Assembly (NCBI RefSeq): GCF_000739635.1
Contig: NZ_BATQ01000133.1
Location: 62,001 to 126,000, forward strand
Direction: 5' to 3'
Source: Verrucomicrobium sp. BvORR034
GTDB lineage: Bacteria; Verrucomicrobiota; Verrucomicrobiia; Verrucomicrobiales; Verrucomicrobiaceae
Length of the DNA: 64,000 nucleotides
The notes below the pieces were generated by a model that saw only the letters and a list, made by a program, of their open reading frames with translations, searched no databases and was not told where the DNA came from. Below are positions 1 through 64,000 of the stretch, in pieces (the stretch's first letter is position 1; each line of letters begins with the position of its first letter). The position numbers were made by a program, and so were the translations under genes.

Positions 1-116
1 GTGAAATGAAAAGTGATACCGGTGCCCCGCCGGTTCAGGCTACCGTCCACAGCACTGAAAGCCAGGCACACATCCCCCCTCCCTACCAAGACCTCCACCT
101 GATCCTGCTAAGTAGG

Positions 117-295
117 ATTTTGAGACTGCGGTGAGCATCACCGCTTTGGCGAGGCCTTGTGACAAACTTCAACCTGTCCAGAACTACCGAATCCCTGCTC
201 CTCCGGCGACCTCTTCCACGCCTTGCTCCACACAGGACTCCCAAAAGCGGCAATTCTCGCCGCAGTCCCAAAGATGCTTCGCATCCAGGTGTTGT
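117..295. repeat. Dispersed hairpin element, family A, copy 1
   Basis: This 179-bp intergenic element matches 46797-46983. It contains three hairpins. The first, at 128-144, has stem GCGGTGA/TCACCGC and loop GCA. The second, at 247-263, is a GCGGCAA/TCGCCGC stem with one mismatch and loop TTC. The third, at 273-285, has stem GATGC/GCATC and loop TTC. The first two hairpins are roughly inverted copies of each other, as in a REP doublet (REPIN). Shared flanking words are GCCTTGTGA, ACACAGGACTC and CAGGTGTTGT. No coding function is apparent, and the remainder of positions 1-367 holds no gene that I can support. Confidence 0.75.
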
Positions 296-367
296 TCCTC
301 CACCGAAAAAGGACCCACTGCACGCCAGCATCACGCTGGAGGCCCAAGAAATACCTCGAACCCTCAA

Positions 368-448
368 CTGACGCACTGACGCACTGACGCACTGACGCAC
401 TGACGCACTGACGCACTGACGCACTGACGCACTGACGCACTGACGCAC
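368..448. repeat. 8-bp tandem repeat, about 10 units (CTGACGCA)n
   Basis: Ten uninterrupted, essentially perfect copies of CTGACGCA lie seven bases beyond the ppc stop codon. The array is open in several frames, where it would encode a repeated CVSASVRQ-type peptide. That is a by-product of the octamer and not evidence of a gene. Such an array is prone to slippage and may vary in copy number between strains. Confidence 0.93.
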
Positions 449-455
449 CAAGCCC

Positions 456-3245
456 CTACCCCGTCGTCCGCAACCCGGACGCAATCGCATTGATCGAAAT
501 CAGCAAGTCCGGAATCATGGCCTCCGCGGCGGCGGTGTCCCCGGCCGCTGTGAGCCCACGCCATTCCTTCAGCAAGGCGACCTGCTGGTGGTGCAGCACC
601 TTGAGCGGCTCCTCGCGTACCTGGAGCGTGCGGGCCATGCGGGGCCGTCGGGAGCCAAATCCGCCACCATGCAAAATGTTCGCCAGATGATCGCGGGTGC
701 GATGAAACTCGGCGATGATCTGGTCCATGAACCGCGTCCGGATGGCCTCATCCGCAACCAGTGAGCCATAGGCCAGCATGATCTCTTCATTCGCGCTGAC
801 GATGGAACCGTCCATGTTAGTCAGGACGTAACGCAGGAAACTGGATTCCGAGATGCTGTCTGCCAGGGCCGAGTAATCCTCTGGAGCCTCCACCTTGAGC
901 CGCTCAAAGGCGGAGCCGACCCCGAACCAGCCCGGCAGATAGAAGCGGGACTGCGTCCAGGAGAAAACCCAGGGAATGGCACGAAGATCCTCCAGACTGG
1001 CACGCCCAGTGCGACGCGAGGGGCGCGAACCAATGCGGGAGTTCTCCAGCGCATCAATGGGGGTCGCCTCACGGTAGAAGGTGATAAAGTCCGGCGCATG
1101 CAGAAGGCCGCGGTAGGCCTCCATGCTCCAGCCTGCGATCCGGTCCAGAATCTCGCGGCAGGGATCCGCCGGCTTGGGCGCATGGCGATGCTTGGCCGTC
1201 GCCGCAGATACAGATGCGGTGAGGGTCTCCACCTGATAGGTGGCAGAGCCGAGATGGGAGTATTTTTGAGCAATGGTCTCCCCCTGCTCCGTCATGCGGA
1301 ACGAACCACCGAGTGATCCATGAGGCAGCGCCTCCATGAACCAATGCGTAGGACCAGCCCCGCGGCCCACCGTACCACCACGACCGTGGAAGAACACCGG
1401 ACGCACGCCGTGACGGCGCGTCACTTCAAACAAGGCCTCCTGAGCACGATGAAGGCCCCACTGGCTGGCAAAGATGCCGCAGTCCTTGTTGGAGTCTGAA
1501 TAGCCCAGCATCATCTGGAAGTCGGGCGTGTTGCTGCCGCCCTCCCCCATCAGGCTGATGCGAGTGACCGGGTGGGCGAGAAAATCATCCACCACAGAGG
1601 GCGCATGGGCGAGGTCGTCCATGGTCTCAAACAGGGGCACCACTGGCAGCGGGCTGCGCAGGCCCTGAGCGGTGAGCTCGATCAGGCCCGCCTCCCGCGC
1701 CAGCACATAGACCGTGAGCAGGTCATTCACCCCTCGGGTCATGGAAACAATCAACGAACCGAGACCTGCCCCACCGTAGCGGGCGCGGTACTCGGCCAGC
1801 ACGCGATAACACTCCAGCACCGCATCGGCCTCCGGTCCCGCCGAGAGCCCAGGGGAAAGAAACGGCCGGGGTGACGCGAGTTCATGGTCCAACAGCGTCC
1901 GTTTTTCCTCTTCCGACCAAGTGGGGAAACTGTTAGCATTGGGCACACCTGCCTTCACCAGGAGCTGCGTGAGTGCCTTGTCGTGGAAGGCAGAATTCTG
2001 CCGCACGTCCAAGATCGCAGAATGGAAACCAAAGGCCGCAAGCTGGTGGCGCAAGGGGTCCACATAGTCCTGTACCAGATGCTCCGCACCGACGGCGCTC
2101 AGGCATTCAGCCAGGAGAAGGAGGTCGGCATCCAATGCTCCGGGGGCAGTATAGATCGTGGCGGCATCAGGATGATCACGCGTGAGCAGCAGCTTGCCAC
2201 GCATCAAGGAAGCGGCCAGACGCCAGGGTTCTTCGTCATGATGATCCAGCAGGGCGGCAACATCCACGACCTCATGCCCTTCCAGCTCCTTCACCAAACG
2301 AGCCACTAGCTCTTCCAAAACAGCAGGCACTTCCTGGAAATGCTTGCTGAGCGGCAGGTTGTAGGCAAGCCGGTCCAACTTGCGAGCGAAGAGCCGGAGC
2401 GCATTGTTGCGCAGCGACTGGAGGGAGGACTTGGTGACCTCTGCGGTCACAAACGGATGCCCGTCGCGGTCGCCACCGATCCAGGTGCCAAAGCGGATCA
2501 AGGGCGGCAGATCCTTCAACGCCACGGGGTCAAGCCCCGCCGCAACCCATGCCTCCCGCAAATGGGTACGGGTACGGGTGACCGCGTCAGGAAAGACCTC
2601 ACGCAAGAAGAAGAGGGCGTTCTCCAGCTCTTCAGCAATGCTGGGCCGGGTGACGTGAATTTCCCCGGTGCGCCAGAGGGATTCCAACTGGGCCTCCAAG
2701 AAACCTCGAACCCGCTCCTGCTCTCGGGGGGTAAAAGCGGGATTCTCCCGCCGCTCCAGCAGGTCGTAAATCTCGCGATGCCGTTCACGCACGCTGTCGC
2801 GCTTGGCCTCCGTAGGGTGCGCGGTGAGCACGGGTTCCACGCGCACGGACTTCATGATCTCCACCATGGCCCGGGCATCCAGATTCAGATCCCGCATGGC
2901 GGCCAGCTTGTCTGGCCACAGTCCACGCTCAGCCAGCGGTCCGAGCTCCTTCTCGCGCAACCGTCGCACCTGCAGGGCGACGCGCTCCTCGACAAGGTTC
3001 AGCAGCTGGAAGGCGGTGGAGTATGCCTGGCAGAGCGGTCGGTTGGGCCCGGATTGCTCTGGCAGCGGCTGCCCTGTCCAGGGCATGCGGTCGGCCAGTT
3101 CGGGCTCGCCAATCCGGCGCAGGGCCGCGGCAAAGGCTTCCATGAGAAAGGACAACTCCTCATCAAGGAGTTTAAATCCATGTTCGATCAGTGTTGAGGC
3201 AGGCTTCGTTTCCAAGGTCTTGTCTCCCAACCAAGCACAAGACAT
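456..3245 (-). CDS. ppc: Phosphoenolpyruvate carboxylase
   Basis: This enzyme carboxylates phosphoenolpyruvate with bicarbonate to oxaloacetate, replenishing the TCA cycle in the cytoplasm. The family signatures occur in order: VLTAHPTE with the catalytic His near residue 140, GGDRDGHPFV, LGYSDSNKDCG, the loop FHGRGGTVGRGAGP, a TEQGE segment and RFYLPGWFGVG. The protein ends in the canonical form, ISINAIASGLRTTG, so it is full length at 929 aa (E. coli 883). An ATG at 3245 is chosen. A TTG at 3281 would add 12 residues and overlap the upstream stop as TTGA, so coupled translation from there is possible. The family is certain; only the start is open. Confidence 0.95.
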   Translation of the reverse strand: MSCAWLGDKTLETKPASTLIEHGFKLLDEELSFLMEAFAAALRRIGEPELADRMPWTGQPLPEQSGPNRPLCQAYSTAFQLLNLVEERVALQVRRLREKELGPLAERGLWPDKLAAMRDLNLDARAMVEIMKSVRVEPVLTAHPTEAKRDSVRERHREIYDLLERRENPAFTPREQERVRGFLEAQLESLWRTGEIHVTRPSIAEELENALFFLREVFPDAVTRTRTHLREAWVAAGLDPVALKDLPPLIRFGTWIGGDRDGHPFVTAEVTKSSLQSLRNNALRLFARKLDRLAYNLPLSKHFQEVPAVLEELVARLVKELEGHEVVDVAALLDHHDEEPWRLAASLMRGKLLLTRDHPDAATIYTAPGALDADLLLLAECLSAVGAEHLVQDYVDPLRHQLAAFGFHSAILDVRQNSAFHDKALTQLLVKAGVPNANSFPTWSEEEKRTLLDHELASPRPFLSPGLSAGPEADAVLECYRVLAEYRARYGGAGLGSLIVSMTRGVNDLLTVYVLAREAGLIELTAQGLRSPLPVVPLFETMDDLAHAPSVVDDFLAHPVTRISLMGEGGSNTPDFQMMLGYSDSNKDCGIFASQWGLHRAQEALFEVTRRHGVRPVFFHGRGGTVGRGAGPTHWFMEALPHGSLGGSFRMTEQGETIAQKYSHLGSATYQVETLTASVSAATAKHRHAPKPADPCREILDRIAGWSMEAYRGLLHAPDFITFYREATPIDALENSRIGSRPSRRTGRASLEDLRAIPWVFSWTQSRFYLPGWFGVGSAFERLKVEAPEDYSALADSISESSFLRYVLTNMDGSIVSANEEIMLAYGSLVADEAIRTRFMDQIIAEFHRTRDHLANILHGGGFGSRRPRMARTLQVREEPLKVLHHQQVALLKEWRGLTAAGDTAAAEAMIPDLLISINAIASGLRTTG

Positions 3246-3277
3246 GCCGCTGCGCCCGGAAAAGGTCGCCAAATGCG

Positions 3278-3937
3278 TCAACCTTCTGCCACATCCAACT
3301 CATGCACACGATAAAACCGGCCCAGCCCTTGGAGCTTGCCGGTGAGTTCCACCGTCCAGCGGACTTGGGGTGTTTTCATCAGCCCCGAACCGGGCAGGCC
3401 TGCCGGAAGGGCGACATCATAGGTCTGCTGCCAGGTATCGCCGGCCATGACCCGAAGTTCTCTGGCTTCTGCCAGCACCTGCTCATGGCGAATTTTCTCA
3501 TTCTCCAAGCGTTCGCGGCGGGCAGTCCGTCCCTTGCCCATGTGCTTGGTCACGACCCGGCTGGTGATCTCCCGGCAGATCACCCTCACCTTCACGGAGC
3601 GGAGAGTGGCAGGACCGGGCTGAATCAGCGCCACCTTGAATGAGGTGCCTGGTCGCACCGGCAGCTCAGAGACCTCTACCAATGTGGCCGTCGTCCCGGC
3701 CGCGAAGAGCTGGGTGATCCATGACCAGATGAAAAGCGTGCCCAAGAAACACATGCCGCCGCCGACCAGCCAGGCCAGCCACCTTTTGTCCGCCCCGGTG
3801 GAGCCGTAAAAGAGAATCGAGCTCCCCAACCCCAGCAAGACAATGGCGGCGATGAGCGAGCATCCCAGCCCCGCCCCCTGCGCCTTGCCGACGAGGCGGT
3901 GACTGAGCACGGGGGGCACATCAACAACTTGCGGCAT
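3278..3937 (-). CDS. Hypothetical two-helix membrane protein
   Basis: I do not recognise this 219-aa protein. Two hydrophobic helices follow a short N-terminal leader, the first around LIAAIVLLGLGSSILFYG and the second around LVGGGMCFLGTLFIWSWI. The remaining 140 residues are soluble, rich in beta-type sequence, with a basic charged stretch GKGRTARRERLENEK. The start is set at ATG 3937 because AAGGAG lies six bases upstream; another ATG at 3943 sits directly against that site. It lies 32 bp upstream of ppc on the same strand and 25 bp downstream of the DUF971 gene, so the three may be cotranscribed. Confidence 0.7.
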   Translation of the reverse strand: MPQVVDVPPVLSHRLVGKAQGAGLGCSLIAAIVLLGLGSSILFYGSTGADKRWLAWLVGGGMCFLGTLFIWSWITQLFAAGTTATLVEVSELPVRPGTSFKVALIQPGPATLRSVKVRVICREITSRVVTKHMGKGRTARRERLENEKIRHEQVLAEARELRVMAGDTWQQTYDVALPAGLPGSGLMKTPQVRWTVELTGKLQGLGRFYRVHELDVAEG

Positions 3938-3962
3938 GGGCATCTCCTTTTTTCCTGTTCCA

Positions 3963-4319
3963 TCATTCGTCGGCCAAACGACGAAGGTAGTCAAACGGGT
4001 AGATCCCGGTGCAATGCCCGTCGCTGAACTCAAATAACAACGCATAACCGCCGACGGACTTCCACCCGGTGACAGTCACGCCGGGGTACTCCTTCTGGTC
4101 GGTGCCGCCGTAGAGCTTCCCCAGCAAATCCCGCTCGCCAATATTCTCCGCACTGGGCGAGGCCGCGCGCAGCTTCTCCATGGGGAGGAAGCTCTCCTTG
4201 CCGTCCTCCCAGGCGATGGCGATCTCGTTTCCAATAGCGGCGATGTTGAGCGGGCGAATCATGCGCCGAACATTCAACAAGCCCGCCACTGAGCAACCAA
4301 TAGTCTCGATGTCATCCAT
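3963..4319 (-). CDS. DUF971 (gamma-butyrobetaine hydroxylase-like N-terminal) domain protein
   Basis: This is a 118-aa single-domain protein. It shows the DUF971 pattern: an IAAIGNEIAIAWEDG strand pair, a LEKLR-like helix (MEKLRAASPSAEN), and the C-terminal VGGYALLFEFSDGHCTGIYP followed by FDYLRRL. In larger proteins this domain is found at the N terminus of 2-oxoglutarate dioxygenases or attached to Mrp/ApbC Fe-S carriers; stand-alone versions have no established role. The CPxC-type metal-binding pair seen in some members is absent here (ASPSAEN). GAAGGAGG lies just upstream of the ATG, making the start secure. Confidence 0.85.
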   Translation of the reverse strand: MDDIETIGCSVAGLLNVRRMIRPLNIAAIGNEIAIAWEDGKESFLPMEKLRAASPSAENIGERDLLGKLYGGTDQKEYPGVTVTGWKSVGGYALLFEFSDGHCTGIYPFDYLRRLADE

Positions 4320-4388
4320 CGAGCCTCCTTCGGATTACATTCCTCGACTGGTTTACGGGATCGCCGAATCCCCAGACTACTGGCTTGC

Positions 4389-5099
4389 TTAGCCTTTAGG
4401 CACCACGCTCACGGCCATCACGCCTTCCTGGGGCCACCATCCGGCAATCCGGACCTCCATGCCCTTCCCAGCGATCTCGGTCTTCACGGCCTCGATCAGA
4501 CGCTTCTCACTGTCAGGAGTGACCGGCGTGCCAAAGAATGGCTCAAGGTTCTTGATGACCGCGTCGTTGCCCGCGATGCCAATCAAGGTCACCTTCGTCC
4601 CCTGTATGCCGCCGCTAGGTGGCGTGGGCGAACGGCCCACTGCCGTATCCACGGGACCGCTCATGACGATCACCTGACGAAGCTGGGTGGTACTGCCATT
4701 CACATGGGCCTCCGCGATCTGCTGGCGGATGGCCTTCTCCTGATTGCGACGTTCAACTTCTGCCTGGGCCAGCTCACGAGGAGTTTTGCCTGGGGTGTAC
4801 ACGCCACCAATCGTGACATGAGGGAGAATTTCTTTTCCCTCCTTCACCGGAGCCACGGCCACGGGAGCATCCCCGGTCGGTGGTTTGATCACCACCGTCG
4901 GCCGGGACATGTCCGGAGTCACCAGAATAGGGCCACTAGTGGGCGGCTTGATGACGGCCGTAGGGCTGAGCAGCCCCTGGCTCTGGACCTCAGGCGCCCG
5001 CTCGGGCAGCGGACCGAACACCGGCAACGGCAATTCGTCCTCCGCCAGTGCGAGACTGGAGGCGGCGAGGAGGCACGGAATTAGCTGCCAAAAATTCAC
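4389..5099 (-). CDS. Secreted protein with a POTRA-like C-terminal domain
   Basis: This 236-aa protein has a signal peptide (about residues 1-19, cleavage near SLALA-ED). A Pro-rich linker contains two related units, AVIKPPTSGP and VVIKPPTGDAP. A short charged helix (RELAQAEVERRNQEKAIRQQ) follows. The C-terminal 70 residues resemble the POTRA fold of ShlB/FhaC-type transporters: LEPFFGTPVTPDSEKRL, a helix, then GMEVRIAGWWPQEGVMAVSV. No beta barrel follows, so it would be a periplasmic POTRA-only protein. The start codon is GTG with no clear ribosome site. The POTRA assignment is by pattern only. Confidence 0.6.
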   Translation of the reverse strand: MNFWQLIPCLLAASSLALAEDELPLPVFGPLPERAPEVQSQGLLSPTAVIKPPTSGPILVTPDMSRPTVVIKPPTGDAPVAVAPVKEGKEILPHVTIGGVYTPGKTPRELAQAEVERRNQEKAIRQQIAEAHVNGSTTQLRQVIVMSGPVDTAVGRSPTPPSGGIQGTKVTLIGIAGNDAVIKNLEPFFGTPVTPDSEKRLIEAVKTEIAGKGMEVRIAGWWPQEGVMAVSVVPKG

Positions 5100-5170
5100 G
5101 GCGGCATTTAATGGCAGGTTTGTCGCGTGCTGACAAGACTCTTTGAGGCTAGATTCTCCTAAATTTTACC

Positions 5171-6235
5171 ATGCCGGACGAAGCACCCACCATTACGCGG
5201 CGCAAAGAGTTCATCACCATCAGTGATGAACTCCGCACTTACCTCCGGCATTATGGGCGCCTCGCGGCGCTTCCCGCGCTCTACCGAGACCTCCAGAGCT
5301 TCATGAGCGCCTACCCGCTGATGGACAAGGAGGGGCGCAGCACCCTCTGGGACACCGTGGTGTATGAGCGATCCCAGCTGAAAGACCTTTGGCCACGCCT
5401 CACCAGCATCTACTCCCTTCTCAAGACGGGCGACCTGAAAGCGGTGCCCCACCTCTACGTGGAGCGGGTGGATTTTTGCGGTTTCGGCAACAGCAAGCCC
5501 TTCCGCATCCGCGTGGTCAACGAGTATAACGACAACTACGATCACTTCTACATCAAGGTGGCGGACGCCTCCCGCGTGTACGGGCTGGAACTGGAGCACC
5601 TCCTCTCCCCCAACCGAATCAACTACCTCGTGCATGAGGACACCCTGATCGAAGAGCACATCGCCGGGGTGCCAGGGGATGTCTTCATCAGCGAGTACTT
5701 CGAGCGCTCCGACGTGAACCGCGTCCGTATCGCCAAGGAGTTCGTGAAATTCAGCGAGCGCTGCTTCATCCGCCTGCTGGGGGACATGCGCAGCTACAAC
5801 TACGTGGTGGACATGACGCCCGACTTTGAGGAGACCCAGTACCGCGTTCGGGCCATCGATTTCGACCAGCAGAGCTACGAGGGGGCCAAAAGCGTGTACC
5901 TGCCCCAGTTCTACAAGGAGAACCTCCCCGTGGTGAAGCTCTGCACAAAGTATCTGAACTACGCCACCATGCAGCAGTACCAGCAGGAGGAGCGCAGCCT
6001 CATTGCCCGACGGTACCTCTCAGAGAAGTCACGCCTCCGATCCCTCTTCCGTGCCATGAAGCACCATCCCGCAGAGCCGCCGCCCAAAGTGGTGCAGCTC
6101 AAGACGGAACTCGGGGAGTATCACGGCACCGGGATCTTCGACGACTGCCTCAGTATGGGAGACATCGTCGAGCGGCACATCGAGCACATGCTGGGCAAGC
6201 AGTTGGGCGAAAAAACCAGCGCCCATCTCCACTGA
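5171..6235 (+). CDS. Conserved protein of unknown function, possibly kinase-like
   Basis: This 354-aa soluble protein has no signal peptide. I recall similar uncharacterised proteins, ending in an AIDFDQQSYEG motif, in Bacteroidetes-type genomes, but know no function. The region from about 165 to 245 has IEEHIAGVPGDVF, then LGDMRSYNYVVDMTP and RVRAIDFDQQSYEG. An N followed by a DFD motif recalls the catalytic loop and metal-binding segment of protein-kinase-like folds such as HipA or APH; this is weak inference. The gene is divergent from the POTRA-like gene and stands alone. ATG at 5171 follows an A/T-rich leader without a strong ribosome site. Confidence 0.75.
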   Translation: MPDEAPTITRRKEFITISDELRTYLRHYGRLAALPALYRDLQSFMSAYPLMDKEGRSTLWDTVVYERSQLKDLWPRLTSIYSLLKTGDLKAVPHLYVERVDFCGFGNSKPFRIRVVNEYNDNYDHFYIKVADASRVYGLELEHLLSPNRINYLVHEDTLIEEHIAGVPGDVFISEYFERSDVNRVRIAKEFVKFSERCFIRLLGDMRSYNYVVDMTPDFEETQYRVRAIDFDQQSYEGAKSVYLPQFYKENLPVVKLCTKYLNYATMQQYQQEERSLIARRYLSEKSRLRSLFRAMKHHPAEPPPKVVQLKTELGEYHGTGIFDDCLSMGDIVERHIEHMLGKQLGEKTSAHLH

Positions 6236-6377
6236 CCCTTTCACAAAGGCCCGATTCTTGCGGTGGAAGCCGGGAGCATTTTTGCCATCAACCCGTTCTG
6301 GCAGCTTTTGAAATCGCTGTTTTACTGGTTATGGCATTGGCACGAGCCGACTCCCAGCCCTTCCTCCTGACACCTCC

Positions 6378-6734
6378 ATGAGACTACCCAACATTTTTGA
6401 AGCCGACACCCCACCTGTTTCGTTTCCCGCTGGCACGGTCATTTTTTCTGAGGGTGAGGATGGGGACTCCCTGTACGTCGTCAAAGAGGGAGAGGTGGAG
6501 CTGAAGGTGAAGGGCCGCCTGGTGGAGGTGGTGAAGGCGGATGGTTTCTTTGGCGAGATGGCTATTATCGAGAACGGCCCCCGCACCGCCACAGCCACCG
6601 CCAGCGTGGACTGCGAGCTCATCCCCATCAACGAGAAGCGGTTTGAGTTCATGGTGCATGAGGTGCCGAACTTCGCCATCCACGTCATGCGCGGCCTGAG
6701 CCGCCGCCTCCGCAGCGTGGATGAGGGGGGCTAG
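6378..6734 (+). CDS. Stand-alone cyclic nucleotide-binding (Crp-like) domain protein
   Basis: This 118-aa protein is essentially one cNMP-binding beta roll. It begins FPAGTVIFSEGEDGDSLYVV and carries the phosphate-binding cassette as FGEMAIIENGPRTATATA, which keeps the FGE, the PR pair and the following TA. The C-terminal helix region is short and there is no helix-turn-helix, so it cannot act alone as a Crp-type transcription factor. It could be a ligand-sensing or interaction subunit. A similar domain is fused to the SulP transporter at the other end of the window. A 140-bp gap precedes it; an inverted repeat follows the stop. Confidence 0.85.
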   Translation: MRLPNIFEADTPPVSFPAGTVIFSEGEDGDSLYVVKEGEVELKVKGRLVEVVKADGFFGEMAIIENGPRTATATASVDCELIPINEKRFEFMVHEVPNFAIHVMRGLSRRLRSVDEGG

Positions 6735-6735
6735 G

Positions 6736-6832
6736 AAGTTTTCAGCTTCAAGTTTCAAGTTTTCCGCTGCACCCTCCACCAGCGAGGCTTTGATCTCCAA
6801 CTGAAAACTGAAAACTTGAAACTGAAAACTTT
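6736..6832. repeat. A/T-rich long inverted repeat
   Basis: The left arm reads AAGTTTTCAGCTTCAAGTTT (6736-6755). The right arm (about 6812-6832) is its reverse complement with one mismatch and continues into further GAAAACT units. The arms are separated by roughly 55 bp. It starts two bases after the cNMP-domain stop codon, so it may serve as a terminator-like structure. Similar A/T-rich GAAAACTTGAAACT words suggest a dispersed repeat. Confidence 0.7.
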
Positions 6833-6867
6833 TACAGCCTTCCATTCCCTGCTACGGAACGCAGTTC

Positions 6868-7791
6868 ATGAAGCTGCTTCTGGAGACCCTGCAATCTGGC
6901 GCGGACTACCTCGCCAAACGCGGGGTGGAAGATGCGCGACTGAACATGGAGCACCTCCTGGCCCATGTACTGGGCTGTCGTCGGCTGGATCTTTATCTCA
7001 GGTTTGATCAAACGCTCAACGAACCGGAACTTCAGCCACTGCGCGTGCTGCTGAAGCGACGCGGCGAGGGCGAACCTCTGCAACACCTGCTGGGCACAGT
7101 GGAATTTCACGACAGTGAATTTGTCTGCGATCACCGTGCGCTCGTCCCCCGGCCCGAGACGGAACACCTCGTGCATCTGCTGGTGGATAAATGGTTCCCA
7201 AAAGGGGCACCGCCTGCCCGCCTTCTGGACGTGGGCACCGGTTCTGGATGCATCGGCCTTTCCCTGGCCAAGGCCTGGCCAGCCGCAGAGGTGCTGCTGG
7301 TGGACATCTCTGAAGATGCTCTGGAGTTGGCCCGCATGAACGCCGGACGACTCGGTCTCAATGGACAAAAGGTGCGTCTGGTGCGCAGCGACCTGTTGGA
7401 GCATGCCGACGGTCAGTTTGACCTGATCGTGGCCAATCTCCCGTACATCCCCACGGCCGAACTCAAGGAGATCAGTCGTGAGGTGGCGCATGATCCCAAC
7501 CTGGCGCTCGATGGTGGCGCGAACGGGCTGATCATCGTGGACCGACTGCTGGAAACGGCTCCAGAGCACCTCACGGAGAACGGCCTGCTGGCCTTGGAGC
7601 TCCACTACGATCAAGCATCTGCCGTCAGCGAACGCTTGCAGAAACTCGGATTTCAGGCCATCCAGTCGGCCGAGGATCTCGCAGGCATTCCCCGGTTCGT
7701 CTTTGCCCGCCGCCCTCCCCTGCCTCCCGCTCCACCGGCCTCACCGGATGACGCAAGGAGCGTGGATGACTCTCCCTCTATTTCACCCTGA
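6868..7791 (+). CDS. prmC: Peptide chain release factor N5-glutamine methyltransferase
   Basis: PrmC (HemK) uses S-adenosylmethionine to methylate the GGQ glutamine of release factors in the cytoplasm. The 307-aa protein has the N-terminal helical substrate-binding domain (about 1-85). The methyltransferase core follows, with VPRPETEHLV, the SAM loop LLDVGTGSGCIGLSLA and acidic VDISEDAL. The catalytic tetrapeptide is NLPY (LIVANLPYIPTAEL) where most relatives have NPPY. The last 25 residues are Pro/Ser-rich and not part of the fold. murA follows 25 bp later. Confidence 0.93.
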   Translation: MKLLLETLQSGADYLAKRGVEDARLNMEHLLAHVLGCRRLDLYLRFDQTLNEPELQPLRVLLKRRGEGEPLQHLLGTVEFHDSEFVCDHRALVPRPETEHLVHLLVDKWFPKGAPPARLLDVGTGSGCIGLSLAKAWPAAEVLLVDISEDALELARMNAGRLGLNGQKVRLVRSDLLEHADGQFDLIVANLPYIPTAELKEISREVAHDPNLALDGGANGLIIVDRLLETAPEHLTENGLLALELHYDQASAVSERLQKLGFQAIQSAEDLAGIPRFVFARRPPLPPAPPASPDDARSVDDSPSISP

Positions 7792-7815
7792 CCCCTCTCC
7801 CCTAACTCCTCTCTC

Positions 7816-9081
7816 ATGGAAAAGCTCATCGTTCACGGCGGCAACCGTCTGCGCGGCAAGGTCCTCATCAGCGGCTCCAAGAACTCCTCCCTCCCCATCC
7901 TGGCGGCCACGCTGCTGACCAAGGACGATTGCGTGATCCGCCAGGTGCCTGACTTGAGCGATACGAACTACATGCTACAGATTCTCCGCGCCCTGGGGGC
8001 GGAAGTGGAGCGCGCCAGCGGCACGGTGAACGTCAAGGCGGAGAAGATCATCCCCGACACGCCCTATGACCTGGTGCGGAAGATGCGCGCCTCCATCTGC
8101 GTGATGGGCCCGCTCACGGGTCGCCTGCGCAAGGCCGTCGTCTCCATGCCAGGGGGCTGCGTCATCGGCGACCGCCCAGTGGACCTCCACCTGAAGGGCT
8201 TGGAGTATCTGGGGGCCAAGGTGCAGATGGACGGGGGCAACATCCACATTGAGGCCAAGAAGCCGCTCAAGGGTTGTACCATGAACCTCCTGGGCAAATT
8301 TGGCTCCACCGTGCTGGGCACGGACAACGTGCTCATGGCCGCCGTGCTCACCAAGGGCACGACCATCATCGAAGGGGCAGCCGCAGAACCCGAGGTGGAA
8401 GACCTTGCCAACTTTCTGATCAAGATGGGGGCCAAGATCGAAGGCGCGGGCAGCACGCGGATCGTCGTCGAAGGCGTCAAAGAGCTGCATGGTGCGGAGC
8501 ACACCGTCATTCCAGACCGTATCGAGGCGGGTACTTTCCTCGTTGCCGGCGCCATCTTTGGTGACGGCGTGATGGTGAAGCGGGTCGTCCCCGCCCACCT
8601 GAAGAATGTGACCGACACCCTCCTGGCCTCAGGGTACGAGGTGACCTCCACAAAGGACAGTGTGACCATCATGCCCGGTAGCGGCGCACCCAAGGGCTTC
8701 CACCTCACCACGAGAGTGTACCCCGGCTTCCCCACGGACATGCAGGCCCAGTTCTGCGCCCTGGCCTGCCTGATCCCCGGCCTGAGCAGCATCAAGGAAA
8801 CCATCTTCCCCCAGCGCTTCATGCATGTGTCTGAGCTGAAGCGCATGGGTGCCAACATCGAGCTCGACGGCGACACCGCCCGCATCACGGGCGTGGAAAC
8901 CCTCAGCGGCGCCCCGGTCATGGCCAGCGACCTGCGCGCCTCCGCCGCCCTCGTGCTCGCCGGTCTCGCCGCCAAAGGCACCACAGAGATCCACCGCCTC
9001 TATCACATTGACCGCGGCTACGAGCACCTGGATGAGAAGCTCAGCATGCTCGGTGCAGTCACTGAGCGCGTGAAGGAGTAG
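7816..9081 (+). CDS. murA: UDP-N-acetylglucosamine 1-carboxyvinyltransferase
   Basis: MurA transfers enolpyruvate from PEP to UDP-GlcNAc, the first committed step of peptidoglycan synthesis. The protein is 421 aa, the usual length. Lys22 and Asn23 (SGSKNSS) and Cys115 in MPGGCVIGDRPVDLH fall at exactly the E. coli numbering. The Cys is the nucleophile modified by fosfomycin, so the enzyme should be sensitive. The segment PDRIEAGTF and the closing ASAALVLAGLAAKGTTEI are also typical. It probably shares a transcript with prmC. Confidence 0.96.
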   Translation: MEKLIVHGGNRLRGKVLISGSKNSSLPILAATLLTKDDCVIRQVPDLSDTNYMLQILRALGAEVERASGTVNVKAEKIIPDTPYDLVRKMRASICVMGPLTGRLRKAVVSMPGGCVIGDRPVDLHLKGLEYLGAKVQMDGGNIHIEAKKPLKGCTMNLLGKFGSTVLGTDNVLMAAVLTKGTTIIEGAAAEPEVEDLANFLIKMGAKIEGAGSTRIVVEGVKELHGAEHTVIPDRIEAGTFLVAGAIFGDGVMVKRVVPAHLKNVTDTLLASGYEVTSTKDSVTIMPGSGAPKGFHLTTRVYPGFPTDMQAQFCALACLIPGLSSIKETIFPQRFMHVSELKRMGANIELDGDTARITGVETLSGAPVMASDLRASAALVLAGLAAKGTTEIHRLYHIDRGYEHLDEKLSMLGAVTERVKE

Positions 9082-9220
9082 CGCAAGTGGTTAAGCGTTA
9101 GATGTTTCATGAGTGATGACATGACCTCCGCGTACGAGGCCTGCGCTGTTCATCAGGCCTCTGAATCAGCCCCCTTTTCTAGACTTTTCACTTCTCACTC
9201 TTAACTTTTAACCCTCCCCC

Positions 9221-10138
9221 ATGCTTTCCCTCTCCACTTGCTGGAACAGCCACCGCCATGAGGAGGGCATGCAGCTTGCCATGGAGGCCCGGATGCTGGG
9301 CTTCGATCACATCGAAGTCAGCCATGGGCTGAAGGTATCCCACCTGCCTGGCCTGCTCCAGGCAGTGGAGCAGAAGGTCATCCAGGTCTCCAGCGTGCAC
9401 AACTTCTGCCCGCCACCGGTGGAGGTGATGATGGACGCCCCCGATGCGTTTGAGTTCACCTCCCACCGGGAGTCGGAGCGTTTCCGGGCATTGAACCTTA
9501 CGGAGGCGACCCTGGAGATGGCGGCCCGACTCGGAGCCCGCCGGGTGGTGCTCCATCTGGGCAGCGTGCCCATGAAGAGCTACACCACCAAACTGGAAGC
9601 TCTGACCCTGGCAGGAAAAATTTACTCCCGTGAGTACACGGCACTGAAACTGGAGTTCGTGGAGAAGCGGACCAAGCTCTCCCAACCCTATCTCGACCTG
9701 GCCCGCGCCGCGTTGGATGAACTGCTACCCAAGTGCGAGCAATATCAAATCGTCCTGGGAGTCGAGACGCGCAGTCATTTCGAGCAGGTGCCAAACGAGC
9801 CTGAGATGCTGGATCTGCTGAACCACTACAGGGACTGCTCGTGGATCGGCTTCTGGCATGACTTCGGCCACGTCCAGCGCAAGGCCAACCTGGGCCTTTT
9901 GAACCACGCCGAGCTTCTCGGGGAAATTGCCCCCCGTTTGCTGGGCTGCCATGTGCACGATGTGGAGTGGCCCGCCCGGGATCACCGCATTCCCTTCACA
10001 GGGGGCGGAGTGGATTTCGACACGCTCCTTCCCCTCGTGCCCAAGGGCACCCCCCTGGTCTGGGAGCTCAGCCCCGGCCAACGCCGCGCCCACGTACAGG
10101 AGCGCCTGGTGGAGTGGAAATCCCGCTTCGGTGAGTGA
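9221..10138 (+). CDS. Sugar phosphate isomerase/epimerase-like TIM-barrel protein
   Basis: This 305-aa protein has the AP-endonuclease-2/xylose-isomerase-like barrel. It begins MLSLSTCWNSHRH, has FDHIEVSHG after strand 2, VVLHLGSV mid-barrel, VLGVETRSHFEQVP, GFWHDFGHVQRK and LLGCHVHDVEW. The conserved Glu (VETR), His/Asp pairs (WHDFGH) and HVHD are in positions that would bind a divalent metal. The substrate cannot be named. A 139-bp gap with no further gene separates it from murA. Confidence 0.82.
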   Translation: MLSLSTCWNSHRHEEGMQLAMEARMLGFDHIEVSHGLKVSHLPGLLQAVEQKVIQVSSVHNFCPPPVEVMMDAPDAFEFTSHRESERFRALNLTEATLEMAARLGARRVVLHLGSVPMKSYTTKLEALTLAGKIYSREYTALKLEFVEKRTKLSQPYLDLARAALDELLPKCEQYQIVLGVETRSHFEQVPNEPEMLDLLNHYRDCSWIGFWHDFGHVQRKANLGLLNHAELLGEIAPRLLGCHVHDVEWPARDHRIPFTGGGVDFDTLLPLVPKGTPLVWELSPGQRRAHVQERLVEWKSRFGE

Positions 10139-10206
10139 AAGTTCAGACTCGGGCCTCCGCATTCCCTTGCTGCCACGCTGGATTGGGCTACATCCCCTGC
10201 CGCCAC

Positions 10207-10728
10207 ATGACTTCCGCCCTCTCTGAGACGTTTACGTTCTTGCTCAAGAATGATCTGAAAACCATTCTGACCCGGGTACGGAATCGTGACGTCCCCCCCT
10301 TCGTCCAGTTCATGGTGTACGCCACCTGCGGAGTCATCGCCACCGTCATCCATCAGGGCCTGGTCGCAGTCCTTTCCTTCACCGCCTTCCCAGCCCTAAA
10401 GGGCATGGTGGTGGACGGCGTGGCGCTCACAGAAGAGGTGCGCAAGCACAACCTGCTGCTGAACAACAGCCTCGCCTTCCCCTTTGGCGCGGTGGCGGCC
10501 TATTTCACAAACATCCTGTTTGTCTTCACCCCTGGGCGACACAGCAAGCTCAAGGAGATGGCGCTCTTTTTCGGCGTAGCCGCCTGCGGCTTCTTCCCCG
10601 GCTTGTGGGTAATTGACTTCCTCGTCGGGCGCTATCAGGTGCCCAGTTCCGTGGCGCAGCTCGCGTTTGTCTTCACCTCCTTCATGGTGAACTACGCCAT
10701 GCGCAAGTTTGTGATCTTCAAAGGCTGA
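10207..10728 (+). CDS. GtrA-like family membrane protein
   Basis: This 173-aa integral membrane protein has four predicted helices: VQFMVYATCGVIATVIHQG, the NNSLAFPFGAVAAYFTNILFVF segment, the FFGVAACGFFPGLWVIDFLV segment, and QLAFVFTSFMVNYAMRKFVIF. The closing pattern NYAMRKFVIFKG matches the (N/F)xxxRKxxVF end of GtrA/DPMS proteins, which are thought to move lipid-linked sugars across the inner membrane. An extra loop of about 25 residues separates helices 1 and 2. ATG 10207 is preferred over an upstream GTG that overlaps the previous gene. Three bases separate it from the next gene. Confidence 0.8.
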   Translation: MTSALSETFTFLLKNDLKTILTRVRNRDVPPFVQFMVYATCGVIATVIHQGLVAVLSFTAFPALKGMVVDGVALTEEVRKHNLLLNNSLAFPFGAVAAYFTNILFVFTPGRHSKLKEMALFFGVAACGFFPGLWVIDFLVGRYQVPSSVAQLAFVFTSFMVNYAMRKFVIFKG

Positions 10729-10731
10729 TCC

Positions 10732-11997
10732 GTGGCCGTGAGCCGAGACATCCCCCGCTATCCCGACCACCGCCGCGCGGTCATCACCGGCATCGGCCCC
10801 GTCACGCCCATCGGCACGGGCAAGGTCGCCTTCTGGCAGGGCCTGCTGGCAGAGAAGAGCCCCATCGCTCGTGTCCGATGCTTCGATGTCAGCGCCAACA
10901 AGGCGCAGTGCGCAGCGGAAATGCCGGACTTCGACGTCAGCCAGTGGTTTCCCTCCCACGAGGCCAAACGCTGGGACCGCTGCACCCAGTTCGCCATGGT
11001 GGGCACGAAGCTCGCCATTGAAGATGCCGGTTTGGATCTCGCCCCCGGCTCCAAGCATCCTCGCATCGGCGTGAGCTTTGGCAGCGCCTTGGGCGGCATC
11101 GCCGATGCCGAACGCCATCACGCCAAGTTTCTCACCGAGGGCATCAAGAGCGTGCCCCGGGCTCTGGCCCTCCAGATCTACGGCGGCTCCACGCACAGCA
11201 ACATTTCCATCCACTTTGGCCTGCAAGGCCCGGCTACCACCCACTCCAACAGCTGCGCCAGCGGCAATGTGGCTCTGGGCGATGCTTTGCGGCTGATTCG
11301 CGAAGGCCATGCGGATGTCATCATCGCAGGCGCTTCCGAGGCCCCGCTTAGCCCGCTGACGTTTACGGCATTTGATCTCATCCACACCATGAGCCGCTGG
11401 CAGGGCGATCCTATCGCCCACGCCTGCCGCCCCTTCGATGTGGACCGCGACGGCTTTGTCATGGGCGAAGGCGCCGCCTGCTTCGTGGTCGAGAGCTATG
11501 AGCACGCCACCCGCCGTGGTGCCAGGATCTACGCCGAGCTGGTGGGCTTCAGCCTCACCAGTGAGGCGCACCACATGACCATCCCCCGTCCGGATGGTGA
11601 GCCGCTTTACCGCACCATGCAGATGGCGCTGGATGACGCACGAATCAATGCGTCCGACATCGCCTACGTTAGCGCCCACGCCAGCAGCACGCCGCAGAAT
11701 GACGTGAATGAGGCTGCCCAGATCGCTGCCCTCTTCGGTCCGGATGCGCCCCCCACCTCTGGCACCAAGCCCTACACTGGCCACGCCCTCGGCGCTGCCG
11801 GGGCCATGGAGTGTGCCATCACCCTCCTGGGGATGGAAAACGGCTGGCTCCCCCCTACCCTCCATTTCGAAAAGACCAACTGCGCCTCCCTGGACTACGT
11901 GCCCAATCATGGGCGCGAGGCGGAGGTGAAAGCCGCGCTGTTGAACTCATTCGGCTTTGGCGGCGTGGATTCGAGCTTGGTCGTGGCGAAGGTGTAG
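10732..11997 (+). CDS. Beta-ketoacyl-ACP synthase (FabF-like)
   Basis: This is a 421-aa thiolase-fold condensing enzyme. The triad is complete: Cys175 in HSNSCASGN, His316 in SAHASSTPQND and His351 in GTKPYTGHALGAAGA. The closing NSFGFGGVDSSLV is the usual glycine-rich end. The His loop reads SAHASS where primary FabF enzymes have NAHGTS, and the nucleophile context is SCASG rather than TACASG, so it may serve a specialised lipid or polyketide route. It starts with GTG three bases after the GtrA-like stop. No other fatty-acid gene is adjacent. Confidence 0.85.
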   Translation: MAVSRDIPRYPDHRRAVITGIGPVTPIGTGKVAFWQGLLAEKSPIARVRCFDVSANKAQCAAEMPDFDVSQWFPSHEAKRWDRCTQFAMVGTKLAIEDAGLDLAPGSKHPRIGVSFGSALGGIADAERHHAKFLTEGIKSVPRALALQIYGGSTHSNISIHFGLQGPATTHSNSCASGNVALGDALRLIREGHADVIIAGASEAPLSPLTFTAFDLIHTMSRWQGDPIAHACRPFDVDRDGFVMGEGAACFVVESYEHATRRGARIYAELVGFSLTSEAHHMTIPRPDGEPLYRTMQMALDDARINASDIAYVSAHASSTPQNDVNEAAQIAALFGPDAPPTSGTKPYTGHALGAAGAMECAITLLGMENGWLPPTLHFEKTNCASLDYVPNHGREAEVKAALLNSFGFGGVDSSLVVAKV

Positions 11998-12290
11998 TTT
12001 CTGGTCTGTTCGGCAAGCTATCTACAAACCGCATGTGCGAGGGGGGGCATCTCTCCACTGGGAAGTAGAAATATTGTTTCGGATGATCAGATCGCTCTCC
12101 CGTCATGCCATCCGATGCCGGAGGTTGAAGGAGCAGAGCGACTGACACCTCCGGATGATCAAAAAGGGTAATTGCATCCCGGATGGGATGCCAGCGACGT
12201 CCATTGGCATGCGCACCTGAGTATCTGCAACGCCCCTATCGACAGACGTCACCACAACGTCTTACAATCCATCAACAAAAACAAGGACCT
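11998..12290. other. Intergenic region with a family C hairpin
   Basis: This 293-bp stretch holds no gene. A CGGATGATCA word occurs twice, at about 12077 and 12151. A hairpin at 12173-12190, GCATCCC-GGAT-GGGATGC, corresponds to 36117-36134 (GCGTCCC-GGAT-GGGACGC) with both arms changed so that pairing is kept. It marks the left border of the accessory tract. Confidence 0.6.
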
Positions 12291-12695
12291 ATGCTCGACC
12301 ACGTCTTCATAACGGTCAGGGATATCGATCGATCCATTGCCTTTTACGAAGCGGCGCTCAATCCGCTCGGCATCGAGCATGTGATCGACTACGACGGCAA
12401 GGATGGCCCACCCGGCCACCCCGATCTTAAGGGCTTCGGACGGGATGGTCGCGTCTTCTTCTGGCTCAGGCAGGGCGAAGCAGACGCCAAGGCTGCGCAC
12501 GTCGGTTTTGTCGCCAAGAGTCAGGCCGAGGTAGACGCCTTCTACAATGCGGCAATGGCCGCGGGCGCCACCGACAACGGCAAACCTGGCGCTCGCTTGT
12601 ACTACGATCCCCGCTACTACGCTGCGAACGTGTTTGATCCCGATGGTTACAGTCTTGAGGCGGCCTACAAGAGCTGGCAACACCCCCAAGCGTAG
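12291..12695 (+). CDS. VOC (glyoxalase/bleomycin-resistance fold) family protein
   Basis: This is a 134-aa single-chain VOC protein. It opens MLDHVFITVRDIDRSIAFYEAAL and closes YYAANVFDPDGYSLEAAYKS, with the metal-ligand His (LDHV), a second His (AAHVGFVA) and Glu (SLEAA) in place. Such proteins act as lyases, isomerases, dioxygenases or drug-binding proteins; nothing here decides which. AAGGACCT precedes the ATG. It is the first of the small same-strand genes of the accessory tract. Confidence 0.88.
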   Translation: MLDHVFITVRDIDRSIAFYEAALNPLGIEHVIDYDGKDGPPGHPDLKGFGRDGRVFFWLRQGEADAKAAHVGFVAKSQAEVDAFYNAAMAAGATDNGKPGARLYYDPRYYAANVFDPDGYSLEAAYKSWQHPQA

Positions 12696-12737
12696 AGCAT
12701 CGTAGTTGTTGACCTATCGCAGCAAAACCTCAGCACC

Positions 12738-12754
12738 GGTTTGGATAAAAATGG
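12738..12754. mobile_element. Solo end of an IS5-like element
   Basis: Fifteen bases here (TTTGGATAAAAATGG) match, in inverse orientation, the inner part of the right end of the element at 18096-18312 (complement of 18287-18301). No partner end is seen nearby, so this would be a broken remnant between the VOC and lipoprotein genes. Confidence 0.4.
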
Positions 12755-12795
12755 ACAAGATGCCCCCAAGAAAAGAAATCTCTCGCCCTTGGACC

Positions 12796-13251
12796 ATGAG
12801 CAAAAAGTTTTACTTCCTGCTCTCCCTGATAGGGACATCGTGTTTGTCATCGTGCCAGCATTCCGGAAGCACCCTCGTAACGATACGCGCTGTAGATGCC
12901 CACTCCAGATTGCCACTCACTCACACCCCCGTCAGGGCCACCTTCCAAACGGTTGTTTTTGGCTCCATCGCACGGCCCAACCGTTTTAAGGTTCAGACGG
13001 ATGATTCTGGAATCGCATACCTTCGTGACGTCGCCGATGGCCATTGGACGATTGTCGTTTCACCAGAAGACAGGGAAGCTCAGATGGTCTACTTCTCCCT
13101 CGATGAGTCAGGACTGCGCACCTCGGCTCCCAAAATCACTGCGGACGGGGCTGCAGTGGCCTTAGTCGCCTCGGACATCTATTCGCCGCCGACCCGCAAG
13201 ACTCTGATCTACGCTAAGATCGTCCCCCCGATACAACGCACAAGACCTTAG
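12796..13251 (+). CDS. Small lipoprotein of unknown function
   Basis: This 151-aa protein begins MSKKFYFLLSLIGTSCLSSC, a lipoprotein signal peptide with a C near residue 20 as lipidation site. The mature part has a beta-sandwich feel (TLVTIRAVDAHSRLPLTHTP, then FKVQTDDSGIAYLRDVADG), reminiscent of carboxypeptidase-regulatory/transthyretin-like domains. No known family is assigned. Longer starts upstream lie in the IS-like stretch and lack a ribosome site. Confidence 0.65.
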   Translation: MSKKFYFLLSLIGTSCLSSCQHSGSTLVTIRAVDAHSRLPLTHTPVRATFQTVVFGSIARPNRFKVQTDDSGIAYLRDVADGHWTIVVSPEDREAQMVYFSLDESGLRTSAPKITADGAAVALVASDIYSPPTRKTLIYAKIVPPIQRTRP

Positions 13252-13316
13252 GGGGACGAACAAGGCGCCAGAGGCAACCACCATCTATCACCAACTCACG
13301 ACAAGGAGTCATTTCA

Positions 13317-13718
13317 ATGCCCGCAGGAGTCGACAACCCAGAACTAGGCGGTATTGCCTTTGCAGCCATCAAACTTGCTGGGTATTGCATTGCGGCCTAC
13401 GTGACGTCCAAGCAGTACGGGAAAACCAAAACACTATGGTTTCCGATTGGCCTCTCACGAACGCTGATAGGGATTGCGTTCGGATACCCCTACTTCAACT
13501 GGGCCACTTCTTCTTTCCAGAGTCTGACGTTCATGCTCGGCCTCATACCGATACGGATGATTGAGTGGCTGCTGTTGGTGATCATCTTTTACGACCGAAA
13601 GCTGACCAACCGACCGCGGGCGCTTCGTGTGGCGGCAGCTGGCACAGCTTGGTCATTCTTGCTCGATCTTCCCGCCACGATCGGATACATCCTTGTTGGA
13701 GGCTTTTGGATTTGCTAG
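13317..13718 (+). CDS. Hypothetical membrane protein
   Basis: This 133-aa protein has about four hydrophobic segments, around FAAIKLAGYCIAAYV, IGLSRTLIGIAFGYPYF, LGLIPIRMIEWLLLVIIFY and SFLLDLPATIGYILVGGFWI. I recognise no family. AAGGAGTCATTTCA places a good ribosome site before the ATG. The next gene starts 26 bp after its stop. Confidence 0.65.
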   Translation: MPAGVDNPELGGIAFAAIKLAGYCIAAYVTSKQYGKTKTLWFPIGLSRTLIGIAFGYPYFNWATSSFQSLTFMLGLIPIRMIEWLLLVIIFYDRKLTNRPRALRVAAAGTAWSFLLDLPATIGYILVGGFWIC

Positions 13719-13743
13719 ACACCGTAGAACTCACCGACATCCG

Positions 13744-14193
13744 ATGAGCACACACCAGGAACCATTGAGGACCCACAAAGCGCTGCTGCCAATCACAGGA
13801 TCTTGTTTATGCGGCAAGGTAGCCTTCGAGGTAACAGGAACCCCTCTCAAGTTTCTCTATTGCCACTGTCGTTCATGCCAAAAGTCGAGTGGCTCAATAC
13901 ATGCCGCGAACCTGGCATTCCCCGAAGGTTCAGTGAAATGGACCCAGGGCGAAGACCTCATCGAGATGTTTGTGGATACCAAAGAGAACCCGGGGTTCCC
14001 GAGGTGCTTTTGCAAGAACTGTGGCTCGCCCGTGCCCAAGTTGAGCCGCAACCGCCAGTTCTGGGTCGTGCCAAGCGGAACATTAGACTCGGATCCGGGC
14101 ATGAAGCCTCAGGCGAACATCTACTGGGCGGAGCATGCTCCCTGGTTTGCATCCGCAGATCAAATTGCCAAGCATGATGGGCCGTTGGTCTAA
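13744..14193 (+). CDS. GFA family zinc protein
   Basis: This 149-aa protein of the glutathione-dependent formaldehyde-activating (GFA) fold carries its Zn-binding cysteines: GSCLCGKVAFEV, YCHCRSCQKSSGS and RCFCKNCGSPVP. The family includes Gfa and CENP-V-like proteins, and most members have no proven reaction; the name should not be read as activity. The start is the ATG at 13744; the reading frame is open further upstream but that part overlaps the preceding gene. Confidence 0.88.
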   Translation: MSTHQEPLRTHKALLPITGSCLCGKVAFEVTGTPLKFLYCHCRSCQKSSGSIHAANLAFPEGSVKWTQGEDLIEMFVDTKENPGFPRCFCKNCGSPVPKLSRNRQFWVVPSGTLDSDPGMKPQANIYWAEHAPWFASADQIAKHDGPLV

Positions 14194-14330
14194 GCTGGTG
14201 CCAATCGCAGGCCCTGCCCATCTGTGCATACATCCCGCAACGTCAACTAGCCACACTGTCACCACGCCCTCTCCGCCCGAGGGGGCGGCGCAGCTTGAAC
14301 GTCCTTACCAAGAAATTAGCAACCCAGAGA

Positions 14331-14816
14331 ATGAAAGCCATCATCATATACGTAGCAGTGCCCTTCCTTGTTCTTTGGATGATTGCGATATGCGTAAAGA
14401 TTACATGGGACCTCTCCCCGGTCCTGGTTCTATCGACGATCTGCGGGTTATTTATCATCGCGTTGTCTTTCGGCTATTTTTCGAGACGCCGTGATCTAGA
14501 ACGGGGATGGCGAGTAGGCCACAAAGGCAGAGATCAAATGTACTACGAAGAGATGATCCGAGGCCGCTGGGAACGAATCCCAATAGATGGAGAGATGCTC
14601 TGCGGCAAGGCCCGTCATGTCATCTACTTTCCATCTCGCACACAATGGGAGACGCTCCCAGAGTGGACACGAGGCCGGCAGAGTGAGATCGTTGCCCGAA
14701 TCAAACAGGCATTCGCACCTCCTGGCTACGAATATCAGGAGCCCCAACAAGCGGATGAAGATAATCTGGACAAGACCAAAGATAGATCCCCCGCTCACGC
14801 CAAGAACGAAGGCTAG
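14331..14816 (+). CDS. Hypothetical membrane-anchored protein
   Basis: The 161-aa protein has two adjacent helices at the N terminus (IIYVAVPFLVLWMIAICV and VLVLSTICGLFIIALSFGYF). A charged cytoplasmic region follows, with WRVGHKGRDQMYYEEMIRG and a Lys/Asp-rich tail. No family is recognised. The ATG at 14331 is preferred over a TTG 12 codons upstream. Confidence 0.6.
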   Translation: MKAIIIYVAVPFLVLWMIAICVKITWDLSPVLVLSTICGLFIIALSFGYFSRRRDLERGWRVGHKGRDQMYYEEMIRGRWERIPIDGEMLCGKARHVIYFPSRTQWETLPEWTRGRQSEIVARIKQAFAPPGYEYQEPQQADEDNLDKTKDRSPAHAKNEG

Positions 14817-14954
14817 CAAGTCAATGCCGACAACAGGAGCCAATGTTGAACACCCAGCGCAGCCTGGACACCACGCATATATCGCGTCAAACTTCAGACC
14901 ATCGGGATAGTCTGCCAATCCCGTGGTTGATTGAGCTCTATAGTCATCCCACCC

Positions 14955-15479
14955 ATGTTGAACTGGCTTCGCAACATCCTAGACTCCCAGCAATCCGGTT
15001 CCTCCGTGTCACTTGGAGCTCAGGAGCCTGACCACCTTGCCCCCTCGATCTGCACCCCTGCAGATCCGGTAGGCAGCTGGGTCTGCTTTGGCAATGCCCC
15101 ATCAATCTTGATGCCCCTGCGTGACGCAGAGCGCTATTCGAAGCGTGCAACGCACGGGGAGAATCTGTACCAGTGCGTTCGCAAGGAGGGTTCGCTAGTG
15201 GTGGTCCGAAACAATATCGGGCAAGAATACCCCGTGTATCCTGGTAAAGTGATCTGGGTACCAGTTCCACAGTTCAATCTGGACGACTATGTGCACACGA
15301 AGATTGGCACGCCTCGTATCGGATGGATTTCCCATCGTCAATGGCACTTCAAGTTTCATCGACTGTACTACATGATCGACATAGTGGGATCAAATGGCCA
15401 GCGCAAACTCCATACCCGCAGGTATTGGGGTTCCGAACTGGTACTTTCAGGCCCCTCCGACTCGACATTCACAGAATGA
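14955..15479 (+). CDS. Hypothetical protein
   Basis: This 174-aa protein is not recognised. It opens [15 protein letters not shown], has no signal peptide, and is rich in Trp/Tyr/His in its second half ([20 protein letters not shown]). It could be an Imm-type or other small soluble domain, but no defining motif is visible. The start is uncertain; a TTG eight codons upstream is also possible. Confidence 0.5.
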
Positions 15480-15504
15480 CCAACCGCAAGCGTCAGACAC
15501 TCAC

Positions 15505-15858
15505 ATGACCACCAAGCATCGCATCTACACGACCAGTTTCGCGAGCGTCTATCCCCTCTACGTCGCCAAAGCGGAAAAGAAGGGACGGACCAAGCACGAA
15601 GTTGATGCCATCATTCTTTGGCTGACTGGTTATAGCCAGCAAGAGCTAGACGCACTGCTGGAAGCCCGGAAGGACTTTGAAACGTTCTTCAATGAGGCGC
15701 CCGGGATGAATCCCTCACGCGCTCTGATCAAGGGCGTGGTTTGCGGTGTCCGGGTGGAAGACGTCGAAGAGCCCACGATGCGGGAGATCCGCTATCTGGA
15801 CAAGCTGGTGGACGAACTGGCGAAGGGCAAACCGATGGAGAAGATCTTGCGGGTTTAA
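15505..15858 (+). CDS. DUF2200 family protein
   Basis: This 117-aa protein has the DUF2200 signature: [39 protein letters not shown] and a C-terminal [19 protein letters not shown]. The family is widespread and small, with no known activity. It is the most clearly conserved member of this part of the tract. Confidence 0.88.
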
Positions 15859-15925
15859 TCGCCATCCTCGCGGTCAAGTCGAACCATCCATCGTCCACAA
15901 CCACCCCAGGCAAACCCATTTTCTC

Positions 15926-16483
15926 GTGAAATTCTCTGCATCTCTAGTCGCGCTGCTCTTCATCATCTTCACATGCAACTCGCAAGCCGAAGACGATGGC
16001 GGCTTCCATTCCATCCGAGAGTGGCGAACGATAGGCATCACTCCTCGGGACGATGAGGAAAGCGCGGATGACATCTTTGACCGAACAGACATCGCAAAAC
16101 TACTGGCGGCTGCCAAGCGTGTCCGTTTGGTTCGTTGTCCGACTGATGAAGGGATTGATACCCTTAGTTACTGGAATTTGGAGAAAAAAGGGCAAGTGGA
16201 GCCAAAACTCCATACTGGAGCAAAAGTTGCTGAGCTCAAAGAGGTCCAGCATCGCCCCCTGATGCAGCTACTGCTCGATGTGGAGAACTATGGCGACTCA
16301 ACTCTCTGCGGCTTTGGCTCAACAGCCGCATTCAACTGCTCAAGGCATCGGCACGGGGCTTTCGCAACTTCGACAATTATCGCATACGCATTCTGTTCTT
16401 CCTCGGCGGGCTCGACATGCTTCCAGCCTTGTCAAAATCCCACGGAAACTAACGAAGAACCTGATGAATCGGCCCCATTTTGA
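15926..16483 (+). CDS. Exported protein of unknown function, 3' end replaced by IS sequence
   Basis: Starting at GTG 15926, the 185-aa product begins MKFSASLVALLFIIFTCNSQ, a signal peptide. The next hundred residues (REWRTIGITPRDDEESADDI, LLAAAKRVRLVRCP) look like a normal secreted domain of unknown family. From about residue 122 the frame runs out of register through an ISL3-like transposase tail, giving a Cys/Ser/His-rich stretch with no protein character. The original C terminus is therefore probably lost. Confidence 0.5.
   Translation: MKFSASLVALLFIIFTCNSQAEDDGGFHSIREWRTIGITPRDDEESADDIFDRTDIAKLLAAAKRVRLVRCPTDEGIDTLSYWNLEKKGQVEPKLHTGAKVAELKEVQHRPLMQLLLDVENYGDSTLCGFGSTAAFNCSRHRHGAFATSTIIAYAFCSSSAGSTCFQPCQNPTETNEEPDESAPF
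16315..16452 (+). mobile_element. ISL3-like transposase C-terminal remnant
   Basis: Read in the frame ending at TAA 16450, this segment encodes NSRIQLLKASARGFRNF followed by DNYRIRILFFLGGLDMLP and a short tail. That matches the C-terminal pattern of ISL3-family (IS204/IS1001/IS1096/IS1165) transposases, N-x2-IQ-x2-K-x2-ARGFRNF. No DDE domain or clear inverted repeats are present around it. It overlaps the end of the preceding exported-protein gene in another frame. Confidence 0.65.
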
Positions 16484-16532
16484 GCACCGCCAATGAATTG
16501 CGGCATCATCTACTACAAGTTACCTATTGCCT

Positions 16533-16904
16533 ATGAAGAGGTTTCTAAAGCGAATACTCCAGAGTCGGTTTTTGTGGTTCTTGATCGGTCTCAGTACTCT
16601 CCCATGCCTGAACGTAGCGAAGGCCGTATTTCATCCGTCTCCCTCGCAAGCGATGGGCTGGGTTGGCTTCTACGAGGAGAAGATGTCGCTCTACACATTT
16701 TTGGGTGACCACAGCTATAGCCTGAGCTTTGCAGGCAGCAGAGGCGACTTTCTAGACTTTGTGCGCCGCACCGGTCTTTCTGACTTCAAAATTTCGGACA
16801 ACGAGTATTCTGAAAAGGGCAAAAATGGACAATGGAAACGGGGCGCTTCTTTTCATGAAAACGATGCTCTGCGGACCATTCAGTACTACTCGATCGAGAA
16901 TTAG
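16533..16904 (+). CDS. Hypothetical membrane-anchored or exported protein
   Basis: The 123-aa protein starts MKRFLKRILQSRFLWFLIG, an N-terminal positively charged helix that could be an anchor or signal peptide (cleavage possible after LNVAKA). The rest is a small soluble domain with SLYTFLGDHSYSLSFAG and no recognised family. It follows the IS remnant. The 201-bp gap after it (16905-17105) holds no gene, only an 8-bp inverted repeat AGCGTCAT/ATGACGCT at 16949-16983. Confidence 0.55.
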   Translation: MKRFLKRILQSRFLWFLIGLSTLPCLNVAKAVFHPSPSQAMGWVGFYEEKMSLYTFLGDHSYSLSFAGSRGDFLDFVRRTGLSDFKISDNEYSEKGKNGQWKRGASFHENDALRTIQYYSIEN

Positions 16905-17105
16905 ACAGGCCCATTCTGCGAAATCCCGCGGGACAACAAACGGTCTCCAGCGTCATCACTAGATCACGAAGAGTCATGACGCTGTGGCACCCGAGGGTGT
17001 GCCCTTAGAATTGGGGACCAATCTCGCTATCGTAGAACGCACCGCAATTCCCACTCTAAAATCTTCAATTTGACCCGCCGCTCTCGCAGAAGCTACATTG
17101 CCACC

Positions 17106-17489
17106 ATGAAGACGGTCGAAGAGTGGAAAGCGTTGCTCCGCATCAAACTTCGGGAGGCCCTCGGAGCCCGGCAGCATCACGTCATTGCGGTCCTGCGCGA
17201 GACTCTGGCCGCCCTCGAAAATGCCGAGGCACCACCAGCAACCAGTTCTGCGGTGTACACTGATGGGGTCATTGCCGGAAGCGCGGACGGTCTTCGCGCA
17301 AGCGAAGCCCCACGTTTGGAACTCAGCCAGACTGCCGTAACAGCGATCATTGATCACGAAATTCGTGAGCGCCGGGAGGCTGCCGATGAATACGCAAAGC
17401 TTGGCCGACCGGAGGAAGCCACGAAACTGACTTTGCAGGTCGATGTGTTGGAGGCGCTCAAGGCTGAGCAAGACAACCGCAGTCGTTGA
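17106..17489 (+). CDS. GatB/YqeY-like domain protein
   Basis: This 127-aa protein resembles YqeY: LLRIKLREALGARQHHVIAV, VLRETLAALENAEA and the helical ERREAADEYAKLGRPEEATK segment. YqeY is related to the tail domain of the GatB amidotransferase subunit, but its own role is unclear. Canonical YqeY runs about 20 residues further to a YLP motif, absent here, so this copy is slightly short. Confidence 0.75.
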   Translation: MKTVEEWKALLRIKLREALGARQHHVIAVLRETLAALENAEAPPATSSAVYTDGVIAGSADGLRASEAPRLELSQTAVTAIIDHEIRERREAADEYAKLGRPEEATKLTLQVDVLEALKAEQDNRSR

Positions 17490-17543
17490 CCCGACGCAGG
17501 AGGATGAAGAAGAGACTTAGTGAGGTAAAAACATCCACCCGCC

Positions 17544-17969
17544 ATGCACTTGTCACATCCTCTCAAGAAGTGGTCAGCAGTACTGATCTCTGCCGCGGTC
17601 GCCATTGGTGCGTGGCTGACATACGATTGGCACCGCCACCGCGTCATAGTAATCCTCCCGGACGGTGCTCCCGCGCAGACCCCTTCTGTCACGCTCGACT
17701 ACGACCCGATTTACGAGTACCACCCAACGATCATTCATGGCAAGAACGGTACGGTCCACATTCCCCGGAAGCGTGCCTACGGACGAGGATGGGAGACCAT
17801 GAGAATATCAGCAAGCAAAGGAGACAAGAAGTACTACGCAAGCCGTAGCCCGCTCGAATGCAAATACCCTATGGTGGTGACCCTCCAGGAATTACCCCCG
17901 CCACCTCCTCCGCCAACCGTCATCGAGCAGGTCTCTCACCTGCTGAGAATCTTCAATGCCTTGCGCTAG
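17544..17969 (+). CDS. Hypothetical membrane-anchored protein
   Basis: This 141-aa protein has one N-terminal helix (AVLISAAVAIGAWLTYDW) and then a beta-rich periplasmic part: RVIVILPDGAPAQTPSVTLD, NGTVHIPRKRAYGRG. A run of seven prolines (LPPPPPPPTVIEQ) comes before the C-terminal helix. The layout recalls the small lipoprotein at 12796-13251 but no homology can be claimed by eye. Confidence 0.55.
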   Translation: MHLSHPLKKWSAVLISAAVAIGAWLTYDWHRHRVIVILPDGAPAQTPSVTLDYDPIYEYHPTIIHGKNGTVHIPRKRAYGRGWETMRISASKGDKKYYASRSPLECKYPMVVTLQELPPPPPPPTVIEQVSHLLRIFNALR

Positions 17970-18095
17970 ACAATGAACTCCGGGAAATGCCGCCCCTCTG
18001 CCCCCAACGACCTCTTTCCGGCCTCATGTGTCATCTCTACAACATCAACTTAGAGTTCCCGCCTGCTCGTTTTCATACTCATTGATCGTCCTACC

Positions 18096-18312
18096 CTAAG
18101 AACCTGTTTGGATGGAGGCAGGTTCAATTAAGGAAATGAGATAAGAGCGGCTTCGCCGGGCCTGAGAACTGCCCCCACCGGGTTGCGGTCCTTTTGAGCC
18201 TGGACGGCGTTGCTCATCGGTTGTGAATCTCGATTCACGCCCTCTTCGCGCCTTGTCCAGACTCAAAATGCCTCGCAACACACCCACCATTTTTATCCAA
18301 ACAGGTTCTAAG
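18096..18312. mobile_element. MITE-like element with terminal inverted repeats, IS5-like
   Basis: The ends carry the perfect inverted pair GAACCTGTTTGGAT (18100-18113) and ATCCAAACAGGTTC (18295-18308). Outside it is a direct TAA, or CTAAG if the repeat is counted as 13 bp. That fits a target duplication of the short TNA/YTAR type used by IS5-family elements. The roughly 180-bp interior has no transposase and includes a small hairpin GTGAAT-CTCG-ATTCAC. It is the only notable content of the 422-bp gap 17970-18391. Confidence 0.72.
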
Positions 18313-18391
18313 TTCTGCGGTCCTCGCGGAGTTGATTTTTCTCTTGGCATTGCAGAGAATCTGCGAACTCACCCTTTTTGACGATCCAGCC

Positions 18392-18904
18392 ATGACACAG
18401 AAAGTGCCCATTGTCTTTTTCGCCCTGCCTCTGGTTTTTGTGATTATTGGCGGATGGGTGTCTTTTCGCGCTCTTCGAGGTCAGCTCGATGCACTGTTCA
18501 GTTCATCCTGGTCAACGACCTCTGGGCACATCCTCGATTCGTCAATCGAGAGCAAACGTGGACGCAAGGGGGCCATGCGCTATGAAGTGAAGGTCACCTA
18601 TCAGTATTCGGTGGGAGGAGAGGATTTCACAGGGACCCGAATCCACCCCACCTACGTGAGCGACTGGCATCAAGACTCTCACGAACAGCTTCACCGACGA
18701 CTTGCGCCAAGATCTGTCGTGAAAGTTTACTATCGCCCGACCTCCCCGTCGCAGTCCTATCTGGCCACAGGTTTTATCAGCACTGGTTTTTTGCCGCTGC
18801 TCTTTGGATTGATTTTTCTCGGAGCAGGACTGGCATTCGGGGCCATGATGTGGCTGATCAGATACGGTGACCATGACTATGTCCGCCTCATTGGGCCCCC
18901 ATGA
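18392..18904 (+). CDS. DUF3592 domain membrane protein
   Basis: This 170-aa protein has a helix at each end (PIVFFALPLVFVIIGGWVSF and FLPLLFGLIFLGAGLAFGAM). Between them is the DUF3592 extracytoplasmic domain: a W-x-x-T-x-G-x-I/V start (WSTTSGHILDSSIES), YEVKVTYQYSVGGEDFTGTR and a VVKVYYRPTSPSQSYL end. The family is of unknown function. ATG at 18392 lies 80 bp beyond the MITE end, so the element may have replaced its promoter region. Confidence 0.82.
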   Translation: MTQKVPIVFFALPLVFVIIGGWVSFRALRGQLDALFSSSWSTTSGHILDSSIESKRGRKGAMRYEVKVTYQYSVGGEDFTGTRIHPTYVSDWHQDSHEQLHRRLAPRSVVKVYYRPTSPSQSYLATGFISTGFLPLLFGLIFLGAGLAFGAMMWLIRYGDHDYVRLIGPP

Positions 18905-19039
18905 AGCAGGGAGAACAAATCATCTGCTCTCCCTCTGAGGCAGACTTTCCTTCCATAGTCCGAACCGCGCTACTGCTCCCTGTTTCGACTCCGCCCATCC
19001 GCAGGACAATTCGATGTTCCCAGCCAGAAAACTAAATCT

Positions 19040-19588
19040 ATGACACCCGAAGAAGGCATTCTCCTCATCGCACCCGTGGTGCCCTTTGGCTTGGTGTTCG
19101 CACGATTCGCTTTTCCAGGATTCAAGTGGAAGCATGTCTGGATTTTGACACTCGCTGCCAGTTGGCTGATCATGAATTTTTCCTTTTGGCTCGGTCCTCC
19201 CGACAACGGCCTGGCATACACAGTCGGCATTTTTTTCGGCTGGATTTGGCTTTTGCCTGTGACAGCAGGTCTATGGATGATTCAGGCGTTGGTCATTCAC
19301 TTTGTGCCGCGTCTTCCGGCCATGCGCAGTTTTCAGCGCCTTAGCAGGGCCGGGGTTTACGGCACCTCAGCGATCGCTTCGATCCTGCTTCTCTACGGAG
19401 TGTTTGGCTGGATTGGCAGTGAACAAGCGGTCCAGATCGCCACCAGTCAACTCACCCGTACCGGCCGTGCGCCACAGTCCACACCCCAGGCAACTTGGTC
19501 GGAGTCTCGGTGGACGGTCAGCTTCGATGACGGATCATTTGTTGAGGTCTCCCGGAACGGAAATCTGATTGGCGGCGGACGACGGTGA
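19040..19588 (+). CDS. Hypothetical polytopic membrane protein
   Basis: The 182-aa protein has about four helices in its first 135 residues (GILLIAPVVPFGLVFARFAF, WILTLAASWLIMNFSFWLG, FFGWIWLLPVTAGLWMIQAL, TSAIASILLLYGVFGWIG). A short soluble tail (SRWTVSFDDGSFVEVSRNG) follows. I recognise no family. It stands alone, with 135 bp of gene-free sequence before it. Confidence 0.65.
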   Translation: MTPEEGILLIAPVVPFGLVFARFAFPGFKWKHVWILTLAASWLIMNFSFWLGPPDNGLAYTVGIFFGWIWLLPVTAGLWMIQALVIHFVPRLPAMRSFQRLSRAGVYGTSAIASILLLYGVFGWIGSEQAVQIATSQLTRTGRAPQSTPQATWSESRWTVSFDDGSFVEVSRNGNLIGGGRR

Positions 19589-19618
19589 CAGGCTTGAATC
19601 GTTGAATTGCATCAGGGC

Positions 19619-20053
19619 ATGCCCCCTTACGCTGACATCTACGTGCTCACAAAAATAAGGAATGAGGACTCAGTGTCGGCATTCCTCGATAAATTCGCGC
19701 CTTTGCGAGAGGAGACGGCTGTCGACTATGGCATTCCGCAGCACGTTGATTCACCGCATACTACTTTTCTCACCGCGGTGGAAGTGGTCGCCTACTGTTG
19801 CGTGCATACGTCGGAACCCTACTCAGTGTATTGGCGATGCCGCGGCGACGGGGACCCAGCCTACGCCATGGTCTTTTTCACGTCAGATAGTTTCCTCATC
19901 CTCGGTCTTTCTACCGAGGAGGGCACTGCCAAGAGGTATTTTGCCGAGTTGCTTGAGCATACCGGCTCGGATATCGGCTACGTCACGATTGAAACCCCTC
20001 CACCTGAGACCGCGACAGAGTTTCGTGGATTTGCAGAGGAACAATCTGCCTGA
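19619..20053 (+). CDS. Hypothetical protein
   Basis: The 144-aa soluble protein opens MPPYADIYVLTKIRNEDSV and has a compact alpha/beta look (AYAMVFFTSDSFLILGLS, KRYFAELLEHTGSDIGYVTI). No known family is evident. The ATG at 19619 is preferred over a TTG four codons earlier. The 25-bp spacing to the acetyltransferase gene allows cotranscription. Confidence 0.6.
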   Translation: MPPYADIYVLTKIRNEDSVSAFLDKFAPLREETAVDYGIPQHVDSPHTTFLTAVEVVAYCCVHTSEPYSVYWRCRGDGDPAYAMVFFTSDSFLILGLSTEEGTAKRYFAELLEHTGSDIGYVTIETPPPETATEFRGFAEEQSA

Positions 20054-20078
20054 CTCTACGCTCCTGACTTCACACACC

Positions 20079-20654
20079 ATGAAAACAGAAAAGGAAAAGA
20101 TGCTAACGGGCAAGCTCTACGATCCTCTGGACCCACAGCTCTGCCGGGAGCGAGATCGCTGCCGCGATCTGTGCCTTCTTCTCAACGCCACCCGCGAAGA
20201 CCAGAAGGAGGAGCGACAACGCCTGCTCTCAGAGCTCTTTGGCGCTGAGACAGACGCCTGGATTCAGCCACCCTTTTTCTGCGACTACGGCACGAACATC
20301 GTTCTGGGCACCAAGGTCTTCTTCAACTTCAACTGTGTGGTTCTCGACTGCGCCATGGTCACTATTGGCGACAATGTCCTCTTTGCTCCATCGGTGCAGA
20401 TCTACACGGCCACCCACCCGATCAGCGCAGCCGAGCGCCGAACATGGCGGGAGTCCGCCAAGCCCATCACGATTGGCTCGGACGTGTGGGTGGGAGGCGG
20501 AGCTATCATCTGCCCCGGCGTCACCATCGGAGACCGGACGGTGATTGGCGCCGGGAGCGTCGTTACCCGTGACATCCCCTCGGATGTGATCGCGGCAGGC
20601 AACCCCGCTCGCGTGATCCGTGAACTACCTCCCGAAGCTGCAGAAGGTTCGTGA
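20079..20654 (+). CDS. Maltose/galactoside O-acetyltransferase-type hexapeptide protein
   Basis: This 191-aa protein has the N-terminal Mac domain (MLTGKLYDPLDPQLCRERDR) and the left-handed beta-helix of LacA/Maa-like CoA-dependent acetyltransferases. Motifs include PFFCDYGTNIVLGTKVFFN, the catalytic His in YTATHPISAAERR, and IGSDVWVGGGAIICPGVTIG followed by AGSVVTRDIP. The sugar acceptor is not determinable. It is the best-characterised enzyme of the tract. Confidence 0.92.
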   Translation: MKTEKEKMLTGKLYDPLDPQLCRERDRCRDLCLLLNATREDQKEERQRLLSELFGAETDAWIQPPFFCDYGTNIVLGTKVFFNFNCVVLDCAMVTIGDNVLFAPSVQIYTATHPISAAERRTWRESAKPITIGSDVWVGGGAIICPGVTIGDRTVIGAGSVVTRDIPSDVIAAGNPARVIRELPPEAAEGS

Positions 20655-20780
20655 TCCGTGCGACTCCCCAATCCCGATGTACCTCAAAGGAGGCGGGGGT
20701 ATGCTGACAAGTGAAGAACCACGAACGGTTTTGTAGGAGGATGATTTTCAAATGGTCGCTCAGCCCAGATACTACTGACT

Positions 20781-21332
20781 ATGCCCTACGCGATTGAGAT
20801 GTTCTTTGATTCGGCCACCGACGTTCGAATTCGCCGTCTTTGAGAAAACCTCGCCTTGGCGGGAGCCAGCTTCATGCGGGATGGCGGGGCCAGACCTCAT
20901 GTGTCACTCGCAGTATGCGATACTCTTGATGTATTGGGTGCCCGGGATTTGATTGATGGATTCGCCAGAAAGATTGCTCCCATCCCAGTAACTCTCGCAT
21001 CACTTGGAGTCTTCCCCTCTGCATCACCAGTCATGTTTTTGGCTCCAAAGGTGACCGTCGAACTCTTGCAGATTCATTCAGAGTTTTTCACTGCCTTTGA
21101 TTCATTGGGGCATGGCCGTTGGTCCCACTATTCCCCTCTGCATTGGATTCCTCATTGCACTGTCGCCATGCACATTGATGCACAGCAGCTTTCAGGCCTT
21201 GGCTCTATTTGCCTCGCAGCGGACTTGCCCATTTCCGGCACCCTCACCGAGATTGGACTGGTTGAGTTTAGCCCCGTCCGACACCTCCATTCGGCCCCTT
21301 TTACTCCAAACTCCGACAAATGTCTCACTTAA
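20781..21332 (+). pseudogene. 2'-5' RNA ligase-like gene with an in-frame TGA
   Basis: From ATG 20781 the frame reads MPYAIEMFFDSATDVRIRRL, hits TGA at 20841-20843, and continues in the same frame through ENLALAGASFMRDGGARPHV to a TAA at 21330. Conserved pieces on both sides are needed for the fold: the N-terminal strand and the first H-x-S motif (RPHVSLAVCD), then the second, here HCTVAMHI. In relatives I recall Trp at the stop position, so a TGG to TGA change is the simplest reading. Restart at TTG 20856 or at the ATG in ASFMRDG would lose strand 1. Confidence 0.72.
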
Positions 21333-21358
21333 ATCTTGCCAACTCTTACATTTGTCGG
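21313..21358. promoter_or_regulatory. Probable BlaI-type operator dyad
   Basis: CCGACAAATGT (21313-21323) and its perfect inverse ACATTTGTCGG (21348-21358) sit directly upstream of the blaI-like gene, 35 bp centre to centre. The ACAAATGT core matches the TACA-x2-TGTA type of BlaI/MecI operators. The left half lies within the tail of the RNA-ligase-like pseudogene. Autoregulation of the blaI-M56 pair is inferred. Confidence 0.7.
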
Positions 21359-21371
21359 CAAGAATCGCCGC

Positions 21372-21785
21372 ATGTCCAAAAAATCGGCACCTGCAGCGCT
21401 CTCCTCCTCAGAGCAGGCCATCATGGACCAGCTCTGGCGGCTGGCTCCAACCTCGCTCAATGATCTGCTTGAAGCCGTGAATGCGGACCGGCAGGAGCCC
21501 ATCTCCCGGGCCACCTTGCAGACGCAACTCACCCGCCTGGAGACCAAGGGCTGGGTGAAGCGCGACGATTCCACCAGGGCGCACATTTATGTGCCCGCCG
21601 TGGCCGAATCCCACGGTCGCCGCAGCGTTTTGGCCGCACTTAAGGAGCGCTTCTTTGGTGGCAGCAGCCTGGCCTTGGTGCGGTGCCTGGTGGAAAACGG
21701 GGAAATCTCGGAAAAGGAACTGACTGAGCTCAAAGAGATGGTGGCCCAAGCCAAAAAGCCAACTGGAAAGGACACCCGCCCATGA
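21372..21785 (+). CDS. BlaI/MecI family transcriptional repressor
   Basis: This 137-aa winged-helix protein opens with the family pattern ALSSSEQAIMDQLWRLAPTS. The recognition-helix region reads ISRATLQTQLTRLETKGWV, with the wing DDSTRAHIYVPAV, and a C-terminal dimerisation part containing SALVRCLVENGEISEKEL-like sequence. In BlaI/MecI the repressor is cleaved after its M56 partner is activated. Its stop overlaps the M56 start as ATGA, so the two are translationally coupled. The first ATG (21372) is used. Confidence 0.92.
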   Translation: MSKKSAPAALSSSEQAIMDQLWRLAPTSLNDLLEAVNADRQEPISRATLQTQLTRLETKGWVKRDDSTRAHIYVPAVAESHGRRSVLAALKERFFGGSSLALVRCLVENGEISEKELTELKEMVAQAKKPTGKDTRP

Positions 21786-24310
21786 AGACGATACTTTGGT
21801 GGAATCTGGCCCTCCATCTGCTCGCCTTCACGGCCATGGGCTGGGTACTCGTGCGGTGGTTTCTTCGCGACGCCCGGTTTCGCGCATGGGCTGTCTTGGC
21901 GTCCATCAGTCTGGGGATGGTTTCGCCCTGGATTGGGCCACTGCTTCCCATTGTCGTGCCCAATCCTGAATCGACGGCTGCTCATTCATCTGCCGAATCT
22001 CCGCAGGGAACGTGGAAGATTCAGGTAACAACTACCTCGGCTGCAGGTCCATTCTCCACCCCTCCCCTGCTACCGACCGCTTCGACCCCAAGTAGCTGGA
22101 CTCTGGCGGAAGGGATGAATCTCTTAAGCATGCTCTGGCTGACCGGAGCGGTATTGGGCTTGGCCCGTCACCTGATGAGTACCCTGCGAGCCCTCTTGTG
22201 GCAAAGACGGCTTCGGCGGCCTGATGCCGCCGAGTGGGAAACCTTCCCCCGAGAAGCGAACAGGTTCCCGATTCGACTTTTCCAGGGCAAAGGCAGCCCC
22301 TGCGTCGCGGGATGGTGGCATCCCGTCATCGCCATTCCGGAAGAGTCCATGCGCGACTGGAGCGCCGCTCAGTGGAACTGGGTGCTGCGGCACGAGGAGC
22401 AACACCGCATGGGAGGCGACACGATGGTGGCATCCATCCTTGGACTGCTACGGGCCATCTTCTGGTGGAACCCTTTCCTTCATGCTCTCGCTTTGCAATG
22501 GGCGCAGGCAAGGGAAGAAATCTGTGATCATGCAGCCCTTCAATCCCCTGGCGAAGCGAGCGACTATGCAGACCTGCTTCTGACGGTGGCGGCACAATCC
22601 ATTGCGGCGCCTCTTCCCATGGCATCATCCGCCATGGCAACTTCCCGCCCAGCACGGCACCTGCGCGCCAGGATCCACGCCTTGCTCAAGGGGCACCCGG
22701 TCTCAGTACGCACCAGCCGCTGGTTCATGGGTGGCTATTCCCTGGTGGCGGCTGGGCTGATGGTACTGCTGGCCCAGATAGGTTTTGCGGAACCTCTTTC
22801 GCAAGGAAAAACAGCCGAGGCGACACCGAAGTCAACAACCCCAAAAGATGCAAAATCTGGAGACGCCAAACTTCAGATTCGCACCTACCGGGTACGGCCT
22901 GATTTCATGACCGCCAGAGAGGACTTCAAAGGCAAGACGGCTAAAGAGATCCTCGAGTTTCTTGGCATTTCCTTCCCAGAAGGAGGCAGCGCCGTCTTCA
23001 TTCCGAAGTCCTCAATGCTTATCGTTAAGTCCACGACCGCAGAGTTGGATCACGTGGACCGGCTGCTCGATCAACTCTCCGCCCACGCCCCCCTCCAAGT
23101 GTTGCTGGAAGCCCGTTGGATTGAATTGCTCGCCCTACCCGAAGAAGGAGGCCCAGCCAGCACCGCCCTGGCGACGCTTCAAGAAAAACGCACAGCGAAT
23201 GGTCGAGCCAATGAAGCGATTCTCAGCGATCCCGACTACCAGAACATCATACGACTCTTCAGCCAGCAGAAAGGCGTCAATCTGGTCAGTAGCCCTTCTG
23301 TCACCACACGAATGGGCCAGAAGGCAGTGGTCGAGATCATCCAAGAAGTGCGCCGTCCTGGTGAGGCAGGCAAGGGTCTCAACGACGACAATTTTGTCGG
23401 CATTCAGAATTCGTTCGAGCCTGTGCGCACTGCTGACGGAAAGAAAGTCCAAGTCAGTATGACTGCAAAATTGCGACGTCTTGCAGGCAGAAGCATCGCT
23501 GAGAGCAACGCCCTCATTAAAGATGGCATCCTCCCTGCCGGAGAACGGATACTTGCTTTCACAAACTCAGCTGATGTCTCGCTCACTGACGGAGAAACCG
23601 TCTGCATGGATATCGGTGCTGCCGAAGACCACCGCCGACTCCTCCTTTTTGTCACATCAAAAGTCGTGAAGCCGGTTGCCACATCCCTGGGGCCGGAAGC
23701 CTTGGAGCGTGAGTTGACTCGTCAGCCTACTCCCGAAATGGAGCGCTCTGCCACTTCTCGATCTCAACCCGTAGCCGTCTCAGGCCTCGCACTTAAGTTG
23801 AACCCTCCTGATGGCAACAGGAAGCTGCAGGATTTGTTCACCGCATTCTTGCCGCCGGTTCCCTCGGGAAGCGAGACTACAGCTCCCGTGGGAAGTGCCA
23901 TTCCCTCCCTAGTGTCATTGCAAACCACGACCGATGAGTTTGTTCTATTGGGGGTCATGACACCGGAGCAGAAGGATAGCCTGGTAAAGGCGATCAAACT
24001 TCATACGACGTCCGAGCAGATAACGGAGCAGAACGAAACCTCCAAAAAGGATCGTCCAGATCTGCCATTCAGTTTCAAGGGTGCCACGGCCTCGACCTTG
24101 GTTGTGAGTCCAGTTGTCGGCCCTGAGGATTTCGCCCTCGACATCAACATCAAGTCTGAGAACAGGAGCGGCTCCAAAGCAGTCACCACCAGTGTAACGA
24201 TTTGGGACAAACAGACCGTCGTGATGGGCCGTCTCATGCCAGACGCGGAAGTCGAAGCTCGGCCCCAGTTGAGCGAAGTCGTCCTGCTGTCATTCGAATC
24301 CGTGAAGTGA
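21782..24310 (+). CDS. BlaR1-like M56 metallopeptidase fused to secretin-like modules
   Basis: This is an 842-aa protein. Residues 1-330 are a BlaR1/MecR1-type membrane protease with helices near 5-26, 33-58, 112-131 and 316-333. The zinc motif is HEEQH at 204-208, with the third ligand in REEICDHAAL (Glu246). Downstream there is no penicillin-binding sensor. Residues 360-640 contain a secretin N-type domain (LIVKSTTAELDHVDRLLDQL) followed by a core-like segment (VNLVSSPSVTTRMGQKAVVE, VSLTDGETVCMDIG). The C-terminal part ends with a second core-like segment (TTSVTIWDKQTVVMGRLMPD). Coupled to the blaI-like gene by ATGA. What the extracytoplasmic part senses is unknown. Confidence 0.82.
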   Translation: MKTILWWNLALHLLAFTAMGWVLVRWFLRDARFRAWAVLASISLGMVSPWIGPLLPIVVPNPESTAAHSSAESPQGTWKIQVTTTSAAGPFSTPPLLPTASTPSSWTLAEGMNLLSMLWLTGAVLGLARHLMSTLRALLWQRRLRRPDAAEWETFPREANRFPIRLFQGKGSPCVAGWWHPVIAIPEESMRDWSAAQWNWVLRHEEQHRMGGDTMVASILGLLRAIFWWNPFLHALALQWAQAREEICDHAALQSPGEASDYADLLLTVAAQSIAAPLPMASSAMATSRPARHLRARIHALLKGHPVSVRTSRWFMGGYSLVAAGLMVLLAQIGFAEPLSQGKTAEATPKSTTPKDAKSGDAKLQIRTYRVRPDFMTAREDFKGKTAKEILEFLGISFPEGGSAVFIPKSSMLIVKSTTAELDHVDRLLDQLSAHAPLQVLLEARWIELLALPEEGGPASTALATLQEKRTANGRANEAILSDPDYQNIIRLFSQQKGVNLVSSPSVTTRMGQKAVVEIIQEVRRPGEAGKGLNDDNFVGIQNSFEPVRTADGKKVQVSMTAKLRRLAGRSIAESNALIKDGILPAGERILAFTNSADVSLTDGETVCMDIGAAEDHRRLLLFVTSKVVKPVATSLGPEALERELTRQPTPEMERSATSRSQPVAVSGLALKLNPPDGNRKLQDLFTAFLPPVPSGSETTAPVGSAIPSLVSLQTTTDEFVLLGVMTPEQKDSLVKAIKLHTTSEQITEQNETSKKDRPDLPFSFKGATASTLVVSPVVGPEDFALDINIKSENRSGSKAVTTSVTIWDKQTVVMGRLMPDAEVEARPQLSEVVLLSFESVK

Positions 24311-24433
24311 TGTCGCCCCCGACAAGCCAGACTGGGACGCGAAGATACTCCATCCGAGTCGGCGGATACTCAGTCAATCCGGCGTTGCCTGCATGGGGCA
24401 GACCTGCTTCGATTTTACAAAGCACCGCTCTGA

Positions 24434-25888
24434 ATGCCCCCCTTCACCGATCACCCCCTCCACCTCACCCGCCGCGCCCTCTTTGGGAAATCGGCCATGG
24501 GCTTGGGCGCGATGGCTCTGGGATCTCTGTTCACACGGGATGGATTGGCCCTGCCGCCGGACAAGCTGGCTCCGGCGTTGCCGCACTTTGCGCCGAAGGC
24601 AAAACGGATTATCTATCTGCTGCAGAATGGGGCTCCGTCTCATGTGGACCTCTTTGACTACAAGCCCAAGCTGAGGGAGTGGCACGGCAGACAGATTCCC
24701 GATGAGGTGGCGGGCGGAAAACGGTTCAGCACCATGACGGGCGGTCAGACGGACCGTCCCGTGTTAGGAGAGATCACCCAGTTCAGCCAGCATGGCCAGA
24801 GCGGGGCCTGGGTGAGTGATTTCCTCCCCCACACCGCCGGCATTGCAGATGACCTGTGCTTCATCAAGTCCATGCACACGGAGCCGGTGAATCACGCCCC
24901 GGCCATCACTTACTTTCTCACCGGCGGCGAGCAGGCCGGACGCCCCAGCATGGGCGCGTGGTTAAGCTACGGCCTGGGCAGTGATTCCAATGACCTCCCT
25001 TCCTTCGTGGTCATGACCTCCCGCGATAAGGAAGCATCCTGCGGGCAGATCTTCTATGACTTCTATTGGGGCAGTGGCTTCCTCCCTTCCAAGTATCAGG
25101 GGGTCAAGTTCCGTGGCAGCGGTGATCCGGTGCTCTATCTCAGCAACCCCGACGGCATGAGCCGCAGCGTGCGGCGCGGTGTCCTGGATGACTTGGCGCG
25201 ACTCAATGAAATCAAACTCCGGGAACAAGGCGATCCGGAGATCGCCACCCGCATTTCCCAGTATGAGATGGCATACCGCATGCAAGCCAGCGTGCCGGAG
25301 CTCACTGATTTCAGCAAGGAGCCACAGCACATCCTGGAGATGTACGGTCCCGATGTGCACCGCCAGGGCAGCTATGCCTACAACTGCCTGATGGCCCGTC
25401 GGCTTGCGGAGCGCGGCGTACGCTTCACCCAGATCATGCATGCCGGCTGGGACCAGCACCGCAATCTAAACAGCCAGCTCAAGATCCAATGCCAGGATAC
25501 CGATGCGCCGTCCGCCGCACTGGTCAAAGATCTCAAGCAGCGCGGCCTCCTCGATGACACGCTCGTGATCTGGGGTGGCGAGTTTGGTAGAACACCCTTT
25601 CTACAAGGCAAGATCGCCGACACCAAGCAATGGGGCCGGGATCATCATCCTTATGCCTTCACCCTCTGGATGGCGGGCGGTGGGATCAAACCGGGCATCA
25701 GCCACGGAGCTAGCGATGAGTTCGGATTCAACGCGGTGGAGGACAAGGTGCATGTGCACGACTTCCAGGCCACCCTCATGCATCTCATGGGGATTGATCA
25801 CGAGCGCTTCACCTTCCGGTTCCAAGGTCGGCAATTCCGGCTCACGGATGTGCACGGGCACGTGGTGAAGCAGGTGATTGGTGCTTAG
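24434..25888 (+). CDS. DUF1501 (sulfatase-like) Tat-exported protein
   Basis: This 484-aa protein has a twin-arginine leader (HLTRRALFGKSAMGLGAMAL) and the DUF1501 body: AKRIIYLLQNGAPSHVDLFD, EPVNHAPAITYFLTGG, WGGEFGRTPFLQ and GRDHHPYAFTLWMAGGGIK. DUF1501 proteins are alkaline-phosphatase-fold proteins abundant in Planctomycetes and Verrucomicrobia. They usually sit beside a DUF1549/DUF1553 cytochrome-type gene. No such partner lies on either side here. The substrate is unknown. Confidence 0.92.
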   Translation: MPPFTDHPLHLTRRALFGKSAMGLGAMALGSLFTRDGLALPPDKLAPALPHFAPKAKRIIYLLQNGAPSHVDLFDYKPKLREWHGRQIPDEVAGGKRFSTMTGGQTDRPVLGEITQFSQHGQSGAWVSDFLPHTAGIADDLCFIKSMHTEPVNHAPAITYFLTGGEQAGRPSMGAWLSYGLGSDSNDLPSFVVMTSRDKEASCGQIFYDFYWGSGFLPSKYQGVKFRGSGDPVLYLSNPDGMSRSVRRGVLDDLARLNEIKLREQGDPEIATRISQYEMAYRMQASVPELTDFSKEPQHILEMYGPDVHRQGSYAYNCLMARRLAERGVRFTQIMHAGWDQHRNLNSQLKIQCQDTDAPSAALVKDLKQRGLLDDTLVIWGGEFGRTPFLQGKIADTKQWGRDHHPYAFTLWMAGGGIKPGISHGASDEFGFNAVEDKVHVHDFQATLMHLMGIDHERFTFRFQGRQFRLTDVHGHVVKQVIGA

Positions 25889-25945
25889 TGCTTGGCCCTT
25901 GGCGTGGATTGGAGAAAAGAAGTCTCCGTTTTGGCGTGGCACAAG

Positions 25946-26107
25946 GAACCGTCTCGGTTCTTGTTTCCGCATCCCCCAGCACAACCGCCATCCAAGAGCC
26001 GGGACGGCTCTTCTACAGTGCTTCGTGCGTTATGTGAGACCAAATCCGACACCCGACACCAACTGATGCCGATTGCCAATCGGCGGCACAGCAGATTGCC
26101 AAGCTGC
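25946..26107. repeat. Four-hairpin cluster between convergent genes
   Basis: Four short hairpins with 3-nt loops lie between the DUF1501 and rnr stop codons. GAACCG-TCT-CGGTTC is at 25946-25960, followed by a T-run. AAGAGCCG-GGA-CGGCTCTT is at 25994-26012, GCCGATT-GCC-AATCGGC at 26068-26084, and GCAGATT-GCC-AAGCTGC with one mismatch at 26091-26107. The first may act as a terminator for either gene. No ORF worth reporting is present. Confidence 0.7.
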
Positions 26108-26134
26108 GCTACCAGTTGTCAGAAGGATCCGAGC

Positions 26135-28957
26135 TCACCCCTGGTGCCTCGGCTTACGGCTCGCCACTTTGCCCGGCTTCGATTTCTCGGTGGGTTTGGT
26201 GGAATCTGCGGGGCTTGAAGGCTTGGAAGACGAACGTCCTGGTTTGCCCTTGGATTTCTCGTTGGGCTTTGCCGAAGGCTCTGGTTTGGTCTTATCCTTC
26301 CTGACGAACTGTGGTGGCGGCTGAGGTTTGGCCACGGGAACCACCTCAGGACGGAACGTCGGCTTTGGCACTTCCTGGTTCGTTCCCTTGCCTTTCGCCT
26401 TCTTGCCGAACTTGGGCTTCCCTTGAGGGGCCTGCTGTTGCGGCTCAGAGCGCTGTGGAGTCGGGCCTTCTTTCCTTTTCACCGGCCTTTTCTCGCTCAC
26501 CTTCCCTTCAGGCTTGATGATCTCCCAGTCACGGTCTTTTTCCCGACGACGTCCCTTGTTCGGCTGTGACCCCGAATTGGACTTGGTATTGAAGCCGGGT
26601 TTGGCATCCTGCCGTTGCTGCCAGAATGGCTTGGCAGACTCTTCTTTGCTTTTCTCTTGGCCTGCTTCAGGAGCAATTTCCCTTGGCCCACCTTGGCGTT
26701 TATTTTTGTCCCATGCGGGCTTGCCTTTGCCGCGGTCACCAAAGTCCTGCCTGTCGCCAAACTTGGGACCAGGACGGAACCGGCCGCCGCGGTCCGGCTG
26801 CCAGTCACGCACAGGTTCTTGTTCTCTTGCGCCTTCGGGCCGCTCGGACACCATGCGGAAGTCCACCTGTTTCTTGAAGTCATCCACCCGGTAGACCTGC
26901 ACAGGCAGCTTGTCCCCCAGACGGATGATCCTGCCACTGTGACGCCCCACGAGGCGTGCCCGGACGGGATCAAACGTGAAGAAGTCATCCGGAACAGAGG
27001 ACAGGTGCACCATGCCACTCAGGCCCAGGTCACTCACGTCCACAAAGAACCCAAAGTTCCTCACATCCGTCACCAGACCTGGGTAAGTCACGAGTTTGCC
27101 AGACTTGATCTGCGCCTTCAGGTAGGCGTAGAGTTTCACATCCTTGCTGTCGCGCTCCGCATCCGAAGAATTGCGTTCCGTGGCGGTGATGTGGTCCGCG
27201 ATCTCCTGGATACGAGAGGCCGGGATGGCCTGATTCTCAAACAGCACCCGGTGCACCACCAGATCCGCATAGCGGCGGATGGGCGAGGTGAAGTGGGTGT
27301 ACTTGGCCTTGTTGAGGCCATAGTGCCCCAGCGGTTCCATGGCATAACGCGCCCTCATCATGGAGCGCAGGAACCCGATCTTGAGCGCCGCGCCAATCGG
27401 CAGGGTGCCCAGCAGTTCCAGGAGCTTTTGCACCTCGGAGCGCTTGGTCAGATTGCCGCACTCCACCTTGTGAGCCAGCACATCCTCACGGTAGTCCTTG
27501 AGCTTTTTCTCCTTGGGTGACTCGTGCACACGGTACACCGCAGGGCGGTTCAAGTGCATGAGACGGGAGGCTACCGCTTCATTCGCGAGGAGCATATACT
27601 CCTCGATGAGCTGGTGGGAGACGTCGTTGTCGATCTTCTCAATGCGGATCACCTTGCCATGCTCATCCAGCCGGATCTTTGACTCGGGAAAATCCATGTC
27701 CAGCGAGCCTGCCTTGAACCGGGCCCGACGGATGGCCTGGGCCATTCCATGGGCATCCAGGATCATGCGCTCGATGGCGTCATCCTTCCGGGCCCCGTTC
27801 TCGATCACCGCCAGAGCTTCCCGGTAGGTGAAGCGTCGCTTGGAGTGAATGACGGCGGGATAGAACTTTGTCTCCAGCACCCGGCCATCGGGATTGAGCA
27901 GGAATTCAACACACTTCGTCAGGCGGTCCAGACCGGGCTTCAGTGAGCACAGCTCATTGCTGAGCGCCTCAGGCAGCATGGGGATGACACGGTCCACCAG
28001 ATAGGTGGAGTTGCCCCGTTTCCGGGCCTCTTTATCCAAGTCGCCGCCTGGCTTCACATAGTGGGACACATCGGCGATGTGCACCCACAACCGCCAGCGG
28101 TCCTTGCCCTCGCGCTTCAGACAGATGGCATCATCGAAATCCTTGGCGTCATCCGGGTCAATCGTCACCACCAAGTGTTCCCGGCAGTCCACCCGACCTG
28201 CCACTTCATCAGGCGAGGGTTGGTTGTCCGGTCGGGACTTGGCTATGGTATTGGCCTCGTCCAGCACCTCTTTGGGGAAGCGCAGAGGCAGGTCGTAGTG
28301 GCGCAGCACGGAGAGCATGTCCACGCCCTCGTCATCCGGCGGACCCAGAACTTCCACGATCTCGCCTTCAGGATTGGTGTGGCGGGACTCCCACTGCACC
28401 ATCTCCACTACCACCTTGTCGCCCACGTTGGGACGACGTCCCACATCCTTGGGCGGCGGCACAAAGATATCTCGCGGCAGGCGCGGGTCATCTGGCACCA
28501 CGTAGAGGAATTGCTTCCCCTTCTGCAGCGTGCCCACGAGGGTGGACCGCTTGCGTTCCAAAATTCGGATCACCGTGCCGGTCGTTTCCTCAGGTCGGAC
28601 CTTACTGTAGCCTTGCGGCTTCACCTCCCGACGCACCAACACCCGGTCGCCATGCATGGCGGTACCGGTGGCACTCTCTGGGATCACGATTTCATGCACC
28701 CCAGCTGCCGAGGGCAGCAGGAAGCCCTTGCCACTGCGGGTGATCTGGATGACTCCCGCCACCAGATCCGCTTCATCCGCGAGGATGTAGCGGTTGCCCT
28801 TGGTACGGACTACGCGTCCCTGGGTTTCCAGTTCCTGCAAGAAGGCCTGCAGCTCCTGTTGACGATTGGGAGCCCAATCGAGGGCGGCCAACAGGCCGGG
28901 TACATTAGCGGGCACATACTCGGACCTTCCGAGCAATTCGAGAATATCACTTTCCAT
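26135..28957 (-). CDS. rnr: Ribonuclease R
   Basis: RNase R is a processive 3'-5' exoribonuclease of the RNB family. The 940-aa protein has N-terminal winged-helix and cold-shock regions. The catalytic RNB domain has VVTIDPDDAKDFDDAICLKR with its four Asp, then HIADVSHYVKPG and TYLVDRVIPMLPEALSNELC. The S1 domain follows (about LVTYPGLVTDVRNFGFFVDV). After the S1 domain comes an unusually long tail of some 220 residues rich in Lys, Arg, Pro, Gln and Gly. E. coli RNase R is 813 aa with a much shorter basic tail. The start ATG has a weak ribosome site. Confidence 0.94.
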   Translation of the reverse strand: MESDILELLGRSEYVPANVPGLLAALDWAPNRQQELQAFLQELETQGRVVRTKGNRYILADEADLVAGVIQITRSGKGFLLPSAAGVHEIVIPESATGTAMHGDRVLVRREVKPQGYSKVRPEETTGTVIRILERKRSTLVGTLQKGKQFLYVVPDDPRLPRDIFVPPPKDVGRRPNVGDKVVVEMVQWESRHTNPEGEIVEVLGPPDDEGVDMLSVLRHYDLPLRFPKEVLDEANTIAKSRPDNQPSPDEVAGRVDCREHLVVTIDPDDAKDFDDAICLKREGKDRWRLWVHIADVSHYVKPGGDLDKEARKRGNSTYLVDRVIPMLPEALSNELCSLKPGLDRLTKCVEFLLNPDGRVLETKFYPAVIHSKRRFTYREALAVIENGARKDDAIERMILDAHGMAQAIRRARFKAGSLDMDFPESKIRLDEHGKVIRIEKIDNDVSHQLIEEYMLLANEAVASRLMHLNRPAVYRVHESPKEKKLKDYREDVLAHKVECGNLTKRSEVQKLLELLGTLPIGAALKIGFLRSMMRARYAMEPLGHYGLNKAKYTHFTSPIRRYADLVVHRVLFENQAIPASRIQEIADHITATERNSSDAERDSKDVKLYAYLKAQIKSGKLVTYPGLVTDVRNFGFFVDVSDLGLSGMVHLSSVPDDFFTFDPVRARLVGRHSGRIIRLGDKLPVQVYRVDDFKKQVDFRMVSERPEGAREQEPVRDWQPDRGGRFRPGPKFGDRQDFGDRGKGKPAWDKNKRQGGPREIAPEAGQEKSKEESAKPFWQQRQDAKPGFNTKSNSGSQPNKGRRREKDRDWEIIKPEGKVSEKRPVKRKEGPTPQRSEPQQQAPQGKPKFGKKAKGKGTNQEVPKPTFRPEVVPVAKPQPPPQFVRKDKTKPEPSAKPNEKSKGKPGRSSSKPSSPADSTKPTEKSKPGKVASRKPRHQG

Positions 28958-29090
28958 AACTAACTATCGCACAATTCCGGATCATTGGCCGGAGGGTATC
29001 TGGAGCACATCATGGGCTCCGTCTGATGATGGAGAATACGCTCCCCGTCCGTAATCGTCCAACATTTTTGCGTTTTATCTGCATCGCACC

Positions 29091-29885
29091 ATGAATCCCA
29101 CGCCCCTCACCCGCTGCCTCGCTCCCCTGCTGGTGCTCCTCTGTACCTCCCTGCTCCACGCAGGTCCCGCGCTCTCCGATCAGGAACAGAAACTGGGGTT
29201 CGAGCCCCTGTCTGATGGCAAGACCTTCCACGGCTGGGATCAAAAAGGAAACTGGGCGATCGAGGAGGATGGCACTTTCTACCGGAAAGCCAAAGGCGGC
29301 GACCTGACCCATACCGCCAGCACGGTGCCAGATGACTTTGAACTCCGGTTTGAGTGGAAGGTCTCCAAAGGCTGCAACAGCGGCGTGTACTACCGCCCAG
29401 GCCAGTATGAGTACCAGGTGCTGGACAACGCGAACAGCCCCTATGGCGAGAATCCCCGGCAGAGTGCCGCATCGCTGTTCTTCTGCATGGCTCCGAACAA
29501 GGACGCCACCCGTCCCCTTGGTGAATGGAATGAGGGGCGGATCCTTTGCCAGGGCACCGTCATTCAGCATTGGTTGAACGGTGAACTCGTGCTGGACTTC
29601 GACTACACCGACCCCAAGTGGGCCCCGCAGGTTGAGCTGCTCCGGATTCGCGGAGCCAACCTGGGCGCGCGGGGTGGAAGGATCAGGCTTCAGGACCATG
29701 GGGCCGACGTGTGGTTCCGCAATCTCAGGCTGCGGACCGTGTCCAAAGATGAAAAGCTCACACGGATCGACTTCCAGCCCATGGCCATCCCGGCGGGGGC
29801 GCTGCAGAAGGAAAACGAGCGTGTACAGCAGATGCTGAAGAAAGCTCCGGCAAAACCCGCCCCCCCGCCGCTACGGGTGCAGTGA
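29091..29885 (+). CDS. DUF1080 (3-keto-disaccharide hydrolase) domain protein
   Basis: This 264-aa protein is secreted (signal peptide to about residue 24, LLHAGPA). The DUF1080 concanavalin-like domain includes GFEPLSDGKTFHGWDQKGNW, DDFELRFEWKVSKGCNSGVY, YEYQVLDN and a C-terminal VWFRNLRLRTV. Some family members hydrolyse 3-keto-glycosides made by oxidoreductases, and DUF1080 genes are abundant in Verrucomicrobia. The next gene begins at an overlapping GTGA, so the two are cotranscribed. A Gfo/Idh/MocA gene is close by. Confidence 0.92.
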   Translation: MNPTPLTRCLAPLLVLLCTSLLHAGPALSDQEQKLGFEPLSDGKTFHGWDQKGNWAIEEDGTFYRKAKGGDLTHTASTVPDDFELRFEWKVSKGCNSGVYYRPGQYEYQVLDNANSPYGENPRQSAASLFFCMAPNKDATRPLGEWNEGRILCQGTVIQHWLNGELVLDFDYTDPKWAPQVELLRIRGANLGARGGRIRLQDHGADVWFRNLRLRTVSKDEKLTRIDFQPMAIPAGALQKENERVQQMLKKAPAKPAPPPLRVQ

Positions 29886-30844
29886 AATCGGCGGGGCCAG
29901 TGAATATCATCTTCGACACGGACATGCACACGGATTGCGATGACGCCGGAGCATTGGGCGTGCTACACGCGCTGGCGGACAACGGGGAGTGCGAGATTCT
30001 CGCCATGATGTGCAGCACGCTGGACCCTTGGGCGGTCCCCACCATCGACGCCATCAACACTTACTATGGTCGTCCCGACGTGCCCATCGGCACCGTGAAG
30101 GGCCAGGGCGTGCTGCGAAAATCTGTGTACACCCGTGGGGTGGCGGAGCGCTTTCCGCATGACTTGAAGTCAACCGCCTCAGCGCCTGACGCCCTGCAAC
30201 TGTACCGCCAGACACTTGAGGCGCAGCCCGACCAGTCCGTGGTGCTGGTGACCGTAGGCTATCTGACCAATGTCGCCAACCTGCTCAAAGCCCCCGCCCA
30301 AGACGGAAAGCCCAGCGGCCTCGACCTCGTGAAGCAAAAAGTCCGCACTTGGGTGTGCATGGGAGGTAATTTCATCGGCACACCCGCCCGAGATGACCTG
30401 AAGCTCGGCAATGTGAACTTTACCTATGACGCCCCCGCCACCTTGTACGCGATCCAGAACTGGCCCGGGGATCTGGTCTTTGCCGGCCGGGAAGTCTGCT
30501 CCGTACCGAGCGGCGTGGCCGTGGGTGAATGCCTTCGCAACGTGCCGGCAGATCACCCCGTGCGGGTTGCCTACGAGCTCTACTTCAGCGGCAAGCTGAA
30601 GAACCGCCACGTGGCAGATCTCGCGAGCGTGCTCTACGCCGTGCGCGGCCGGGGAGAGTTCTGGGACCTCCAAGACCAGGGCCACATGGCCCTGAAGCCC
30701 GACATGACCTTCACCTGGGAAGCCCAACCCGACAGCCGCCAGGCCTATCTCCTCAAGAAGAAAAACAAAGACGGCGTGCTGAGCGATCGCGCCGTGGAGG
30801 CAGCGCTGGAGAAGTTGTTACTGCAGGCGCCAAAGGCAAAATGA
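29882..30844 (+). CDS. Inosine-uridine nucleoside hydrolase family protein
   Basis: This 320-aa protein has the nucleoside-hydrolase N-terminal Asp cluster slightly altered: NIIFDTDMHTDCDDAGALGV, where canonical members read D-x-D-x2-x-DDA. Later NVNFTYDAPATLYAIQNWP and the family-like VLVTVGYLTNVANLL are visible. It lacks a signal peptide although its partner is exported. Family members hydrolyse N-ribosides, but this subgroup is uncharacterised. It starts with GTG overlapping the DUF1080 stop. Confidence 0.82.
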   Translation: MKSAGPVNIIFDTDMHTDCDDAGALGVLHALADNGECEILAMMCSTLDPWAVPTIDAINTYYGRPDVPIGTVKGQGVLRKSVYTRGVAERFPHDLKSTASAPDALQLYRQTLEAQPDQSVVLVTVGYLTNVANLLKAPAQDGKPSGLDLVKQKVRTWVCMGGNFIGTPARDDLKLGNVNFTYDAPATLYAIQNWPGDLVFAGREVCSVPSGVAVGECLRNVPADHPVRVAYELYFSGKLKNRHVADLASVLYAVRGRGEFWDLQDQGHMALKPDMTFTWEAQPDSRQAYLLKKKNKDGVLSDRAVEAALEKLLLQAPKAK

Positions 30845-30852
30845 GAATGAGT

Positions 30853-31023
30853 TTAACCACAGAGGCACAGAGAACACAGAGGAATGACTTTTTAGACAGG
30901 ATTGACAAGATTTCAGGGAGATTAACAAGATGGATTCATGATCAAAGATAACTCACCCTTGAAGTTTGAATTTTGTAATTTGAAGTTTGTTTCCCTCTGT
31001 GTTCTCCGCGCCTCTTTGGTTAA
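30853..31023. repeat. Long inverted repeat, dispersed family E, copy 1
   Basis: Between two convergent genes, an arm of about 30 bases (30853-30882; core ACCACAGAGGCACAGAG) is matched inversely by 30993-31023 (core CCTCTGTGTTCTCC) with three or four differences. Next to the left arm is TTTTTAGACAGGATTGACAAG. The same ACCACAGAG and TTTTTAGAC words recur at 35884. It could terminate both flanking genes; it could equally be a dispersed element. Confidence 0.78.
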
Positions 31024-31029
31024 TTGAAA

Positions 31030-32166
31030 CTACGCCATCAATCCCGCCGCCCTCAACACCGTCTCCTGCACGATCAAATCGTGCTCCGCCGTGAACTCCC
31101 ATTTCACCTCACCGCGGATGGCTTTGGCGAACTCCACCCAGTCCGCCAGATAGCGGGGGGCTTTCTCAAACTTCACTTCCTGGCGGCCTTTCTTATAGGG
31201 GCCGCGTGGCCGGTCGAGGGTGAGGATCATGCCGGCTGGTTCCAAGGGGCGGATCTCGACTGTGCCGTACTCCCCGCAGACCACAAACTGCCGCCGGGAA
31301 CCGCCGTCCACCTCCACCATGCTGCTGCGCAGGCTCACGGTAGCTTCCTTGTACTCCAGCACTGCCAGCATGTTGTCGGGCCAGTTGTCCGCGCGGGTTC
31401 TGCGCACATGTGGCATCACGGCCTCAGGCTTGCCCAGCACGCGCACCACGGAATCAATGAGATGACAGCCCAGCTCAAACATGGAGCCGCCCTTGTACTG
31501 CACCAGCCCCTGACGCTCCCCATCGCTGAGGAGCTTGCTCATCTCGGCATGGATGGCGAAGACCCGCCCGAGCCATCCTTCCCGCACGGCCTGGATCATC
31601 AGTTGAAACGCCGGATTGTACCGGAACATGTAGCCCATCTTCACGAGCTTCTTGTGCTGGGTGGCTGTTTCCAGGATGCGCTGAAACTGCGGGAGGGATT
31701 CGCCAGCAGGCTTGTCCAGATGCAGGTGCAGCCCCGCCTTCACCACCTTCACGGCGGCATCCAGCAACCCGGCCACATCCGTCTCCACCGCCACCACCTG
31801 CAGGCCGGGGGTGTTAAAGAGTTGCTCCTCCGTAAGCCAGGGGAGCCCGGCATAGTCCGGGTGGTCTTTGACCTTGAGCCGTTGGGCTTCATCCGGCTCC
31901 ACCACCCCCACCACTTCGAAGTCAGCACAGGAGCGCACCGCTGCCAACTGCCCTCCGGCATGGGCATGCTTGGTGCCGATCTGGCCCATCTTGATGCGGC
32001 CCGCCCCGGCAGCCGCCCGAACGGAACTCGCCCCCAATCCCATCGCCAGCCCTGCCCCCATCATCACCTGGTGAAAGGACCGCCGTGACAGGGCAGTTTT
32101 CTCTGAACCCAACACCATCGTGCTGGTTGACTCCAAGTTCCCGTTCTCTTTCATCATCAGATACAT
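31030..32166 (-). CDS. Gfo/Idh/MocA family oxidoreductase, Tat-exported
   Basis: This 378-aa protein has a Tat leader (LSRRSFHQVMMGAGLAMGLG). The NAD(P)-binding Rossmann part begins RIKMGQIGTKHAHAGG. The family motif for catalysis appears as LHLHLDKPAG (usual EKP is DKP). MGYMFRYNPAFQLM is the substrate-domain entry. Such enzymes oxidise or reduce sugars. The ATG at 32166 has GGAGAG four bases upstream; it overlaps the start of the divergent esterase gene. An alternative ATG lies at 32157. Confidence 0.87.
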   Translation of the reverse strand: MYLMMKENGNLESTSTMVLGSEKTALSRRSFHQVMMGAGLAMGLGASSVRAAAGAGRIKMGQIGTKHAHAGGQLAAVRSCADFEVVGVVEPDEAQRLKVKDHPDYAGLPWLTEEQLFNTPGLQVVAVETDVAGLLDAAVKVVKAGLHLHLDKPAGESLPQFQRILETATQHKKLVKMGYMFRYNPAFQLMIQAVREGWLGRVFAIHAEMSKLLSDGERQGLVQYKGGSMFELGCHLIDSVVRVLGKPEAVMPHVRRTRADNWPDNMLAVLEYKEATVSLRSSMVEVDGGSRRQFVVCGEYGTVEIRPLEPAGMILTLDRPRGPYKKGRQEVKFEKAPRYLADWVEFAKAIRGEVKWEFTAEHDLIVQETVLRAAGLMA

Positions 32167-33055
32167 GAAACTCTCCCCAGTCCCCATTCTTGCGTCGATC
32201 CTCCTTGCCAGCGCCATCGCAGCCCCCCTTCACGCCCAGAAGGCCGCCCCGGGCGTGACGCTGGAGAAGAACATCACCTACCTTGAACCCGACCGGAAGG
32301 AGAAGGCCGATCTCTACCAGCCCGCCACCCCACCCCCATCCGGCACGCTTTATCCCGCGGTGGTCCTCATCCACGGCGGCGGCTGGACGGGCGGCGTGAA
32401 GAACGCAGCCCGGGAGGAAAACATTGGCAACACCCTGGCCACCCATGGCTACGTGGCGCTGAGCATCGACTACAAGCTCCACGATCCCAAGAGCCCGCCG
32501 GATCAGATCTGCTGGCCGCAGAACCTGCACGACTGCAAGACTGCCGTCCGCTGGCTGCGCAAGAACGCCGAACGCCTCCACATTGATCCCAAGCGCATCG
32601 GGGCCATCGGCGGATCTGCGGGCGGTCACCTCACCTCCATGCTGGCGGTGACCCAGGCCAAGGACGGGCTCGATCCCAAAGGGCCATATGGCGAGTTCCC
32701 CTGCGACATCAAATGCGCAGTAGATCTGTACGGGCCCATTGAATTCATGTCCTGGAAAGACGTCGCCGCCCTGCGCAAGTCCCGCACCCAGGCCCCGGAG
32801 CTGTATAAGCAGTTCTCCGTGACCACCTATCTGGACAAGAACGATCCGCCCTTCCTCATCATGCATGGCACGGCCGATACCACGGTGGATGTAGAACAGT
32901 CCCGCCTCTTCGCCCGGGCGCTGGAGAAGGTCGGCGTGGAGCACCAGATCGAGATCATCGAAGGCGCACCGCACACCTTCCACCTCCAGCCCAAGCAGAA
33001 GGACCTCCGCCCCATCGTGCTCGCCTTTTTTGACAAGCATCTGAAGGGGAAATAG
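32165..33055 (+). CDS. Secreted alpha/beta hydrolase (esterase-like)
   Basis: This 296-aa protein has a signal peptide (ILASILLASAIAAPLHAQ). The oxyanion motif is VVLIHGGGWTGG, the nucleophile elbow IGGSAGGHLTSM (Ser), the acid HGTADTTVDVEQ and the His APHTFHL. This layout is that of the HGGG-type carbohydrate-esterase/BD-FAE-like and lipase families. A role in deacetylating plant polymers is possible but not shown. Its ATG overlaps that of the divergent oxidoreductase in the palindrome CATG. Confidence 0.88.
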   Translation: MKLSPVPILASILLASAIAAPLHAQKAAPGVTLEKNITYLEPDRKEKADLYQPATPPPSGTLYPAVVLIHGGGWTGGVKNAAREENIGNTLATHGYVALSIDYKLHDPKSPPDQICWPQNLHDCKTAVRWLRKNAERLHIDPKRIGAIGGSAGGHLTSMLAVTQAKDGLDPKGPYGEFPCDIKCAVDLYGPIEFMSWKDVAALRKSRTQAPELYKQFSVTTYLDKNDPPFLIMHGTADTTVDVEQSRLFARALEKVGVEHQIEIIEGAPHTFHLQPKQKDLRPIVLAFFDKHLKGK

Positions 33056-33129
33056 CCCGCCAGCCCCCCGTGGCGGACATCTGTCCACCGGTTGCACTTC
33101 GTATCCCCCTGTGGCAGTGTCCGCCTCCC

Positions 33130-34299
33130 GTGTCCCAGTCCTCGCCCTCCTCCTCCTCCGGTTCACCCCCCCAACAGTTTGAAACCGCCGCCATCCATGT
33201 TGGCCACGACTGGCGGGATCAAACGGGCGCGGTCATCCCACCGGTGTACCTCACCAGCACGTTCGAGTACGGCAACGAGGGCGGCTTCGACTACACCCGC
33301 TCCGGCAATCCGAACTTCCGGAACCTGCAGCAGACCCTCGCCGCGCTGGAAGGCTGCCGCCACGCCTGCGTTTTCGCCAGCGGCGTGTCCGCCATCACCG
33401 CCGTCGTCTCCACGCTGAAGTCCGGCGACGTCGTCGTGCTGGAGGAGAACGTCTATGGCTGCACCTACCGGCTCTTCGCCCGGGTGTTTGAGAAGTTTGG
33501 CGTGAAGCCCTGCTACTTCGACCTGAGCGATCCGGCCAACTACAGCAAGATCACCGAGCTCAAGCCGGCGCTGGTGTGGATCGAGTCCCCCACCAATCCC
33601 ATGCTCAAGGTGCTGGACATCGCCGCCATCAGCGAGGTGGCCAAAGGCGTGAACACCCCGGTGCTGGTGGACAACACCTTTGCCTCCAGCTACGTGCAGC
33701 AGCCCATCGCCCTGGGGGCCACGCTCTCCCTGCTGAGCACCACCAAGTACTCCAACGGCCACTCGGACGCCCTCGGCGGCGCCGTCTGCACCGACAGCGA
33801 TGAGTGGCAGGACAAGATGATCTTTGCCCAAAAGGCTCTGGGCCTGCAGCCATCCCCGTTCGACGCCTGGCTCACCTCCCGCGGCCTCAAGACAGAAGCC
33901 ATCCGCATGGAGCGGCACAACTCCAACGCGCTCACCTTTGCAGAACGGCTGGAACAGCGCCCCGGCATCCGCTGGGTGCGCTATCCCTTCCTCCCCTCTC
34001 ACCCCCAGTACGAGCTGGCCAAGAAGCAAATGCGCGGGGGCAGCGGCATCATCACCGCCGATCTGGGGCTGAACCTGGAGGAGACCATGACCTTCATGCA
34101 GCGCTCGCGTTATTTCACCAAAGCGGAAAGCCTGGGCGGCATCGAGAGCCTCATCTGCCACCCCGCCAGCATGACGCACGCCAGCATCCCCCGTGAGGTC
34201 CGCGAGTCCGTGGGCATTACCGACGGCGTCGTGCGTTTCTCTGTGGGCATCGAGCATATCGAGGACCTCTGGGCCGATGTCGAGCAGGCGCTGGGGTAA
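33130..34299 (+). CDS. Trans-sulfuration PLP enzyme, cystathionine gamma-synthase-like
   Basis: This protein of the Cys/Met metabolism PLP family is 389 aa. It has FETAAIHVGHDWRDQTGAVI, the YTRSGNPNFRNLQ substrate loop, FASGVSAITAVVS, ESPTNPMLKVLDI, VDNTFASSY and the PLP lysine in STTKYSNGHSDALGG. The ending RFSVGIEHIEDLW is canonical. The substrate could be O-acyl-homoserine with cysteine, or cystathionine. The start is unsure: GTG 33130 gives a short Ser-rich leader, GTG 33070 adds 20 residues. A second, longer relative follows. Confidence 0.9.
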   Translation: MSQSSPSSSSGSPPQQFETAAIHVGHDWRDQTGAVIPPVYLTSTFEYGNEGGFDYTRSGNPNFRNLQQTLAALEGCRHACVFASGVSAITAVVSTLKSGDVVVLEENVYGCTYRLFARVFEKFGVKPCYFDLSDPANYSKITELKPALVWIESPTNPMLKVLDIAAISEVAKGVNTPVLVDNTFASSYVQQPIALGATLSLLSTTKYSNGHSDALGGAVCTDSDEWQDKMIFAQKALGLQPSPFDAWLTSRGLKTEAIRMERHNSNALTFAERLEQRPGIRWVRYPFLPSHPQYELAKKQMRGGSGIITADLGLNLEETMTFMQRSRYFTKAESLGGIESLICHPASMTHASIPREVRESVGITDGVVRFSVGIEHIEDLWADVEQALG

Positions 34300-34357
34300 G
34301 CTCTCCCCACCGCCCCGACATTCCTCATTCAGCATTCCTAATTCAGCATTTTTCAAC

Positions 34358-35854
34358 GTGCGCAACCTTCTGACCGATCCCCTCTGCAAACCCGAAGACC
34401 TCGGCTCGCCCATTCCGCCCACGCCGTACGGCATCTCGGTTTGCCTGCCGCTCTGGTCGCATGTGATCGGGTATGAGGAGAAGGATCCGGCCGTGGTGGG
34501 CCAGTTCCGCAGCGGGTATCCCCGCTTCTTTGTGCCGCCCGCCATCGCAGCGCTGTTTGAGCAGGTCGAGAAGCAACACGCCCGGCCGGGCGAGCGGGTC
34601 CTGGTCTTCCCACGTATGGTGCATGCGGAGCGCTGCGCCAGCTACCTGCGCCGCCACCGCGTGGATGCCGCACGGACCCTGGAGTATGGGCCAGAAGCCC
34701 TTGGGGTGACCTTTTTCCCAGGAGCCGCCTACGATGTGGCCCGCCATTTCTGGCGTTTCGCCGGGGAGGTCGTGAGCATCCGTCAGGCGGAGTTCGCCAC
34801 CGGGGCAGGTTGCCAGCAATACACCGTTGAGCAGGGGGCCCGGGCTAACCAGGCCATCAAAGAGCGCCTGGCTGACATCACGGGGCAGCGTCCGGAGGAC
34901 GTGTTCCTCTTCCCCTCCGGCATGGCCGCGAACTATGCCGTGCATCGCATGCTCACCACCCTGCTGCCGGAACGTCGCACCGTGCAGCTCGACTTTCCCT
35001 ATGTGGATGTGCTAAAGCTTCAGGAGAAGTTCGGTACCGGGGCGCACTTTCTGCCATTCACTGAGGAGGCGGACTACGAAAAGCTTCGCGACATCATCAA
35101 GGCCGAACCTCTGGCGGGCATCTTTGCCGAGGTCCCCAGCAACCCGCAGCTCAAGACCGTGGACCTGCGCCGCGTGAGTGAGATGCTGTTCCTCGAGGAG
35201 AAGGACGTGCCCATCGTGGTGGATGACACCGTCGCCACCAACGTCAATGTGGACGTCTTCCTCATCGCTGACGTGGTCACCACCAGTCTCACCAAGGCCT
35301 TCTCCGGCGTGGGCGACGTGCTGGCGGGATCCGTCATCCTCAACAGCGACTCCCCTTTCCACGACGAGTTTGCCGAGTTTCTGCAAAAGCACGCCGATCA
35401 CGAGCTCTGGCGCGGCGATGCCGTAGTGCTGGAGGAGAACTCCCGCGACTACGTGGACCGCGTGAAGACCGTGAGCCGCAACGGCGTCGCTCTCTTCGAA
35501 TACCTTTCTGAGCATCCTGCAGTCGCCAAGGTGTATCACAGCCTGGTGGATGAAAGCGGCATTTACGATCACCTGCAGCGTGAAGATGGCGGCCATGGCT
35601 GCCTCCTTTCCTTTGTCCTCAAGGATCCCTCGAAGGCACCCGCCGTGTATGACGCCATGGAGTTCTGCAAAGGCCCCAGCCTCGGCACCAACTACACCCT
35701 GGTATGCCCCTACACCCTGCTGGCTCACTATGATGAGCTGGACTGGGCAGAAGCCTGCGGCGTGGACCGCTCCCTCATCCGCGTCTCCGTGGGTCTTGAG
35801 CCTGCTGAGGTGATCATTGACCGGATGAAGCAAGCGCTGGCGAAAGCTGAGTGA
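34358..35854 (+). CDS. Long-form Cys/Met metabolism PLP enzyme
   Basis: This 498-aa protein has an N-terminal half unlike the shorter neighbour (VRNLLTDPLCKPEDLGSPIP, FRSGYPRFFVPPAIAALFEQ). The PLP domain follows: FLFPSGMAANYAVHRML, AEVPSNPQLKTVDLRRVSEM, VVDDTVATNVNV and the Schiff-base lysine in TTSLTKAFSGVGDVLAG. RVSVGLEPAEVIIDRM is the usual end. It resembles long fungal-type cystathionine gamma-synthases. The start is GTG 34358, just after a duplicated ATTCAGCATT word. Probably one transcript with the upstream homologue. Confidence 0.85.
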   Translation: MRNLLTDPLCKPEDLGSPIPPTPYGISVCLPLWSHVIGYEEKDPAVVGQFRSGYPRFFVPPAIAALFEQVEKQHARPGERVLVFPRMVHAERCASYLRRHRVDAARTLEYGPEALGVTFFPGAAYDVARHFWRFAGEVVSIRQAEFATGAGCQQYTVEQGARANQAIKERLADITGQRPEDVFLFPSGMAANYAVHRMLTTLLPERRTVQLDFPYVDVLKLQEKFGTGAHFLPFTEEADYEKLRDIIKAEPLAGIFAEVPSNPQLKTVDLRRVSEMLFLEEKDVPIVVDDTVATNVNVDVFLIADVVTTSLTKAFSGVGDVLAGSVILNSDSPFHDEFAEFLQKHADHELWRGDAVVLEENSRDYVDRVKTVSRNGVALFEYLSEHPAVAKVYHSLVDESGIYDHLQREDGGHGCLLSFVLKDPSKAPAVYDAMEFCKGPSLGTNYTLVCPYTLLAHYDELDWAEACGVDRSLIRVSVGLEPAEVIIDRMKQALAKAE

Positions 35855-35883
35855 GCCAAGGAAGGGAGTGAGTGAATGTGGAA

Positions 35884-36376
35884 TAAACCACAGAGTCACA
35901 GAGGGCACAGAGACTGATTTTTTAGACCAACTTAACGGAATTTACAGAATTGCGTTTTGACTGAGGGACTGTGTGATTTTCACTTGGGATCCTGATTTGA
36001 TGCCGACGTAAGCAATGCAGTTGCCAAAGGGACAAAGAGCCCAGGCAACTCGTCCCGGAGGGACGGCGGAATGTAGCCGGTGGTGACAACCACCGGACAT
36101 TGCATTCGCTACCAATGCGTCCCGGATGGGACGCCGGATCATGCGCCGCATCTGTTGGGCCCGATCAACGACTCGACGCCTCGCTGTCCGCCGTCCCATC
36201 CGGGACGGAATAATCTAATGCCCTGTCGTCCGGTGGTTCCCGGCCTGATTACAGGCCTTCACCACCGGCCACACTCCAGAGTCCCTCCGGGACTCGCATC
36301 TCGCGTGAAGGGCTCAACCCCATCTTGAACACCGCTGCTCCAAAACCCCAATTCTGTTAATTTTGTTCATTCTATC
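35884..36376. repeat. Nested repeat block in front of the urea cluster
   Basis: The 613-bp gap 35855-36467 has no gene. Its left part (35884-35955) matches the family E repeat at 30853 with ACCACAGAGTCACAGAG, TTTTTAGAC and ACAGAATTG. Its right part (36343-36376) is an inverse AATTCTGTTAATTTTGTTC. A family C hairpin array lies between these arms, as though it had inserted into an older repeat. Confidence 0.65.
36051..36294. repeat. Family C hairpin array
   Basis: Six hairpins in 244 bp. CGTCCC-GGA-GGGACG is at 36051, CCGGTGGT-GACA-ACCACCGG at 36077, GCGTCCC-GGAT-GGGACGC at 36117 and CCGTCCC-ATCC-GGGACGG at 36191. A long CCGGTGGT/ACCACCGG stem enclosing GGCCTG-ATTA-CAGGCC spans 36230-36268, and AGTCCC-TCC-GGGACT is at 36280. 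The left and right halves are themselves roughly inverted. A related single hairpin is at 12173-12190. Confidence 0.8.
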
Positions 36377-36433
36377 CAATCCTAATCGTCCAATGAGGCT
36401 GCGCTGAATTTTATCCCAGCCATCTCCTAAATC

Positions 36434-36449
36434 TGGCACGGACGCTGCT
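36434..36449 (+). promoter_or_regulatory. Possible sigma-54 (RpoN) promoter
   Basis: TGGCACG followed by GACG and CTGCT gives the invariant GG, ten bases, GC of -24/-12 promoters, with one difference from the extended consensus TGGCACG-N4-TTGCW. Transcription would begin near 36460, only about eight bases before the urtB ATG. That would leave almost no leader, which weakens the call. No NtrC-type upstream site was recognised. Confidence 0.4.
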
Positions 36450-36467
36450 TTCGAGGGGCGTCTAATC

Positions 36468-38222
36468 ATGCTTTTGCGAAACACTTTTACTTGTGCCCTG
36501 ATCGTACTGGGCCTGGCCTCTTTGCTGAGGTCCAGCGCACTCGCGGCAGACGGTCCCGCCCCCTCTGAGGCCACGGTGCGAGCCGCGGTGGTGGAGGCAC
36601 TCACGAAACAAGAAAGCGCCGAGCAAGTGGCGGCGCTCCGCAAGATCCCAGTCGATGCGGGTCCGATCGCGGCAGAGCTCCTCACGCTCTGGAAAGAAGG
36701 CGGCATCTATCTTCACGAGGACGACGAGGGTAAGATCACCCCGGTGACCCTGACCGGTGAGAAAGATGCCGATGGCAAACAAGCTGCCTTGCTGTTGCTC
36801 GACAAGTCCCCATTCAAAGACGGTGAGGGCAAACCCATCTTGATTGATCCGGCCGAGGTCAGCGGTGCAGAGACGGACTCCAACATCCGTCGTGCGATGA
36901 AGGATCTCACGGACATGGCGGCCCTCTCCAACCCCGATCTCAAGATCCGCCTTCGTGCCGTCAGCGATGTGGGTCTTGAGTTGAATCAGGAAAAACTGCC
37001 TGCTCTTCTCGAACGTCAAAAAGTGGAGACTCACCCAGAAGTGAAGAAGGCGCTTGAGCAATCCATCGCCCTCACACAATTGAAATCACCCGATGATGCC
37101 GAACGCATCAAGGCCTGCACCACCTTGGGCAACATCGGCTCCATCCCCAGCCAGGACGCGCTGAAGACTCTCGCAGCCGAAGCCACGAAGGAAGGAAAGA
37201 AAGAGGTGGCCGCAGCAGCCACTGCCGCCTTGGAGAAGATCGCCTCACACGTAAAGGTCGTGAACACCGCAGGCACCATGTTCCGCGGACTTTCGACGGG
37301 TTCCATTCTGCTCGTAGTTGCCATTGGGCTGGCCATCACCTTCGGCCTCATGGGGGTGATCAACATGGCCCACGGTGAACTGCTCGTTGTCGGTGCCTAC
37401 ACGACTTATGTGGTGCAGTGCATCTTCGGTGCCGGGCTCACGCTCGCGCCATTCAGCCAGAGTTCGCTGACGTTCACCATTCCCGGCATGCATGCCACAG
37501 GGGCCACGTTCAGCGTGTATTTCCTCGTCGCGCTTCCTTGCAGCTTCCTCATGGCCGCCCTTGTTGGCATCGCCCTTGAGCGCGGCATCATCCGCTTCCT
37601 CTACAAGCGCCCGCTGGAGTCCCTGCTCGCCACTTGGGGCGTCTCCATCGTCATGCAGCAATTGCTGCGCCTCGTCTTCGGACCGCAGAACGTGGCCCTG
37701 GAAAGCCCTGCGTGGCTCTCTGGCAGCTGGGTGGTGAATGATATCGCCTTCAACTGGAACCGTCTCTTTGTGATTGGCTTCGCGGTCATCATCATCGTGC
37801 TCACGTGGGCCGTGTTGAACAAGACACCGCTGGGCCTCCTTATCCGCTCCGTGATGCAAAACCGCGATATGGCAGCCTGCATGGGTGTGCGCACCGAGCG
37901 TGTGAACATGCTCACCTTCGGCTTCGGCAGCGGCCTCGCCGGCTTGGCAGGCGCGTTCATCTCCCAGATCGACAACGTGGGTCCGTACACCGGTCAGAAC
38001 TACATCGTGGACTCCTTTATGACCGTGGTTGTGGGCGGCGTCGGCAACATGATCGGCACCGTCATCAGCGCCCTTGGTATCGGGGTTGTTGACCAGTCTC
38101 TCCAGCAGATCCTCGGCAACCCGGTGCTCGGGAAGATCCTCGTGCTGGGCACCATCATCCTCTTCCTGCAGTGGAGACCGCAGGGCATTTTCGTCACCCG
38201 CAGCCGCAGCCTCGAATCCTGA
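36468..38222 (+). CDS. urtB: Urea ABC transporter permease UrtB
   Basis: This 584-aa protein combines a signal peptide (about 1-26) and a periplasmic helical-repeat region (27-265, with EQVAALRKIPVDAGPIAAEL and the HEAT-like DAERIKACTTLGNIGSIPSQ). The C-terminal LivH-type permease domain starts at FRGLSTGSILLVVAIGLAIT and contains GLMGVINMAHGELLVVGAY and FMTVVVGGVGNMIGTVISAL. This extended N terminus is typical of UrtB. Its stop overlaps the urtC start as ATGA. It imports urea together with UrtCDE and a binding protein UrtA, which is not encoded here. Confidence 0.92.
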   Translation: MLLRNTFTCALIVLGLASLLRSSALAADGPAPSEATVRAAVVEALTKQESAEQVAALRKIPVDAGPIAAELLTLWKEGGIYLHEDDEGKITPVTLTGEKDADGKQAALLLLDKSPFKDGEGKPILIDPAEVSGAETDSNIRRAMKDLTDMAALSNPDLKIRLRAVSDVGLELNQEKLPALLERQKVETHPEVKKALEQSIALTQLKSPDDAERIKACTTLGNIGSIPSQDALKTLAAEATKEGKKEVAAAATAALEKIASHVKVVNTAGTMFRGLSTGSILLVVAIGLAITFGLMGVINMAHGELLVVGAYTTYVVQCIFGAGLTLAPFSQSSLTFTIPGMHATGATFSVYFLVALPCSFLMAALVGIALERGIIRFLYKRPLESLLATWGVSIVMQQLLRLVFGPQNVALESPAWLSGSWVVNDIAFNWNRLFVIGFAVIIIVLTWAVLNKTPLGLLIRSVMQNRDMAACMGVRTERVNMLTFGFGSGLAGLAGAFISQIDNVGPYTGQNYIVDSFMTVVVGGVGNMIGTVISALGIGVVDQSLQQILGNPVLGKILVLGTIILFLQWRPQGIFVTRSRSLES

Positions 38223-39384
38223 TGAACCGCCCCTTCCAACGCCGCGAAAGCATCATCTTCTTTGCTTTCGCCCTCCTCCTTGTCGTCATCCTGCCGCTGG
38301 CCAGTTCCATCGGTTGGATCAGCCCCTTCAAGCTCAACACGTGGGGCAAGTACCTCTCCTACGCCATCCTGGCCATCGCTGTGGATCTGCTGTGGGGATA
38401 CACCGGATTGCTAAGTCTGGGACAGGCCCTCTTCTTCTCTCTGGGGGGCTACATGATGGGCATGTACCTCATGCTCATGATCGGCAAGCTGGGCCAGTAC
38501 AAAAGCAATCTACCAGACTTCCTGGTGTTCCTCGGGCACTCTGAATTGCCCGCCATCTGGAAGCCCTTCTACTCCTTCCCGTTCGCGCTGCTCATGGTGG
38601 TGCTGATTCCGGGCATCCTTGCCTTTATTTTCGGATACCTTGCATTCCGCTCGCGGATCAAAGGAGTTTACTTCTCGATCCTCACCCAGGCACTGACCTA
38701 CGGCGCAGCGCTGATGTTCTTCCGCAATGACCTGAACATGGGCGGCAACAACGGCTTCACCGACTTCCGCTTCATCTTGGGGGCCGACATCCGGAGCGAC
38801 GGCACCAAGCGAACCTTGTTCATCGTCACTGCCATCGTCCTGTTGGGCGTGTATGCCGGTTGTCGCTGGCTCACCACTACCAAGTTCGGACTCATTCAAC
38901 GGGCCGTGCGTGACAGCGAGAACCGCGTGCTTTTCTCCGGTTACGCTGCGGCGAACTACAAGCTCTTCGTGTTCGTGCTGTGCGCCATCATCGCCTCGAT
39001 TGGTGGTTCCCTCTTCGTGACGCAAGTGGGGATCATCAACCCCAGTGAGATGACCACGCAAAAGTCTCTTGAGGCCGTGGTCTGGGTAGCGGTCGGCGGA
39101 CGAGGCACCTTGATCGGTCCCGTCCTCGGTGCCATCGGGGTGAACTCCCTGCAGAGCTGGGCCACCCGTGCGATGCCAGACTACTGGCTGCTCTTCCTGG
39201 GTGCGGGCTTCACCTTGGCGGTGCTTTTCATGCCCAAAGGGCTGGTCGGTCTGCCTCTCCAGCTGCGCAATGCCTTCGTGAAGTACAAGTCCCGCTCGAC
39301 TGCCGAACAAGACGCAACGCCGATTCCAGCCGCCGCCGTCACGATCAAGCCCACTCCCAGCCCCTCCTCCTCACCCAGCGCTGA

Positions 39385-39388
<4 letters not shown>
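38222..39388 (+). CDS. urtC: Urea ABC transporter permease UrtC
   Basis: The 388-aa LivM-type permease has about ten helices, beginning IIFFAFALLLVVILPLASSI. It contains VDLLWGYTGLLSLGQALFFS, the family loop NNGFTDFRFILG, and VWVAVGGRGTLIGPVLGA near the end. The Pro/Ser-rich tail is unremarkable. It pairs with UrtB to form the membrane channel. Both ends overlap the neighbouring genes by four bases. Confidence 0.93.
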
Positions 39389-40152
<764 letters not shown>

Positions 40153-40189
40153 TCCTCCTTCCAACCCGAACGACCTCCTCCTCACCTTC

Positions 40190-40891
40190 ATGAACGTTCT
40201 CGAAGTCAGCGGTCTTCAAGCCTCCATCGGTGGCAGCCGCATCCTCCGCGGCATCGATCTTACCATCCCGGAGAAGTCCGTCTTCTGCCTCATGGGCCGC
40301 AATGGCGTGGGCAAGACCTCCACGTTGAAATCCATCGTGGGCCTGCTGGCCGCGGAAAAGGGCCAGATCAGCCTCACCGGCACGGAGCTCAAGGGCATGC
40401 GTCCGGAAGCTCGTGCCCATCTGGGGCTGGCCTATGTGCCACAGGGTCGAGACATCTTCCCCCACATGACCGTGGAGGAGAACCTCCACATCGGCCCTAT
40501 CGCCCGTGGCAAGAAGCTCAATGGTGAACTGGATCGCATTTACACGCTCTTTCCCATCCTCAAGGAGTTCCTCCCGCGCAAGGGCGGCATGCTCTCCGGC
40601 GGTCAACAGCAGCAACTCGCCATTGGCCGCGCCCTGCTCACCAATCCCAAGCTGCTCATTCTCGATGAGCCCACGGAAGGCATCCAGCCCAACATCATCG
40701 ACCAGATTGGCGATGCCATCAAGATGCTGCGGGCTGAGGGCCAGATGAGCATTCTGCTCGTGGAGCAGTACCTCGATTTCTGCAAGGAACTGGGCGACGT
40801 CTTCACCATCCTGGAGCGTGGCACGGTGGCTGCTGCCGGGAAGATGTCGGATCTCAGCGAGGAGATGATCAAGGAGTTTCTCACCGTCTGA
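40190..40891 (+). CDS. urtE: Urea ABC transporter ATPase UrtE
   Basis: This 233-aa LivF-type ATPase has Walker A GRNGVGKTSTLKSIVG, the AYVPQGRDIFPHMTVEENL Q-loop segment, a canonical signature MLSGGQQQQLAIGRAL and Walker B LLILDEPTEGIQPNI. It completes the heterodimeric ATPase with UrtD. A 95-bp gap separates it from ureJ, still on the same strand. Confidence 0.95.
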   Translation: MNVLEVSGLQASIGGSRILRGIDLTIPEKSVFCLMGRNGVGKTSTLKSIVGLLAAEKGQISLTGTELKGMRPEARAHLGLAYVPQGRDIFPHMTVEENLHIGPIARGKKLNGELDRIYTLFPILKEFLPRKGGMLSGGQQQQLAIGRALLTNPKLLILDEPTEGIQPNIIDQIGDAIKMLRAEGQMSILLVEQYLDFCKELGDVFTILERGTVAAAGKMSDLSEEMIKEFLTV

Positions 40892-40986
40892 CCCGGTCCC
40901 AGTCGGTCTTGCCTTTTGCGCCGTTCCAGATCAAGCTCCCGTCAGTCCATCTCTCAAACTCCCGCAGACTCCCATCCCTGCCTCGC

Positions 40987-41598
40987 ATGACCTTTCGCGA
41001 TCTCACCAAGACAACCGTCCCTCTCGCCGCTCTCACCCTCGTCCAAAGCCTCTCCGCCCACCCCGGTCACTATCATCCGGAAGGCGATCAAGTGGATGAG
41101 TTTGACGCCGAGTCCTTCTTCAGCGCCGTCGCCCACCCCTTCACTGGGCTGGATCACATGGTGGCCGCTCTCGCCGTCGGCTTCCTGGCTTATGCCATGG
41201 GTCGGCGCATGGGCCTGGCTCTTGCGGCCAGCTTCCTCGGCATGCTGGCGATCGGCTCTGCCGTGGGCCGTGCCGGACTTGGCGTCCCTTTTCTTGAGCA
41301 GGGTCTTGCGCTTTCCGTGCTGGGCCTTGGCGTGATGTTGATGTTGTACAAGAACTCCAGCCAGGCTCTCCGTCTCGGCATCGTGGCCGCCATCGGATTC
41401 TGGCACGGAAACGCGCACGGCTTGGAAAATGCCGGCGGACTCTTCGCCATGGGCCTGTGGTTGGGCACGGTGCTGGTGGTCAGCCTTGGGGCTCTCATCA
41501 CCCTGCCTTTCGCCCAGATCACCGCCAGCCCCTGGCGTTATGCAGGTCTCGCCGTGGGCACTGCTGGCTGCGTCTTCTGCGCCACTCACTTCGTCTGA
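40987..41598 (+). CDS. ureJ: HupE/UreJ family nickel permease
   Basis: This 203-aa protein has an N-terminal signal-like helix ending at LSAHPGHYHPEG. HPFTGLDHMVAALAVGFLAY follows (the family H-P-x2-G-x-DH motif), then about five further helices with FWHGNAHGLENAGG carrying His/Glu. HupE/UreJ proteins move nickel into the cell for hydrogenase or urease. The position between urtE and ureA fits supply of nickel to urease. Confidence 0.9.
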   Translation: MTFRDLTKTTVPLAALTLVQSLSAHPGHYHPEGDQVDEFDAESFFSAVAHPFTGLDHMVAALAVGFLAYAMGRRMGLALAASFLGMLAIGSAVGRAGLGVPFLEQGLALSVLGLGVMLMLYKNSSQALRLGIVAAIGFWHGNAHGLENAGGLFAMGLWLGTVLVVSLGALITLPFAQITASPWRYAGLAVGTAGCVFCATHFV

Positions 41599-41622
41599 TT
41601 TCCACCGCCTCCTCATAGACAC

Positions 41623-41925
41623 ATGCACCTTTCCCCTCGCGAACAGGAGAAGCTCTTGGTGGTGGTGGCGGCCGATGTGGCCCGCCGTCGCCGCGACCGT
41701 GGCGTGAAGCTCAATCACCCGGAGACTATCGCCCTCATCACAGCGGAGATCTTTGAAGGCGCCCGCGACGGCAGATCCGTGGCCGAGCTCATGAGCTATG
41801 GCACCACCATCGTGAAACGGGACGAAGTCATGGAAGGGGTCGCGGAAATGATCCACGACATCCAGGTGGAAGCCACCTTCCCAGACGGCACCAAGCTCGT
41901 CACCGTCCACCACCCCATCCGCTAG
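41623..41925 (+). CDS. ureA: Urease gamma subunit
   Basis: The 100-aa subunit is full length, with [40 protein letters not shown] and the closing [13 protein letters not shown]. With UreB and UreC it forms the cytoplasmic Ni-enzyme that hydrolyses urea to ammonia and carbamate. ureB follows after 21 bp. Confidence 0.97.
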
Positions 41926-41946
41926 CCGGCCCTGCTCTACATCCCA

Positions 41947-42276
41947 ATGATTCCCGGAGAAATCATCCATCCCGAAGGTGCTGGTGACCTGGAGGCCAAT
42001 GTCGGCCTGGCCACGGTGACCGTGGTTGTTTCCAATACCGGTGACCGCCCCATTCAAGTGGGCAGTCACTTTCACTTCTTTGAGGTGAACACCTCCCTCC
42101 ACTTCGATCGCCCAGCATCCCTCGGCTTCCGCCTCAACATCGCGGCGGGTACCGCCGTGCGGTTCGAGCCCGGTGACACCCGTGAAGTGGAGCTGGTCGC
42201 CTTCGCCGGCAAACGCGAGGTCTATGGCCTCAACAACCTCGTCAACGGTCCCCTGCCCGCCCCTGCCAACGCATGA
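41947..42276 (+). CDS. ureB: Urease beta subunit
   Basis: The 109-aa subunit starts [20 protein letters not shown] and has the hallmark [18 protein letters not shown] and [20 protein letters not shown]. It is separate from UreA, unlike the fused subunits of Helicobacter. Its stop overlaps the ureC start as ATGA. Confidence 0.97.
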
Positions 42277-43994
42277 AGATCACGCGCAAACAACACGCCA
42301 GCATGTTCGGCGCCACCACGGGTGACCAGGTGCGCCTTGCCGATACGGAGCTTTTCGTGCAGGTCGAGCGCGACCTCATTGCTGAAAAAGGCGGCTACGG
42401 GAACGAAGTAAAGTTTGGCGGCGGCAAGGTCATCCGCGACGGCATGGCCCAGTCCTCCCTGGCGCTGGATGCCGACAGTCTCGACCTCGTCATCACCAAT
42501 GCCTTGATCATCGACGCCGTGCAGGGTGTGATCAAAGCGGACATCGGCGTGAAGCACGGCCGCATCGTCGGCATCGGCCACGCGGGCAATCCCCTGCTTC
42601 AGGACGGCATCGACATGATCATCGGTGCGGGCACGGAAGTCATCGCCGGGGAAGGCTGCATCATCACGGCTGGCGGCATCGACACCCACATTCACTTCAT
42701 CTGCCCACAGCAGATTGACCATGCCCTGGCCAGCGGCATCACCACCATGATCGGCGGTGGCACCGGCCCAGCTCACGGCACCTACGCCACCACGTGCACC
42801 CCAGGCATCTGGTACATGGAGCGCATGCTGGAAGCAGCCGACGAGTACCCCATGAACCTCGGGTTCTTGGGCAAGGGCAACTGCTCCACCGCCCCTCCCC
42901 TGCGGGAGCAAGTTCTGGCTGGCGCCGTGGGTCTGAAACTGCACGAGGACTGGGGCACCACCCCTGCCGCGATCGACACCTGTCTGGGAGTCGCGGACGA
43001 ACTGGACGTGCAGGTGGCCATCCATACGGACACCCTGAATGAAGCCGGGTTCGTGGAGAGCACGCTCAATGCCTTCAAGGGCCGCACCATTCACACCTTC
43101 CACTCGGAAGGCGCTGGCGGTGGCCACGCTCCGGACATCATTCGTGTGTGCGGCGAGGCCAATGTCCTCCCCTCTTCCACCAATCCCACCCGACCTTTCA
43201 CGGTGAATACGATTGATGAGCACTTGGACATGCTCATGGTCTGCCACCACCTGGATTCCCGCATCCCGGAGGACGTCGCTTTTGCCGAGTCCCGCATCCG
43301 GCCTGAGACCATCGCCGCAGAAGATCTGCTGCATGATCTCGGTGCCATCTCCATGATGTCCAGCGACAGCCAGGCCATGGGTCGCCTGGGTGAGGTCATT
43401 ACCCGCACCTGGCAGACCGCGCACAAAATGAAGACGCAGTTTGGCAAGCTGGACGGCCCCGCCCATGGCGCGGCTGACAACTTCCGGGCCATGCGCTACG
43501 TCGCCAAGTACACGATCAACCCCGCCATCGCTCATGGCCTTTCCCATGAGGTAGGTTCCATTGAGGTGGGCAAGCTCGCCGATCTCGTGGTGTGGAAGCC
43601 GATGTTCTTCGGCGTGAAGCCTGAGGTGGTGCTGAAGGGCGGCATGATCGCGATGGCAAACATGGGCGATCCCAATGCCTCCATCCCCACGCCGCAGCCC
43701 ATGTTCTACCGGCCCCAGTTCGCCGCTCACGGACGGGCCAAGTACAAGACGAACATCACCTTCGTCAGCGAGGCCTCCCTCGTCCACGGCAACGTGCAGA
43801 AACTCGGCCTGAACAAGATGCTCAGCGCCGTGAAGAATTGCCGCAACATCGGCAAAACGAACATGCTGTGGAACGACGCCCTGCCCAAGATCGAAGTGGA
43901 TCCCGAGACCTACACCGTCAAGGCGGATGGTCGCGAACTCCGCTGCGAACCCGCCTCCGTTCTCCCCATGGCCCAGCGTTATTTCCTGTTCTAG
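42273..43994 (+). CDS. ureC: Urease alpha (catalytic) subunit
   Basis: This 573-aa protein carries every active-site residue at a constant +5 offset from the Klebsiella numbering. These are His139 and His141 ([10 protein letters not shown]), the carbamylated Lys222 ([12 protein letters not shown]), His251 (VAIHTD), His277 ([17 protein letters not shown]) and Asp365 ([11 protein letters not shown]). The flap Cys324 and His325 (LMVCHHLDS) are also present. The ending [15 protein letters not shown] is canonical. A functional nickel site is expected once UreDEFG load it. Confidence 0.98.
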
Positions 43995-44110
43995 AGGCAT
44001 CTCTCCGGTATCCACGCCTGGCGCATTCCAAGCTTTCCTGACCAGTCCAGGCCTCACCGCCTCCTGACTCAGGTCTTGCGGCTTATGTCTCCAAGTCTTG
44101 TGTCTTTTCC

Positions 44111-44542
44111 ATGATCCTGATCAAGAACAAAGTCGCCCCCCAATCCATGAGACCCGTTGCCGAACAGGTCCAGCTCGTGGTGGAGCGCGCCATGTTCTTG
44201 AAACGACGCTGGCGCATCGAGGCCCCCGACGGCACCGAATTCGGCTTCGATCTGGAAACACGTCTCAACCACGGGTGCGTCATCCATCAGATCGACACTC
44301 ACGACTATGTCGTCCTGCAGCAGCCCGAACTCATCTACGAAATCGAAACGCCAACACCGGAGTTTGCCGCTCTGGTAGGCTGGAAGGTGGGCAACTTGCA
44401 TTTCCCCATCCAGGTCTTGTCGGACCGCATTCGCATTCTTCACGACTCCGCCATCACCCAGCTTTTTGAGCGGGAGAAATGGAAGGTCGTGGAAGCGACG
44501 GCCATCTTCAACCCCATGCGTGTGGTGCCCCATGCTTCCTGA
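44111..44542 (+). CDS. ureE: Urease accessory nickel chaperone UreE
   Basis: UreE delivers nickel to the UreDFG-urease complex. This is a 143-aa version with the two UreE domains (FLKRRWRIEAPDGTEFGFDL, then GWKVGNLHFPIQVLSDRIRI). The conserved metal-site His at the dimer interface is present in GNLHFP. The His-rich tail of the Klebsiella type is absent, the end being MRVVPHAS. It overlaps ureF by 11 bp. A gene-free 116 bp precedes it after ureC. Confidence 0.92.
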   Translation: MILIKNKVAPQSMRPVAEQVQLVVERAMFLKRRWRIEAPDGTEFGFDLETRLNHGCVIHQIDTHDYVVLQQPELIYEIETPTPEFAALVGWKVGNLHFPIQVLSDRIRILHDSAITQLFEREKWKVVEATAIFNPMRVVPHAS

Positions 44543-45206
44543 ATGGCTTCCCTGGCTGCTCCAGGTCAATGACTCCCAGTTCCCCAGCGGGGCCTATGCG
44601 CACTCCATGGGGCTGGAGGAGCTCACCCAGCGCGACTACATCCGCAAGCCGGAGGATCTGGAAAAGTTCCTGCACGAGCAAATCATTCCCAGCCTCAAAG
44701 CCTTTGAGCTGCCCTTTCTGGCCCGAGCCCATGCCGCCGCAGCAACCGAGGACCTCAAGACAGTCCGAGCACTAGACGACGAACTGGAGGCCTGGAAGCT
44801 CGCGGCAGAATTGCGGCAGGCGAGTCGGCAACTCGGATCGCGACGCCTCGTCATGGCCCGCAAACTGGAAAACAGCGCACTGCTGGAGCAGTATGCCCAG
44901 AGCGACGCCCCCTGCCATCACCTCATCATCTGTGCGTTGGAACTGCGTACCCTGCCTACCGCTGCTGCGGGCTGCGCCTTTGGCCTGCAGACCCTCAGCG
45001 GCTATGCCACTGCCTCCATGAAACTCATCCGCATGGGTCAGGAGCGCTGCCAGCTCATCGTACGACATGCCATGGCCACCTTGGCCCCGCATATCGAGTC
45101 CGCGATGCGTGTGGAGGACGATTCCCGCATTGGCTGGTTCAATCCGCTCCTGGAGATCTCATCCATGCGCCATGCCCGGGCGCAGGAGCGTCTCTTTATT
45201 TCCTAA
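44532..45206 (+). CDS. ureF: Urease accessory protein UreF
   Basis: This 224-aa all-helical protein starts MLPEWLPWLLQVNDSQFPSG, then AYAHSMGLEELTQRDYIRKP, the family N terminus. It continues with the CAFGLQTLSGYATASMKLIR region and ends near HARAQERLFIS. UreF bridges UreD and UreG and gates GTP hydrolysis during nickel insertion. Start at ATG 44532 within the end of ureE; 18 bp before ureG. Confidence 0.94.
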   Translation: MLPEWLPWLLQVNDSQFPSGAYAHSMGLEELTQRDYIRKPEDLEKFLHEQIIPSLKAFELPFLARAHAAAATEDLKTVRALDDELEAWKLAAELRQASRQLGSRRLVMARKLENSALLEQYAQSDAPCHHLIICALELRTLPTAAAGCAFGLQTLSGYATASMKLIRMGQERCQLIVRHAMATLAPHIESAMRVEDDSRIGWFNPLLEISSMRHARAQERLFIS

Positions 45207-45224
45207 ACCCCATTCCTTTCTCAC

Positions 45225-45887
45225 ATGTCTCTTCCTGCCTCCCCATCCCCCACCGCTGCCAGCGACGGGGCCGAATTTGAGTCCAAGCGCCCCATCCGCA
45301 TTGGCGTGGGTGGCCCCGTGGGCTCAGGCAAAACCATGTGCGTGCTGCGTCTCTGCCAATGGCTCAAGGATGAATACTCCCTGGCGGTCATCACCAATGA
45401 CATCTACACCCGCGAGGACGCCGAGTTCATGATTCGTCAAAACGTCCTGCCTGCGGATCGCGTCATGGGTGTGGAGACAGGCGGCTGCCCTCACACGGCC
45501 ATTCGCGATGACACCAGCATGAACATGGCGGCGGTGATCGAGCTGGAAAAACGACATCCCGATCTCCAGTTGATCCTGATTGAGAGCGGCGGGGACAACC
45601 TTTCCGCCACCTTCTCTCCGGAACTGGTAGATGCTTACATCTACGTCATTGACGTGGCCGAGGGCGACAAGATCCCGCGCAAAGGTGGCCCGGCCATTCG
45701 CACCAGCGACCTGTTGCTCATCAACAAGACCGACCTTGCCCCCTATGTCGGGGCAGATTTAGCGGTGATGGATCGCGATGCCAAGCTGATGCGCGGCAAC
45801 CGGCCATTCCTCTTTGCCGACCTCAAGTCAGAGAAGGGCAAGGACGATCTCATTGGCTGGTTGAAGCGGGAGTATCTTTTCGTCTAG
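45225..45887 (+). CDS. ureG: Urease accessory GTPase UreG
   Basis: This 220-aa SIMIBI GTPase has the P-loop [18 protein letters not shown], the nickel-binding Cys-Pro-His in [15 protein letters not shown], the [15 protein letters not shown] switch and the guanine motif [10 protein letters not shown]. About 20 residues of Pro/Ala/Ser precede the P-loop without a His-rich stretch. It powers nickel insertion into apo-urease with UreD and UreF. Confidence 0.97.
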
Positions 45888-45904
45888 CGTCCGCCCTCCC
45901 TCCC

Positions 45905-46720
45905 TTGAAAGGCCACCTTCAACTCGCCTGCGCCCTGCGGGACGGCACCATCCCGTATCTTCGGGAGCAGTCCTTCTGTGCACCGATGCATCTGAGCAAA
46001 CCGCACGTCGATGCGGGCGCGCTCGTGGCCAATCTCGTCAACCCCACCGCGGGCATCTTTGACAACGACGAGATCAACTTGAATTTCACCGTCGATCCGG
46101 GAGCCTCCCTGGTCCTCACCACGCCCAGCTCGAGCCGCGTGTACCGCTCCCGCACGGGAGACACCGCCCTGGTCCGCCAGACCATGACCGTGGGTGCCGG
46201 GGGCTTCCTTGAGTTTTACCCGGAACCCTTCATCCCGCACGCGGGTGCCCGCTATCGCCAGCACAACGTGATCAAGGTCGCCCCCGGCGGAGAACTGCTC
46301 TTCTTCGAGTGGCTCTCCCCAGGACGCGTCGCCCGCGGCGAGGCCTTTGAGTTCGAGGAACTCTGCTGGGATACCGACGTGTGGTCAGGTGACGTCTTGA
46401 TTGCCCGGGAGCGCTACCGGCTTCGTCCGGACGACTCCAGCCTCAAGTCCCTTCGCCTCCCGTTTGATCTCGCCCACTACCTCGGGTGTTTCGTCATCCT
46501 GCCAGAGGGCGTGCCCTTTCCCCTAGCGGAGGTCGAGGCCCTCGGAGGAGATGCGAGCTCCGTCTATCTGGGAGCCGCACCGCTCGCCGGCAACGTGAAT
46601 GCCTGGACGGTGAAAGCCATCTGCCGGGATTCGCTGGTCGCCCGAAAGCTGCTCAAAGACCTGCGCACCGTGATCTATCAAGCACGCGGAAAGGCCCAAC
46701 CGACCCTCGGCAGGTATTGA
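45905..46720 (+). CDS. ureD: Urease accessory protein UreD
   Basis: This 271-aa beta-rich protein has CAPMHLSKPHVDAGALVANL, VNPTAGIFDNDEINLNFTV, LVLTTPSSSRVYRSR and the LEFYPEPFIPHAGARYRQH motif, all typical of UreD/UreH. The only start near the UreD N terminus is TTG 45905. UreD is last in the cluster, whereas it is first in Klebsiella. It docks on apo-urease and channels nickel to the active site. No terminator is obvious within the following 70 bases. Confidence 0.92.
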   Translation: MKGHLQLACALRDGTIPYLREQSFCAPMHLSKPHVDAGALVANLVNPTAGIFDNDEINLNFTVDPGASLVLTTPSSSRVYRSRTGDTALVRQTMTVGAGGFLEFYPEPFIPHAGARYRQHNVIKVAPGGELLFFEWLSPGRVARGEAFEFEELCWDTDVWSGDVLIARERYRLRPDDSSLKSLRLPFDLAHYLGCFVILPEGVPFPLAEVEALGGDASSVYLGAAPLAGNVNAWTVKAICRDSLVARKLLKDLRTVIYQARGKAQPTLGRY

Positions 46721-46796
46721 GGGGAGGCTGCCCCCAACGCAGCAAGCCAATCAAAGTCCCAAGCCCAACACCACCTCCTCCACCTGAGCGCGCAGC

Positions 46797-46983
46797 GCTT
46801 TTGGGATTGCGGTGAGAATCACCGCTTTCGCTGGGCCTTGTGAATTACTTGAACCCGTCGTCCCCCCACCGAAGCCCACATCCTCCGCTCCCTTCACCCG
46901 GCATTTCCGCCGACACAGGACTCCCCAAAGCGGCGATTCTCGCCGCAATCCCAAAATCCCGACAAGTCGGGATCAGGTGTTGT
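46797..46983. repeat. Dispersed hairpin element, family A, copy 2
   Basis: This 187-bp relative of 117-295 has hairpins at 46809-46825 (GCGGTGA-GAA-TCACCGC), 46930-46946 (GCGGCGA-TTC-TCGCCGC) and 46956-46973 (ATCCCGAC-AA-GTCGGGAT). At the third site copy 1 has a different sequence (GATGC-TTC-GCATC) that still pairs. It lies 76 bp past ureD within a 747-bp gene-free interval (46721-47467). Confidence 0.78.
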
Positions 46984-47080
46984 CAGGCCACAGAAGCTTG
47001 ATCGTCAGATTGCCCTTCAGCGTCAGGTCCCCATTTGCCCGGCCGAAGCCATTTCCTCGAAGAGGATACTGCTACAAGCC

Positions 47081-47210
47081 CAACGTTGACGAGCATCGAG
47101 CGAGTCTACGTTGGGTATGGGGACGATGAGAGACTACTCCGAAGGAGTTGTGGCGGTCTGGCGCACCTGCGGCTCACAAGGATCCTCGGAGCGATGACCG
47201 TTCACAACGG
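47081..47210. repeat. Further inverted repeats in the 47-kb gap
   Basis: CCCAACGT (47081-47088) pairs with ACGTTGGG (47110-47117) around a 21-base spacer. Short 3-nt-loop hairpins follow: ACTCC-GAA-GGAGT at 47138-47150 and CCGTT-CAC-AACGG at 47198-47210. These join family A on the left and family B on the right into one continuous hairpin-rich block. Confidence 0.6.
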
Positions 47211-47215
47211 GCGTC

Positions 47216-47319
47216 GTATTTCACGTCCCATTCCTCCGCTCCCAAACCGATGGGGACCATCGGACTACGCTGGAGGCGATCCCGTGGAGTAGTCCGACGG
47301 TCTCCGTCGGCTCAGTCGC
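47216..47319. repeat. Dispersed hairpin element, family B, copy 1
   Basis: This 104-bp element opens GTATTTCACG and closes CTCAGTCGC. Hairpin 1 (47247-47263) is CCGATGG-GGA-CCATCGG. ACTAC and GTAGT flank a 20-base centre. Hairpin 2 (47294-47310) is CCGACGG-TCT-CCGTCGG. Copy 2 at 49384-49487 has every landmark at the same offset. Confidence 0.85.
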
Positions 47320-47467
47320 TACGGGGACGCGCGTTCAAGGTTCTGAACATCTTCTCTATACCCGTTCCTCTCAGTGCCGAATGCTGCGGATCAAGGACAC
47401 TTCCTCCACCCTGATCTGTTTCATCCCACCCACTCATGGCGACGTATCTCACCCAACACCATCCGCC

Positions 47468-47947
47468 ATGCAAAAAACCAACACACGCGACATTCCCGAT
47501 GACGACTGGTCCTCGCCCAAGGGACGGTTCAACGGTTCGAGCAAGTCGCTCTCCATCGCCCTGGGCCGGGATGCTCAATCCACGGACCTGATCAAGCGGC
47601 ACCCCTTCGACGTGGAGATCTTGCGCATTCCTCCCGGAGCCACTCCCTACCCCTATCACTCGCACAGCGCGCAGTGGGAGTTTTACCACGTCATTTCAGG
47701 CGCGGGCACGGTGCGCCATGAGGCAGGGATTGAACCCATTGAAACGGGAGACGCATTCGTCTTCAAGCCAGGGGAACCCCACCAGCTCATCAACAATGGC
47801 GACACGGAGCTGCTGATCTACGTGGTGGCGGACAATCCGATCGGCGAATCCTGCCACTATCCAGACAGCAACAAGTGGCTGGTCCGCTCCCCTGAACGCC
47901 GCATGGTGCGAGGCGAAGACGACGATTACTATCGGGGCGAGGAGTAA
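47468..47947 (+). CDS. Cupin domain protein
   Basis: This 159-aa single-cupin protein shows motif 1 as YPYHSHSAQWEFYHVISGAG and motif 2 as GDAFVFKPGEPHQLINNGD, giving the His/Glu/His metal site. The C-terminal GESCHYPDSNKWLV and an acidic DDDYYRGEE tail resemble sugar- or small-molecule-binding cupins of unknown role. The start is ATG 47468. It is convergent with the OxyR-type gene. Confidence 0.87.
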   Translation: MQKTNTRDIPDDDWSSPKGRFNGSSKSLSIALGRDAQSTDLIKRHPFDVEILRIPPGATPYPYHSHSAQWEFYHVISGAGTVRHEAGIEPIETGDAFVFKPGEPHQLINNGDTELLIYVVADNPIGESCHYPDSNKWLVRSPERRMVRGEDDDYYRGEE

Positions 47948-47974
47948 CGCGACGGTCTCCAACCGACTCGTTGA

Positions 47975-48847
47975 TCACGCCTCCATCAACTTCAGCCAGG
48001 CGGCAGCCGCCTTGCCCAGAGGGCGCTGTTTGGGCCAGAAGGCCACAATGGTCCGCTTGGGAGACGGATCACTGAGGGAGCGATAGACCGGCTTCACGGA
48101 TCTGTCCTCCTGCAGCGCCATCCTGGGCACAAGGGTGATGCCCATGCCTGACTGGACCAGTGATTGCACGGTCTCCATCTGCGCGCTGCGACAGCTCACC
48201 TGAGGGTGAAAGTCCTGACGGTGACAGAAGTGCAAGACTTGATCGCCCAGGCAATGCCCTTCCTTCATGAGAATGAATTTCTCCTCCAGCAAGTCTTCTG
48301 GGATGATCTTCTTCTGGTTCACCAGCCGGTGACTGGTCGGGAGCGCCAGCAAGAGTTCCTCATCAAACAACTCCCGCACCTCAAACCGCTCATCCTGCAG
48401 GGGCAGGCTGGCAATCGCGATGTCCACCTCACAAGCAGCGGTCAGCTCCCGAAGACGGGCGGTGGTGTCTTCATGCACGACGACCTGCACACCGGGATAC
48501 TTCGCACTGAAGGCAGCGATGAGCTTCGGCAGCAAATAGGGAGCAATGGTGGGCAGCACGCCCACCGTGATCCGGCCCTGGTCCAGATCGTTGGCAGCCC
48601 GGGCTTCCCGGGTGGCGGCATCCATCTCCTCCAAGATTCGAACCGCCCTCGGCAGAAACCGCTCGCCCGCCTGGGTCAGCTTGGCATGCCGGCGCAACCG
48701 GTCAAAAAGCCGCTCCCCCAGTTCATCCTCCAGCTTCTGAATCTGCTGGCTCAGAGACGGTTGGGATACATGGCAGGTCTGCGCAGCCCGGCTGAAGTTC
48801 CCGGTCCGTGCCACGGCCACCATGTAGCGAAGCTGATGCAATTCCAT
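47975..48847 (-). CDS. oxyR: OxyR-type LysR family regulator
   Basis: This 290-aa LysR protein has the winged helix MELHQLRYMVAVARTGNFSR, with SQPSLSQQIQKLEDELGERL as recognition region. The effector domain has GHCLGDQVLHFC: two Cys nine residues apart, the same spacing as Cys199 and Cys208 of E. coli OxyR. CRSAQMETVQSLVQSGMGIT follows in the matching place. It is therefore expected to sense hydrogen peroxide by disulfide formation. It is divergent from a gene for a catalase-related domain, an obvious target. Confidence 0.9.
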   Translation of the reverse strand: MELHQLRYMVAVARTGNFSRAAQTCHVSQPSLSQQIQKLEDELGERLFDRLRRHAKLTQAGERFLPRAVRILEEMDAATREARAANDLDQGRITVGVLPTIAPYLLPKLIAAFSAKYPGVQVVVHEDTTARLRELTAACEVDIAIASLPLQDERFEVRELFDEELLLALPTSHRLVNQKKIIPEDLLEEKFILMKEGHCLGDQVLHFCHRQDFHPQVSCRSAQMETVQSLVQSGMGITLVPRMALQEDRSVKPVYRSLSDPSPKRTIVAFWPKQRPLGKAAAAWLKLMEA

Positions 48848-48856
48848 AGGCTGTAT

Positions 48857-48891
48857 CTATAGTCGCAATAGGAACATAGTATTTTAACTAT
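48857..48891. promoter_or_regulatory. Candidate OxyR binding region
   Basis: The 93-bp divergent intergenic region contains four CTAT/ATAG half-sites, at 48857, 48868, 48876 and 48888. The last two form the dyad ATAGTATTTTAACTAT. E. coli OxyR tetramers bind four spaced ATAG-x-T-type half-sites, so this is the natural operator for both genes. Half-site spacing is one base off the E. coli consensus in one dyad. Confidence 0.55.
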
Positions 48892-48940
48892 AGCAAGTTC
48901 TGAACAAAAATGGGCAGGTCATCGACAAGATCTTCCCATC

Positions 48941-49261
48941 ATGTCACCTTCCATCGCCCTTAAATTCGCTTTCCAGCCGACGACTGCTGCTGCGGCCCCG
49001 GTCGGGGAGAATGACGTGTTCAGCCAGCCCGGTCACCTGTTCCGCCTCATGACCGCGGATCTTCAGAAGCGCCTTTTCGGCAACATCGCCCGGCTTATGG
49101 CAGGCCTGCCCCGCGAAGTTCAGCTGCGCCAGATTTGCGACATCTTCCGGGCCGATCCCTCCTATGGCATCGGCCTGGCGAATGCCCTCGGTTTTTCCGT
49201 GCCGCGCGCTTTGACTCAGCACCGCACGCTTCCGCGCACCCCGGCTCCCGCCAGTGCCTGA
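48941..49261 (+). CDS. Stand-alone catalase-related (C-terminal) domain protein
   Basis: This 106-aa protein matches only the C-terminal helical domain of monofunctional haem catalases: DVFSQPGHLFRLMTADLQKR, then LFGNIARLMAGLPREVQLRQ and ICDIFRADPSYGIGLANALG. The haem-binding barrel (about 400 residues) is absent and upstream sequence is the OxyR promoter, not a truncated catalase. The first 23 residues (MSPSIALKFAFQPTTAAAA) are new. Either a large internal deletion in a katA gene or a genuine small protein. Stop followed by a strong terminator. Confidence 0.85.
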   Translation: MSPSIALKFAFQPTTAAAAPVGENDVFSQPGHLFRLMTADLQKRLFGNIARLMAGLPREVQLRQICDIFRADPSYGIGLANALGFSVPRALTQHRTLPRTPAPASA

Positions 49262-49336
49262 GGCCCTACCCCTGTGAGTGGATACTGAACCCCAATGGCC
49301 ACTCCTCCCCAATAAAAAACACCCCATCAAATTCCC

Positions 49337-49366
49337 AGAGGGCGGCTCCGGCCGCCCTCTTTGTTC
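49337..49366 (+). terminator. Rho-independent terminator
   Basis: A perfect ten-base stem AGAGGGCGGC/GCCGCCCTCT closes a TCCG tetraloop and is followed by TTTGTT. It lies about 75 bp after the catalase-related gene. The preceding A-run suggests it might also work weakly in reverse. Confidence 0.85.
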
Positions 49367-49383
49367 GGTGGCCGCGCCGCTAG

Positions 49384-49487
49384 GTATTTCACGCGCAACC
49401 CCTCCGCTACCTGACCGACGGGGACCGTCGGACTACTCCTGCATAGCGCCTCGGGCGTAGTCCGGATGTGCCATCCGGCTCAGTCGC
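49384..49487. repeat. Dispersed hairpin element, family B, copy 2
   Basis: This 104-bp twin of 47216-47319 has hairpin 1 at 49415-49431 (CCGACGG-GGA-CCGTCGG), ACTAC/GTAGT around a different 20-base centre, and hairpin 2 at 49462-49478 (CCGGATG-TGC-CATCCGG). It sits between the terminator and the mgtE stop. Confidence 0.85.
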
Positions 49488-49562
49488 CGCACTCATGCAG
49501 ATCCTAACTTCCCATTCCCTTCACCGTTGATCTCAGGTCTGGCGTCTGGTGTCTTCTCCCCC

Positions 49563-50771
49563 CTACCGAATCAACCACGTGGCCAACCCCAAGAAAGTCC
49601 CCATGCTCACAACATCTGTCGCAGTAGTCAGGAAGATGCTGGACGCGGTTGCGGGATCAGCCCCGAAGCGACGGAGCGTGAGCGGAATCAAAGCCCCGGA
49701 CAATCCGCTGATGACGCAGCTGGCGATCATGGAGATCCACACGACCACGCCCAGCATGAAGGCGTGTTCGTTGCCCTGCATGCGGGCAAAGATGTACATC
49801 CCCACGCCAGCGACCACGCCGACCAGCGCACCGTTCAGAAGTCCCAAGACGCCTTCTTTGGCAAATAGGATCTTTTCGTCGCCTGGTTTGAGGTCTCCCA
49901 GCGTCAGCCCACGCAAGCACACGGCCAGAGCCTGACAGCCCGTGTTGCCGCTCTGCCCGGCGAGGACAGGGAGAAACGCAGCGAGAATGACAATCTCGTC
50001 CAAGGTCTTCTGGAACACGCCAACAACCGCGGCGGCGATGAAGGCGGTGAGGAGATTGAACTGGAGCCAGGGGTGCCGCATCCAGAGGCTGCGCGGCATG
50101 GGGGTGGAGAGACGTTCCTCCTCATTCACCCCCACCATGGTACCGGGCTGGGCGGAGAGCTCCATGGCCCGGGCCTCGAAGATGGCCTGACCGCGGACGA
50201 GGCCCATCAGGTGCCCGTCTTCGTCGCAGACCGGATAGACCGGGAAATGCCGGTTCAGCGTGCTCTTCATGGCGTCGGTCAGCGCCATCTGGGGGTTGAG
50301 CCAGAAGAGGTTGGTGTACATCACCTCGCTCAGCTTCTTGTCCGCCTCAGCCAGCATGAGGTCACGGAAGACCAGTACCCCGATGAGCTTGTTGTGACCG
50401 TCGGTCACGTAGCCGTAGGTGATAAAGGCCTTCTTGGTCAGCTTCCGCATGGCCTCGATGGTCTCACGCACGGTCATGTGAGCGCGGAACACAGCCACCG
50501 GCGGCTCCATGAGCCAGCCCACGCTGTCCTCAGGGTACTCCTGGTTCCGCATCCACTGCCGGGCTTTTTCCACGGGCGCGGAGGCCAGCAGCTCTGACCT
50601 GCGGCGGTCGTCCAGTTCACGCAGGATCTGCTGACAGACCAAGGGGTTCACCAGCTCCAACACCGCGATCACGTCCTCGTCCTCGTGGCCGGTCAGGAGT
50701 TCGGCAGCCTCATGGGGAGCCCGCTGCACTGTATCCGCAGCCAGTTGATCAATGTCTTCGCGAGGGAGCAT
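49563..50771 (-). CDS. mgtE: Magnesium transporter MgtE
   Basis: The 402-aa protein has the cytoplasmic MgtE_N superhelix, two CBS domains (EPPVAVFRAHMTVRETIEAM and NLFWLNPQMALTDAMKS regions) and five helices. The pore motif is FLPVLAGQSGNTGCQALAV, against the usual P-x-L-x-G-x-GGN-x-GxQ. Magnesium binding between N and CBS domains gates the family channel. ATG 50771 is preferred; a GTG 15 codons upstream is possible. It ends a minus-strand run with acpS, pdxJ and possibly purH. Confidence 0.93.
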   Translation of the reverse strand: MLPREDIDQLAADTVQRAPHEAAELLTGHEDEDVIAVLELVNPLVCQQILRELDDRRRSELLASAPVEKARQWMRNQEYPEDSVGWLMEPPVAVFRAHMTVRETIEAMRKLTKKAFITYGYVTDGHNKLIGVLVFRDLMLAEADKKLSEVMYTNLFWLNPQMALTDAMKSTLNRHFPVYPVCDEDGHLMGLVRGQAIFEARAMELSAQPGTMVGVNEEERLSTPMPRSLWMRHPWLQFNLLTAFIAAAVVGVFQKTLDEIVILAAFLPVLAGQSGNTGCQALAVCLRGLTLGDLKPGDEKILFAKEGVLGLLNGALVGVVAGVGMYIFARMQGNEHAFMLGVVVWISMIASCVISGLSGALIPLTLRRFGADPATASSIFLTTATDVVSMGTFLGLATWLIR

Positions 50772-50944
50772 TGCCCATTCTTGCCGTTCTCCCCGGGAGG
50801 GCAAATGAGAAATCACACACAGCCCTATCGATTCTTGGGTCTGAAAACCCTGACATCAATCGGCCCTCACCCCTTGTTTCTCGACCCCATAAGTGAAGCA
50901 GGCAAGCAGACTTCGCCCAGCTTTGAACCCCCAAGACCACTCAC

Positions 50945-51328
50945 TCAGCCGGAACAGGCCACCACACTGGCCGCAGCCATCTCCTTGGTATGGGTGAGGC
51001 TCAGCAACACCTTCTTGATCCCGGACAACTCCGCCACGTGGACGGCGCCCCCATGAAGCTCAATCGATGGACACCCCCGCCCATCCCTCAACACCTCGAT
51101 ATCCTGCCAGCTCACCCCATCGGCAAAGCCCGTCCCCAGCGCCTTGGCCACAGCCTCCTTGGCCGCGAACCGGGCGGCATAATGGATGGCGGGATCCGCG
51201 CAGGCATCGCAATAGGCGATCTCGCCGGCGGTGAATGTTCTTTCCTTAAACCGGTTGCCGTGTTTCTCCAGCAGCGCCCGGATGCGGGGCACCTCAACGA
51301 GGTCCAGACCGGTGGAGAAAGGTGTCAT
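50945..51328 (-). CDS. acpS: Holo-[acyl-carrier-protein] synthase
   Basis: AcpS transfers 4'-phosphopantetheine from CoA to acyl carrier protein. This 127-aa protein has GLDLVEVPRIRALLEKHGNR with the metal-binding Asp, and RFAAKEAVAKALGTGFADGV with the catalytic Glu. LLSLTHTKEMAAASVVA closes the trimer core. It follows pdxJ on the same strand 66 bp away, an arrangement also seen in E. coli (pdxJ-acpS). Confidence 0.95.
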   Translation of the reverse strand: MTPFSTGLDLVEVPRIRALLEKHGNRFKERTFTAGEIAYCDACADPAIHYAARFAAKEAVAKALGTGFADGVSWQDIEVLRDGRGCPSIELHGGAVHVAELSGIKKVLLSLTHTKEMAAASVVACSG

Positions 51329-51394
51329 CTGGCAAAAGACGAAGTTGCGGGCGGCAGCAGAGACGAACTCCTGCCAACCCGAACACGAACGTGA

Positions 51395-52141
51395 TCAGTG
51401 TTTCTCGTACGTCGCCATGACCTCCAGCATCTCTTCCACGGCCCGGCGCAGACCCACGGTGACCGCACGGGCCACAAGGCTGTGGCCAATGTTGAGCTCC
51501 GCCAGATGAGGGACGGTGAAGAGGTCAGGCAAATTGCGCGTGGTCAACCCATGGCCGGCGTTGACCTGCAGCCCGAGATCCTTGGCCAGCGCAGCAGCCG
51601 CCACCAGGCGGGAGACTTCCACCGCACGGGCTTCCCCAGTGGCGTTGGCAAAAGTTCCCGTGTGCAGTTCCACCATGTTCGCACCGCAGTCAGCGGCGGC
51701 GTAGATGTGATCCAGCACGGGATCCACGAAGAAGCTCACCTGGGTGCCGTTCTCCTTGAGCCTCGTGGTTGTTTCCTTGAGCGACTTGGCGTGCCCCGGC
51801 ACGTCCAGTCCGCCTTCAGTCGTGATCTCCTGGCGATTCTCCGGCACGAGGCAGGCGAAGTCCGGCTTCACGTGCAGGGCGATGTCCAGAATCTCCGGAG
51901 TATTGCCCATCTCGAGATTCAGCTTCACCTTCAGCTCACGCTTCAGCAGCCAGACATCCGCATCCTGGATGTGCCGACGGTCCGCCCGCAGGTGCACCGT
52001 GATGGAATGAGCCCCTGCAGCCTCCGACTCCCGCGCAGCATCCAGCAGCACGGGCTCGGCATTGGGTGAATCCAGCATGGTGGCATACCGCGCCTGACGC
52101 AGCGTGGCCACGTGATCGATGTTAACACCGAGGGAGAGCAT
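51395..52141 (-). CDS. pdxJ: Pyridoxine 5'-phosphate synthase
   Basis: PdxJ condenses 1-deoxyxylulose 5-phosphate with 3-amino-2-oxopropyl phosphate to make pyridoxine 5'-phosphate. The 248-aa barrel begins LGVNIDHVATLRQARYATML, has ITVHLRADRRHIQDADVWLL, the catalytic Glu region LNLEMGN, VELHTGTFA and VNAGHGLTTRNL. The DXP-dependent vitamin B6 route is thus present. The gene is 127 bp downstream of purH. Confidence 0.97.
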   Translation of the reverse strand: MLSLGVNIDHVATLRQARYATMLDSPNAEPVLLDAARESEAAGAHSITVHLRADRRHIQDADVWLLKRELKVKLNLEMGNTPEILDIALHVKPDFACLVPENRQEITTEGGLDVPGHAKSLKETTTRLKENGTQVSFFVDPVLDHIYAAADCGANMVELHTGTFANATGEARAVEVSRLVAAAALAKDLGLQVNAGHGLTTRNLPDLFTVPHLAELNIGHSLVARAVTVGLRRAVEEMLEVMATYEKH

Positions 52142-52268
52142 GAATACAGGAGGTAGGTGTTATGACGCAGAAATTATGAGCCAAGCCGTCGCACCGTCTT
52201 TCATGATGGAGTCAGGAGGAAAGGCACCCCTCCTAACATCCAACGTTCAACTCACAACTATTCTGCCC

Positions 52269-53807
52269 CTAGTGTTTAAAGTGCCGTGAACCGGTGAAGA
52301 CCATCGCCATTTCCCGCTCGTTGGCGGCGGCGATGACTTCCTCGTCGCGCATGGAACCGCCCGGCTGGATCGCGCAGGTGGCACCGGCATCCGCACAGGC
52401 AACAAGGCCGTCGGCGAAGGGGAACATGGCATCGCTGCCCACGGCGCTCCCCTGCAGAGAGAGACCTGCTTCTTTGGCCTTCCAGATGGCGATGCGGCAG
52501 GAGTCCACACGGCTCATCTGCCCCGCACCGATGCCGAGGGTACGGTCATGGGAGGCAAAGACGATGGCGTTGGACTTCACATGCTTCACCACGCGCCAGG
52601 CAAAGCGCATGGCTTCGATCTCCTCTGTCGTTGGAGGACGTTTGGTCTTGACCTTGCTCTCGATGTTGTCGAGTCCAAGGGCCTTGGGATCGCTGTCCAT
52701 CACCATCAGGCCACCAGGAGCGGACCGAAGCACCGGCTGAGCCAGGGCTTCTGCCACATTTGGCAGCATCTGGATGAGGCGCAGATTCTTCTTCTTCTGC
52801 AGCAGAGCGCGGGCATCCGCCTCGTAGTCCGGGGCGATGATCACGTCGGTAAAGATCTCACCGATAATCTTGGCGAGGCCAAGGGTCATGGGACGGTTTG
52901 TGACGATCACGCCGCCAAAAGGAGCCTGCTTGTCGGTTTCGAAAGCCTTTTCCCACGCTTCGCGCAGGTCCCCGTCCGCACAGCCCACGCCGCACGGATT
53001 GGTGTGCTTGAGGATGGCCACGGTCGGGCGGCGGAACTCGAGGGCAATCCCAGCCGCGCTCTCGATGTCGAGCACGTTGGTGTAGCTGAGCTCTTTGCCG
53101 TGTAGCTTCACGAAATAATCTCCGAAGTTGCCGTACAGTGCGGCTTCCTGGTGCGGGTTGTCACCGTAGCGCAGCTCACTGTAGAGCGGCAGGCTGAGGT
53201 TGAAGCTCTTGGCCGTCTCCTGCTCCTTGTTCAGATAGCGCGCAATCGCTGCGTCGTAGGCAGCTGTACGCTGGAAGACCTTCGTGGCCAGACGCTCACG
53301 GGTGGACAGCTTCGTGTCCCCCTTGTTGTGATTCATTTCCTTGAGCACCGTCGAGTAGTCCGCCGGATCGGTGATGACCGTCACGCTCTGGTAGTTCTTG
53401 GCTGCGGAGCGCAGCATGGAGGGACCGCCGATGTCGATGTTCTCGATGGCGTCTTCCAGGGTCACATCCGGCTTGGAGATGGTCTCTTCAAAGGGATAGA
53501 GGTTCACCACCACGAGATCGATGCAGGGAATGTTGTGCTCCTCCGCCTGCTTCTTGTGCTCTGGCAGATCGCGACGCTGGAGGAGACCGCCGTGGATCTT
53601 GGGGTGCAGGGTTTTCACCCGTCCGTCGAAGAGCTCAGGGAAGCCGGTGAACTCAGAGACTTCCTTCACCTCGATGCCCTCCGCCGCCAGGAACTTGGCC
53701 GTGCCACCGCTGGAGAGGAGTTCCACCCCCATCAAGGACAGACCTTTGGCAAAATCCGCAAGACCGGTCTTGTCGGATACAGAGAGAAGCGCTCGTTGAA
53801 TGCTCAT
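52269..53807 (-). CDS. purH: Bifunctional AICAR formyltransferase/IMP cyclohydrolase
   Basis: This 512-aa enzyme catalyses the last two steps of IMP synthesis. The N-terminal MGS-like cyclohydrolase domain begins [20 protein letters not shown], then [14 protein letters not shown] and [16 protein letters not shown]. The transformylase domain has [25 protein letters not shown] with the catalytic Lys-His, [12 protein letters not shown] and the closing [17 protein letters not shown]. Full length. It opens the minus-strand run to pdxJ-acpS-mgtE. Confidence 0.97.
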
Positions 53808-54145
53808 TAATTAGGTGATGGTTGCTGGGGCGAGCGGCGGAACATAGAAGGAAAACCCCCGGTGCAAAGGGAATATTTTACCGCAGGTCGGCCTGCCGGA
53901 CTGTAACGAGGATTTTCCCGATGGCTACCAAATGGGTTGACACGTCCATGGACCCGGGCTTCGCCTCCTGAAGCACCTTTTTCCGCGGCACGCTCCCCTC
54001 CCTTACTGTCACCGCTGGATGAAGACTGGCAGCTCCCTGCGGGAAGCCCCGCCGCCGAATCACGCCCCTTTCGATTAAAATTTACCTTTACACACACCAA
54101 AATAGTACATTTGCATGGCGCAGTTTTTGCACACACTTACCGCAC
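53808..54145. other. Divergent intergenic region purH/secretin
   Basis: This 338-bp region has no convincing gene. The right part (about 54065-54145) is A/T-rich compared with its surroundings and would hold the promoter of the secretin gene. The left part would hold that of purH. No recognised operator or hairpin element was found here. Confidence 0.5.
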
Positions 54146-57034
54146 ATGCTACCACGACCCATTATCCTCAAAGCACCTTCGCATCGCATGGTTGCGGTTT
54201 GCATACTGTCCATCCTCCTGAGCACTCTTTCAGGAATCGCTCAATCCTGGCCTTCCAAACCGTCCTTCGACGATAAGGAATCGTGGGACTTGGTAAGCAG
54301 CACCGAGCCGCAAGCTTACACCGATTCTCTGACGAGCATCCTCGACCAGGCCAATATCAAACACAAGCTTAGTGACAACATCGCAAAAATCGCCACAAAA
54401 CGGACCCCACGAGAAATCGCCAACGGAGCATTGAACCACGCGAGGAACACCGCCGAAAGCGCCATCGCAACGGCTATCCTTCAAGCCAAACATGCCGAAA
54501 CGGATGCAAAGATCGCGGAAGAGGTATATAAGCAAGCTCTGAAGGTGGCAGCCGAATTGAAGACAGCGGGGGCGCGACGCGATCAGGATGATGCTGCGGC
54601 CAAATATGCTGCCGCAAGGGAAGCCGCGAAACAGGCAAAACTCGACGAGGAAGGGCTAAAAAACGCCGCTGAATCGGCAGCGGTCGCCTCAGAGGCGAAT
54701 CTCGGGCAGATCTATCGGTTCCTGCTCTCTCTGGAGGGGGCTACGGATTACTTCGACCAGCAGATCGTGTACGTGACCACCTTGAAGGAAACCAAGACGA
54801 AACTGTTCGAGGCTGTCACCCCAGCCCAGTATGCGGATTTGAACAAGTTCCTCTCCGACCTCGACTTCACTCCGAAGCAGGGCACTTACGAGAATGGCAA
54901 TACACTCCAGGCGGCGCAGATGGCTGCCCGCCAGATCTCGCTGCGGTACAGCACCAGTCTGGGAGCGTTGCTCGTCGTCGGCCCGGCCCGTTTTGTCGAA
55001 GTGGTCACGGCCACTCTGGACGGACTGAAGCAGTCGAAGCCGGAGCCCAAGTTTGCAACCTATGGCGTAAGACGAGTGCACTGCCGCCATGCCCTAGTGA
55101 CCGACCGAAAACTGGGAGGAGATTTGTATGTAAGCGAGTTGGTGGTTCCGGGCGTCTTCACCCTTTTGAAAGGCGTTCTGGGTGAGACCAGCCCGAACGT
55201 GAGCTTCGCCAATAGCCCACCAGCGCTGATCACGGGAGGAAGGGACATTTCTGGTGCCGAAACGGTGGAGGCCGTGAGCAAAGGAGCCGAAGCTATTCAG
55301 AAGGAGACCGCCGCTGCAGAGCAAACATCGCAGCAGTCTAATCCGGGCATGATCACCATCCTCCCGGCAGAACCGATCGCTACAACTCGCACTGAGACGA
55401 CAGCGGCGGGATTGCCACTGATCATTCCCGCAGAGCAATCCAAGGCGAATGCATTCATTGAGCGGATTGGTGCTCGACAGCTCAACAAACTCTTCAACAG
55501 CCCTGCGCTTGACAGTGCGACTCGGCTGGAGCCATCGGGAGTTCCCTATAGTACCCCTGAATCTAGCAATTCCGACAATTTCATGCCCCAAGCTCCGCCT
55601 GCATCTGGAGCCGAGCCAGATCGGACCCGGAAACACCCACCTCCGCAAGCCATCCCTCGTCCGCTGCCAACCTCCGGCATGGACGCAATCTTCGACAACA
55701 TTGAAGATGAACTCTCCAAGGGAGTCGCCCACCAAGAAATGGCGGGAACAGATCCAAACTTGCTCCTGCCTCTGGTTCGATGGAACACAGATGGCCATCC
55801 ACCTGTCGCCCTCGGCCCTACTCCCGGCGGCCATTATTCAGAGCTCGGCAAAACTTTCGATGTCCGTGGCACCGGAGTGTCGCGAGCCACACGAACTTCC
55901 GGCGGCGAAGTAGTCGCCGAGAACCGGGCATCTATTTTTGCGGCCGACCCTCGCACCAACTCGATTCACATCATGGGTCCGATCGAGATGTTGGATTTCT
56001 ATGAGGATCTCGTACGCTCCCTTGACCTTCCGCAGATGCTCGTAGAGATATCAGCCGCAATCGTCGACGTTGATTCTTCCAACACTTATGAGTGGAACAC
56101 TCAACTGGCAGGCAGTGTGACGGGAGAGATACAGGACAAGAAAGCCACACTGGGCGGTGGGTTCGACTCGAAAAACCTGTTCAAAGACCTCACGGATGCG
56201 GCAGGACCAGCGATCAAATCCGGACTGGTGGATGGCACCGGTCTGAATGTGGCCGGGCTGTTGGTAGGCGAGAGTTATCAAGTCTTAGGCAAATTTCGGG
56301 CACTAGAAAGTGAGGGGCAGGCGAGGTTTATCTCACGCCCCAACGTCATGACCTTGGACAATGTGATGGCCTCCCTTACGGATACCACGACCTTCTTCGT
56401 CCCGGTCCAGGCCAGGGAGGATGCGAAGCTCTACCAGGTGCGGGCCCAGACCCGCATCAAGGTGCATCCTCACATTGTCTTCGAGGAGTCCCCAACCGTC
56501 GATCATCACGAACGCGCGAGCAGAGTGCGGCTGCTGATCGACATTGAAGACGGCTCCACCAATGATGAAACCACCACCTCCAGCAGCACGATTGTGGATG
56601 GAAACGGCACCACCGTCTCCCAGGTCATTCCTTCGCTCGCAACCAGCCGGATCAGCACTCAGGCGGAGGTCTTTGAAGGGCAGAGCCTTCTCATCGGGGG
56701 GCGCTACCGCAATGAACAGGTCAAGAACCAAGGGCATGTGCCCATCATTGGAAAGATCCCGGTAATCGGGCTGGCCTTCCGGGGAAAAGAAGTTACGCAC
56801 CGCCGCATGCAACGGCTCTTTATCATCACCCCCCGCATTGTCGACCCAACCGTGCCGAGTGGCAGCTCCGGCAGAAGGATTGAGACCGTGATGAAACAGT
56901 GGGCCGATTCGGAGAAGGAGAAAACAGTGCCTACGCGAACCCCGGTGACGACGCTGCCCCAGGAGAAAAATAGTTGGTGGTTTAATAGGAAGAAGAGCGA
57001 GAAGAACCCCGCCAGAGTCAAGGCCCCCAAGTGA
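54146..57034 (+). CDS. Type III secretion (SctC/YscC)-like outer-membrane secretin
   Basis: This 962-aa protein has a signal peptide (cleaved after about LSGIAQS), an Ala/Lys-rich coiled coil (roughly residues 85-185) and N-type ring domains (SLGALLVVGPARFVEVVTAT; TNSIHIMGPIEMLDFYEDLV). The secretin core follows. Features closest to SctC are the VEISAAIVDVDSSNTYEW strand, FISRPNVMTLDNVMASLTD, FFVPVQAREDAKLYQV, LLIDIEDGS, QAEVFEGQSLLIGGRY and HVPIIGKIPVIGLAFRG. A Ser/Pro-rich linker divides N and core parts. No other secretion gene is in the window, only a lipoprotein downstream. ATG 54188 is an alternative start. Confidence 0.85.
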   Translation: MLPRPIILKAPSHRMVAVCILSILLSTLSGIAQSWPSKPSFDDKESWDLVSSTEPQAYTDSLTSILDQANIKHKLSDNIAKIATKRTPREIANGALNHARNTAESAIATAILQAKHAETDAKIAEEVYKQALKVAAELKTAGARRDQDDAAAKYAAAREAAKQAKLDEEGLKNAAESAAVASEANLGQIYRFLLSLEGATDYFDQQIVYVTTLKETKTKLFEAVTPAQYADLNKFLSDLDFTPKQGTYENGNTLQAAQMAARQISLRYSTSLGALLVVGPARFVEVVTATLDGLKQSKPEPKFATYGVRRVHCRHALVTDRKLGGDLYVSELVVPGVFTLLKGVLGETSPNVSFANSPPALITGGRDISGAETVEAVSKGAEAIQKETAAAEQTSQQSNPGMITILPAEPIATTRTETTAAGLPLIIPAEQSKANAFIERIGARQLNKLFNSPALDSATRLEPSGVPYSTPESSNSDNFMPQAPPASGAEPDRTRKHPPPQAIPRPLPTSGMDAIFDNIEDELSKGVAHQEMAGTDPNLLLPLVRWNTDGHPPVALGPTPGGHYSELGKTFDVRGTGVSRATRTSGGEVVAENRASIFAADPRTNSIHIMGPIEMLDFYEDLVRSLDLPQMLVEISAAIVDVDSSNTYEWNTQLAGSVTGEIQDKKATLGGGFDSKNLFKDLTDAAGPAIKSGLVDGTGLNVAGLLVGESYQVLGKFRALESEGQARFISRPNVMTLDNVMASLTDTTTFFVPVQAREDAKLYQVRAQTRIKVHPHIVFEESPTVDHHERASRVRLLIDIEDGSTNDETTTSSSTIVDGNGTTVSQVIPSLATSRISTQAEVFEGQSLLIGGRYRNEQVKNQGHVPIIGKIPVIGLAFRGKEVTHRRMQRLFIITPRIVDPTVPSGSSGRRIETVMKQWADSEKEKTVPTRTPVTTLPQEKNSWWFNRKKSEKNPARVKAPK

Positions 57035-57092
57035 TCCCACCACCATAGGGCAATCCAGTCCCTTAGAAAGCAACAACGCTCCGGATGGAATC

Positions 57093-57638
57093 ATGCATGC
57101 ATTCTCTCATTTCCTGAAACTCCTCTCCACAGCTCTGCTGTTGACACTCACTTTGCTCCAAGCCGCCTGCACAGGAGTTTATGCAGACTACTGGTTACCC
57201 AAGTCGGAAATCTCCCGAATGCCTCCCGACATCAAGCCTGGCGCGAGCATGCGGCAGGTGCGGGGCATCATGGGCCTGCCCGACCAGAAGGTTCTAACGG
57301 TGGCCCCTTGTGAGAAAGCCTGCTGCGCTGCGCCTCCCCACACTGCACAAACCCATTGCACTCAGTGTCAGCATTGCGTCGACGTGGACGAAAAAAAGGC
57401 TCGTCAGGAAATCACGGGTGAAAAGTGGTCTTACCGTGACTACTGGTGGAAGCCGGACATGGTCCGCTCTTGGAATCCCGATTTCGGTGGAGATCGCTGG
57501 GGGTCATGGAACCTCTACTTTGACGTCTCAGGTCGCCTACGTGCGTGGGAGGCAGTGGAAAGCGTCTCTGCAGAACCCGTTGCTCGCACTGCTGTCTATC
57601 TTCCGGTGGCAACTTACTCGAATTGCCGCAAACGGTAG
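57093..57638 (+). CDS. Cys-rich lipoprotein with BamE/SmpA-like motif
   Basis: This 181-aa protein has a lipoprotein signal (LTLLQAAC, lipidation Cys near residue 27). The stretch IKPGASMRQVRGIMGLPDQK looks like the first half of a BamE/SmpA domain, and GSWNLYFDVSGRLRAWEAVE like its closing strands. Between them is an inserted segment with seven Cys (PCEKACC, then HCTQCQHC) that could bind a metal or form disulfides. It begins 58 bp after the secretin stop, so it may be a pilotin-like partner. The 206-bp gap after it has no gene. Confidence 0.7.
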   Translation: MHAFSHFLKLLSTALLLTLTLLQAACTGVYADYWLPKSEISRMPPDIKPGASMRQVRGIMGLPDQKVLTVAPCEKACCAAPPHTAQTHCTQCQHCVDVDEKKARQEITGEKWSYRDYWWKPDMVRSWNPDFGGDRWGSWNLYFDVSGRLRAWEAVESVSAEPVARTAVYLPVATYSNCRKR

Positions 57639-57844
57639 GTGTAGCTACTCCAGGCACGTCCGCGACGGCACTGAAGACATGGGGAGAGGGGGCGCCCTGC
57701 GACAAAGAAACGCATCGTCGCACGCTCTGGTTGCCATCAGGTGAATTCTGCGAAGGGTGGCGCGCTACATTCCGCCCCCAGAAGCCGGCACCTCCTAAAC
57801 TCCCGGGGCAACGGGAGGCGTCGCCACAGCTTGAACCTCGCTAA

Positions 57845-59722
57845 TCACAGCTCCATCTGGATGCCCAGCTCAATCACCTGCCGGGAGGGCAGGTCAAAAT
57901 ACCCAGTAGCAGGACGGGCCGCACGGGACAGGGAGACAAAAAGCTTCTTGCGCCACTCTGCCATTTTTCCCCGGCCGGTGGGCAGGAGGAGTTCTCTCGC
58001 CTGGTAGAAGCTGATGTTGCTCATTTCGTGGATCTTCTTGAACTCCAACGCATGGCAGAGATCCCGCATCACATCTGGCGACTCCACAAAGCCGTAGTGC
58101 AGCACCACGCGATGGAATTTGGGAGCCAGCTCGATGGCGGACACCCGCTTCTCCTCCTTCACGTACGGCTCCTCATGGAATTGCACCGTGAGCAGCACCA
58201 CCCGCTCATGGAGCGCCTTGTTGTGTTTCAGGTGGTGCAGCATCACCAGGGGCAGTCCATCGGCCGTGCCGCTCATGAAAACGCCAGTGCCCTTCACGCG
58301 GGTGATCCGGTTGTTCTCCAGCTCGGCGATAAGGTGCTCCGTCGGCAACTGCCCCTGCTTGACCAGTCTCCACAGAATGGCCCGCCCGTCCTGCCAGGTT
58401 TTCATCACGATCCACAGCACGACAGTGGCCAGCACCGGCATCCAGGCCCCGTGGAACAGCTTCGTGAGGCTGCCTGCCACATAGGAGCACTCCAGTAGCA
58501 GGAAGGCGATCACTGGGATGAGCGCCTTCCAGAGCGCCCACTTCCAGACACGCACCGCCACGGCGTAGAAGAGGATGGTGCTCAGCACCATGTTGGCAGA
58601 AACGGAGAGCCCATAGGCGGCGGCGAGCGCACCCGAGCTCTTGAAACTCACCACCAGCGCCAGACACGCCACGCACAGTAGTGAATTGATCTGCGGCATG
58701 TAGATCTGGCCACGCAGGTCCGGGTTGGTGTGTTTGATCTTCAGTCGCGGCAGATACCCGAGCTGAACCGCCTGCTGCGTCAAGGAGAAGACGCCCGTAA
58801 TCATCGCCTGGGAGGCGATAATCGTCGCCATTGTGGCCAGGATCACCATGGGAACCAGCCACCCCCCCGGCACCATGCGGTAGAACGGGTTGCCATGAGC
58901 CTCAGGGTTCGCCAGCACCAAGCCTGCCTGCCCCATGTAGTTCAGGGAAAGCGCCGGACCCGCCAACAGAAACCAGGAGCGCCGCATGGCCGTGGCACCG
59001 AAGTGACCGATGTCTGCGTAGAGAGCCTCACATCCGGTCACGCACAACAGCACGGAACCCATGATGCCCACCCCGTGATGACCATGCTCAAAGATGTAAC
59101 GCACCCCGTAGTGTGGGGAGAGAGCCTTCAATGCCGCCGGATGCTGCACCACATTCACGAGCCCAATCCCGGCCAGCACGACAAACCAAACCACCATCAC
59201 CGGGCCAAAACTGGCCCCAATGCGATGAGTACCATGCCGCTGCACAAAAAACACGCCCAGCAGGATCACCACCGCCACGGGCACGATGTACTGCTCAAAG
59301 TGGGGGTCGATTTCCTTTAACCCCTCCACGGCTGAGAGCACGGAAATGGCGGGCGTGATCACGCCGTCTCCGTACATGAGCGCCGCACCGAGGATGGCAA
59401 ACAGCCCCAGCCACGAGATGGCCTTGGAACTGAGCCCCGCGACCGGCTGCTTGAGGATGGAGAGCAAAGCAAACACCCCGCCCTCACCCTGGTTGGTCGC
59501 CCGGGTAAGCATGAGCAGGTACTTCACCGAGACGATCAGGATGAAGGACCACAGCATCAGCGACACTGGACCGAGCACCGTCACGGGATCAGTCGCAAGG
59601 AATCTCCCCTCCCCCAGGCACTCCCGCAGTGCATACAGTGGGCTGGTTCCAATGTCCCCATACACTACCCCCAAGGCGGCGAGCGCCAGGGGCCAGCTTT
59701 TTGACGTGTCGTTGTGGTGCAT
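57845..59722 (-). CDS. kup: Kup family potassium transporter 1
   Basis: Kup is a proton-coupled potassium symporter. This 625-aa copy has twelve helices: the first with LGVVYGDIGTSPLYALRECL, then NQGEGGVFALLSIL, YGDGVITPAISVLSAVEGLK, GCEALYADIGHFG and MATIIASQAMITGVFSLTQQ. A C-terminal cytoplasmic domain of about 170 residues ends ATGYFDLPSRQVIELGIQ. The start is ATG 59722, preferred over a longer frame that begins with an unrelated Cys-rich stretch. 109 bp separate it from the second copy. Confidence 0.93.
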   Translation of the reverse strand: MHHNDTSKSWPLALAALGVVYGDIGTSPLYALRECLGEGRFLATDPVTVLGPVSLMLWSFILIVSVKYLLMLTRATNQGEGGVFALLSILKQPVAGLSSKAISWLGLFAILGAALMYGDGVITPAISVLSAVEGLKEIDPHFEQYIVPVAVVILLGVFFVQRHGTHRIGASFGPVMVVWFVVLAGIGLVNVVQHPAALKALSPHYGVRYIFEHGHHGVGIMGSVLLCVTGCEALYADIGHFGATAMRRSWFLLAGPALSLNYMGQAGLVLANPEAHGNPFYRMVPGGWLVPMVILATMATIIASQAMITGVFSLTQQAVQLGYLPRLKIKHTNPDLRGQIYMPQINSLLCVACLALVVSFKSSGALAAAYGLSVSANMVLSTILFYAVAVRVWKWALWKALIPVIAFLLLECSYVAGSLTKLFHGAWMPVLATVVLWIVMKTWQDGRAILWRLVKQGQLPTEHLIAELENNRITRVKGTGVFMSGTADGLPLVMLHHLKHNKALHERVVLLTVQFHEEPYVKEEKRVSAIELAPKFHRVVLHYGFVESPDVMRDLCHALEFKKIHEMSNISFYQARELLLPTGRGKMAEWRKKLFVSLSRAARPATGYFDLPSRQVIELGIQMEL

Positions 59723-59831
59723 AGCATTCCCGGCCCTCAAGAATTTCGGGTCCGGGAGAATTTTCTCCCTCAGCTTTGGCAGGGTGGTTTGTGAACAGGG
59801 TTCATGCCAGCAGGCCGGCGTTTTACGTCGA

Positions 59832-61706
59832 TCAGAGTTCGAGTTGAATACCCAGTTCAATCACCTGCCGAGAAGGCAGCTGGAAGTAACCGGTGGCGGG
59901 ACGCGCCACACGGGAGAGAAAGACGAAGAGCTTCTTGCGCCATGTGGCCATGCGGCCGTTGCCGTCGGTCAGCAACAACTCGCGGCTCTGGTAAAAGCTC
60001 ATGTCGTTGAGCTTGGTGATCCCGCGATCCTTCAGCGCACGGCACATGTCGCGCATCACCTCAGGGGACTCACTGTAGCCGTAGTGCAGGATCACGCGGA
60101 AGAAGCTCTCGTGCAAGTCCACCACCTCCACGCGTCGTTCCGGGTCGACAAACGGCGCCTCCTCGAACTTCACCGTCAGCAGCACCGCTGTCTCGTGCAG
60201 CACTTTGTTGTGCTTCAGATGGTGCAGCAGCACCAAGGGCAGACCATCGCCAGACGACGACATGAACACACCGATGCCCTGTACGCGAAGAATCTTGCCC
60301 CGCTTGATCTCATCCACCAGATGCACCACTGGCACCAGGCTGCGGGTGACCCGCTTGATGAGGATGGCGCGGCCATCGCGCCAGGTTTTCATCAGCATCC
60401 AGAGCAGACCCGTGATGATGAGCGGAATCCAGGCCCCGTGGAAAAGCTTGAAGATGCTGCCCAGCCAGTAGCCACTCTCCAGCAGCAGGAACAAGGCGAT
60501 CGGAATGGCTGCTTTCCAAGTCTCCCATTTCCACAGACGGGTCATGACCATGAACAGCAGGATGCTGCTGAGCACCATGTCAGAGGCGACCGAGAGACCG
60601 TAGGCCGAAGCCAGCGCGGACGATTCCTTGAAGTACAGCACCAGTCCGAGACATGCCACGCAGAGCAGCGTGTTGATCTGTGGCATGTAGATCTGCCCAC
60701 GCACGTCGGTGGAGGTGTGCACGATCTTGAGCCGGGGCACAAAGCCGAGCTGCACCGCCTGCTGGGTGAGGGAGAAAACTCCCGTGATCATGGCCTGGGA
60801 GGCAATGATCGTGGCCATGGTGGCCAGGATCACCAGCGGGATCAGGAGATTGCCTTCCACCATGCTGTAGAAGGGGTGCTCTGCCGCTTTGGGATTGTTC
60901 AGGAGGAGTGCGCCCTGTCCCAGATAGTTCAGCACGAGCGCCGGATAGGCGACGTAGATCCAGGAGCGCTTCATGGCCTCCCGGCCAAAATGACCGATGT
61001 CCGCATACAGGGCCTCACACCCCGTGACCGCCAGCAGGACGGTGCCCATGATGTGGAATGCCTGACCGCCTTCATACCAGAGGTACTGCACACCGTAGTG
61101 AGGGGAGAAGGCCCGCAATACGCTGGGATCGCGAAGCAAATGCCACAGACCGAGTGCGGCAAGGGTGGAAAACCAGATCAACATCACCGGGCCGAAACTG
61201 CCCCCGATCCGGCCCGTGCCATGCCTTTGCACGAGGAACAACCCCAGCAGAATACACGCGGCGATCACTGGGATGACCCAGTGGGGCAGTCCAGGGCTGA
61301 CCCGCTCAATCCCCTCCACCGCCGCCAACACGGAGATGGCCGGAGTGATGATGCCGTCTCCATACAACAGAGCCGCCCCTACGAGAGCGATCAGACTCAA
61401 CACGCTCACGGCTCGCTTGCTCAAGCCCGCCTTCTGCTGACGGAGCAGGGAGTATAGGGCAAAGATCCCCCCCTCTCCCTGATTGTCCGCCTTGCTTAGG
61501 AGGAACAGGTATTTGATCATCACGATGATGGTCAGCGACCAGATCATCAGAGATACAGGACCAAGAACGGTGAGCGCATTCCCGGCTTCATAGCGACCAT
61601 GAAGACACTCCCGCAAGGCGTAGAGCGGGCTCGTCCCAATGTCTCCGTACACCACCCCTAGGGCGAGCAACGCCAGCGTCCAGCTCGAAGATTTATGTTG
61701 TGACAT
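59832..61706 (-). CDS. kup: Kup family potassium transporter 2
   Basis: This 624-aa paralogue of the neighbouring gene shares all motifs (LGVVYGDIGTSPLYALREC, YGDGIITPAISVLAAVEG, CEALYADIGHFGREAM) and the C-terminal ATGYFQLPSRQVIELGIQ. It differs in loops and in the early region ECLHGRYEAGN against ECLGEGRFLAT. The tandem pair is a duplication. It could give two affinities or two conditions. Start ATG 61706. Confidence 0.93.
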   Translation of the reverse strand: MSQHKSSSWTLALLALGVVYGDIGTSPLYALRECLHGRYEAGNALTVLGPVSLMIWSLTIIVMIKYLFLLSKADNQGEGGIFALYSLLRQQKAGLSKRAVSVLSLIALVGAALLYGDGIITPAISVLAAVEGIERVSPGLPHWVIPVIAACILLGLFLVQRHGTGRIGGSFGPVMLIWFSTLAALGLWHLLRDPSVLRAFSPHYGVQYLWYEGGQAFHIMGTVLLAVTGCEALYADIGHFGREAMKRSWIYVAYPALVLNYLGQGALLLNNPKAAEHPFYSMVEGNLLIPLVILATMATIIASQAMITGVFSLTQQAVQLGFVPRLKIVHTSTDVRGQIYMPQINTLLCVACLGLVLYFKESSALASAYGLSVASDMVLSSILLFMVMTRLWKWETWKAAIPIALFLLLESGYWLGSIFKLFHGAWIPLIITGLLWMLMKTWRDGRAILIKRVTRSLVPVVHLVDEIKRGKILRVQGIGVFMSSSGDGLPLVLLHHLKHNKVLHETAVLLTVKFEEAPFVDPERRVEVVDLHESFFRVILHYGYSESPEVMRDMCRALKDRGITKLNDMSFYQSRELLLTDGNGRMATWRKKLFVFLSRVARPATGYFQLPSRQVIELGIQLEL

Positions 61707-61853
61707 TGGAGGGGTTTCGCGCGTTGCCGCGACCCATGATACGGGAAGGCCATCTATGCACCGAAGGATGATTTGTGCAAGAGGCAACCTGCACACATAT
61801 TCGCAACCAATTGATTCTCAACTGCAAACAAACCCCATTGCTTCCACGGAAAA

Positions 61854-64000
61854 TCAATCGAGCAGAGCTTTGATTTCACCATTTGCCGCCACAAGCCGTC
61901 TTGCCAGCAGGCGCAGAAGGAACTGCTGGAAGGCTGCGGCGATCTCAGGCACCTCAAGCTGAATCTGTCGCAGGGACTCTGCGGTAAGGCGATAGACCCG
62001 GCTGTCCAGATCAGCCACGACAGCGGCAGACCGTGGCGTCCCCAGGATCAAGCCCATCTCTCCCACCACCGTGCCCGCGCCCATGGAACGAAGTCGCTTC
62101 TGTTGCCCGTTGGCCAGCTCCACCGTCACGGAGATCCGCCCTCGTTCCACAAAGAAGAGACTCGTGGAGGCCTCCCCTTCCCGGCACAGGTAGGTGCCAG
62201 CCGTGACATCCAGACGCTCCAGGTACTCGACGAACGCCCGCGCCATGGTGTTGCTGCCGAACTGCTGGTTCACAAGGTCCAGCAGGCCGTTGTACTGGGT
62301 CCGTTCCCGGTCGGCATTTTCGAGGAGTTGATCCTCACACCACTCCAGCGCCCGGTCCACATCGTGAAACGTTCGGGTCCGTTCACTGCCATTGGATTCC
62401 CCATGCAACTTGTCAGCGAGAGATGCCGGCACCCGGGAGAAGAGGATCACCGAGTCCTGCTGACGGGCGATCTGCCGCATCTTGGCAAAGCTGAGTACCG
62501 ACGAGGAATCCATCCCGCTAACCCGGGCAAAATCGAGGATGAGGAACTTCGCCGCCGCCTTCCCGTCGCTGCCGCGGATTTGCCGCCGGGCATCCTCAAC
62601 GAGCCGGTTGGCCGTGCCAAAGAAGAGGTAGCCATGCAACCAGAAGATCTGAATCTCCCGCCCGTGCTCCTGCAGATAGCGCTCCGCCGCTGGTGACCGT
62701 TCCACATTGCTGCGGTGTTGGGAACCCGTGAGGGCGTGCTTCACCACATTGATCCGGCTGTAGTTCACCGCAAAGGAGATGGCCGCGATCACCACGCCCA
62801 GCAACATGCCTGGCAGGAAACCAAAGCTCGCCACGGCCAGGAGAATGACCACCACGATTCCATAGTCCACCCGAGAAAGACGGCTCCAGTTGAGAATTAG
62901 CCACTCATGCAGGAGGCTCAGACCGAGATAGAGCAACAGCCCACCCAACAGGGGCTTGGGGGTGTAGGAGAGAAGAGGCCACTGAAAAGCCAGCACAGCG
63001 GCGCAGACCAGGGCCACGAGCACCCCTGCCAGCCGCGTGCGGGCACCAGCCTGGTAGTTCAGGAGAGTGCGGTTGATGGAGAGGCACCCTGCCATACCGC
63101 CAGCCATGCCAGAGAGCAGGTTGCCCCAGCCGTTTACCTGCAGTTCCAGATCCAGATTGGCATCCTGGCGAGTTTTCAGTTCCAGCCCCGTCGCTGAGAG
63201 GAGGATGGTGATGGCCATTACCATTGCCAGAGCGACGAAGTTCCCCCCTTGGGAGAGAATCAGGGCCCCCAGGCTGGGATCCAGTTGCAACTGCTGCCAG
63301 GGCTCCCAAAAGGAAACCGGGACCGGCATGTCAAAAAACCACCCCAGATCCCGGGCTTGCGACACACCCACCCCACTGCCCAATGCGACAGCGTAGGCCA
63401 CCCCCACCCCACAGATCACCAGCAGCGGCAGCGTCAAATAGTGAGAAATCAGGCGCGTCGCCACCAACACAACCAGCGCATAGCCCAGACCCACCAGCCA
63501 AATGGGAGTGGACGGCCCATTCATAAGAGCCGCCATCGGTTGCGCCATCAGGGCCTGCCCTGTCATCACCTTGTAAGCCCCCGTCACCAGTAGCCAGCCC
63601 GTGCCTGCCAGGAAGCCGCCCACGGCGGGATACGGAATGAAGCGAATGAAGCGACTGGCCTTGAAACGCCCCAGGAGAAAGAGAATGACGCCGGTGCTCA
63701 GGCCGCTGGTCATCACCGTCAGCCACAGCGCCGTCATTGGGTTGGTTCCTCCAACCTTGGCCGCCACAGCCGAAACCGCCACCGCAAGGATGGCAGCGGC
63801 CCGGGTATCCGGCCCCGCCACGGCAAACGGCAGCGAACTCCGCCACGCCACCGCCAGACCCAGCACGACTGCCGTCACCAGGGAACTCACCATCCCATAG
63901 CTCAGCCACGGTGTGAGGTTCCCGGAATAAACAAGCGCTGCGCACGAGATGCTGTAAACCAGTCCCACCAGGGAGGTGACAAACCCGGCCAGAAACTCTG
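61854..64000 (-). CDS. SulP-type anion transporter with STAS and cyclic-nucleotide domains (partial)
   Basis: The reading frame is still open at the window edge (EFLAGFVTSLVGLVYSISCA), so the N terminus lies outside. Visible are the SulP/SLC26 membrane part (AVAGPDTRAAAILAVAVS, GNFVALAMVMAITILLSATG and GMAGCLSINRTLLNYQAGAR), the STAS domain (IQIFWLHGYLFFGTANRLVE; LDFARVSGMDSSSVLSF) and a C-terminal Crp-like cNMP domain (GTYLCREGEASTSLFFVERG, VVGEMGLILGTPRSAAV). A SulP-STAS-cNMP fusion suggests ligand-controlled anion transport; the anion is not evident. Confidence 0.9.
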   Translation of the reverse strand, partial: EFLAGFVTSLVGLVYSISCAALVYSGNLTPWLSYGMVSSLVTAVVLGLAVAWRSSLPFAVAGPDTRAAAILAVAVSAVAAKVGGTNPMTALWLTVMTSGLSTGVILFLLGRFKASRFIRFIPYPAVGGFLAGTGWLLVTGAYKVMTGQALMAQPMAALMNGPSTPIWLVGLGYALVVLVATRLISHYLTLPLLVICGVGVAYAVALGSGVGVSQARDLGWFFDMPVPVSFWEPWQQLQLDPSLGALILSQGGNFVALAMVMAITILLSATGLELKTRQDANLDLELQVNGWGNLLSGMAGGMAGCLSINRTLLNYQAGARTRLAGVLVALVCAAVLAFQWPLLSYTPKPLLGGLLLYLGLSLLHEWLILNWSRLSRVDYGIVVVILLAVASFGFLPGMLLGVVIAAISFAVNYSRINVVKHALTGSQHRSNVERSPAAERYLQEHGREIQIFWLHGYLFFGTANRLVEDARRQIRGSDGKAAAKFLILDFARVSGMDSSSVLSFAKMRQIARQQDSVILFSRVPASLADKLHGESNGSERTRTFHDVDRALEWCEDQLLENADRERTQYNGLLDLVNQQFGSNTMARAFVEYLERLDVTAGTYLCREGEASTSLFFVERGRISVTVELANGQQKRLRSMGAGTVVGEMGLILGTPRSAAVVADLDSRVYRLTAESLRQIQLEVPEIAAAFQQFLLRLLARRLVAANGEIKALLD

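Follow-up and report, generated by a model that had tools for sequence, protein, structure and literature searches.

Paired palindromic operators are a feature of the known BlaR1/MecR1-BlaI/MecI systems, and they are likewise found at the operon analysed here. Such systems (structure 8exs; accessible portion of PMC9834060) resemble this operon in combining a BlaI-type repressor with an M56 membrane metalloprotease, encoded in the same operon, that has HEXXH and ExxxD motifs and a predicted helical membrane anchor. They differ from it in that the sensor here is a secretin-derived module instead of a penicillin-binding domain, and in that no beta-lactamase or PBP2a gene adjoins the operators, the operon appearing to be self-controlling. 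The Amuc_1098/PilQ-type secretins of verrucomicrobial type IV pili (NF042912) share with the encoded protein an N1 domain and core sequence, whereas here these parts sit C-terminal to an inner-membrane protease in a fusion, lack three stretches and contain the core in duplicate. The Psp response to mislocalised secretins (accessible portion of PMC5596341) may share a task with this operon, the inner-membrane detection of misplaced secretins, but the two have no parts in common. PspC (PF04024) was found in none of the 19 relatives searched. To our knowledge no secretin-stress sensor has been described in Verrucomicrobiota, and the titles and abstract beginnings of the matches listed from the open-licence literature describe no M56 or BlaR1 protein with secretin domains.

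Computational analysis of the window, that is, the whole stretch of 64,000 nucleotides from Verrucomicrobium sp. BvORR034, showed that positions 21372-24310 hold a BlaI-type repressor gene (21372..21785, + strand, 137 amino acids; Pfam and NCBIfam profiles and a structure-based match) and a gene for an M56 (BlaR1-type) protease-secretin fusion (21782..24310, + strand, 842 amino acids; profiles, alignment and predicted fold), which overlap by 4 nucleotides. The repressor matches Penicillinase_R (1.1e-22) and the Staphylococcus aureus BlaI structure 1sd4 (8.4e-9), confirming the BlaI-M56 neighbourhood reported in the preliminary description. Because the second operator (see below) falls between the TTG at 21336 and the ATG at 21372, the latter is the more likely start of blaI. 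This gene lies upstream of the M56-secretin gene in 17 of 18 family members, the exception being Brevifollis (L088), whose locus contains no blaI match and despite this retains the operator pair ahead of the M56-secretin gene. A search of 24250-24520 revealed nothing resembling a terminator, and the operon may therefore be co-transcribed with the DUF1501 gene in this genus.

Upstream of blaI there is an exact inverted repeat (11/11, 24 nucleotides between the arms), previously taken for a perfect operator dyad. The repeat is indeed exact, yet each arm is a BlaI-type palindrome in its own right, namely the distal operator O1 (CGACAAATGTCT, 21314..21325, with the palindrome ACAAATGT at 21316-21323), recognised by inverted-repeat and ortholog comparison, and O2 (TTACATTTGTCG, 21346..21357, with the palindrome ACATTTGT at 21348-21355), located between the predicted -35 and -10 elements of a promoter-like site (TTGCCA-18-AAGAAT, 21336..21365, + strand), itself a consensus match only (one found against 0.1 per shuffle). 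Both copies have the same orientation in some orthologs, and we therefore abandoned the single-dyad reading and consider the operator pair to be the regulatory unit. All 18 family members examined had a pair of CGACAnnTGTCG-like operators spaced 32-33 bp from each other (28-36 allowed), whereas none of the 200 shuffles of each upstream region that served as control contained such a pair. Judging from these sequences, the blaI-M56 operon is likely to be autoregulated through its operators. The pattern GACAnnTGT N20-27 ACAnnTGT, which would miss pairs whose two outer sides read TACA, has a single occurrence in the genome of 8.58 Mb, at the blaI-M56 locus, and in this search the pair marks no gene elsewhere; the operator search of this genome yielded no convincing target outside the operon. 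Single CGACAnnTGTCG sites were rejected as a regulon, as their number in this genome (5, against 4 for the control pattern) looks like chance, and the neighbouring genes (DUF1501, O-methyltransferase, HhH glycosylase and CtaA-type) were rejected as targets because they differ between genera. Another operator pair in the relative G015 likewise precedes a blaI-M56 operon. We also observed one CGACAAATGTCG site (G000 C108:8090) ahead of a gene for a small, seemingly secreted protein belonging to no Pfam family.

Residues 1-335 of the fusion (21782..22786, + strand) constitute, according to profiles and predicted fold, a BlaR1-type membrane and metalloprotease domain, whose last predicted helix spans residues 313-332. 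The M56 domain matches PF05569 (2e-25), and the NCBIfam model for BlaR1 finds a match in the N-terminal half (7.6e-10), with NF000326 reaching 37.8 bits, far below its cut-off of 400 bits. In the profile made from 23 relatives, positions 49-328 match BlaR1 8exs (1.3e-9), and the predicted fold of residues 2-295 aligns with this structure (Z 17.6, rmsd 4.5, 247 aligned). The zinc motif HEEQH, correctly recognised before, occupies residues 204-208 (22391..22405, + strand), and E245 and D249 of the ExxxD motif are encoded at 22514-22528 (+ strand); H204, E205, H208, E245 and D249 are invariant across the 15 alignment rows. The roles of both motifs in BlaR1-type proteases follow the accessible portion of PMC9834060. 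The protein thus has the M56 domain, motifs and fold of the BlaR1 type together with a BlaI-type partner in the same operon and, by sequence, paired palindromic operators; it departs from BlaR1/MecR1 in the strict sense in that Pfam and NCBIfam detect no penicillin-binding domain and secretin-related sequence is found instead, which supports the earlier proposal of secretin pieces where the beta-lactam sensor would be.

The region comprising residues 331-842 matches NF042912, the model for the Amuc_1098 type IV pilus outer membrane protein (9.2e-30), with 103.3 bits, compared with 99.6 for the whole protein, values that indicate partial homology only, the whole-protein threshold being above 750 bits. 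The match to PF00263 Secretin (1.9e-5) is under the Pfam cut-off (24.8 against 27.5 bits); among the orthologs, L086 exceeds that cut-off (32.2 bits), whereas Pfam reports no Secretin hit in L092. With the 23-relative profile, secretin matches cover positions about 387-568 (GspD 6hcg best, 1.3e-5; BfpB, PilQ, MxiD and InvG among the others), and a further stretch inside 732-800 matches chains of GspD and PilQ. Identity to the genome's own secretins reaches 51% over 53 residues. Sequence profiles and predicted structure agree in assigning residues 362-842 to a secretin-derived region, nearest to the verrucomicrobial pilus secretin Amuc_1098/PilQ and made up of an N1-like domain (residues about 362-435, 22865..23086, + strand; NF042912 stretch at residues 384-448 and XcpQ fold match) and two tandem shortened cores. 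Core 1 covers residues 436-632 (23087..23677, + strand; profiles and RcpA fold match), and core 2, its duplicate according to profile-profile alignment (hhalign E 8.6e-10, probability 96.5), covers residues 660-842 (23759..24307, + strand). Homology to both N-domain and core was accordingly found in profiles, core alignment and predicted fold. Of the two secretin-like peptides noticed at the outset, both genuine, the first belongs to the N1-like domain and the second to the C-terminal end of core 2.

For the single-chain model, all 26 best Foldseek matches in the PDB were BlaR1 or secretin-complex chains. The predicted fold aligned with GspD 5wq9 (Z 11.5, rmsd 9.1, 183 aligned), whole-model superpositions having high rmsd; core 1 aligned with RcpA 8odn (Z 10.5, rmsd 4.3, 128 aligned) and also with a designed beta protein (Z 7.3), and the N1-like domain with the XcpQ N-domain 5ngi (Z 6.9, rmsd 2.1, 60 aligned), a Z below 8 being weak when taken alone. 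The model of core 2 is patchy, with pLDDT values of 24-83 over blocks of ten residues, and VIA-align did not match this core separately, a result that does not argue for a different fold. The structure prediction suggested in the preliminary description hence gave a secretin-like fold, and not the confident non-secretin fold named there as contrary evidence. Overall, we regard the identity of the operon's parts as close to certain.

Every secretin whose structure had been characterised by 2019 shows an amphipathic helical loop, which is believed to initiate contact with the outer membrane (accessible portion of PMC6532946). Alignment revealed three secretin stretches absent from the fusion, including this contact element, and neither the strict nor the loose form of the pattern VPxLGxIPxxGxxF was found in it. 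Of the genome's 12 own secretins, 8 contain the strict pattern and 10 the loose one. Neither form occurs in the 27 ortholog rows; among the 9 other M56-secretins the strict form is likewise absent and the loose one hits 3 (C127, G014a and G014b), the match in C127 sitting in another loop by alignment. These counts disregard the first 330 residues of each row, which hides part of the C-terminal half in the partial rows L153 and L158, and include the partial row L154, which has no C-terminal half. With the presumed outer-membrane contact element missing, the secretin part is probably a periplasmic sensor or bait rather than a pore.

The reading that we favour is that of an autoregulated BlaI-M56 system with an outer sensor descended from the N1 domain and core, the C-terminal part, of an Amuc_1098/PilQ-type secretin; to the proposed mechanism, sensing by secretin mimicry, we give a probability of about 0.42. 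In the scheme that we infer for the topology, the binding and cleavage of BlaI, the ligand and the role of the extra M56 protein, BlaI dimers would occupy both operators, which are separated by 32 bp with the proximal one in the promoter spacer, and repress blaI-M56; the M56 protein would be held in the inner membrane and expose its secretin mimic in the periplasm, where the mimic would pair with unassembled or mislocalised PilQ-type secretin subunits, and upon pairing the cytoplasmic zinc protease would cleave BlaI and derepress the operon. A switch by which other bacteria detect penicillin here has pilus secretin pieces in place of its penicillin-binding part, and may in this way report on the cell's own envelope machinery instead. 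If true, the BlaR1 pathway, known for antibiotic sensing, would also serve to monitor the pilus or secretion machinery of the cell itself. This would matter in Verrucomicrobiota, whose pilus secretin can exceed all other outer membrane proteins in abundance, as Amuc_1098/PilQ does in A. muciniphila (accessible portion of PMC4960237), and two genes, their operators and orthologs make the system directly testable. The sensing of secretin assembly or envelope state, as first suggested, gained no support from genomic context: the neighbourhoods compared showed no pilus or secretin gene next to the operon, the neighbours vary by genus and the operator pattern search of this genome found the pair nowhere else. 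Nor is the receptor needed for the secretin, as at least two genomes of genus g12 (G043 and G047) gave a secretin-only match with no M56 at 1e-10; all 7 g12 genomes in the M56 sample likewise lacked M56 at this threshold. Two surveys, including the one behind the secretin-only matches, scored at most three candidates per genome, and their counts are lower bounds.

Members of the M56-secretin family occur in 17 of the 36 genomes searched of the taxonomic family, a count that excludes G004, G014 and G053 (the last from outside the family), in which weaker matches extend into the N1 region. Their identity to this fusion over the whole protein is mostly 24-37% and their lengths differ. This variability, the lack of observed linkage to secretin genes and the M56 relatives L216-L218, which match NF042912 only near core positions 570-618 (E 0.025, 6.7e-6 and 4.6e-7) and without the N1 stretch, would suit a reused scaffold, in which the secretin part oligomerises the receptor or binds another envelope ligand (peptidoglycan fragment, glycan or pilin) and does not report on secretins. 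We hold this to be unlikely, though the strongest of the alternatives, as non-overlapping segments of one secretin family are found on different M56 proteins. Segments of the Amuc_1098/PilQ-type family are present on 4 of the 9 M56 proteins of this genome, on separate branches of the M56 tree, and an N0-type segment occurs on L244, L245, L246, L249 and L255 (chosen by eye from 13 loci, and thus giving no frequency) and on the genome's own C200. That N0-type and N1-core segments are spread over different M56 proteins suggests that what these receptors have in common is the secretin itself.

Other M56 proteins of this genome carry PBP2-like or ExbD/TolR domains. The generality sample comprised 59 genomes with 14 M56 matches outside this genome, ten of them scanned against NCBIfam at 1e-3 and eight against Pfam (L286 and L287 in addition to six from the NCBIfam scan), with L284 and L285 in neither scan. 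Among the ten, L274 has a secretin core (7.8e-9; Pfam Secretin below cut-off), L278 a SecD head and the remaining eight neither; secretin sensors are thus frequent near this family but not phylum-wide. It is a conjecture that we find rather doubtful that the M56-BlaI systems of Verrucomicrobiota include component-mimic receptors, each bearing a bait copy of an envelope-machine part (PilQ secretin N0 or N1-core, PBP2, ExbD/TolR or SecD head) and reporting that machine's state, BlaR1 with its PBP-like sensor being the known case.

The N0 segment of known secretins contacts inner-membrane partners. Its presence on other M56 proteins would agree with a signal that is not the secretin but a free assembly partner of its periplasmic domains (a pilotin-like, PilP/GspC-like or peptidoglycan-binding protein), an explanation that we judge improbable given that the present family has N1 and core, not N0, and that no partner was identified. 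Decay of the C-terminal half to a non-functional state, with the protease working without a sensor, could account for the lost secretin elements and for the four relatives that are interrupted or split (L089, L095, L096 and L081), though these come from draft assemblies; it is very improbable, as most members keep both cores open although whole-protein identity is only about 30%, and positions of the C-terminal half such as G604, T606 and T812 are near-invariant. Least credible of all, despite the match of the N-terminal half to the BlaR1 model, is a protein that still senses beta-lactams or works via a separate penicillin-binding partner, for Pfam and NCBIfam reveal no penicillin-binding domain in it and another M56 protein of the same genome, C116, does bear a PBP2-like transpeptidase.

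The identity of the parts of the system is nearly certain. In this 8.58 Mb genome, the gene of a BlaI-type repressor of 137 aa (21372-21785) overlaps by 4 nt that of the 842-aa M56 protein (21782-24310), whose closest named relative, from Verrucomicrobium sp. BvORR106, is 81% identical. The first 335 residues form a membrane protease of the BlaR1 type (PF05569, 2e-25) with zinc motifs that show no variation across 15 aligned rows; the BlaR1 structure 8exs was matched by the profile of 23 relatives at 1.3e-9 and by the predicted fold of the protein (Z 17.6, rmsd 4.5, 247 aligned, residues 2-295). Residues 331-842 matched NF042912, the Amuc_1098 pilus secretin family (9.2e-30), while their match to the Secretin family fell under the cut-off. 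The same profile matched secretins in two places: GspD, BfpB, PilQ, MxiD and InvG in the region of about 387-568, then chains of GspD and PilQ once more within 732-800. Because the two core profiles matched each other (E 8.6e-10), the secretin core is, judging from its sequence, duplicated.

The preliminary description had placed secretin N-domain and core pieces in the extracytoplasmic half, and structure prediction bore this out. The best 26 PDB matches of the AlphaFold model (23 sequences; mean pLDDT 72.8, pTM 0.46) were BlaR1 or secretin-complex chains, with low whole-chain TM-scores, as expected from the loose placement of the domains. Residues 362-435 resembled a secretin N-domain, with a Z of 6.9 that is weak if taken alone (rmsd 2.1, 60 aligned), and residues 437-632 the secretin core of RcpA (Z 10.5, rmsd 4.3, 128 aligned), the second core being modelled with lower certainty than the first. 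This is a novel variation on the known BlaR1 scheme, having BlaR1-type logic in common with it and differing in its secretin-derived sensor; the papers listed by our literature searches included no description of a BlaR1-type receptor with such a sensor. We hypothesize that the secretin-derived half has a sensing role.

Alignment with the genome's own Amuc_1098-type secretins showed that the N1 domain is retained in the fusion, as is the framework of the core, and that three stretches are missing, one before GVFTDPQFQ, one after EVxREF and the VPxLGDIPxxGRLF element. A strict pattern for this element, searched from residue 331 onward in each row, was present in 8 of the genome's 12 secretins and in none of the 27 ortholog rows or the 9 other M56-secretins; a loose pattern hit 10, none and 3 of these, respectively. 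According to a 2019 paper, this amphipathic loop is present in all secretins solved until then and is tied to initial outer-membrane contact (PMC6532946). Given the loss of the element and this contact role, we infer a periplasmic module, anchored in the inner membrane and forming no outer-membrane pore. About 30 kb from the system, a 962-aa ORF (54146-57034) matches the entire secretin domain (PF00263, 2.6e-31).

Whole-protein matches at E 1e-45 or better were found in 17 of 36 genomes of the window's family, its own included, and in none of 21 genomes that belong to the same order but lie outside this family (best 2.2e-20). Two genomes of genus g12 (G043 and G047) showed a secretin-only match with no M56 at 1e-10, M56 being absent at this threshold from all seven g12 genomes searched, and this was counted against a secretin-sensing role; also counted against was the secretin core found in 1 of 10 M56 proteins scanned in an outside sample. 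PspC was found in none of the 19 relatives searched, which would allow for another secretin-stress sensor but is no proof of one.

Two ACAnnTGT palindromes lie upstream in all 18 family members, 32 bp apart in 16 and 33 bp in two, and the pair appeared in 0 of 200 shufflings of each upstream region. In the window the proximal palindrome, O2, lies inside the spacer of a promoter-like site, a position consistent with repression by occlusion. The blaI gene precedes the M56-secretin gene in 17 of the 18 members. The exception, Brevifollis gellanilyticus locus L088 (4175-6616), has no blaI, yet its two operators remain, 90 and 122 bp upstream of the M56 gene. Since a second locus of the same species, L089 (4736-5958), contains blaI and an interrupted M56 gene, BlaI may act on L088 in trans. 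The pair is kept in this blaI-less locus, occurs once in the window's genome by pattern search, and the genes flanking the operon vary among relatives; the gene with which the operators travel is therefore the M56-secretin gene itself. In another locus (L093:5004-10760, G014 C10) a single blaI precedes two tandem M56-secretin genes, and the operator pair differs (CTACAAnTGTAG). The sole exact CGACAAATGTCG site of the window's genome (C108:8090; L102 around 1503) lies upstream of a gene for a small, apparently secreted protein without Pfam family.

A scan of all nine M56 proteins of the window's genome identified Amuc_1098-related segments in four, namely the studied protein, C16 and C127 (core region, 8.7e-18 and 1.2e-51) and C200 (N0-type segment, 3.5e-6). 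The BlaI-linked C116 (964 aa; L040:4100-6991) carries a PBP2-like transpeptidase with dimerisation domain, C191 (L039:5489-7345; BlaI-type gene upstream) a C-terminal ExbD/TolR domain, and C66 and C143 carboxypeptidase-regulatory-like domains; C17 had no domain recognised beside M56. Among relatives, N0-type segments occur at L244, L245, L246, L249 and L255 (5.2e-22 to 2.3e-44 against NF042912), and L278:753-2990 (G060 C387; BlaI-type gene upstream) ends in a SecD P1 head domain (9.2e-21). The M56 tree, with 5 of 18 inner branches weak and a long branch for C127, separated the studied family and L216-L219 from C16 and C127 (99/99 support). Because secretin N0 or core, PBP2-like, ExbD/TolR and SecD segments are all carried by M56 proteins, it is conceivable on grounds of homology, at roughly one chance in four, that the M56-BlaI systems of Verrucomicrobiota include receptors displaying copies of envelope-machine parts (PilQ secretin, PBP2, ExbD/TolR, SecD) as bait and reporting the state of those machines. 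Across the phylum, carboxypeptidase-regulatory-like domains are repeatedly met on M56 proteins of great length (1024-1446 aa; L041, L043, L275, L283, L287).
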